Source: Nitrospirota bacterium
GTDB lineage: Bacteria > Nitrospirota > Nitrospiria > Nitrospirales > Nitrospiraceae
Assembly: GCA_023248295.1 (NCBI GenBank)
Contig: JAHFEU010000004.1
Span: forward strand, 1-37,404
Reading direction: 5' to 3'
Length of the DNA: 37,404 nucleotides
A program made the position numbers and the translations under genes. Under the pieces are notes generated by a model. That model saw only the letters and a list, made by a program, of their open reading frames with translations. It did not search any database and was not told where the DNA came from. Each line of letters opens with the position of its first letter. The stretch's first letter is position 1. Shown here in pieces: positions 1 to 37,404 of this stretch.

Positions 1-195
1 GATATTGGGGGCATCAGTGGATTGACCGACGCAGCCCATGATCACTTCATCAACGAGAGCCGGATCCAGTTTGGTCCGGGCCAGCACCTCGCGCACCACC
101 AGCTCTCCGAGCTTCTGCGCCGAGAGATCCTTGAGTGCGCCCCCGAAGTTTCCGATCGGGGTCCGCGCCCCTGCCACGATCACCACATCCTTCAT
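1..195 (-). CDS. Acetyl-CoA acetyltransferase (thiolase), N-terminal fragment running off the left edge of the window
   Basis: Reverse-strand translation from ATG at 195..193: MKDVVIVAGARTPIGNFGGALKDLSAQKLGELVVREVLARTKLDPALVDEVIMGCVGQ..., typical thiolase N-terminus. Confidence 0.9.
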   Translation of the reverse strand, partial: MKDVVIVAGARTPIGNFGGALKDLSAQKLGELVVREVLARTKLDPALVDEVIMGCVGQSTDAPNI

Positions 196-229
196 CGCTC
201 AACTCCTTATTGTCATCGTAACATGCCGA

Positions 230-1912
230 TCAGCCGACACCGACCTTCGGTGCGGCTTCTTCCCGCAGCACACGCCGCAACGCCTTCCCGACGAAGGTGC
301 GGGGCAGTTCCTGCCGAAATTCCACCGCGGTGGGAACCTTGAACTTCGCCAGGCCCTGCCGACAATACCCGATCAGCTCTTGCTCACTGAGACGGTGGCC
401 CTCCGCGAGCACCACGTAGGCCTTCACCGCCTCACCGAGCAGAGGATCCGGCACACCGACCACCACGGCATCCTGCACCGCAGGGTGGCCACAGAGCACA
501 TCCTCCACTTCCCGAGGATAGATCGTCTCTCCCCGCGACTTGATCATGTCTTTCTTCCGGTCGACCAGGTAAAAAAACCCCCTGGCGTCCTCCCGGGCGA
601 TGTCGCCGGTGTAGAGCCACCCGTCGCGCAACACCGAGCGGGTCTCCACAGGCTTGTTCCAGTAGCCCTGCATCACTTGGGGTCCTCGGACGACCAGCTC
701 GCCCAGCTCTCCGGCCGGCACCGCCCGTTCGCCGGAGTCCAGATCCACGAGGCGGGCCTCGGTGTCCGGGAAGGGGACTCCGATCGACCCCTCAGGGTGT
801 TCCCCGAAGACCGGGTTGCAATGGGTCACCGGGCTGGCCTCCGTGAGACCATACCCTTCCGAAATCTCTACGCCGGTCAGGCGCCGGAACCGGTTCTGCA
901 CCTCGGCCCGCAGCGGGCTGGCTCCGCTCAGGCAGACCCGCAGCGACCGGAGGTCATATTGCCCCGCCTGCGGAAACTCACTGACCTTCATGAACATGGC
1001 CGGGATGCCGGAGAAGATCGTCACCCGGTACTTTTGAATCGCCTCCAGGACCTCGGCAACCTGAAACCTGGGGAGCAGGATCAACGGACATCCGGCCAGC
1101 ACCGCCAGGTGCTGGCAAGTGCTGAGGCCATACGCATGGAAAAATGGGATGACTCCAAGAAAGACCTCGTGACCTTCCCGGAAATCCGGCACCCAGTATC
1201 GGCACTGGAAGGCATTGGCCACGAGGTTCCGGTGAGTAAGCATCACGCCCTTGGCTGTTCCGGTGGTGCCACCGGAGTACTGGAGCAACGCCAGGTCATC
1301 CGGCTTCGGCGACGGAAGCGGGGATGTGTCTCCATCGGCGCAGCCGTTCAGCAGGCCGAGAAAGTCATACATCGACGGGTGCTTCTCGATTCGAGGCCAG
1401 TGGCCGCTCATTCTGGCCTTGATGGGATAGAGCAGGCGCCGCAGAGGGGGAAGAAAGTCTTGCACGCCGGTCAGGATGACCCGCTTCAAGGCTGTGCGCT
1501 CTCTGACCGGCTCGATGCGTGACTGGAATAGATCCAGCGCCACAATCGTTTCACTCCCGGAGTTGGTGAGCTGGGCCTCGATTTCCCGAGCCACGTACAG
1601 CGGATTGATCTGCACGACGACTGCTCCGGCCCGCAGGGCCCCGTAATAGGCGATCAACGCCTGCGGGAGATTGGGCAACATGATCGCCACACGATCCTGC
1701 GGACGGACCCCAAGGGAACGAAGTGAGATCGCAAAGCGGTTGGCTAAGTTGTCCAGGTCGTGGTAGGTCAGGCAGGCGCCGTAATACCGGAGCGCGGGGG
1801 CATTGGGAAATCGGATCACCGACCGGCGTAGCATGTCCGGCAGAGTCCAGTCCGGATGCGCCAGACTGAATGGGACGCCGGGATCGTACCGGCCATGCCA
1901 GGAACGGTGCAT
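230..1912 (-). CDS. AMP-binding long-chain fatty acid--CoA ligase family protein
   Basis: LLQYSGGTTGTAKGVMLTHRN P-loop, EGYGLTEASP, DGWLYTGDIA and DRKKDMIKSRGETIYPREVE motifs. Confidence 0.9.
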   Translation of the reverse strand: MHRSWHGRYDPGVPFSLAHPDWTLPDMLRRSVIRFPNAPALRYYGACLTYHDLDNLANRFAISLRSLGVRPQDRVAIMLPNLPQALIAYYGALRAGAVVVQINPLYVAREIEAQLTNSGSETIVALDLFQSRIEPVRERTALKRVILTGVQDFLPPLRRLLYPIKARMSGHWPRIEKHPSMYDFLGLLNGCADGDTSPLPSPKPDDLALLQYSGGTTGTAKGVMLTHRNLVANAFQCRYWVPDFREGHEVFLGVIPFFHAYGLSTCQHLAVLAGCPLILLPRFQVAEVLEAIQKYRVTIFSGIPAMFMKVSEFPQAGQYDLRSLRVCLSGASPLRAEVQNRFRRLTGVEISEGYGLTEASPVTHCNPVFGEHPEGSIGVPFPDTEARLVDLDSGERAVPAGELGELVVRGPQVMQGYWNKPVETRSVLRDGWLYTGDIAREDARGFFYLVDRKKDMIKSRGETIYPREVEDVLCGHPAVQDAVVVGVPDPLLGEAVKAYVVLAEGHRLSEQELIGYCRQGLAKFKVPTAVEFRQELPRTFVGKALRRVLREEAAPKVGVG

Positions 1913-1928
1913 CTAGCCTCTCGCTCGG

Positions 1929-2681
1929 TCATCCGCCACGCGATCGTGACACCCTTGAGGTGCGGGGCGCCGTCGCGATTGCGGCCTGCGACGAGCTGGC
2001 TCCTCTTTTGTCCAGGCCCATCCAGAATCCTTCCAGGTAATCCAAGACGGCCTTGACCCCGCGGCGGAAATCTTCCCGTTCAGCCGCAGACATCCCCTTG
2101 ACCCCATCCACCGCGGTGACGGCGTGCTCCATCGCCTCTTCATGCGTGGCTTCCAGCTCCCGATGGAAGGTGAAATAGGTGATGTCCAGGCCGGGATAGC
2201 GATGCGTCCGCAACTGCATGAGCCCCGGGATGAGATGATCCCACATCGTGATGGCCATGTTCTCGAGACCGAACGAGGCGCCGAGGGCCATCGCGTGATT
2301 TCCGCTGCTGTAAAGTTGTTCCATGCCATTGATGTAGGCCCGCGTGGAGGGCAGCATGGGCCGCGTCATGGCCTCGTGGACGTCGATTCCGACCGATCGC
2401 AGGAAGTCACGGTAGAGCAACTCATGGCGATTCTTGGTGCGCCCGTCGCCCAGCTCCGAGTAGAGCACCTTGGTGAGTTCGTCGGCCACGGCCTCGTCTT
2501 CCGTGTTGACGAGTTGCGCGACGAGGATCCTCGGGAAAAAGCGGGCAAAATTATAGAATTCGACGGCGAACTTGCGAAACTCCGCGTCAGTCAGCGCCCC
2601 GGTTTGAAAGCGATCGAGGTAAGGGTTGTTGATGGCCCCGTGCCGGAGGACAGAGTCACGCATCTCCTGATAAAACGACAT
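1929..2681 (-). CDS. Heme-oxygenase-like (TenA/PqqC/CADD fold) iron-containing redox enzyme family protein
   Basis: Likely start MSFYQEMRDS at 2681; helical protein with ELGDGRTKNRHELL, SFGLENMA and FHRELEATHEEAMEH (H-x3-E-x2-H) segments. Confidence 0.7.
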   Translation of the reverse strand: MSFYQEMRDSVLRHGAINNPYLDRFQTGALTDAEFRKFAVEFYNFARFFPRILVAQLVNTEDEAVADELTKVLYSELGDGRTKNRHELLYRDFLRSVGIDVHEAMTRPMLPSTRAYINGMEQLYSSGNHAMALGASFGLENMAITMWDHLIPGLMQLRTHRYPGLDITYFTFHRELEATHEEAMEHAVTAVDGVKGMSAAEREDFRRGVKAVLDYLEGFWMGLDKRGASSSQAAIATAPRTSRVSRSRGG

Positions 2682-2831
2682 CGCGCACCTCCTCGTCCCC
2701 CTGATAGACAGGATGGCTTCACGCTTGATGCCACCTGTCCCACGAATATGGTCAAATGATATAACTTTCTTATCAAATGTGCAAGAGATGATGGGTGTCG
2801 CAGCCACAAATACACGGTTTGTGGAATCAAA

Positions 2832-2923
2832 TGTAGCTACAACATATCATTAATGATTAAGATCTTTACTTTTTCTTTATAATATTAATGTTCTATTGTT
2901 TAATGCATTCAGTCTGTTATACT
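2832..2923 (+). promoter_or_regulatory. Divergent AT-rich regulatory region with two palindromes and candidate promoter TTGTTT(2896-2901)-16 bp-TATACT(2918-2923)
   Basis: TGTAGCTACA (2832-2841), ATCATTAATGAT (2846-2857) and extended -10 TGTTATACT between divergent genes. Confidence 0.4.
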
Positions 2924-3007
2924 GATGACATATTCGAGACCTGAAAGCCGGACTGTCGAACGGGTCGGACCGGGTGCCGCGAGACGGTACATGGAGGAGG
3001 AGACATC

Positions 3008-3589
3008 ATGAAAGGCTCGATGGGGATCGATCACATCACGCTGTGCGTCGAAAATCTCGAGGCGGCGGAATACCTGTTCACCAAGATCCTCGGGTTCGAG
3101 GTCATCTGGTCAGCCCGGGGCGTGGGGAGCGCCAAGTCGAGCATGGACACCATCGTGGTCCAGCGCGGCAATGCGAAGGTGGCCCTGATGCAAGGCAAGG
3201 ACAAGGCTGTGAAATCCCAGATCACCGAGTTCATCGAGAAGTACGGGCAGGGAGTCCAGCACGTGGCCATCGAAGTGGACGACATCGAGGCCGTTTCGCG
3301 CGAGTGGGAGGAGCGCGGCGTGAGGTTCAGTGGACCTCTTAAGGAGGGCCGGGACGGCTTCGGACCGCTTAAACAGCGCTTTACCTACCCGTTGTTCCCC
3401 GGGAGCGGCGTCTTTCTGGAACTCACGCAACGTCAGCATGGCAAAGAGAAGTCCAAGACGTTCGTGCGAGGGATCGTCGAGTCGCTCTACAAGGATATCG
3501 AGCGTGACCAGCTCGAAGGGGTGGAGCAGACGATCATCGACTTCGATGCAATGCCGGTGGAAGGTATACGGGGCAAGCGCTCTTCGTAA
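3008..3589 (+). CDS. Single-domain VOC/4-hydroxyphenylpyruvate dioxygenase-like protein
   Basis: IDHITLCV, GVQHVAIEVDDIEA, FGPLKQRFTYPLF, VFLELTQR, VESLYKDIERDQ; followed by homogentisate dioxygenase and FAH genes; GGAGG upstream. Confidence 0.75.
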   Translation: MKGSMGIDHITLCVENLEAAEYLFTKILGFEVIWSARGVGSAKSSMDTIVVQRGNAKVALMQGKDKAVKSQITEFIEKYGQGVQHVAIEVDDIEAVSREWEERGVRFSGPLKEGRDGFGPLKQRFTYPLFPGSGVFLELTQRQHGKEKSKTFVRGIVESLYKDIERDQLEGVEQTIIDFDAMPVEGIRGKRSS

Positions 3590-3738
3590 CACGATGGGGA
3601 ACGCGGGCCGATGAGTGATGACTAGTTCTTTTTCAGTTGCCAGTGCTGCAGGTTGAGTTAAAATGAACAACTCGAGCATGCAATTATCTGTACGGATTCG
3701 TCTGCTTTCTGCCTGTCGGACGAATGGGGAGGCCCGCG

Positions 3739-4848
3739 ATGTATCTGATGAAGAAAGGGACTGCTCCGAACCAGGCGCACGTCGGCATACCCGAAGGCCT
3801 GTACGAAGAAGAGCACGGCCGGCACGGGTTTAGCGGACCAGCCTCGCATCTGTACCGGCGTCATCCTCCGACCGGGTGGGTGCGCATCGACGGGCCGCTC
3901 CGGCCCCGTGCCTTTGCCTGCGCGGCCCTCCCCACCCCTGACCAGCGCTCGGCCGACGCCCGGCCTGTTGAGATTCTGCGCAGCCCGGATGTGCGGGTAT
4001 TCCTCTCTCGCCGGGCTGAAACCATGCCGCATTTCGTCCGGAATGCTGACGGCGACGAAGTGCAGTTCGTCCACGCCGGCCGAGGCCGGTTCGAGACGGA
4101 CTACGGGGTGCTGGCGTATGAGCCCGGCGACTATGTCGTGATCCCAAAGGGCACCACCTACCGGATCCTCGTGGACACGGGTCCGTCGCTGTTCCTGATC
4201 GTTGAAACGCCCACACCGGTTGAACTGCCGGATCGGGGTCTCTTGGGCCAGCATGCACTGTTTGACAAAGGCATCCTGACGGCGCCAGAGCCAGCGCCGG
4301 TCAGCGCAGAGCGGGACGAGCGGCGTGAATGGGAGGTTCGGATCAAGCGGGAGGGAGCCTACACACGGGTGTTTTATCCCTTCTACCCGATCGACGTGGC
4401 TGGCTGGAAGGGAGACCTGTGGGTCGCCAAGCTCAACGTGCGGGACTTCCGACCGGTGACCAGCGCTCGATATCACCTCCCTCCCAGCGTGCACGTGACG
4501 TTCCAGGCAGGGGGGGTCCTGATCTCCACCTTCGCTCCAAGACCGTTGGAGAGTGATCCTCAGTCGCTCCGGGTGCCGTTCTACCACCGGAACATGGACT
4601 ATGACGAAGTCCTCTTTTACCACGTGGGGGACTTCTTCAGCCGGGCTGGGATCCAGCCGGGCATGCTGACGCTGCATCCGCAGGGGATCCACCATGGCCC
4701 GCAGCCACAGGCCGTCGAGGCCAGCCGGTCCAAGACCCACACGGATGAAGTGGCGATCATGATCGAGTCGCGGCGGCCGCTCACAGTTCTGCCGGAACTG
4801 GAAACCGTCGAGGTCAAGGAATACGCCATGAGCTGGAGCAAACCATGA
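3739..4848 (+). CDS. hmgA: Homogentisate 1,2-dioxygenase family protein (cupin fold)
   Basis: MYLMKKGTAPNQAHVGIPEGLYEEEHGRHGFSGPASHLYRRHPPTGW, FYHRNMDYDEVLFYHVGDFFSR, TLHPQGIHHGPQP; ORF opens at 3724, ATG at 3739 preferred. Confidence 0.85.
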   Translation: MYLMKKGTAPNQAHVGIPEGLYEEEHGRHGFSGPASHLYRRHPPTGWVRIDGPLRPRAFACAALPTPDQRSADARPVEILRSPDVRVFLSRRAETMPHFVRNADGDEVQFVHAGRGRFETDYGVLAYEPGDYVVIPKGTTYRILVDTGPSLFLIVETPTPVELPDRGLLGQHALFDKGILTAPEPAPVSAERDERREWEVRIKREGAYTRVFYPFYPIDVAGWKGDLWVAKLNVRDFRPVTSARYHLPPSVHVTFQAGGVLISTFAPRPLESDPQSLRVPFYHRNMDYDEVLFYHVGDFFSRAGIQPGMLTLHPQGIHHGPQPQAVEASRSKTHTDEVAIMIESRRPLTVLPELETVEVKEYAMSWSKP

Positions 4849-5855
4849 AACTGGTCAGTTTTCGCGTTCAGACCCCTGTGGGGACTTTTGTCCGGGTAGG
4901 GGCTCTCCATGGGCAGACCATGATCGACCTCAATATGGCCTATGCGTGCCTGCTCGCTGAGCAGCGGGAGGCACAGCCCTACCGATTAGCGAACGCGGCC
5001 GTTCCGGCTGCCATGCTTGAGCTCTTGGAGGGTGGAACTTCAGGCATGGCCGCAGCTCGCCAGGCCTTCGACTATGCGGTCAAGCTAGGCAAGTCCGTGC
5101 GTGGGCCGGAAGGCGAGACTGTTGTGTATCCCTACGATTTCGCCCGGCCTCCTGAGGGCATCCGGGTGATCGCCCCGCTGCCGAACCCACCCTCGCTGCG
5201 CGACTTCCTCGCGTTCGAGGCCCACGTCGCCGCCACGTCGAAGAAGCGCGGACAGCCCATTCCGCCCGAGTGGTACAAAGCGCCGGTCTATTACAAAGGC
5301 AACCACCGCACGATCATCGGACCGGATGAGGCCTTGCCGTGGCCACTGGAGACCAAGAAGCTGGACTATGAGCTCGAGCTGGCCTGCGTCATCGGCCGCA
5401 AAGGTCAGGACATCTCCGAGCGCGATGCCCCGGACTATATCGCCGGCTATACGATCATGAATGACTTCAGCGCCAGGGATATCCAGTTCCAGGAAATGGC
5501 TTGCCGGCTCGGGCCTGCTAAGGGCAAGGATTTTGCCACGGCCATCGGCCCATGCCTTGTCACTCCGGATGAGATTCCCGATCTGAACGCCCTCACCATG
5601 ATTGCCAGGGTCAACGGCAAGGCCTGGTCCAAGGGGAGTTTTGGCACGATCCACTGGTCCTTCCCCCAGATGATTGCGCACGTGTCACGGGGCGAAGCCA
5701 TCTATCCCGGCGACCTGTTCGGCTCCGGGACGGTCGGCGGGGGGTGTGGGCTTGAGCTGGACCGGTACCTGAATCCAGGGGACGTGGTCGAGCTGGAGAT
5801 TCAGCCGATCGGGGTGTTGAGGAACCGCGTGGTCAACCAGGAGCCGAAGCCATGA
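4845..5855 (+). CDS. Fumarylacetoacetate hydrolase family protein
   Basis: LPNPPSLRDFLAFEAHV, YYKGNHRTIIGPDE, LDYELELACVIGRKG, NDFSARDIQ, GDLFGSGTVGGGCG; ATGA overlap with upstream gene. Confidence 0.9.
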   Translation: MKLVSFRVQTPVGTFVRVGALHGQTMIDLNMAYACLLAEQREAQPYRLANAAVPAAMLELLEGGTSGMAAARQAFDYAVKLGKSVRGPEGETVVYPYDFARPPEGIRVIAPLPNPPSLRDFLAFEAHVAATSKKRGQPIPPEWYKAPVYYKGNHRTIIGPDEALPWPLETKKLDYELELACVIGRKGQDISERDAPDYIAGYTIMNDFSARDIQFQEMACRLGPAKGKDFATAIGPCLVTPDEIPDLNALTMIARVNGKAWSKGSFGTIHWSFPQMIAHVSRGEAIYPGDLFGSGTVGGGCGLELDRYLNPGDVVELEIQPIGVLRNRVVNQEPKP

Positions 5856-6616
5856 GTGTGAACGTGAAGGTCGAGCGGGCAGAGCGCCTCGTGACGGATC
5901 TGCTAGAACGGCATCGCAGGCTCTACGACGGCCCCGACGTCGAATCGGAGCTGAAGAGCATCATCCGCGATTCCCCTCAATCGAAGCTGTCGGACTGGGA
6001 TGTCCACCGGATTCTCCGGACCTCCCGCTCGGTCTTCTTCGAGACCCACGTCGAGCTCGTGTCCGGTCACCACACCGCGACCTATCTCCGGTTCGAATCG
6101 ATCGCGCAGATCCCCCAGCTCATCAGGCTGATCGCGCGCGACATGGCCGATTGGATCCGCCAGACCTATCAGAAGGACCCCATCGTCGGCATCGTGGCCA
6201 CCGCTTCGGAGGCTCATCACCTGGCAGAAGGCGTCGCGGACCTGCTCCGTGACAATATGCGGCTGCGCGTGGTCTTGACCTCGTTCAATCGGGAGACCGG
6301 AAAGATCGGCACCGAGGTGGCCACCGGAGTCATCAGGTCCGGTGAACGGTTCGTCGTTCTGAACGATGTCACCACACGTGGGAACTGTGTCAGCAAACTG
6401 GGCCGGGTCGTCACCGACCACGGTGGCTTTCTGGCCGGCATGATGGTGTTTGCCCGCCGCGACAGCGGGCAATTTCCCTTGATGGACGAACTCACCGCAA
6501 AGTTTCCCTTCTATTACACGGCCGATCTCAACATGCCCCAGTGGGAGACCCAGAGCTGCCCGCTGTGCCGGGTGAAGAAGCCGTTGCTTTCGTGGAGGGA
6601 GTTGCCTGACTTTTAG
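5852..6616 (+). CDS. Orotate phosphoribosyltransferase-like protein with C-terminal CPLC motif
   Basis: PRTase-like FVVLNDVTTRGNCVSKLGRVV segment; ATGA overlap with FAH gene; C-terminal SCPLCRVKKP. Confidence 0.6.
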   Translation: MSVNVKVERAERLVTDLLERHRRLYDGPDVESELKSIIRDSPQSKLSDWDVHRILRTSRSVFFETHVELVSGHHTATYLRFESIAQIPQLIRLIARDMADWIRQTYQKDPIVGIVATASEAHHLAEGVADLLRDNMRLRVVLTSFNRETGKIGTEVATGVIRSGERFVVLNDVTTRGNCVSKLGRVVTDHGGFLAGMMVFARRDSGQFPLMDELTAKFPFYYTADLNMPQWETQSCPLCRVKKPLLSWRELPDF

Positions 6617-6667
6617 CGAGCGGCAAGCAGCGTCGTTGCGTCGGTTGTGTCGTTGCGTCCGTCGCGA

Positions 6668-6733
6668 CCCTTCGATCCAACTCAGGGTCGCCCTGAGCCG
6701 ACTCGGCCGAGCTCGTCGCGGGCTGTCGAAGGG
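6668..6733. repeat. Intergenic multi-stem palindromic element
   Basis: CCCTTCGA...TCGAAGGG outer stem (6668-6675/6726-6733), CTCAGGG-TCG-CCCTGAG inner stem (6681-6697), CTCGGCCGAG palindrome (6702-6711). Confidence 0.65.
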
Positions 6734-6805
6734 CGATAGACCCGCACACGCGATAGACGCTAATGACGCATTTGCTGCCAGCTGCTCGCTTCCCAGGAGG
6801 TCTCG

Positions 6806-7807
6806 ATGGAAGCTGCGGAAACGGTGAAAGACATTAAACGAGCCGACCTGCTGCAGATGTACTACTACCTCCGTCTCACTCGGGCCCTGGAGGACCGTGT
6901 GACAGCCCTGTACCGGCAGGGACGGATCATGGGCGGGGTCTATACCAGCAACGGAATGGAAGCGATCGCCGTGGGGTACGCCTCCGCCGTGGGTCGGAAC
7001 GATATCATTGCTCCGTACCACCGAGATATGGGCGCGTTCCTGATTCGCGGGATTACGCCCGGTGAGGTGATCGCCCAGTACCTCGGGAAACGCACCGGCC
7101 CGACCAAAGGGAAGGACGGCAACGTCCATATGGGTGACCTCAAGCGCGGCGTCATCGGGTTTGTCAGCCACCTGGCCGACAACTTACCGGTCGCCACCGG
7201 GGTAGCCCTGGCGTTCAAGATCCGTCGGGAGTCCCGGGTGGTGGTGACCAACACGGGCGACGGCGGAACCAGCCGTGGCGACTTTCACGAAGCGATGAAC
7301 TTCGCCGCGGTCCGCAAACTCCCCGTGGTGTTCTTCTGCAACAACAACCAGTACGCCTACTCGACTCCCCTCCACCTGCAGATGGCCATCCGCGACGTGG
7401 TGGACCGGGCCAAGGCCTATGGCATGCCGGGTGAGATCGTGGATGGCAACGATGTCGCGGCCGTGTACGTGGCCGCCCAGCGCGCGATCCGGCGGGCCCG
7501 GGCCGGGGACGGACCTACGTTCATTGAATGTAAGACGATGCGGATGCATGGCCACTCCGAACACGATTCGGCCAAGTACGTCCCCCGTGAGCTGCTGGAG
7601 GAGTGGAAAAAGAAGGATCCCATTCTCAAGGCGGAACAGATGCTGATCCAGTTGGGCTATGCCGACGCCGGCGTCTTTCATGAAGTCGAGGAACGCGTCA
7701 GGAAGGAGATCGAGGCCGGCGTGGAGTTCGCCGAGCAGAGTCCCATGCCCGAGGGGCCTGAAGCCTTGGAGGGCGTGTTTGCCAACGATGACGAGGTCAA
7801 GCCATGA
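6806..7807 (+). CDS. Thiamine pyrophosphate-dependent 2-oxoacid dehydrogenase E1 component alpha subunit (pyruvate or branched-chain type)
   Basis: GKDGNVHMGD, TNTGDGGTSRGDFHEAMNFAAV, MRMHGHSEHDSAKYVP. Confidence 0.9.
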   Translation: MEAAETVKDIKRADLLQMYYYLRLTRALEDRVTALYRQGRIMGGVYTSNGMEAIAVGYASAVGRNDIIAPYHRDMGAFLIRGITPGEVIAQYLGKRTGPTKGKDGNVHMGDLKRGVIGFVSHLADNLPVATGVALAFKIRRESRVVVTNTGDGGTSRGDFHEAMNFAAVRKLPVVFFCNNNQYAYSTPLHLQMAIRDVVDRAKAYGMPGEIVDGNDVAAVYVAAQRAIRRARAGDGPTFIECKTMRMHGHSEHDSAKYVPRELLEEWKKKDPILKAEQMLIQLGYADAGVFHEVEERVRKEIEAGVEFAEQSPMPEGPEALEGVFANDDEVKP

Positions 7808-8796
7808 CGACGGCCGCGCCTCCGCACGAAGTCACCTACCTCGAAGCGATATCGCAAGCCCTGGACGAGGAAATGAGCCGCGACGACTCCGTCTTCCTCA
7901 TGGGCGAGGATATCGGACCATACGGCGGAGCCTTCAGGATTACGGAGGGCTTTCAAAAGAAGTACGGCGAGTGGCGGGTGTTGGACACCCCGCTCGCTGA
8001 GTCAGGGATCGTCGGAGCCGCCATCGGGGCGGCCATGATGGGGATGCGGCCGGTCGTGGAGATGCAATTTGCCGATTTCATCTCGTGCGCGTTCGATCAG
8101 ATCACCGAAGTGGCAGCCAAGAACCATTACCGCTGGGGCGCGGCGGTGCCGATGGTGATTCGGGCTCCGTTCGGGGGTGGGGTCCACGGGGGACCGTTTC
8201 ATTCGGAGTGCCCGGAGGGCTGGTTCTTTCACTCGCCCGGGCTCAAGCTGGTCGCACCGTCGACCCCCTATGATGCGAAGGGTCTGCTGAAGGCTGCGAT
8301 CCGGGACAACAACCCGGTCATCTATTTCGAACACAAATTCCTGTACCGTCGGTTGAAGGCCGTCTTGCCGGCCGAGGACTACATCGTTCCGATTGGAAAG
8401 GCCGAGGTCAAACGCATCGGCAGAGACATCTCCGTCATCACCTATGGAGCCATGGTCCACCTCGCCCTGGAGGCGGCCGACTTGCTGGCCAAGGAAGGCA
8501 TAGAGCTGGAGGTGGTGGATCTTCGGACGCTGATCCCGCTGGACAAGCAGACCATCTTTGCGTCCGTGCGGAAGACCAGCAAGGCGATCATGCTGCATGA
8601 GGATAACAAGACCGGGGGGATTGGAGCCGAGATCGCGGCGCTCGTGGCCGAAGAATGTTTCGACTGCCTCGACGGGCCCATCCTCCGGATTGCGGCTCCC
8701 GACACGCCGGTCCCGTTCAGCACCACGCTGGAGGAGTTCTTCCTTCCCAAGGTGGGTGACGTGGTCGCTGCGGCCCGGAAATTGGCCGCCTACTAA
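7804..8796 (+). CDS. 2-oxoacid dehydrogenase E1 component beta subunit
   Basis: FLMGEDIGPYGGAFRITEGFQKKYG, DTPLAESGIVGAAIGAAMMGMRPVVEMQFADF, EDNKTGGIGAEIAA; ATGA overlap with E1 alpha. Confidence 0.92.
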   Translation: MTTAAPPHEVTYLEAISQALDEEMSRDDSVFLMGEDIGPYGGAFRITEGFQKKYGEWRVLDTPLAESGIVGAAIGAAMMGMRPVVEMQFADFISCAFDQITEVAAKNHYRWGAAVPMVIRAPFGGGVHGGPFHSECPEGWFFHSPGLKLVAPSTPYDAKGLLKAAIRDNNPVIYFEHKFLYRRLKAVLPAEDYIVPIGKAEVKRIGRDISVITYGAMVHLALEAADLLAKEGIELEVVDLRTLIPLDKQTIFASVRKTSKAIMLHEDNKTGGIGAEIAALVAEECFDCLDGPILRIAAPDTPVPFSTTLEEFFLPKVGDVVAAARKLAAY

Positions 8797-8809
8797 TGCA
8801 GACGTGACC

Positions 8810-8823
8810 CGTGACGCGTCACG
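8810..8823. repeat. CGTGACGCGTCACG palindrome of the intergenic GTGACGCGTCAC-type repeat family
   Basis: Perfect 14-bp palindrome between E1 beta and E2; related strings at 37171-37255. Confidence 0.7.
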
Positions 8824-8837
8824 CGTAACGCAGTCTT

Positions 8838-9998
8838 ATGCCGACCGACATCATCATGCCGCAGCTCGGTGAGAGCATCGCCGAGGGCACCATCGTCAAG
8901 TGGCTCATTCCGCCCGAGGGGCGCGTCGAGAAGGATCAAGCGCTGTTGGAGGTGGAAACTGACAAGGTGGCGCTGGAGATTCCCTCTCCTGCCGCCGGGT
9001 TCCTGACAGAGGTCCTGATTCAGGAAGGACAAACGGTGCCGGTCGGAACGGTTCTCGCGAGGCTGGATACGCAGAAGCCGGCCACCGGAGTCGTGAATCG
9101 AGTGGGCGGTGTCGTGGTCCGCCCGATGAGTCCTTCCGGGGAAGGTGGTGATCACTACTCCCCGGCCGTCCGGCAGCTCGCCAAGGAACACGGCGTGGAC
9201 CTGGCTCAGGTCGCCGGGACCGGCGCCGGCGGGCGCGTGACCAAGAAGGATGTCTTGGATAGCATCGCCAAGAGCGGACCCTCCCAGAAGGCGACTCCGG
9301 CAACTCAGCGATCAGTGGAGGCCGCGCCGCTGGCGGGCGAACAGGTCGTGCCGTTCACCGCCATGCGGAAGACCATCGCCGAGCGGATGGTCAGGAGCAG
9401 GCAGATCTCGGCCCATGTCGTCACCTTTTTCGAGGTCGACTTTTCCGGAGTCGGCAAGGTTCGTGAGGGGCGCGGGCTGACGTACCTCCCGTTCGTGATC
9501 AACGCCGTCACCCGCGCCATGAAGGACTTCCCCATCCTCAACTCATCTTGGGGCGAACAGGGAATCCTCCTCAAGCGGGAGATCCATATGGGGATCGCGG
9601 TGGCGCTGGAGGACGGTCTGCTGGTGCCGGTGGTCCGCCACGCCGATCGGAAGGGCGTGATGCAGTTGGCGAAGGAAGCCGCCGACTTGGCGGAGCGCGC
9701 CCGGACCAAACGGCTGAACCCTGAGGAGGTCCAGGGCGGGACCTTTACGATCACCAACCACGGCGGAACAGGCAGCCTGTTCAGCACTCCCATCATCCAC
9801 CAGCCCCAGATCGCCATTTTGGGAGTCGGGGCGGTCCAGAAGCGGGCCATCGTCCTCAACGACGCCATTGCCATCCGCCCGATGGGCTATCTGAGTCTCT
9901 CGTTCGACCACCGCGTGATTGACGGCGCAACGGCGGATCGGTTCATGTCCAAGGTGAAAGAATATTTAGAAACCAGTAAATGGGACAACTATGTGTGA
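8838..9998 (+). CDS. 2-oxoacid dehydrogenase E2 component (dihydrolipoamide acyltransferase)
   Basis: Lipoyl motif EVETDKVALEIPSP, E3/E1-binding domain YSPAVRQLAKEHGVDLAQVAGTGAGGRVTKKDV, catalytic SFDHRVIDGA. Confidence 0.93.
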   Translation: MPTDIIMPQLGESIAEGTIVKWLIPPEGRVEKDQALLEVETDKVALEIPSPAAGFLTEVLIQEGQTVPVGTVLARLDTQKPATGVVNRVGGVVVRPMSPSGEGGDHYSPAVRQLAKEHGVDLAQVAGTGAGGRVTKKDVLDSIAKSGPSQKATPATQRSVEAAPLAGEQVVPFTAMRKTIAERMVRSRQISAHVVTFFEVDFSGVGKVREGRGLTYLPFVINAVTRAMKDFPILNSSWGEQGILLKREIHMGIAVALEDGLLVPVVRHADRKGVMQLAKEAADLAERARTKRLNPEEVQGGTFTITNHGGTGSLFSTPIIHQPQIAILGVGAVQKRAIVLNDAIAIRPMGYLSLSFDHRVIDGATADRFMSKVKEYLETSKWDNYV

Positions 9999-10022
9999 GC
10001 GGTTCACGGCTTTCGGGGTTGC

Positions 10023-10907
10023 ATGAGGATTGATGACATCAAGCGCATTGGGGTCGTCGGCGCCGGCCAGATGGGCTCCGGGATCGCCCAGGTGGCGGCC
10101 GCGAGTGGGTGGGAGGTGCTCCTCCTCGACGTCAGTGACGCCGTCCTCCAGACCGCGATGAAGAAAATCCGAGAGGGGCTCGCGCGCGCAGTCGCAAAGG
10201 GCGCCCTCGGGCCGGACCAGACCACCCCTGCGCTGGCCCGTCTTCGGACGACCGGCCGCCTCCAAGACCTGGCGGAGGTCCAGCTCGTCATCGAGGCGGC
10301 TTCAGAGAACTCCGCCCTTAAACTGGATCTCTTCCGGCAGATGGGCTGTCTCTGCAAACCGGAGACGATCCTGGCCAGCAACACGTCTTCGATCTCGATC
10401 ACGAAACTCGGGGCGGCCTCGGGGCGGCCGGACCGGGTGGTCGGGATCCATTTCATGAATCCGGCGCCGGTGATGAAGCTGGTCGAGGTGGTGCGGGGCG
10501 TGGAGACCTCTGAAAACACGATGGCCCTGGCGCGGGGCCTGGTCACGCGAATGGGCAAGACTCCGGTCACGTGCAACGATGCCCCGGGGTTTATCGTCAA
10601 CCGGATCCTGATCCCCATGATCAACGAAGCAGCCTACGTCTTACAGGAGGGGCAGGGGGGATCGGGTGGCGGCGTGACACCGGACGTCATCGATCTGGCG
10701 ATGACCGCGGGCGCCAACCACCCGGTTGGACCGCTGGCGCTGGCCGACCGGATCGGGCTCGATACCGTCCTCGCGATCTGCGAGGTCTTGCATCAGGATC
10801 TGGGCGATCCAAAGTTTCGCCCCTGCCCGCTCCTGCGCAAATACGTGGAGGCTGGCTGGCTGGGACGCAAGACCGGCCGGGGATTCTATACGTACCGCGA
10901 GGCGTGA
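10023..10907 (+). CDS. 3-hydroxyacyl-CoA (3-hydroxybutyryl-CoA) dehydrogenase
   Basis: [21 protein letters not shown] Rossmann motif, [37 protein letters not shown]. Confidence 0.92.
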
Positions 10908-10941
10908 GCGGCAATCCCTTTACACCTGACGGAGGCTGAGG

Positions 10942-12537
10942 ATGGACCAACGCAAGGCACGGTTTACCTCCCTGTCCGGCTTGGAGATCGGGCGCGTCTA
11001 TTCAGCGGACGATCTCAAGGGGTGGAACGCTCATTCCGATCTCGGCGCTCCCGGCGAGTTCCCCTACACTCGCGGGGTCTATTCCACCATGTACCGCGGC
11101 AGGCTCTGGACGATGCGCCAGTTCGCCGGCTTTGGCACGGCGGAGGACACCAATCGGCGATTCAAGTATCTCCTCCAGCATGGCCAGACCGGTCTGAGCG
11201 TGGCCTTCGACATGCCGACGCTGATGGGACTGGATTCCGATGACCCCCTGGCCCGCGGGGAGGTCGGCCACTGCGGAGTGGCGGTCTCGTCGCTGGCCGA
11301 TATGGAGCGTCTGTTCGAAGGCATCCCGCTGGACCAGGTCACCACCTCGATGACCATCAACGGCCCGGCCGCGATCCTCTTCGCGATGTACCTGGCGGTC
11401 GCAGAACGGCGTGGGATTCCGGTCGCGCGCCTCGGCGGCACGCTCCAGAACGATATCCTGAAAGAATACATTGCGCAGAAGGAGTGGCTGTTCCCGCCTG
11501 AGCCTCATCTCCGACTGATCATCGATACCGTGGCTTACTGCGCACGCTCCATGCCGAAATGGCACCCGATCAGCATCAGCGGCTACCACATCCGCGAGGC
11601 CGGCTCCACCGCGGTGCAGGAATTGGCGTTCACCCTCTACGATGGGCTGACCTACGTGGACGCCGCGGTCAAGTCCGGACTAAACGTGGACGCCTTCGCG
11701 CCTCAGCTCTCATTCTTCTTCAACGTGCACAACGACCTGTTTGAGGAGATCGCGAAATTCCGGGCCGCCCGGCGGCTGTGGGCACGCGAAATGGAGCAAC
11801 GCTACCATCCCAAGGACCCGCGGTCGCTTCAGCTCCGGTGCCACGCCCAGACCGCCGGTTGCTCGCTCACGGCGCAGCAGCCCCTGAACAACGTGGTCCG
11901 CACGACCCTCCAGGCCCTCGCAGCCGTGCTGGGCGGAGCGCAGTCGCTGCACACCAATTCGATGGATGAGACGCTGGCGCTGCCCACCGAGGATGCGGTC
12001 AAGCTGGCGCTGCGGACCCAGCAGATCATCGCCCATGAGAGCGAAGTCACCAATACCGTGGATCCGCTGGGTGGGGCCTATTACGTCGAGTCGCTGACGA
12101 ACCGCTTGGAAGAAGGGGCGCGCGAGTACTTCCGGAGACTGGATCAGATGGGCGGGATGGTCCGGGCGATCGAGCAGGGATTCCCGCAGCGGGAAATCCT
12201 GGACGCCTCGCTTCGGTACCAGAGCGAGGTGGAGCGGAAAGAGCGGGCCATCGTTGGCGTCAACGAATACGTCGAGCGCAGCGAACCGCCCATTCCGACC
12301 CTGAAGATCGGTCCGGAAGTGGAACAGTCCCAGGCGAAACGTCTGGCCGACCTGCGGTCCCATCGCGATTCCTTCAGAATGGCCGGGACCCTGCAGGCCC
12401 TGCAGGAGGCTGCTGCGGGAGACGAGAATCTGATGCCCTATTTGATCGACGCGGTGAAGGCCCAGGCCACCTTGGGCGAGATCTGCGCGGCGCTGAAAGA
12501 AGTGTTCGGGACGTATCGGGAGCCCGTGGTGTTGTGA
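10942..12537 (+). CDS. Acyl-CoA mutase large subunit (MCM family; residues suggest isobutyryl-CoA mutase)
   Basis: [81 protein letters not shown]; no B12 domain, ends after catalytic barrel region. Confidence 0.9.
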
Positions 12538-12538
12538 T

Positions 12539-12718
12539 GTGGTGTGCCAGGACTCTTCGCTTCCGCACCTCTCGGAGCGACCCTTCCGGGCTTTGCCGGG
12601 CGGAAGCCTTCGGAAATTCCTTCGCGGACTCAGTCAGTTTCCGCTTTCCTTCCCGGCAAAGCCTCGGTGGAGTACCCCGCTCCTCCGGTGAAGTCAGCTC
12701 AGAATCCTGGCACACCAC
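12539..12718. mobile_element. 180-bp fold-back/MITE-like element with 18-bp terminal inverted repeats
   Basis: GTGGTGTGCCAGGACTCT (12539-12556) versus AGAATCCTGGCACACCAC (12701-12718), 17/18 complementary; nested GGCTTTGCCGGG (12589-12600)/CCCGGCAAAGCC (12652-12663) perfect; CGGAAA/TTTCCG inner stem. Confidence 0.6.
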
Positions 12719-12762
12719 TTTTCAAGAAGGAGTCGGCGGTCTGACCTCGCCGCGTTGGTTCT

Positions 12763-12784
12763 CCCTCTCCCTGGAGGGAGAGGG
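12763..12784. repeat. CCCTCTCCCT-GG-AGGGAGAGGG hairpin repeat
   Basis: 10-bp perfect inverted repeat; similar C/G-rich hairpins at 16369-16414 and 25091-25114. Confidence 0.7.
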
Positions 12785-12817
12785 TTAGGGTGAGGGTAAG
12801 GACGGACTGACCCAACC

Positions 12818-12964
12818 ATGAAGCTCGGAGCGTTTGAGATTGACCCCGTGACGGACGGCCGGTTTCGGCTGGACGGGGGCGCGATGTTCGGCGTGGTGGC
12901 GAATCCTGAACGGCAGTGCGTCACGATAGCAGTGATGGGCCATTGGCGGGACCTGAATGGCGGT
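12818..12964 (+). pseudogene. Decayed duplicate of the 5' end of the downstream MBL-fold hydrolase gene
   Basis: [27 protein letters not shown]- matches [27 protein letters not shown]- at 13830; 66 of 81 nt identical by hand count; then frame diverges and stops. Confidence 0.75.
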
Positions 12965-13223
12965 TGAGTGGCCGGAGTGGTGGGAATGGGAGCTTGAGAT
13001 CATTCCTCATCTGGAGAAGCGAATGGGCGATCGGGGCTTCACCGACATTGACCTCAGGGCTATGCTGGCGCATGCATCAGGGTACGCGCCTCATGAACTG
13101 TTCGAAGGACGTTGGGTGATCAATACGAAACATCGGCGAGCGCCTTGGAAGGTGATCGTCGAGCCGGACAGGGACCGGCGTCTTCTGGTTGTCGTGACGG
13201 CGTATCCTGTCAGAGGGGACTGA
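12957..13223 (+). CDS. DUF4258-like small protein (candidate toxin)
   Basis: IIPHLEKRMGDRGFTDIDLRAMLAHASGY...RWVINTKHRRAPWKVIVEPDRDRRLLVVVTAYPV pattern. Confidence 0.65.
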   Translation: MAVEWPEWWEWELEIIPHLEKRMGDRGFTDIDLRAMLAHASGYAPHELFEGRWVINTKHRRAPWKVIVEPDRDRRLLVVVTAYPVRGD

Positions 13224-13224
13224 A

Positions 13225-13494
13225 ATGAAAGAACGGTATCTTGAGGTGACATTTCGAGACGGCAAGCCGTTCACCGCCTACCTCTACTTGCCGCGTGGCG
13301 CTGATGAGCGAAGCGTCAGAACCGAGGAGGTCGGTCATGGCATGCTTATTGATTACGGACCAGCCGGACGCCCGATCGGAATCGAACTCACGGCTCCGGC
13401 TCACGTCACGCTTGAGCGGCTCAACGCCGTGCTGAAGCGGTTCAATATGCCTCCACTTGAAGAGAAGGAACTGGCCCCCCTAGCGGCGGCCTAG
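13225..13494 (+). CDS. DUF2283-like small protein
   Basis: YLPRGADERSVRTEEVGHGMLIDYGPAGRPIGIELTAP pattern; 1-nt gap after preceding ORF. Confidence 0.6.
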   Translation: MKERYLEVTFRDGKPFTAYLYLPRGADERSVRTEEVGHGMLIDYGPAGRPIGIELTAPAHVTLERLNAVLKRFNMPPLEEKELAPLAAA

Positions 13495-13508
13495 GTTCCA
13501 GCCGAAAT

Positions 13509-13763
13509 ATGTATGACTATGGCAAATGCCAGGTCTGCGGGGGCAAGATGGAGGCAAAGGTGATTCGGCAGGATTTTTGGATCAAAGGTAAGCTCATCGT
13601 GGTGGAGAAGGTTCCGGCGGGAGTGTGCGCTCAGTGCGGCGAGAAAATAGTCAGGGCTGAGGTAGGGCGCAAGCTCGCACAGGTTGTTACAAATAGGAGA
13701 GGATTTAAGAAGTCTCGAAGGATGAATGTACCTATCATAGGATTTGCAGAGGAAGTCGCTTAG
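13509..13763 (+). CDS. YgiT/MqsA-type zinc-finger protein (candidate antitoxin)
   Basis: CQVCGGKME...VPAGVCAQCGEKIVRAEVGRKLAQVV; two CxxC pairs with MqsA-like spacing. Confidence 0.8.
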   Translation: MYDYGKCQVCGGKMEAKVIRQDFWIKGKLIVVEKVPAGVCAQCGEKIVRAEVGRKLAQVVTNRRGFKKSRRMNVPIIGFAEEVA

Positions 13764-13829
13764 GACAGCGACTTCTTAGGATTCGCATCTCACGAATAAC
13801 GAATGACCAATGACGAGTGACGCCTGTTT

Positions 13830-14675
13830 ATGAGGCTCGGTTCATTTGAAATCTATCCTGTCGCGGACGGCCGGTTTCGGCTGGACGGCGGGGCCATGTT
13901 TGGCGTGGTGCCGAAGGTGCTGTGGGAACGGTGCTGCCCCGCGGACGAGCAGAACCGAATCAATTTGGCGCTGACCTGCCTGCTGATCCGGGCACACGGG
14001 AAGAACATCCTGGTGGACACCGGCCTCGGCGGGAAAGGAGACGCCAAGTTTCACCAGATGTACGCCGTGGACCGCACCCCGCCACTGCTGGAATCCTTGA
14101 AGGAACTGGGGCTGGCGCCCGAAGATGTGCACATGGTCATCAACACGCACCTGCACTTTGATCATGCCGGTGGCAATACCGTCTCCGAGGACGGCGGACT
14201 GCTCCCTGCGTTTCCGAAGGCTAAATTTTTCGTTCAGCGCGGCGAGTATGATCAGGCGGTGGCGCCGAACGAACGAACCCAAGCCAGCTACCGCCACGAG
14301 AACATCACACCGTTTGAGTTGGTGAAACAGTGGGAGTTTCTTGAAGGGGACACCGAGCTCTGCCCCGGGGTGTCGGTGATGGTGACCCCCGGACACACGC
14401 GACATCATCAGTCCGTGAAGATCGAATCCGAGGGCCAGGTGGCCGTCTTCCTCGGAGACCTGATCCCCACCGTCTCCCACCTCCCGCTGCCCTACGTGAT
14501 GGGGTACGACCTGTACCCGATGCAGTCGATCGAGACGAAGCGCTGGCTCCTGCACCGCGCCTTGGAGGAAGAGTGGCTCCTCGTGTTCGAACACGATCCC
14601 AAGGTCCAGATGGGCCACGTGCGGAAGGATATCGAGGGCAAGTATTTTCTTAAACCACTCGGGGGGGAGCGGTGA
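13830..14675 (+). CDS. MBL-fold metallo-hydrolase
   Basis: [12 protein letters not shown] (HxHxDH), [19 protein letters not shown]. Confidence 0.92.
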
Positions 14676-15085
14676 GAGCCGCCACGCGAACGAAACCGCT
14701 TCGGATCCTCATCGGCAAGGTCGGGCTCGATGGCCACGATCGGGGGGTCAAGCTGGTGGCCCGGGCGCTCCGGGATGCCGGAATCGAAGTCGTCTATACC
14801 GGCCTCCACCAGACCCCCGAGCAGGTGGTGACCACGGCCATTCAAGAGGACGTGCAGGCCATCGGCCTGAGCGTGCTCTCCGGCGCGCACAATTACCTAT
14901 TCCCGCGCGTGATGGAGCTGCTGAAGGAACAAGGGGCGGATGAGATCGTCGTGTTCGGGGGCGGGATCATTCCCGGCGAGGACCTCCCGCGGCTGAAGGC
15001 GGCCGGTGTACGGGCGGTGTTCCCGCCTGGTTCCTCCATGCACGAGATCGTCGCCTTTGCGAAGGGGCTCTGGCCTGGACCATGA
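14672..15085 (+). CDS. Acyl-CoA mutase small subunit, cobalamin (B12)-binding domain
   Basis: GTG start; [20 protein letters not shown] (DxHxxG base-off motif), [27 protein letters not shown]; overlaps MBL gene. Confidence 0.92.
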
Positions 15086-16365
15086 GACCGGTGTACATGA
15101 TCAGCGGCGGGATTACCAAATTCGCCAAGGTCCATCCCGACAAAGACTTCCGGGTGATGGTCAAGGAAGCGTACGACTACGCCCTCCGCGACGTGCCCCG
15201 TTTTTCCAACACCATGATTGATGGCGCAGTCGGTTCGTATTTCTCCGATCACTTCACCCGGCAACTGAAAGCGGCCAGTATGGTGCAGGACTACCTGGGC
15301 CTCTGTCCCAAGCCGTCGAAGCGAATTGAAGGCGGGGGAGCCACCGGCGGCCTCTGCTTCCAGTCCGCCTGGGAGGCTGTCGCTTCCGGGCGGATGAACT
15401 GCTGCGTCGCCTTCGGCTTTGAGACCATGTCGCGAGTCAATACCTGGAAGGGGAACGAGTTCATCGCGCTGGCCTCGGATACCAACTTCGACTTTCCGGT
15501 GGGCGGGTTCTACAGCGGCTACTATGCGATGATGGTCCAGCGCCACATGCACGAGTTCGGCACGACGGTCGAGCAGATGGCCATGGTGTCGGTCAAGAAC
15601 CACGCCAACGCGCTCTATAATCCTTACGCTCAGAAGGCCAAGCGGCTGACGATCAAGCAGGTGAGGGAGTCCCCGATGGTGGCCACCCCGCTCACGATGG
15701 AGGATATCTGCACGATGTCGGATGGCGCGGCGGTGTGCGTGCTGGCCTCCGAGGAGGTGGCCCGAAAGGTCTGCGACCGCCCCGTGAAGATCACCGGCGT
15801 GGGCTCCGGCTCGGACGCCATGCGCATGGCCGATCGGCCGCACGGCAAGGTGATTCTTCTGCCGCACGAACAGGAACGCGATTATGCCCATCTCAGGTAT
15901 CCCGGCGTGCACTCCTTCCGGGGAGGCCGCATGGCGGCGAAGCTCGCCTACCAGATGGCCGGCATCCGAAAGCCCGGGGAAGAACTCAGCTTTGTGGAGC
16001 TGCACGATGCCTACACCTCCTCCGAGATCCAGACGTACGAGGACCTGGGGCTCTGTCGATACGGGGAAGGCGGGGGGTTCGTGGAAAGCGGCATTCCGTT
16101 CATGCCGGGCGTGGACTATGGTCTGGAGCTGCCCAAGCAGGGACGCCTGCCGGTGAATCCCTCCGGCGGCTTGCTGGCCTGCGGGCATCCGGTCGGCGCC
16201 ACAGGCTTGATGCAAGCCGTCTTCGCGTTCTGGCAGTTGCAAGGAACCATCGGCAAACATCTGGGGAACGACACCCTTCAGGTGAAGAACGCCAAGCGCG
16301 GCCTGATCCACAGTCACGCCGGCACCGGGACGTATATTACGGTATCAATCCTTGAGGCGATGTAA
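15082..16365 (+). CDS. Thiolase-fold protein (SCP-x/acetyl-CoA acetyltransferase-like) with atypical active site
   Basis: [60 protein letters not shown] at position of canonical CASGG. Confidence 0.85.
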
Positions 16366-16368
16366 CCC

Positions 16369-16414
16369 CCACCCTGACCCTCCCCCTTGAATGGGGAGGG
16401 AAGGGTGAGGGTGG
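16369..16414. repeat. Intergenic C/G-rich hairpin (CCACCCTGACCCTCCCC...GGGGAGGGAAGGGTGAGGGTGG)
   Basis: CCCTCCCC (16378-16385)/GGGGAGGG (16393-16400) and CCACCCT/AGGGTGG outer arms. Confidence 0.7.
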
Positions 16415-16430
16415 AGAGCGAGGACTCACG

Positions 16431-16946
16431 ATGGAACCAAAGGGCACAGTGGTGCTGAGCGTGGACCCGCTGATTATTCACGACCATTACGAAATCGACT
16501 ACCGTCATAGCTATGCGGAAGATTCGCCATTCTTCATCGGGCTGAGCAAAGGAAGACTGCTGGGGTCCCGCTGCACGGCCTGCCGCTACACCTTCGCCAC
16601 CCCTCGGTCCCATTGCATGGAGTGCGGCGCGCCGACCGCATGGCACGAACTGCCATTGACCGGCCGAGTGCATACCTACACCACCTGCCATTACGGCGGC
16701 GAAGCGTTCCTCAAGGAGACGCCCTTTACCCTGATCCTGGTGGAGTTCGATGGTGCCGACACCTTGTTTCTGTCCCGTCTGAAGGGTGTGGAGCCAGGGG
16801 GGCTGCGGATCGGTCTCCCGGTGGTGGCCCGTTTCGCCAAGACCCCTTCCTTCAAAGTGACCGATGTCTGGTTCGAGCCTGCGGACCCCCACCATCCCAC
16901 CACCCGTTGCACCCAAGCAAGCAACGGGTACCCGCCCAGAGCATGA
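16431..16946 (+). CDS. DUF35/OB-fold acyl-CoA-associated zinc-ribbon protein
   Basis: GSRCTACRYTFATPRSHCMECG zinc ribbon followed by OB-fold LTGRVHTYTTCHYGGEAFLKETPFTLILVEFDG; directly after thiolase-fold gene. Confidence 0.88.
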   Translation: MEPKGTVVLSVDPLIIHDHYEIDYRHSYAEDSPFFIGLSKGRLLGSRCTACRYTFATPRSHCMECGAPTAWHELPLTGRVHTYTTCHYGGEAFLKETPFTLILVEFDGADTLFLSRLKGVEPGGLRIGLPVVARFAKTPSFKVTDVWFEPADPHHPTTRCTQASNGYPPRA

Positions 16947-17698
16947 CCAAGCGCCAGGGCCGAGAGGATCCCGCTTCTCTGGCCAACCGGGTCGAGGCCG
17001 GTGATGTCCGGGCCGTCTCCCGTCTGATCACGCTGCTGGAGAACCGTGAGCCGGACGGGATCACGGCGCTGAAGAAGCTGCGGCCGCCCACCCGGCGTTC
17101 GCCCGTGATCGGGATCACGGGCTATCCGGGAGCCGGCAAAAGCACCCTGATCGACCAACTGGTGAGAGCCTACCGGCGGCAAGGCAACAAGGTCGGGATC
17201 GTGGCGGTGGATACCTCCAGTCCACTGACGGGAGGAGCGATCCTTGGCGACAGGATCCGGATGCAGGATCATTCATCCGATGCGGGGGTCTTCATCCGCA
17301 GCATGGCCACGCGTGGGCAGCACGGAGGGCTGGCGCGCTCCACCTTCGAGGCCGTGCAGGCCTTGGAGGCGGCTGGCTACGACCTTATTCTGGTCGAGAC
17401 CGTTGGCGTGGGACAAGCCGAGGTGGACATCGCCCGTGTCGCCCAGACCGTCGTGGTGGTCGTCGTGCCGGGTCTGGGAGACGAGGTGCAAGCGATGAAG
17501 GCGGGCCTCCTCGAGGTGGCCCACATCGTGGCGGTCAACAAGGCCGATCATCCAGGAGCAGACGCCACGATCCGGGATTTCCAGGAATGCGTGCCCCGGG
17601 TGATCCGCACGGTTGCCGTGAAGGGCGAAGGCATTGAGGAGCTCGTCGAGGCCATCGCCCAGCACCGACGGAGCGTTGACCTCAAAGGCAAGGCCTAA
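16943..17698 (+). CDS. MeaB/ArgK-like P-loop GTPase (acyl-CoA mutase chaperone), short form
   Basis: VIGITGYPGAGKSTLIDQL, VDTSSPLTGGAILGDRIRMQ, VETVGVGQAEVDIA, PGLGDEVQAMKAGLLEVAHIVAVNKAD; ATG at 16943 overlaps DUF35 stop. Confidence 0.92.
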   Translation: MTKRQGREDPASLANRVEAGDVRAVSRLITLLENREPDGITALKKLRPPTRRSPVIGITGYPGAGKSTLIDQLVRAYRRQGNKVGIVAVDTSSPLTGGAILGDRIRMQDHSSDAGVFIRSMATRGQHGGLARSTFEAVQALEAAGYDLILVETVGVGQAEVDIARVAQTVVVVVVPGLGDEVQAMKAGLLEVAHIVAVNKADHPGADATIRDFQECVPRVIRTVAVKGEGIEELVEAIAQHRRSVDLKGKA

Positions 17699-18060
17699 CT
17701 CCCCGCCTTCAACTTCCTTCATCAATTCACTTATGGCTCTTCCGGAAATCGTGGCGGGTCAGTTCCGGTCCGTCAGGGCGAGGCATTCCGCTCCGTGCCG
17801 GCTCGCCGCGCTGCTGTAGCGAGCGGCGGCCCGGCTCCGGCTCCCCCCATCCCCCAGCGGGGGTTCGCCGATCCGCTCCGGTCTGGTGCGACAGCCCGAA
17901 GCGGTCGGGCCTCGCTCGGGTCGCCGCTGCGCACACCAGCGGGGCTCCCCCGCAAGGTCGCGTCACCCTCGCCCCGACGGCCTCGATCGTGCTTCCTGGC
18001 TCAGGCCAAGGCTGCAAGGGCTGGGCGCGGAGGGTCGTCGTCCTCGCGGGACTCATGACA

Positions 18061-18153
18061 GGGGTGGCCTGGCTGATCCCCTATTGCGCGCGTCCAGCGA
18101 GCACCTTCTTAGGTGCGCGATGCGCGAGCACGGGGGATTAGCCTGGCCGCCCC
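18061..18153. repeat. Long imperfect inverted repeat with internal GCACCT-TCTT-AGGTGC hairpin
   Basis: GGGGTGGCCTGGCTGATCCCC (18061-18081) pairs with GGGGGATTAGCCTGGCCGCCCC (18132-18153); inner stem 18101-18116. Confidence 0.7.
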
Positions 18154-18286
18154 GCTTCTTTGCCCTTTGTCAGCCGAGGTGGCTTTTTCCTGAAGTCTCT
18201 ACCTACGCGAAAGCCGGAGGAGCCTCAATTATACCCATCCTGGCGGAACGGAAGATGTCGAGCGACCGGGCCGGGAGCCCCGCGAG

Positions 18287-21200
18287 CTAGCCTTTCACGT
18301 AGGTTCGGGCGATCTGCCTGATCCGCGGGTCGGGGTCGTCGGCAAGGGGCGCCAACACGTCGGCCACCCGAGCGTGAGGGATTTGCTTGAGCGCAAGGAC
18401 GGCGGCGGCGCGGACCTCACCGTTCCATTTAGGGCGACGGGAAAAGAAACGCTTTGGCGCTAAGATTCTGGCGAGCGGTGCGAAGCTGCCCAGATCCGCG
18501 ATCTGACCAAGAGCTTGGCAAAAGGCGACGGCCCGGTCCGTGTCGTTGGTGGGTTTCAACAAGGAGGCGAGCCGTTCGGCCGCCCCCGGCGGCTTGAGCT
18601 TCCCTAAGCCTTTAATCGCACCGATCGCCAATCCGGTGTCCGAGTGACCGGCATACTCCAGAAGCAGTTCCACCACCTCTTTGTCGTTGAGTCGCTCGGC
18701 CAGACGAAAGGCGGCCTTGCGCACCTGAGCGTCCTTGTCACGCAGGGCAAAAACCAACTCGGTCTTCAAGGCACGAGTCACGGAATCGATGACCTCCAGA
18801 ATCCTCACGCGTTCCTCGGCGCTGATCTCCAGAACCAGCTCTCGCTTCAAGGTCTTGGCAGCCATTGGTCCCTGCTCCGCAAGAAGGCCGGCGGCGATGT
18901 GCCGCACCCTGAATTCCTCCGCTTGCTTGATGAGATCGATCAGGACGGGCATGGTCGTCAGGCCCAGGCTACCGAGCGCTTGGGTTGCATTCTGTTGCCT
19001 GGTTGGGTCGCCGGATTTCAGGTCCTCCACGAGCAGCTTCTGCACCGCCGGCTCCAACTTTTTTTCCAAAATTCTGGCCAACGTCTGGGCACGCGAGTCA
19101 TTGGCCTCCTCGAGTTTTCGGTGGCGACTATGGAGCTGCGAGAGCAGGCGACACGCAAGCTGGTAGTCCGAGAACTGGATCAGGTTGGCGGCCATGCGGT
19201 ACACCATGGCAGCCAGCTCCTCAAGCATCTTTGGGTCCCTCTCGTCTGCAAAAGCGAGCAGGAGCGGCTCCGCCATCACCTTGGTGAGGTCCCCCTGGAA
19301 CCCAGAGGGGACGCTCTTGAGAACGTTCCTCCAGGCAGCAAGAACTTTTTCACGGAGGAGGGGATCGCGCCCCTGGAAACCCTTGAACAGCCGTTCGAGC
19401 ATCGGCTCAATCAGCTTCGGGCGCCCCTGTAGCAGAAACTCGTTCACCCGTCCTGGCATCGTCTCCAGCAACAGATCAAAGGGCTCCTTGGCAGCCTGTT
19501 CGGCCCACTGCGCTTCGGAGAGTCCTCCCTGGCTCCCATCGGAACTGTCGAGGGTCGCTGTGTTCACGCCCTCTTCCCCGCCTTCCCACTTGCCGGATTC
19601 TTTCATCGTCCCGGCCACACCGACTTCGTAGAGGCGCTCGTCGAAGAGAATGCCGGAGAGTCCCTGCTCTTTGGCAAAGCGTTTCCAGAACTCCCGACCC
19701 AACCCTGACGCGGGGAGTTGGCGGAGTGCCCCGATAAAGGTCTCAAGCTCAAAGTACGACGTGTGCTCCAGAAATGTCAGGCTATGGAGCTCGATGGAGT
19801 CAAGAAATTCCAGGAACCCTTCGGCCAAGGCCTTGAAATCCGATGGGTCCACTCGTTCGCCATCCACCAGCAGCGCCTTACTCGCCCGGGCCATCGTGAG
19901 GACCGGCCGCCGGGACAGGAGCTTGCGCAACGCTTCCAGGAGCTGTTCAACCGACGTCGAGGTGGTTTTGCTGTTGATGGGGTAGAGCTTGATGTTCTTG
20001 ACGGCGCTGAGGAGGCACCGGATGATGTCTTGAATCTGGGCGAGGTCCCCGCGTTCCACCTTCTGCTCGACCGCCTGCAACTGGTGGGAGATTCCCCTGC
20101 GCCTGGTCCGTTCGGTGTACCGCACCTGCTTCAAATTCACGTGTACCAGGCCGCGTTCGGAGGAGAAGCGTGCCCAGTAGCGCTGGTCGATGGTTTCAGG
20201 CCTGGCGTACCCGAAGGCCTCGATCAGCGCCTTTAACTCGTGTTCGGTCACGCCCCGATGAAACGCAATGCCCTGCAACTCGAGTCGGCTCAGGGAGTCA
20301 AGAAACGCATCGGCGACGAACCGAAACTCGCTGGCATCGATCTTCTGGCCGTTCACCAGCAAGGCCCGTTTCGCCTGAGTGAAGGTCAGCCGTTCGTTCT
20401 GGCTGAGCACCTGAGCGATGGCCCTCGTCGCCTGGAGAATCGCGCTGGCAACGGCCTTGCTTTCCGGGGGATAGAGCCTGACGTTGCGGACCGCGGTTTG
20501 CAGGGAGCGGATGACTCCGGGAATCTGCGGAAGACTGGCTTGCTCGAGCGGGATGTCCTCGGGATGAACCTCAAACTGTTCACCGGAATAGGAACTGGCT
20601 TCTTGAACGTTAAAGACCTTCTTGTTGGAGACCGCCTGCAGTTCCTCGTAGGTTCTGGCTTTCTCCTGATTGGCCGAGCGCTTGAAGTGATAGGCCAAAT
20701 GGGAGGCCGAAGGCAACACGCCTTGCTGATAGAGGGTCTCCTCGTAGGTGCCAATGCCCTCGTGCAGGGCCTGCTTTTGATCCTGCTGGAGGCCGCCGTA
20801 GGTGATGTCGAGAACGCGCTTGCTGAGAAACCTGATCGTCTCGTCATTGAGTTGAAAGTCCGATCGGAGCAGCCCCAGCGCCGCAGCCTGATCCACAAAC
20901 TCCAGGACCTTGGCCTCCATTTTCTTGGAGCTTCCGGTGAGCAGGCTCAGGGAGACATCCTCACCGAACGTCGAAGCCCGGGCAAGCAACTGACGACCCT
21001 CTTCATCAAGGGTGGCGATCTGCTGGCTGACGATCTCTTCCAGGGATCGCGGCAGATCGCCCTCCCGCAGAGGCTGGATCACCCATTGCCGGCCCACCAG
21101 GGAAATTTTCTGATCCATGACGAGCTTGCGCAGGATTTCACTGAGAAACAGCGGGTTGCCCTGGGTGATGTGCGCGAGGTGTCTCTCGAAATCCGGTGGC

Positions 21201-22507
21201 AGATCCACCTGCGGGAACAGCCCGTGAAGATGGCTGGCGATGTCGGCGGGAGTCAGTGGCTTCAACGTGATCTTTTTGATGCTCAGTTCGTCCTGCTGGA
21301 CTGCGAGGAATCGTTCCAGCGGCAGCATCTGGTCCTTTGCTCTGGCCGGCACCGTGCCGGGAGAAGCGCCGCAGATGAAGACAGGGATCTCCCGACGCAG
21401 GATCAGCACCCGGAGCAACATCAGCGTGGCCTCATCCGCGAAGTGGAGATCGTCAAGGAGCAGAATCAGGGGACGGAACCCGATCAGTTTGGGAATGAAA
21501 AACACCAGCGTGTTGAAAAGGCCCTCCCGCTGGGCCGCATCATCCTCGTCGAGCCGAACGTCCTGCAGTTCTTCCAGTTGAGGCAGGATATGGCTCAGAT
21601 ACGCGATCTGTGTCGAACTCAGGCTCTCGAAGACCGCGGCTCCCTTGTCCGCTCGACGGCTCAGGAGCGCAACCAGAATGTTGGCCGCCAGGTAATACGG
21701 GCGAAACGCCTCCTGTTGCACCCCGTTGACCTCGACCACCTCGACCTCGCCGCGGACAAGAGTGCCGCGAATGGCCTCTAAGAAGGTGGTCTTGCCCATC
21801 CCGTCGGCGCCTTCGACGATCAAAAATTGACTCTGGCGTTGGCCGAATTTCTTGAGCGATTCGGCTACCTGGACAAGTTCCAGCCCTCGCCCGACGCTGT
21901 GGACCTCTTCAAGCAGGTGGAGGGCCGCTTTGTCGGACACCACCTCGAGTTCCGCGGCGTTAGCCAGCCGGTCACGCCCTGATTTCTTGGCGTGGTAGAG
22001 CGCGGTGTCAGCCTTCTGGATCAAGGCCTTGCCGGTTTGGGCGTCCTCGGGTGCCGATGCCACGCCGATGCTGAGGGTCAGGTGGATGACGGCTTTTCCG
22101 TCGTCCAGGCTGAGGGATTCCTCGTGGATGCGCTGGTGGAGACGCGTTGCCAGTTGCATGGCCGCGGTTCGAGACGTGCGTGGCATGAGGATCATGAACT
22201 CATCACCGGCGAAGCGGATGGGCAGGCCCTCTTCCCCAGCCACCTCTGTCAGCAGGCGAGCAACCAGCACCAGCGCCTGGTCACCGCACTGATGGCCATG
22301 GGTGTCGTTAATCGCCTTGAAGTAGTCCACATCGATCATGAGCAGCGACAGGGAGTGGCCGTTCAAGGCATCCCAGGAAACTTTGTTCTCGAAGTAGCTG
22401 AGGAGGAAGCGGCGGTTGGCGATACCCGTCAGCTCGTCTTCAAAGACCAGGCGGGAGGGATCCTTGCCGACCTGTTTCAGAGAGGTGATAAGCTCTTCGT
22501 ACTGCAT
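18287..22507 (-). CDS. GGDEF diguanylate cyclase-like domain fused to AAA/STAND ATPase, duplicated domain and HEAT repeats (1406 aa)
   Basis: DELTGIANRR, RFAGDEFMILMP (GGDEF-like), Walker A VEGADGMGKTTFLE, Walker B LILLLDDLHFADEAT, C-terminal HEAT-like repeats (LGSLGLTTMPVLIDLI, LAERLNDKEVVELLLEYAG, ALKQIPHARVADVLAPLADDPDPRIRQIA). Confidence 0.9.
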   Translation of the reverse strand: MQYEELITSLKQVGKDPSRLVFEDELTGIANRRFLLSYFENKVSWDALNGHSLSLLMIDVDYFKAINDTHGHQCGDQALVLVARLLTEVAGEEGLPIRFAGDEFMILMPRTSRTAAMQLATRLHQRIHEESLSLDDGKAVIHLTLSIGVASAPEDAQTGKALIQKADTALYHAKKSGRDRLANAAELEVVSDKAALHLLEEVHSVGRGLELVQVAESLKKFGQRQSQFLIVEGADGMGKTTFLEAIRGTLVRGEVEVVEVNGVQQEAFRPYYLAANILVALLSRRADKGAAVFESLSSTQIAYLSHILPQLEELQDVRLDEDDAAQREGLFNTLVFFIPKLIGFRPLILLLDDLHFADEATLMLLRVLILRREIPVFICGASPGTVPARAKDQMLPLERFLAVQQDELSIKKITLKPLTPADIASHLHGLFPQVDLPPDFERHLAHITQGNPLFLSEILRKLVMDQKISLVGRQWVIQPLREGDLPRSLEEIVSQQIATLDEEGRQLLARASTFGEDVSLSLLTGSSKKMEAKVLEFVDQAAALGLLRSDFQLNDETIRFLSKRVLDITYGGLQQDQKQALHEGIGTYEETLYQQGVLPSASHLAYHFKRSANQEKARTYEELQAVSNKKVFNVQEASSYSGEQFEVHPEDIPLEQASLPQIPGVIRSLQTAVRNVRLYPPESKAVASAILQATRAIAQVLSQNERLTFTQAKRALLVNGQKIDASEFRFVADAFLDSLSRLELQGIAFHRGVTEHELKALIEAFGYARPETIDQRYWARFSSERGLVHVNLKQVRYTERTRRRGISHQLQAVEQKVERGDLAQIQDIIRCLLSAVKNIKLYPINSKTTSTSVEQLLEALRKLLSRRPVLTMARASKALLVDGERVDPSDFKALAEGFLEFLDSIELHSLTFLEHTSYFELETFIGALRQLPASGLGREFWKRFAKEQGLSGILFDERLYEVGVAGTMKESGKWEGGEEGVNTATLDSSDGSQGGLSEAQWAEQAAKEPFDLLLETMPGRVNEFLLQGRPKLIEPMLERLFKGFQGRDPLLREKVLAAWRNVLKSVPSGFQGDLTKVMAEPLLLAFADERDPKMLEELAAMVYRMAANLIQFSDYQLACRLLSQLHSRHRKLEEANDSRAQTLARILEKKLEPAVQKLLVEDLKSGDPTRQQNATQALGSLGLTTMPVLIDLIKQAEEFRVRHIAAGLLAEQGPMAAKTLKRELVLEISAEERVRILEVIDSVTRALKTELVFALRDKDAQVRKAAFRLAERLNDKEVVELLLEYAGHSDTGLAIGAIKGLGKLKPPGAAERLASLLKPTNDTDRAVAFCQALGQIADLGSFAPLARILAPKRFFSRRPKWNGEVRAAAVLALKQIPHARVADVLAPLADDPDPRIRQIARTYVKG

Positions 22508-22686
22508 CCCGCCTACCCGGCAGCTCCGACCGCCTCAACCTGGCAAGGTTCTCGACCTGCTTCAAGATGGCTCAGAGTCAGGAGAACCCGCGATGGCGCG
22601 TGGCGGTGACAGTCTGCGCAGTTCCAGTCGAACTACTGGGTTTACTGTAGTACTCAAGGCGGGATTTGCCAAATTTTATTTGATTT

Positions 22687-23466
22687 TTAGCGACTTGTGA
22701 ATTTGGGAGGCCGTTTTTCCATGAACGCGGTGATCCCCTCCTTCTTGTCAGCAGTCTCGCAGAGTTCCCCGAACAGCTCCGCTTCGCGCGCCATCCCCTC
22801 AGCGAAGGGACTGTCGAGGCCGGTCCGGATCGCCCGCAGCGCGGCCTGGGTGGCCTGGCGCCCCTTCGTCGTCACCATTCGGGCCAGGGTCATCGCTTGC
22901 GGCAGCACCTGGTCGGCAGGAGCGAGTCGGTTGAGCAATCCGAGCGCCAGGGCCTCCTCCGAGGTGATACTCTCCCCTGTCAGGATCAACTCGGCGGCCT
23001 GCGACGGCCCGATGATTCGTTGGAGCCGTTGGGTCCCGCCGAACCCCGGGATGAGACCCAGTTTGATCTCTGGCAGGCCGAGAGCAATCCCCGTGGCCGC
23101 CACCCGCATGTGACAGGCCATCGCCAATTCAAGCCCCCCGCCCAGGCAGGTGCCATTGATGGCGGCGATCACAGGCTTGTCAGAGCGTTCGATCCGGTTG
23201 AGCAGGGCCTGACCCCGACCGGACAGCTCCGATCCCTGGTACGCGGTAGCAAGGAGCGCCAGCTCTTTCAGATCGGCACCGGGACAGAAAAAGCGGCCGC
23301 TGGCCGTCAGCACCACCACCCGGATATCGTCACTGGCTTCCAGCTCGCCGAAGATTTGATCCAGCTCTGTGAGAACCGACGTGGTGAGCAGATTCGACGG
23401 GGGGTTGTTCAGGGTGACCGTCGCAATGCGTTCACCGGCGGAGACGTTGACGAAGCGGTATGGCAT
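22687..23466 (-). CDS. Enoyl-CoA hydratase/isomerase family protein
   Basis: MPYRFVNVSAGERIATVTLNNPPSNLL, CLGGGLELAMACHMRVA, LGLPEIKLGLIPGFGGTQRL (both catalytic Glu positions present). Confidence 0.92.
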   Translation of the reverse strand: MPYRFVNVSAGERIATVTLNNPPSNLLTTSVLTELDQIFGELEASDDIRVVVLTASGRFFCPGADLKELALLATAYQGSELSGRGQALLNRIERSDKPVIAAINGTCLGGGLELAMACHMRVAATGIALGLPEIKLGLIPGFGGTQRLQRIIGPSQAAELILTGESITSEEALALGLLNRLAPADQVLPQAMTLARMVTTKGRQATQAALRAIRTGLDSPFAEGMAREAELFGELCETADKKEGITAFMEKRPPKFTSR

Positions 23467-23654
23467 GATGGGCTCCTTCGACTGTCGGCCTGCGGCTCTC
23501 CGTCGTCGAAGCGGCAGGAGCATGACGGAGACCGTTCAGAAGATCTCACCTGACCGGAAGAGTCGCGTGGGTCTGCGACCGCTTTCATGCTAACAAAGTC
23601 GGGGTCCGCATGTCATTACTGTGCTAAACTTCTTGCGATGGAGGTGGCAGTTCC

Positions 23655-25049
23655 GTGATTGCCGATCGCCTCGCCGAGTACGGTCGGTCGCTTTCCTATC
23701 CGCATCTTCCCGCTGCCGCGGTGCATGAGGTCAAACGCCGGATCCTGGATAGCCTCGGGTGTGCCTTCGGCGCCTGGTCCGCCGAGCCCTGCCGGATCGC
23801 CCGCCGCACGGCACCATCCGTGAAGAGTGCCAACGGCGCGACGCTGTGGGGGACAGGGCATACAACCCTTCCGGATCTGGCCGCCTTCGCCAACGGCGCG
23901 CTGGTCCGCTACCTGGACTTCAACGACACCTACCTGTCGCAGGAGCCCGCGCATCCGTCGGACAATATCGCAGCGGTCCTGGCCGTTGCGGAGGCGACCC
24001 ATGCGTCCGGCAAGCAAGCCATCGAAGCGATCGTCCTCGCCTACGAGGTCCAGTGCCGGTTGTGCGACGCCGCGGCGCTGCGGCCGCGGGGGTGGGACCA
24101 TGTGACGTATGGTCCCTTTTCGTCCGCGCTGGCGGCGGCCAAGGTGCTCAAGCTGTCGCAGGCCCAGACGGTCCAGGCGGTCAATCTCGCCGGCGTGGCC
24201 AACGTGGCGCTGCGGCAGACGCGGGTGGGAGACCTCTCCATGTGGAAGGCCTGCGCCTTTTCGAATGCCACACGGAACGGGGTGTTCGCCGCCACCCTCG
24301 CCCAACAGGGCATGACCGGACCATCCCCGATCTTCGAGGGCGAGAAGGGCTTCATGAAGCTGGTGTCGGGGCCGCTCGATTTGCCGGCATTCGCCGGCGA
24401 GGGCCGGGCTCGGCGAGATGAGAATTCGTTCAAGATCCTCGAGACATACATCAAACACTACCCGGTGGAATACCACGCGCAGACAGCGGTCGAGGCGGCG
24501 CTCCTCGTCCGGGAGCAGGTGCTGAATGCGGAAGGACCTCGGTCCCTCGCTGAAATCACCGAGGTGGAGATCGGCAGCTACGGCGTGGCGATCGAGATTA
24601 TCGGGCGGGATGAGGCCAAGTGGCGTCCACGCACGAGGGAGACCGCCGACCACAGCTTCCCATTTTGCGTCGCCGTCGCTTTGCTGGACGGGACGGTGAC
24701 GGTGCGGTCATTTGGAACGAAGCGGCTCGAGGATCCGGTTCTGCATGCCCTGATGCAAAAGATCCGCGTCGTCGAACAACCGGAATTCATGGACTGGTAC
24801 CCTCAGGCCATGCCCACGCGGGTCACGGTCCGAACGGCGGCGGGCAAGGAGTATGTGCGGCAGGTTGACTTCCCCCTGGGGCATCCTCGGAATCCCATGT
24901 CCGATCGCGAGGTGGAGGAAAAGTTCCGCAGCCTCGCGCAAGGGAAACTGGACCGCGCAAGAGCGGGCCGGGTGATTGACCTGGTGTGGCGGCTGGATGC
25001 CCTGAAGAACGTCGGTGATCTGATGCCGCTGCTCAAGGTGGCTCGCTAA
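23655..25049 (+). CDS. MmgE/PrpD family protein (2-methylcitrate dehydratase-like)
   Basis: LDSLGCAFGAWS, RYLDFNDTYLSQEPAHPSDNIAAVLAVAEA, RPRGWDHVTYGPFSSALAAAKVL; GTG start. Confidence 0.88.
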   Translation: MIADRLAEYGRSLSYPHLPAAAVHEVKRRILDSLGCAFGAWSAEPCRIARRTAPSVKSANGATLWGTGHTTLPDLAAFANGALVRYLDFNDTYLSQEPAHPSDNIAAVLAVAEATHASGKQAIEAIVLAYEVQCRLCDAAALRPRGWDHVTYGPFSSALAAAKVLKLSQAQTVQAVNLAGVANVALRQTRVGDLSMWKACAFSNATRNGVFAATLAQQGMTGPSPIFEGEKGFMKLVSGPLDLPAFAGEGRARRDENSFKILETYIKHYPVEYHAQTAVEAALLVREQVLNAEGPRSLAEITEVEIGSYGVAIEIIGRDEAKWRPRTRETADHSFPFCVAVALLDGTVTVRSFGTKRLEDPVLHALMQKIRVVEQPEFMDWYPQAMPTRVTVRTAAGKEYVRQVDFPLGHPRNPMSDREVEEKFRSLAQGKLDRARAGRVIDLVWRLDALKNVGDLMPLLKVAR

Positions 25050-25090
25050 AGGACTCCCTCCCCACGACGAGCGGGGGCTGGGGTGGTCTT

Positions 25091-25114
25091 TCCTCCCCCT
25101 CCAGGGGGGAGGGG
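25091..25114. repeat. Intergenic CCTCCCCCTCCAGGGGGGAGGGG hairpin of the same C/G-rich class
   Basis: Inverted repeat just upstream of methylisocitrate lyase-like gene. Confidence 0.55.
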
Positions 25115-25145
25115 AAAAGAGGCTCCCAGGGCAGAGAAGGGAACC

Positions 25146-26057
25146 ATGGAGAAACCCAGTCAGTCTAAAGCACGACGCCTGCGGGAACTCATCGCTCGGC
25201 ATCTCGTGATGATGCCGGGGGCGTTCAATGCGCTGACGGCGATCCAGATCGAAGGCGCGGGGTTCGAAGCGGTCTATGTCTCAGGCGCCGCGCTGACGGC
25301 GGCTCGGGGGCTTCCCGACATCGGGCTCCTGTCAATGACGGAGGTCGCGGCCGATGCCGGGACCATTGCGAACGCGGTCTCCATCCCGGCGCTCGTCGAT
25401 GCGGACACCGGCTATGGTCCGCCCCTCGTCGTCATACGGGCGGTCAGGGAGTTCGAGCAACAGGGGCTGGCCGGGATCCAATTGGAGGATCAGGAGAACC
25501 CCAAGAAGTGCGGGCATCTTCCGGGAAAGCGCTTGGTACCCGCCTCCGAGATGGCCCAGAAGATCGGGGCCGCAGTAGAGGCGCGCCGGGACCCGGATTT
25601 TGTCATTGTGGCCCGCACCGACGCGCGGGCCGTGGAAGGCCTGGACGCTTCCGTCCGGCGGGCGCGGGAGTATGTGCGCGCGGGCGCCGACGCGGTGTTC
25701 CCGGAGGCCCTCGAGTCGGCCGAAGAGTTCCGGGCCTTCGCGCAGGGGCTCTCGAAGGAAGGCGTCACGGTGCCGCTCGTGGCCAACATGACCGAATTCG
25801 GCAAGACCCCCTACCTGACCGCGAGAGAGTTCGAGGACCTGGGGTATCGCATCGTCCTGTTCCCGGTCACGGCACTACGTGTCGCGACCAAGGCGATCGA
25901 GACCATGCTCGCTGAGTTGAAGGCCGTCGGGACTCAGCAGGGATTGTTGAGCACGATGCACACCAGGCAGCAGCTCTACGACCTGCTGGGATACTCGGAG
26001 TACGAGAAACGGGACAAGGACCTGCATGAGCGATATGGTCGGAAAAAACAAGAGTGA
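25146..26057 (+). CDS. prpB: Isocitrate lyase/PEP mutase superfamily protein (methylisocitrate lyase-like)
   Basis: MMPGAFNALTAIQIEGAGFEAVYVSGAA, DADTGYG, QLEDQENPKKCGHLPGKRLV, IVARTDAR. Confidence 0.88.
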   Translation: MEKPSQSKARRLRELIARHLVMMPGAFNALTAIQIEGAGFEAVYVSGAALTAARGLPDIGLLSMTEVAADAGTIANAVSIPALVDADTGYGPPLVVIRAVREFEQQGLAGIQLEDQENPKKCGHLPGKRLVPASEMAQKIGAAVEARRDPDFVIVARTDARAVEGLDASVRRAREYVRAGADAVFPEALESAEEFRAFAQGLSKEGVTVPLVANMTEFGKTPYLTAREFEDLGYRIVLFPVTALRVATKAIETMLAELKAVGTQQGLLSTMHTRQQLYDLLGYSEYEKRDKDLHERYGRKKQE

Positions 26058-27273
26058 ACGAGCCACAGGCACCCGCGGGCAGGGTGAGGGAGAGGGAGTC
26101 GCCTACAGCCCGGGGCTGGAGGGAGTGATCGCGGGGGAGACCGCTCTCTGCCAGATTGACGAGGGCGAGTCCGGCTTGCGGTATCGAGGCTACGCCATCG
26201 GCGACCTGGCCGAACGGGCGACGTTTGAAGAAGTCTCCTATCTCCTGCTGCTCGGCAAGCTCCCGACGCGCAAGGAACTGGAGGACTTTTCCGGGCAATT
26301 GCGCACGCAATGGGTCTTACCCGGGCCGGTTGAAGCCTTTCTCGGCGTGGTGCCACCCGATGCCCACCCCATGGACATTCTGCGGACCGGGGTGTCGCTG
26401 CTGGGCATGACCGATCCCGACGCCACGGGCGAGGGGCGCGTCTCGGCGGGCCCGGGGCGGGAGGGTGCCATCATCGGGTCGCAGGCGGCCAATGTGCGCA
26501 AGGCCATCCGTCTGCTGGCCCAGATCCCCGTCATGATCGCGACTTCGTACCGCCTTGCCCATGCCAAGCGGCAGGTCCAACCGAGCGCGACGCTCAGCTT
26601 CGCCGAAAACCTGCTGTATCTGCTCACAGACCGACATGGAGATGAGACTGCCAGGGCCATGGCCCGCGTGCTGGACGTTTCGCTGATCCTCTACGCCGAG
26701 CACGAGTTCAACGCGTCGACCTTTGCCGCACGGGTCGCCGCTTCGACGCTCACCGACCTCCATGCCGCGATCACGGCCGCCATCGCCGCGCTCAAGGGCC
26801 CGCTCCATGGAGGGGCCAATGAAGCGGTGGCGGCCATGCTGCTGGAGATCAAAAGCCGAGACCGGGCCGAACAGTGGGTGCGGGAGGCGCTGGCGTCGAA
26901 ACGCCGGGTGATGGGGTTCGGGCACCGGGTGCTCAGGAAAGGGGATGCCCGCTCCCAGATCATTCAGCGCCATGCGGAGGTCCTGAGCCGTACTTGCAGG
27001 GACACCCGCTGGTACGAGATTGCGACCATCGTGGATCGGGTGATGCAGCAGGAGAAAGGCCTGTATCCCAACCTGGACTTCTACACAGCCGTCGCCTATC
27101 TCCTGATGGGCATTCCCCAAGACCTCTACACGCCCCTGTTCGTCTGCGCGCGTATCACGGGCTGGTGCGCCCATGTGATCGAGCAGCAGGACCACAACCG
27201 GCTGATCCGCCCCCGTTCGCTGTACACCGGGCTCCCGCCGCAAGCCTATGTCCCCATCGACCAACGGACCTGA
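26026..27273 (+). CDS. Citrate synthase family protein (likely 2-methylcitrate synthase)
   Basis: YSPGLEGVIAGETALCQIDEGESGLRYRGYAIGDLA, YAEHEFNASTFAARVAAST, LKGPLHGGANEAV, GFGHRVLRKGDARS; overlaps preceding gene. Confidence 0.9.
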   Translation: MSDMVGKNKSERATGTRGQGEGEGVAYSPGLEGVIAGETALCQIDEGESGLRYRGYAIGDLAERATFEEVSYLLLLGKLPTRKELEDFSGQLRTQWVLPGPVEAFLGVVPPDAHPMDILRTGVSLLGMTDPDATGEGRVSAGPGREGAIIGSQAANVRKAIRLLAQIPVMIATSYRLAHAKRQVQPSATLSFAENLLYLLTDRHGDETARAMARVLDVSLILYAEHEFNASTFAARVAASTLTDLHAAITAAIAALKGPLHGGANEAVAAMLLEIKSRDRAEQWVREALASKRRVMGFGHRVLRKGDARSQIIQRHAEVLSRTCRDTRWYEIATIVDRVMQQEKGLYPNLDFYTAVAYLLMGIPQDLYTPLFVCARITGWCAHVIEQQDHNRLIRPRSLYTGLPPQAYVPIDQRT

Positions 27274-29224
27274 GATTCTCTGGCATCCCACGCCGGACTA
27301 TGTGCAGCGGAGCCGGCTTCATCGCTTCATGCAGCGGCATCGGATCGCCGACTATCCCGCGCTCTACGACCGCTCGATCACGGACCTCGAATGGTTCTGG
27401 AAGGCGGCGCTCGACGAGATAGGGATTGAGTGGGCTTCCCCGTATACGCGGGGGCTGGACCTGAGCAAAGGGATTCAGTGGCCTCAATGGTTCGTGGGTG
27501 GTCGTCTGAATCTGGTGCACAACTGCGTCGACAAGTACCGCAATGGCCCGCAGGCTGCTCGCCTGGCGATCCGCTGGGAAGGCGAAGACGGCGCCCAGCG
27601 GTCGCTCACCTACCGGCAACTGGATACCGAGGTCTGCCACGCCGCGGCCATCCTCCGGCAATTGGGGGTGCGGCGGGGAGACCGAGTGGCAGTCTTTCTC
27701 CCCATGCTCCCCGAGGTCGCCTTCATCACGCTGGCCTGCTCCAAGCTCGGAGCGATCTACACGCCGATTTTCTCGGGCTTTGGGGCGGAGGCAGTGGCCA
27801 CGCGGGTGCAGGACAGTGAGGCGACGCTGTTGGTGACAGCCGACGGCTTCACCCGACGCGGCGGGTTGGTGAAGATGAAGCAGGTCGCGGATGAGGCGGC
27901 GGCGCGTTGCCCGACGGTGAAACATCTGCTGGTGGTGCGGCGGGCTGGCTGCCCCGTCTCCTGGCAAGCCGGCCGCGATGTGTGGTGGCATGACGTGAGG
28001 CCGGGTGCTTCGACCGGGCTCAGCACAGGCGAGGGTGAGGAGCCCGCGACGGAGGTGATGGCCGCCGGGGAGCCCTTCATGATCATCTACACGTCAGGCA
28101 CCACTGGGCGTCCCAAGGGGACCGTGCACGTGCACAGCGGCTTTCCCATCAAGGCTGCGCAAGACCTGGCGTTTCATTTCGATCTTCAGCCCGATGACAC
28201 GCTCTTCTGGTTTACCGATATGGGTTGGATGATGGGGCCGTGGGAGATCATGGGAGCCTTCACGTTGGGAGCGACGTGCCTGCTCTACGAGGGCGTGCCG
28301 GATTGGCCGCACCCGGGACGGCTCTGGGAGGTTGTGGCACGCCACCGCGTGACCATCCTGGGACTGTCCCCGACCGCGATCCGAGCCCTCATGCGGTATG
28401 GCGACGCACCGGTGCATCAGCATGATCTCAGCTCCCTGCGCGTGCTCGGCTCAACCGGTGAACCTTGGACACCGGATGCGTATCTCTGGTACTTCCAGCA
28501 TGTGGGCCAGAGGCGTTGCCCGATTATCAATTACTCCGGAGGCACCGAGGTTTCGGGTGGGATTGTGGGGGGCACGGTCCTGCACCCCTGTAAGCCCTGT
28601 GCGTTTACCGGCCCCTGCCTGGGGATGGCCGCGGAGATCTTTGATGCCGACGGGCGACCGGTGCGTGGGAAAGTAGGGGAGCTCGTGGTCACGAAACCCT
28701 GGCCGGGGATGACGCACGGATTCTGGCGGGACCCGCAACGCTATCTGGAGACCTACTGGTCCCGGTGGCCACAGGTCTGGGTCCATGGCGACTGGGCTTC
28801 GACGGATGCAGAGGGATTCTGGTACATCCTGGGTCGGTCAGACGACACGATTAAGGTGGCGGGCAAGCGCCTCGGACCGGCCGAAGTCGAAGCGATCCTG
28901 ACGGGCCATCCGGCGGTGAGCGAGGCAGCCGCGATCGGCGTGCCTCATCCAATGAAAGGGGAGGCGCTCGTCTGCTTCGTGGTCCTTCGCCACGGGTGGG
29001 CGACGAGTGAGGCGCTGTCCAGCGAGCTGGCGGCCCTGGTGGTGGAGCAGCTCGGGAAGCCACTCCGTCCCGCGGCGCTGCATGTGGTGCCGGAGCTCCC
29101 CAAGACCCGCAACGCCAAGATTCTTCGGCGGGTGATCCGGGCCGTGTTCCTTGGTCAGGACCCCGGCGATCTCTCCAGTCTCGAGAACCCGCAGGCCGTC
29201 GCAGCCATCCAGCAGCTCCGCTAA
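27248..29224 (+). CDS. Acetyl/propionyl-CoA synthetase-like AMP-binding protein
   Basis: IIYTSGTTGRPKGTVHVHSGF, FTDMGWMMGPWEIMGAF, NYSGGTEVSGGI, GRSDDTIKVAGKRLGPAEVE; overlaps citrate synthase stop. Confidence 0.88.
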   Translation: MSPSTNGPEILWHPTPDYVQRSRLHRFMQRHRIADYPALYDRSITDLEWFWKAALDEIGIEWASPYTRGLDLSKGIQWPQWFVGGRLNLVHNCVDKYRNGPQAARLAIRWEGEDGAQRSLTYRQLDTEVCHAAAILRQLGVRRGDRVAVFLPMLPEVAFITLACSKLGAIYTPIFSGFGAEAVATRVQDSEATLLVTADGFTRRGGLVKMKQVADEAAARCPTVKHLLVVRRAGCPVSWQAGRDVWWHDVRPGASTGLSTGEGEEPATEVMAAGEPFMIIYTSGTTGRPKGTVHVHSGFPIKAAQDLAFHFDLQPDDTLFWFTDMGWMMGPWEIMGAFTLGATCLLYEGVPDWPHPGRLWEVVARHRVTILGLSPTAIRALMRYGDAPVHQHDLSSLRVLGSTGEPWTPDAYLWYFQHVGQRRCPIINYSGGTEVSGGIVGGTVLHPCKPCAFTGPCLGMAAEIFDADGRPVRGKVGELVVTKPWPGMTHGFWRDPQRYLETYWSRWPQVWVHGDWASTDAEGFWYILGRSDDTIKVAGKRLGPAEVEAILTGHPAVSEAAAIGVPHPMKGEALVCFVVLRHGWATSEALSSELAALVVEQLGKPLRPAALHVVPELPKTRNAKILRRVIRAVFLGQDPGDLSSLENPQAVAAIQQLR

Positions 29225-29347
29225 TCCGGGCCGGGACTCGCTCATGGTTGACAAGCAGGATGAGGAGGTGAGAGTCTAGCAACTCGCGGCGAAATAAGAG
29301 GGCGCTAAGAGAGCGGGACCGGCATTGAAGTTCTTCCCTCCGCAGTC

Positions 29348-29884
29348 ATGAAGATTGGTCTGCTCAGACCATGCCCACTCGTCGCTCTCTGGGCGCTCGC
29401 ACTGTGTCTCAGCACCGTTTCCTGTGAGGCCCAGCGGGCGGACAGGGCCTACCTCCGCGGCGACTACGCGAAGGCGGCCAGGGAATTACAGTACTTAGCC
29501 GAGCAGGGCGATGCCAAAGCCCAGTTTGACCTCGGCTTGCTGTATGACACAGGTCGGGGTGTGCCGCAGAGCAACGAAGAGGCGCTGAAGTGGTATCAGA
29601 TGGCTGCGGATCAAGGAGAGCCCAGAGCCCAGTACAACCTCGGGCTGATGTATGCCAATGGTCAAGGTGTGCGGCAGGACTACGCCCAAGCGTATTTCTG
29701 GAGCAGCCTCTCTGCCGCACAGGGGAACGGGCACGCGATGGATGCCAGAGATTTCCTCTACGAGAAGATGACGCCAGAGCAGGTGGCCAGAGCCAAGCAA
29801 CTTGTCCGCGAGTATGAGAAGGCGAGGAAACTGGACACCTCCTGCCAGCTGTGTCCACTGCTCAAGGGGAAGTCGGCGCCCTGA
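29348..29884 (+). CDS. Sel1-repeat/TPR-like secreted protein
   Basis: N-terminal hydrophobic signal ending near SC; AKAQFDLGLLYDTGRGVPQSNEEALKWYQMAADQGEPRAQYNLGLMYANGQGV repeats. Confidence 0.85.
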   Translation: MKIGLLRPCPLVALWALALCLSTVSCEAQRADRAYLRGDYAKAARELQYLAEQGDAKAQFDLGLLYDTGRGVPQSNEEALKWYQMAADQGEPRAQYNLGLMYANGQGVRQDYAQAYFWSSLSAAQGNGHAMDARDFLYEKMTPEQVARAKQLVREYEKARKLDTSCQLCPLLKGKSAP

Positions 29885-30022
29885 ACAGACTCGGTCTCGG
29901 GCTCCCCTCGCGGCTGCCGGTTAGGCTCCCATCCCGCGCTGCTACCGCCTGCATCGACCCCCTTGTCTATTGCGACCCAAGTGGGGTATTGTTCTTTCCC
30001 CACCTCTAGCACAGGGAGCCCC

Positions 30023-30829
30023 ATGCGGAACCGATCTACTACGCGCCTGACCCGAGGACTGTTCTTGAATCGTGACATCGAGCGGCTGAGGCAGCAGCTC
30101 GTCCATTTTCAGCCGTTTCTCTCCAGGCGGAATACTGCGCTCTCCCTCGAGGAGTTTGATGCGGCCACGGAACGGTTGATCGGCCGGGTTTTCGGAGAAA
30201 CGTCCGAATTGTTGGAGGCGTATGAGTATGCGAAGCTCGGCGAGGCGGCGAGCCTGGTGAATCTACCGGAAGAAGCCCAGGAGAGCGGGGCGCGGAACAT
30301 TGACCGCGAGAGCCTGCACCAGCGCAAGAGCATCCTGGAGAGCTGCATTTCCAAACTCGAAGCCCTCCAGAATTCCAGAAGCCCGACCAACGCACGCGTG
30401 GCCGATTACATGTCGGACGATATCCGGAGCGTCCATCTGGGCGCTTCGCTGAAAGAGGCGGGCCGGCTGCTGCAGAAATGGAAGGTCGGCTCCCTGCTAG
30501 TGGATGACGGCCTCCGTTATCTCGGGATCATCACCGATACGGATCTGAGCCGGAAAGGCGTCGCACGAGGGCTCGATCCGACCGCCACGACGGTCAAGGC
30601 CTGCATGAACAAGCCGGTCATCAGCATCGAAGACAGCGAGCCGCTTCCGGCGGCCGTCTCACTGATGAAGGAAAAGGCCATCCGCCACCTGGCGGTCACT
30701 CAAGACGGGACCATCATCGGCGTCCTGTCGGTCGCGGACATCTTGCGATACTATTCCGAGCTCATTCCGACTTTGCGCGACCTGGCCGGACTGCCCGCGG
30801 AAGGGGGAGAGGCGGGGGGCGGCGAGTAG
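30023..30829 (+). CDS. CBS-domain pair protein
   Basis: VADYMSDDIRSVHLGASLKEAGRLLQKWKVGSLLVDD...GIITDTDLSRKGVA and a second CBS unit ACMNKPVISIEDSEPLPAAVSLMKEKAIRHLAV. Confidence 0.85.
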   Translation: MRNRSTTRLTRGLFLNRDIERLRQQLVHFQPFLSRRNTALSLEEFDAATERLIGRVFGETSELLEAYEYAKLGEAASLVNLPEEAQESGARNIDRESLHQRKSILESCISKLEALQNSRSPTNARVADYMSDDIRSVHLGASLKEAGRLLQKWKVGSLLVDDGLRYLGIITDTDLSRKGVARGLDPTATTVKACMNKPVISIEDSEPLPAAVSLMKEKAIRHLAVTQDGTIIGVLSVADILRYYSELIPTLRDLAGLPAEGGEAGGGE

Positions 30830-30960
30830 TCGACCCCGGCCGGGAAGCCGATCCAACGGCAGAGGCCGTTGAAGAACAGACGCGTCGTCATCGTGTTGCT
30901 GATGGGAAAGCCAAGGAATCCGATTCATGATGCCTCGGAGGGAGGACCCGGAGGTGCGCA

Positions 30961-31320
30961 ATGGGGCCGACCAAAGTGATCGTGAAAGGCGGTGCCGTCC
31001 ATGACGCGAAGACCGGCAACTTGATCAAGGGAGGGTTCACCACTCGGCAGGAGCTGGAACGGTACGCGGCGCACCATTATATCGTCTTACCCGAGATTGA
31101 TAAGGCCGGCAGGCCATGGGAACTCGATGGAAAGCCGATCTACTGCCTCCGTGGCGCGAGGTACGAGTCCCTGGACGATGATCCTCTGCACTTGGCCCGT
31201 TGCCCGGACTGTGGGGGGATGGGCATCCGGGTTGATGAGCTGACCGTGGAATCTGATTGTATCCGTTGCACTCAGTGCAACCACGAGTTTGATGCCAGGC
31301 TGGAGATGATGGAGACGTAG
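30961..31320 (+). CDS. Hypothetical zinc-ribbon protein
   Basis: Two CxxC pairs: CPDCGGMG...CIRCTQCNHEF. Confidence 0.6.
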   Translation: MGPTKVIVKGGAVHDAKTGNLIKGGFTTRQELERYAAHHYIVLPEIDKAGRPWELDGKPIYCLRGARYESLDDDPLHLARCPDCGGMGIRVDELTVESDCIRCTQCNHEFDARLEMMET

Positions 31321-31360
31321 CCCGTGCGCGACCATTCGCCCATGCCGCCGGTCTGCTGAT

Positions 31361-31672
31361 TCAGTTCAAGCTGATGTGCCGAAGCAGGTCCTCGCCCGCA
31401 TCCGTCGGATGCAGAAACTTGAACCCCTCCGGCTCCCGATAATCCAGCGTGATCCCGTCCATACGAGCCGCGCTGCGGGCCTCGATCGCGACGGTTAGCC
31501 CATCGCAGTCCTGGATCTCATCATCAGGCTGAGCCGTCGCTTCCAGGGTGATCCCAAGACCAAGACGTGTTTCATCCAGATCGTGGAGCGTCAGGCGCAC
31601 GATAGGATCGTCAGGATGCTCCGCTACCAATTTCCTCAACTGCCGGATGGCGGCCGGCGTGACGGCAATCAT
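31361..31672 (-). CDS. IscA/HesB-like protein lacking the conserved cysteines
   Basis: ATG at 31672 (ATGA overlap with upstream gene): MIAVTPAAIRQLRKLVAEHP...EIQDCDGLTVAIEARSAARMDGITLDYREPEGFKF. Confidence 0.6.
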   Translation of the reverse strand: MIAVTPAAIRQLRKLVAEHPDDPIVRLTLHDLDETRLGLGITLEATAQPDDEIQDCDGLTVAIEARSAARMDGITLDYREPEGFKFLHPTDAGEDLLRHISLN

Positions 31673-32058
31673 GCTCCCCCTCCAGAGGTCCTGGCGTCGA
31701 GGTGCGCGATGATGCTCCTGGCATCGGCGATCGGATCGGTCGAGAACGGAGCGGTGTCCCGCTGGGTGACCTTGGTCATCAGCCGTTCGGCCGCCCGGCG
31801 AATGTCTGGTGGAAAGGACTCCTCCGCGCAGATCCGGCGGAGGTGGTTCAGCGCATCGCCATGCCACTTCTTCCCAGGGAAGCGTTCCAGCCACGCCTCG
31901 GCTGCCATCCCCACCGCCCGTCGCGCGCAGACCCTCACCATCCCGTCGTTCCCTTCTCGCTGCGCGGCCTCCGCCCTGGCCAATTCTCGTTCGATCTGCG
32001 CGAGGCGAGTCATCCGAAGTGTCGAGTCCGAGCTTTTCATGACGCGCGCCTCAGTCAT
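31669..32058 (-). CDS. Hypothetical helical protein (129 aa)
   Basis: ORF translationally coupled (ATGA) to the downstream IscA-like ORF. Confidence 0.6.
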   Translation of the reverse strand: MTEARVMKSSDSTLRMTRLAQIERELARAEAAQREGNDGMVRVCARRAVGMAAEAWLERFPGKKWHGDALNHLRRICAEESFPPDIRRAAERLMTKVTQRDTAPFSTDPIADARSIIAHLDARTSGGGA

Positions 32059-32133
32059 CTCTATTTCAGATGAGCTCTTGTGTACCCCTTGGCCGCTGGA
32101 GAGTCAACAGCGAACGAAGCCAGGCAATCGGAC

Positions 32134-33060
32134 TTATTTTGGTTGGCCCGCGCGTGCGCCGTACCAGTCGTTAAAGAGGCGGCAGCTTGCGTGCAGCATG
32201 GCCCCCTCGTTCAGGTTCCACCGGCTGATCAATCCCAAGTAGCACAGCGTGTCGGCAGCGGGCTTGACCGTGGGAAGGCCCAGCGCCTGCGCGGCCTTCC
32301 GGGGGTTGATGGGCCCTCGGTACCGGATGAGATAGTCCAGCAATGTCCGCTCGATCGGCTCTCGGACCGCCTCAAGGCAGGCCAGGAAAAACGGGGCAAG
32401 CCGATCCTGAACAGCGCCACTTAGGTGCGCGGGGTCAGCCGTTGGATCGGCGATCATGCGGGCCCGCAGCAGCTTCAGCACATAGGGATGTGTACCGCCA
32501 GAGGACAGGATGGCATCAACCTGGTCCGTTGTCAGTTCGGGCTTGACCAGCGAGCGCGCTTCCCCATTCAACAGAATCGCGAGCGGAACCGGTGCAAGCT
32601 TGAGACCGGAGCGCCCGTTGCGAATAAACTCCCGCCAGGCGCGTTCCCCGGCCCAGACTATCGTCTGGCTGGGGCCTCCGTTTCCCTTGCCCCGAACCAA
32701 CGGTTTTCCCCTAGCCAACCCGTGCGGAAGCAGATGGTCGCAGTTGTCCAGCAAAAGGATGGAAGACCGCTGCAGGTCTCCGGCGAGGAAGCGCTCGCGG
32801 ACCTCGGCTTCCACGAGGTCTTCATACTGCACCGGTAGTCCGTCAGAAGAGGGGAGGCGCTCCTGCTCGAGGAGCCATTTCACGTGCAGCAGCAGAGAGG
32901 TCTTGCCCAGCTTCGGGCCCCCGTAGAGCAGCACGGACTCGCGGCGGTGCAGCCGGGTCACGAGATTCCGAACCAGCCCCGCCCTCCCGACAAATCTCCC
33001 TGTCCCGAAAACGGGCGACTCAGGATCGTGGAAGTCGAATGAGTGGTGGGGTGAAGACAC
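32134..33060 (-). CDS. STAND/AAA-type P-loop ATPase with C-terminal winged-helix-like segment
   Basis: FVGRAGLVRNLVTRLHRRESVLLYGGPKLGKTSLLLHV (Walker A), SILLLDNCDHLL (Walker B), ERTLLDYLIRYRGPINPRKAAQALGL. Confidence 0.75.
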   Translation of the reverse strand: MSSPHHSFDFHDPESPVFGTGRFVGRAGLVRNLVTRLHRRESVLLYGGPKLGKTSLLLHVKWLLEQERLPSSDGLPVQYEDLVEAEVRERFLAGDLQRSSILLLDNCDHLLPHGLARGKPLVRGKGNGGPSQTIVWAGERAWREFIRNGRSGLKLAPVPLAILLNGEARSLVKPELTTDQVDAILSSGGTHPYVLKLLRARMIADPTADPAHLSGAVQDRLAPFFLACLEAVREPIERTLLDYLIRYRGPINPRKAAQALGLPTVKPAADTLCYLGLISRWNLNEGAMLHASCRLFNDWYGARAGQPK

Positions 33061-33078
33061 GGGGCCCGTTACGTCACA

Positions 33079-33552
33079 TTATTTCTGCGCTAGCTTCAGG
33101 ACGATCTTCCATTCATCCGGCCGCACGGGCTGCACCGACAGGCGCGATCCCCGGCGCAGGAGTTCCATCCGCGTCAAGCCGGGCGCCCGTTTCAACAGAT
33201 CCAAGGGAATCGGATGGGCAAACTTGCGCACCAGACGGATCTCCACCATGTCCCACGTCGGCTTGGCCGGATTGCTCTTGGGATCGAAGTGTTTATCCTT
33301 GCGATCAAAGGCCGTCGGGTCCGGATAGGCCTCTCGCACCACTTCCGCGACTCCCACCACGGCAGGCGGATCGGCGTGGCTGTGATGGAGCAGGACTTGG
33401 TCGCCCCGTCTCATCGCGCGCATGTAATTGCGCGCCTGGTAATTGCGCACCCCGTCCCAACAGGTGGTCCGGGCTGGAGCGCATTGCAAATCGTCAATCG
33501 AAAAGGCGCTCGGTTCCGACTTCATCAGCCAGTACTGTGGCGCACGGGACAT
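33079..33552 (-). CDS. EVE domain-containing protein
   Basis: QYWLMKSEPSAFSIDDLQ, TCWDGVRNYQARNYMRAMRRGDQVLLHHSHADPPAVVGVAEVVREAYPD. Confidence 0.93.
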   Translation of the reverse strand: MSRAPQYWLMKSEPSAFSIDDLQCAPARTTCWDGVRNYQARNYMRAMRRGDQVLLHHSHADPPAVVGVAEVVREAYPDPTAFDRKDKHFDPKSNPAKPTWDMVEIRLVRKFAHPIPLDLLKRAPGLTRMELLRRGSRLSVQPVRPDEWKIVLKLAQK

Positions 33553-33704
33553 CGGTGACCTCTTTCGTCGATATCAGAGCGAGCGTTCACCTTGGTCTTC
33601 ACTTGTTCCACCCACAAGGCGGATGCTATCCTCCTCCACGGCGACGGGCTAGTGCAACAGTCACGAATACATCCTCCGTCTCATCTAACGTCAGAGGAGT
33701 CACG

Positions 33705-34514
33705 ATGGAACCGTCCCCCTTCTTGTTTGGCCTGTACAAGCTTGCCAAGTTCGCGGTGTACCCCTTTACCTGGATGTTCGCACTGCTGGCGCTCGTGGCC
33801 ATTCTGGCGGCCCTGCCGGGCTCGCCGCGACGGTCTTGGTGGTTGCGATATCTATCCGCCTCGACGTTGCTCCTCGTGTTTGTCTTCGGAAACCCGCTCA
33901 TCGCACGCACGTTGCTGGGGCTTCTTGAGGGGCAGTATCCTCCTTTCAGCGGATCCGCGACCGACCGGTTCGACGCCATCGTGGTGCTGAGCGGTGGCGC
34001 AGCCAGCAAGGGCACCCTTCGACCGTCGGATCAACTGTCAGGCCTCAGTCTGGAACGGACGATCTGTGGGGCTGACCTGTTTGCTCAAGGCCTTGCGCCG
34101 CGACTGATCCTCACTGGAGGGGACGCGATGATCTTCGGCCAAGGCCCGAAAGAAGCCGTTGAGATGACGCGATTGGCGCTGAGGCTCGGCGTGCCGGAAG
34201 ACGCGATCGTCCTCGAAGACCGGTCCCGCACCACGTATGAGAACGCCGTCGGAGTGAAAAGGATCCTGGGCCACGCCTCGATCCTGTTGGTCACGTCAGC
34301 CAGCCACGTGCCTCGAGCCGTGGGCCTGTTTCGCAAGCAAGGGCTGGAGACGACCGCTTTCCCCTGCGGCTATTTGGTAAAGGACCGTCCTTGGAGCGGC
34401 TGGGGCGTCAACCCGTTCGATCTCATTCCGGAAGTCGACGCCCTGAGCAGAACCACCGGCGCGATCGCGGAGATCGTGGGGACCATCGTGTATTGGGCGA
34501 TCGGGAAGCTGTGA
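33705..34514 (+). CDS. YdcF/ElyC family (DUF218) membrane protein
   Basis: N-terminal transmembrane segments; DAIVVLSGGA, LILTGGDAMIFG, ILEDRSRTTYENA, LLVTSASHVPRAVGLFRKQGL. Confidence 0.88.
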   Translation: MEPSPFLFGLYKLAKFAVYPFTWMFALLALVAILAALPGSPRRSWWLRYLSASTLLLVFVFGNPLIARTLLGLLEGQYPPFSGSATDRFDAIVVLSGGAASKGTLRPSDQLSGLSLERTICGADLFAQGLAPRLILTGGDAMIFGQGPKEAVEMTRLALRLGVPEDAIVLEDRSRTTYENAVGVKRILGHASILLVTSASHVPRAVGLFRKQGLETTAFPCGYLVKDRPWSGWGVNPFDLIPEVDALSRTTGAIAEIVGTIVYWAIGKL

Positions 34515-34532
34515 CAAGCGATAGCCCATCAC

Positions 34533-35711
34533 CTATTGCCCATAGCCTTCCGCTTTGACGATTCGATGCACCGTCCCCGCGTGCCCGACGACGTAGAGCT
34601 CCCCGTCCTGATCCTCACCAAAAGACGAGATTTTCAAACCGGTTGAGAGCAGCACCTGAGGCCTGTTCAACACCCCCTGGGCGCTCTGTACCGTGCTGCT
34701 GAGACCTAAAACTTCGCCGCTGCAATAGTCGCCGTACACGTAGGTGCCCACAAGGCCCGGAATGCGGGTTCCCCGGTAGACGTACCCGCCCGTGATCGAG
34801 CAACGCGGTCGTTGATTCCGATACTCGGCGACGGGCGGCGCGAGTCCGCTCATGAGGCAGCCGGCAGACGGGGAAAAACAGTGGTTGCCCTCCATGATCC
34901 GCCACCCGTAGTTCGCGCCCTGACGCACCACGTCGATTTCCTCCCAGTCATCCTGCCCGACATCGGCTGCCCAGAGCTCACCGGTCTTCCGATCAAAGGA
35001 AAAGCGCCAGGGGTTCCGCAACCCGTAGGCGAAGATCTCCGGCCTCCCGCCGCCGGTGGCGAACGGATTGTCCGCCGGGATGGCATAGGGGGCGCCGCGG
35101 TCCACGTCGATCCGGAGGATCTTCCCGAGCAGTTCCTGACGGTTCTGGGCTCGATTCCCCGGATCGCCGCCCGCTCCGCCGTCGCCCCGCGCGATGTACA
35201 GAAAGCCGTCCGGGCCAAACGCCACCATGCCTCCGTTGTGGTTGGCGTACGGCTGCGGAACAACCATGAGCAGCGTTTCGTCCTGCCTGGCAAGGTTCGG
35301 GTTGTCGGACACGCGGTACTCGGCCAGCACGGTGGCGCCATCAGTGTCGCGGTTGTAGTTGATGATAAAGCGGCCATTCCGCCGATAGTCCGGGTGGAAG
35401 GCCAGGCCGAGGAGCCCACGCTCGCCTCCGGAGCGCACCCGGCTTGAGATATCCAAAAAGGGTGCCTCACGCAGCCGCCCATTCTCCACGATACGGATCC
35501 GGCCGGGCTGCTCCACCACAAAGAGGCGGCCGCTCCCGTCCCCGGCATGGGTGACGTACAAGGGATCACGAAGACCATCGGTCACGATCGGGGTCAACTC
35601 GATGGCCAGCGCCTGCTCAACCGCCGGCGGCCTGGGCTCCACTCCCTGAGACTCAACGCAGTCCGCCAGGCCCAAGCCGAGGCTCACGATGAAAAGAATG
35701 TGCTTCATCAT
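34533..35711 (-). CDS. PQQ-dependent sugar dehydrogenase family (glucose/sorbosone dehydrogenase-like) lipoprotein/secreted protein
   Basis: Start MMKHILFIVSLGLGLADC; GGERGLLGLAFHPDYRRNGRFIINYNR, RGDGGAGGDPGNRAQNRQELLGKILRIDVD, YGLRNPWRFSFD, DVGQDDWEEIDVV. Confidence 0.92.
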   Translation of the reverse strand: MMKHILFIVSLGLGLADCVESQGVEPRPPAVEQALAIELTPIVTDGLRDPLYVTHAGDGSGRLFVVEQPGRIRIVENGRLREAPFLDISSRVRSGGERGLLGLAFHPDYRRNGRFIINYNRDTDGATVLAEYRVSDNPNLARQDETLLMVVPQPYANHNGGMVAFGPDGFLYIARGDGGAGGDPGNRAQNRQELLGKILRIDVDRGAPYAIPADNPFATGGGRPEIFAYGLRNPWRFSFDRKTGELWAADVGQDDWEEIDVVRQGANYGWRIMEGNHCFSPSAGCLMSGLAPPVAEYRNQRPRCSITGGYVYRGTRIPGLVGTYVYGDYCSGEVLGLSSTVQSAQGVLNRPQVLLSTGLKISSFGEDQDGELYVVGHAGTVHRIVKAEGYGQ

Positions 35712-35734
35712 CGATCGACCCAACACTGTTTTTC

Positions 35735-36139
35735 TCAATAGGCCTGCTCCTCGATGTACTCGATCAGGGCCTGGTAGGCGAGCTCGCGGGTCCTTGCCTT
35801 CGACAGGGCCGGGCCGGCCACGTTCGTCTCGAGCCAGACCCGGTCCTTGATGGGGGCTTGGGCCTCGTTGCAGAGCGTCCACATGTGATGTAGGAAGCCA
35901 TCGGGGAGGCCCACCTGAACGCCTTCTGACTCGCTCCGGTCGTCCAGGATCGCCATCAGGTCCGAGATGGCCTGATCGGGCCGGTACGGAGTCGGAGTGA
36001 ACCCAAAGGACCGCTGCGCCTGCGCCTCTTGGCGGGCCTGCTCGACCAGATCACGCATGTATTCCTTCAGCAAGCCGATCACGTGGCCAGTGAGTTTCAT
36101 AAAAAGCCGCGAAGCGGCCCGGAAAAACGTCGCTCGCAT
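35735..36139 (-). CDS. Hypothetical protein; start uncertain (ORF opens at 36184 inside a repeat; candidate starts at 36139 or 36100)
   Basis: ORF continues through VIGLLKEYMRDLVEQARQEAQAQRSFGFTPTPYRPDQAISDL; first codons of the annotated ORF are repeat sequence. Confidence 0.55.
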   Translation of the reverse strand: MRATFFRAASRLFMKLTGHVIGLLKEYMRDLVEQARQEAQAQRSFGFTPTPYRPDQAISDLMAILDDRSESEGVQVGLPDGFLHHMWTLCNEAQAPIKDRVWLETNVAGPALSKARTRELAYQALIEYIEEQAY

Positions 36140-36148
36140 CTCGCATCT

Positions 36149-36199
36149 CGTATCTCGTGAAGTCTCTGACGAGATACGCTTCACGAACGACGAGATACG
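36149..36199. repeat. CGTATCTCGT inverted/direct repeat cluster
   Basis: CGTATCTCGT (36149-36158), inverted ACGAGATACG (36169-36178) and again (36190-36199); related CGTATCTCG strings at 36347-36370. Confidence 0.75.
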
Positions 36200-36407
36200 A
36201 TTCCCGCGCCTTGCGGGGCGGATGGCGCCATTATCCTCGACGGCCGCGCTGGTGGCAAGACCGGGAAGGCAGCGGGTTGGCTTGACCCATTCGCCGGGCC
36301 TCCTCTAAGATGAGGCAGCCAAGGGTGAAACATGAGGCTCGGCGTCCGTATCTCGTCGCTCGTATCTCGCGAGAGACGCTTCACGCTTCACGAGAGACGA
36401 TTCTCCC

Positions 36408-37190
36408 ATGACTGAGCAGTCAGTTGAGCGGCTCGAGGTGTCCGTCAAGACACCGGCGGGCTTGCTCACCACGCCGGTCGAGGTACCGACCGGCTTCGTC
36501 CCGGTGACCGCAATCGTCCCGCTCATGCGCCGGATAGGCGAGCAAGCTCAGGCGCTGGAGGAACGGAAGGCAATCGCCGCCGGGGAGGCGATCTCCTGCA
36601 AGAAGGGCTGCGCCGCCTGTTGCCGCATGCTGGTACCGGTGTCGGCCCCAGAGGCGTTCGCGCTCAGGGACATGCTCGCGAAGATGCCCGCAGGACGCCG
36701 GCAGGCAACGGTCATGAACGTGGCGGCGGCACGGGCACGTCTGGAACAAGCCGGTCTGCTCGCGCGCCTTACCGAGATTGCCGAGACGGGCCGGCAACTC
36801 TCGGACGAGGAGATGGAGCCGATCAACCGCGACTACTACGCGCTCCGGATGCCCTGCCCGTTTCTGGAAAACGAGGTCTGCTCGATCTACGAGGATCGGC
36901 CCGCCGCCTGTCGCGAGCTGCTGGTCACCTCGCCGGCGGAATTCTGTCAGGACATGGTCAGCAACCCCGTGCGACCGCTTCCGGTCCCCGTCAGGATAAG
37001 CACCGTGCTGGGGCTGCTGTGGTCGGAACTGTCGGGCGGACCGGCCCGACTGATTCCGCTTCCGGTCGCGCTGGAATGGGCTGAGCGCCATGCCCCCGAA
37101 GGCGCGGGGACCTGGAAGGGCGCGTCTCTGTTCGAGAACGCGCTGGACAAGGTCTGGCGGTTGTTAAATGCCGTGACGCGTGACAAGTGA
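36408..37190 (+). CDS. YkgJ family cysteine-cluster protein
   Basis: CKKGCAACCRMLVPVS...CPFLENEVCSIYEDRPAACREL. Confidence 0.9.
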   Translation: MTEQSVERLEVSVKTPAGLLTTPVEVPTGFVPVTAIVPLMRRIGEQAQALEERKAIAAGEAISCKKGCAACCRMLVPVSAPEAFALRDMLAKMPAGRRQATVMNVAAARARLEQAGLLARLTEIAETGRQLSDEEMEPINRDYYALRMPCPFLENEVCSIYEDRPAACRELLVTSPAEFCQDMVSNPVRPLPVPVRISTVLGLLWSELSGGPARLIPLPVALEWAERHAPEGAGTWKGASLFENALDKVWRLLNAVTRDK

Positions 37191-37255
37191 CGCGTGATGA
37201 GACAGGACGGCGCGTTTTCCCTAACCTGTCACGCGTGACGCGTCACCCGTCACTG
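37171..37255. repeat. GTGACGCGTGAC/TCACGCGTGACGCGTCAC intergenic repeat cluster
   Basis: GTGACGCGTGACAAGTGACGCGTGATGAGACAGG then CCTGTCACGCGTGACGCGTCACCCGTCAC, imperfect inverted arms. Confidence 0.7.
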
Positions 37256-37275
37256 TTTCCTGAAAGGACAGAATC

Positions 37276-37404
37276 ATGACCCGTCCCGTCATCGCGTGCC
37301 TGGATATGGAAGGGGTGCTGGTCCCGGAGATCTGGGTCAACGTGGCCAAGAAAACCGGCATCCGCGAGCTGAGCCTGACCACCCGGGATGTGCCGGACTA
37401 TGAC
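37276..37404 (+). CDS. thrH: ThrH-like phosphoserine phosphatase/homoserine phosphotransferase, N-terminal fragment (runs off the right edge)
   Basis: MTRPVIACLDMEGVLVPEIWVNVAKKTGIRELSLTTRDVPDYD; HAD motif I DMEGVLVPE. Confidence 0.85.
   Translation, partial: MTRPVIACLDMEGVLVPEIWVNVAKKTGIRELSLTTRDVPDYD

Follow-up and report, generated by a model that had tools for sequence, protein, structure and literature searches.

A probable single-domain 4-hydroxyphenylpyruvate dioxygenase encoded beside homogentisate-pathway homologues in Nitrospirales

The locus and its gene order

The window (the whole stretch of DNA analysed, 37,404 nucleotides of a Nitrospirota contig) contains a short operon that begins with a gene for a VOC-domain protein. 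The 193-aa open reading frame, which starts with ATG, was found with the coordinates and length given in the first-pass annotation. The genes considered here are as follows.

3008-3589, + strand: single-domain HPPD-like VOC protein, 193 aa (C-domain part of TIGR01263, orthologues, HMS/HPPD fold match)
3724-4848, + strand: HmgA-like protein of the homogentisate 1,2-dioxygenase family (TIGR01015, 75.5 bits; Pfam HgmA_N, 43.4 bits)
4845-5855, + strand: fumarylacetoacetate hydrolase (FAH) family protein (Pfam FAA_hydrolase, 201 bits)
5852-6616, + strand: PyrE-like (phosphoribosyltransferase-like) protein, travelling with VOC-HmgA-FAH

Orthologues of the VOC protein with 72-88% identity to it occur in many Nitrospirales genomes. 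Conservation was read from 54 distinct Nitrospirales sequences, the window's own included, in which nearly all complete matches are ~180-195 residues long. The window ORF is neither a chance ORF nor a local truncation.

The HmgA and FAH genes, which overlap by 4 bases, had been placed directly downstream of the VOC gene; this order is right, and both products are homologues that score below the NCBIfam equivalog cut-offs. The HmgA-like protein lies far below (75.5 of 511 bits), phmmer searches with it matched homogentisate dioxygenases of the PDB, and the FAH-family protein reaches 73 of 375 bits. The linkage to homogentisate dioxygenase and fumarylacetoacetase expected of an HPPD is thus represented by homologues of both, and their adjacency is conserved. 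Indeed, the order VOC-HmgA-FAH-PyrE-like-E1alpha-E1beta is common to the relatives whose stretches extend that far. No maleylacetoacetate isomerase was found in the window genome and, since HmgA and FAH are also divergent, the lower pathway may be unusual.

Several neighbours deserve mention. The PyrE-like gene stays with VOC-HmgA-FAH even at detached modules (L113, L114), with no obvious role in tyrosine breakdown. A divergent haem-oxygenase-like gene precedes the VOC gene in most relatives; in the window, positions 1929-2807 (- strand) encode, in divergent orientation to the VOC gene, a haem-oxygenase-like iron protein (Pfam Haem_oxygenas_2) weakly similar to BesC/CADD. Further downstream, positions 10942-12537 and 14672-17698 (+ strand) hold a methylmalonyl-CoA mutase module composed of the large subunit, the B12 subunit and a MeaB-like GTPase.

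Family assignment and predicted active site

HPPD (4-hydroxyphenylpyruvate dioxygenase) is the textbook two-domain enzyme of tyrosine breakdown and the target of triketone herbicides and of nitisinone. Its usual form is one chain of ~350-400 aa with two VOC domains, and the window protein has 193 aa and one domain. Against NCBIfam, it scores 89.9 bits with the HPPD model TIGR01263, below the curated cut-off of 277, and 61.9 bits (residues 7-141) with the methylmalonyl-CoA epimerase (MCE) model TIGR03081, below the cut-off of 114.95; an annotated epimerase reaches 159 bits on the latter model. The match to TIGR01263 spans positions 157-263 and 300-348, which belong to the C-terminal catalytic domain. 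Because the block of ~36 residues between them (positions 264-299) is also missing, the protein is smaller than a bare HPPD C-domain. Aligned to the two-domain HPPD and hydroxymandelate synthase (HMS) proteins of plasmid records, the missing block is the stretch from the 'P..YY' to the 'LLQ.FT' motif.

In profile-profile comparisons, the strongest matches were single-domain proteins from rhizobia and Vibrio (1.5e-29), followed by the HPPD C-domain (E 2.8e-27 over 161 columns, C-terminal helix included), with MCE (3.4e-15) and the HPPD N-domain (2.9e-11) both well behind the latter. Similarly, Foldseek with an AlphaFold model of the protein (pLDDT 78.6) placed HMS and HPPD on top with query TM-scores up to 0.74, compared with 0.50-0.56 for epimerases. 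The grouping with epimerases or glyoxalases that would have spoken against the first annotation was therefore not seen, fold and profiles both siding with HPPD/HMS and away from epimerases. In the domain tree, the VOC protein joins HPPD-C with a support of 88/88, and the tree tests retained the alternatives that place it with MCE (p-AU 0.148) or with the NRPS-cluster proteins described below (0.137), or that join HPPD-N with HPPD-C (0.201). Judged from these sequence comparisons, the closest family of the single VOC domain is the catalytic C-terminal domain of HPPD/HMS.

The residues of the predicted active site and tail map as follows, with counts referring to the 54 sequences.

3032-3034, + strand: codon of His9, predicted Fe(II) ligand, aligned with the first His ligand of the HPPD C-domain
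3218-3220, + strand: codon of Gln71, counterpart of Gln293 of A. thaliana HPPD (54/54)
3257-3262, + strand: codons of Gln84, counterpart of Gln307, and of His85, predicted Fe ligand (His85 at 3260-3262; both 54/54)
3374-3382, + strand: codons of Gln123-Arg124-Phe125, counterpart of Gln379-x-Phe381 (Gln123 and Phe125 54/54)
3419-3421, + strand: codon of Glu138, predicted Fe ligand (54/54)
3461-3514, + strand: HPPD-like C-terminal helix region, residues 152-169 (HPPD/HMS tail alignment)

The iron ligands of A. thaliana HPPD are His226, His308 and Glu394 (PMC6750108). The placement of His9, His85 and Glu138 in the first-pass annotation proved right, the three residues aligning with the His/His/Glu ligands of the HPPD/HMS C-domain; His9 is found in 53/54 sequences, the remaining match beginning past residue 9. 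The HPPD-like tail that had been noted is also present in the HPPD/HMS alignment, and the AlphaFold model has a helix at residues 154-169. With Phe136, the invariant counterpart of A. thaliana Phe392 (54/54), all counterparts of the HPPD catalytic set Gln293/Gln307 and Gln379/Phe381/Phe392 are present in 54/54 sequences.

The substrate network is altered. In A. thaliana HPPD, the catalytic hydrogen-bond network consists of Ser267, Asn282, Gln307 and Gln293, Phe381 provides stacking with the substrate, and the substrate phenol is bound by Asn423 (PMC6750108). Replacement of Asn282 in the plant enzyme (N282A) lowers the efficiency ~160-fold, and N423A lowers the affinity ~7-fold and kcat by 50% (PMC6750108). 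Of the three positions Ser267, Asn282 and Asn423, none is kept: the first has a conservative change to Thr48 and the second is Met61, both invariant in the set, and the counterpart of the third, residue 156, is Thr in 51/54 sequences and Ile in the window protein. A Variovorax HPPD encoded near a homogentisate dioxygenase has Thr and Val at the Ser267 and Asn282 positions and keeps Asn423, the loss of which is confined to the Nitrospirales proteins among those aligned. The first-pass annotation had noted neither the missing ~36-residue block of the C-domain nor the changed counterparts of Asn423 and Asn282, nor the mutase-linked alternative and the NRPS-cluster relatives treated below.

In summary of its likeness to HPPD (TIGR01263; EC 1.13.11.27), the window protein has in common with it the C-terminal VOC domain, the His/His/Glu site, the SQI, QH, QxFT and F-x-E motifs, the C-terminal helix and an operon with HmgA and FAH homologues, but it has neither the N-terminal domain nor the insert and is about half as long. 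HMS (PDB 2r5v, 7yvv) is the best fold match and has the same catalytic domain type and iron ligands; however, HMS is a two-domain protein, and the window operon contains ring-cleavage genes instead of hydroxy acid oxidase and NRPS genes.

Distribution in Nitrospirota and competing functions

Among 396 Nitrospirota genomes, the VOC gene was found in 52, and an HmgA orthologue in 52/52 of these (2x2 test, p ~1e-64, shared ancestry being ignored). HmgA without the VOC gene was limited to a partial match in a fragmented genome (G369) and a relative of 36% identity in G273. A canonical HPPD elsewhere in the genome would have weakened the first annotation; no second HPPD was found in the window genome, a draft that is 88.8% complete, and no two-domain HPPD in any of the 52 VOC-bearing genomes, many of them 99-100% complete.

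Only one surveyed genome, G273, encodes an HmgA that is clearly different, and here a two-domain HPPD is present (TIGR01263, 253 bits over positions 5-349, slightly under the 277-bit cut-off). It lies in one operon with FAH, HmgA (33% identical to the window's), a flavin-reductase-like gene, a thiolase and an acetoacetyl-CoA ligase (800 bits vs a cut-off of 521), and the FAH of this operon is 50% identical to the window FAH over 228 aa. In the sampled genomes, the two-domain HPPD and the single-domain protein thus alternate in one slot of the pathway and do not occur together. Of the functional evidence for a single-domain HPPD, this replacement carries the most weight, and it gives independent support to the minimal HPPD proposed in the first-pass annotation. 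The canonical-type tyrosine operon of G273, a member of the Nitrospirales, lies at 2768-9767 of L112, with a distant haem-oxygenase-like relative nearby at 1918-2739.

We conclude that the window gene probably encodes a naturally single-domain HPPD, a new form of a known enzyme. By analogy, the single VOC domain, equivalent to the HPPD C-domain, would hold Fe(II) through His9, His85 and Glu138, and 4-hydroxyphenylpyruvate would chelate the iron by its 2-oxo acid group. O2 would then drive oxidative decarboxylation of the substrate, and the resulting ferryl-oxo species would hydroxylate the ring, with a shift of the side chain, to give homogentisate. Ring opening by the HmgA-like protein and hydrolysis by the FAH-family protein would lead towards fumarate and acetoacetate. 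The single-domain protein is a probable homodimer.

The altered counterparts of Asn423 and Asn282 would also suit a single-domain HPPD/HMS-type iron dioxygenase with a different aryl-pyruvate or 2-oxo acid as its substrate, or with a mandelate in place of homogentisate as its product, the HmgA/FAH homologues then processing a homogentisate-like compound. The distance of HmgA and FAH from the curated models points the same way, as do the nearest relatives outside Nitrospirales, which lie in NRPS clusters with gene content suggesting hydroxymandelate-type chemistry. We consider such an enzyme unlikely, since the pairing with HmgA and FAH homologues is invariable, the related HmgA/FAH pair of G273 accompanies a two-domain HPPD and an acetoacetyl-CoA ligase, and no mandelate oxidase, alpha-hydroxy acid oxidase, aminotransferase or NRPS gene was seen among the cluster genes examined. 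It is still less credible, indeed highly improbable, that the protein is a decayed or truncated, inactive HPPD. Only a C-domain is left where two domains are normal for HPPD, but neither the ligands nor most of the pocket residues vary among the 54 sequences, at identities down to 72%, and the uniform length of nearly all complete matches also argues against decay; this candidate was rejected on the grounds of conservation. A split HPPD with its N-domain encoded elsewhere was likewise rejected, a six-frame search of the genome with the full HPPD profile giving no N-domain match at E <= 0.001.

A role as methylmalonyl-CoA epimerase for the mutase, whose gene lies 7 kb downstream, was given serious consideration, as the two genes share a cluster and the searches brought up no canonical epimerase. 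The VOC protein is the best match to the epimerase model (61.9 bits over residues 7-141) in the window genome, where none attains the curated cut-off despite the mutase module. The mutase is present in 86 of the 396 genomes, including 52/52 with the VOC gene, and the tree test retained the VOC protein with MCE (p-AU 0.148). TIGR03081 epimerases resemble the window protein in their single VOC domain, in which two His and one Glu occupy equivalent places of the fold. Epimerases have a fourth metal ligand, however, which is Gln or Glu (Gln65 in P. shermanii, 1jc4/1jc5); the compared epimerases have Glu or Gln at the aligned position, which is Ala59 in 54/54 of our sequences. The HPPD motifs and the C-terminal helix were not found in epimerases either. 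Moreover, the mutase cluster with its E1/E2 genes occurs without the VOC gene in G396 and G039, VOC-HmgA-FAH-PyrE forms a separate, oppositely oriented operon in G282 and G398, and the true epimerases of the phylum are short proteins adjoining the mutase (G261, G263). The VOC gene thus appears to move with HmgA-FAH rather than with the neighbouring mutase module, which shares its cluster and all 52 of its genomes but also occurs without it. An epimerase is very unlikely, and this identity was rejected because the protein has an HPPD tail and no fourth ligand and because there are mutase clusters devoid of the VOC gene.

Single-domain relatives and origin

The survey of the VOC protein by sensitive methods covered Nitrospirota genomes, plasmids and phages. 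The phage records searched gave no match. A scan of genome contigs for short exact peptide patterns matched in Nitrospirae only, such patterns being poorly informative for other phyla. In plasmids, tblastn detected single-domain proteins of 32-36% identity in NRPS clusters of Sinorhizobium, Rhizobium, Bradyrhizobium, Paraburkholderia and Vibrio. Most of their genes adjoin PLP aminotransferases, and Vibrio also has an Ldh_2 oxidoreductase there; one S. meliloti protein is a fusion with a type II chorismate mutase, in the company of pabB, prephenate dehydrogenase and an aminotransferase class IV gene. The loci, on rhizobial, Paraburkholderia and Vibrio plasmids, are L055 (8677-9459), L056 (8917-11778), L057, L058, L059 and L060. 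Like the window protein, these relatives (33-36% identical to it; for example WP_102300553.1 and the chorismate mutase-VOC fusion WP_088196659.1) have one domain, no insert, and HPPD/HMS-like motifs and tail; unlike it, they keep the Asn423 counterpart and sit in an NRPS context with an aminotransferase. Their gene content suggests analogues of hydroxymandelate synthase that serve (hydroxy/amino)phenylglycine-type residues. One-domain HPPD/HMS-like proteins therefore extend beyond Nitrospirales.

The domain phylogeny is compatible with more than one origin of the single-domain form, alternative groupings being retained by the AU values. The domain tree and the absence of the insert in both groups allow a pre-duplication origin. 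The Nitrospirales protein would then be an active, undoubled HPPD from a lineage older than the VOC-domain duplication behind classical HPPD, and the rhizobial and Vibrio proteins would be one-domain hydroxymandelate synthases from that layer; we hold this scenario to be possible, if rather doubtful. If it is right, 4-hydroxyphenylpyruvate chemistry requires neither the N-terminal domain nor the insert. The results also allow the N-domain to have been lost secondarily.

Our literature search, made without most subscription journals, found no paper on a single-domain HPPD or HMS. No catalytic function has been reported for the HPPD N-terminal domain (PMC6750108). This domain may be unneeded, since the half-size HPPD proposed here lacks it and yet retains the iron site and most of its pocket. 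If confirmed, a natural one-domain HPPD would be a direct test of N-domain dispensability and a small scaffold for studying the HPPD/HMS mechanism. In addition, nitrite-oxidising Nitrospirales would then have an HPPD overlooked by the curated HPPD models, with a bearing on the reach of HPPD herbicides to these nitrifiers; a recent paper on tembotrione and nitrifying guilds refers to HPPD in ammonia oxidisers (PMC13131219).

Finally, two other VOC proteins were encountered in the survey. The product of G015:C1:767236-767619 (L090/L123), from a genome that also has the VOC gene, scores 74.7 bits with the epimerase model and falls inside the epimerase group on the tree, on a long branch. The 205-aa protein of L122 (G000:C217, about 8.8-9.1 kb) matches general glyoxalase models of Pfam only, with none in NCBIfam at E <= 1e-8; it has an HPPD-reminiscent LRQVFT...ELTERH segment, and similar partial matches occur in many Nitrospiraceae.
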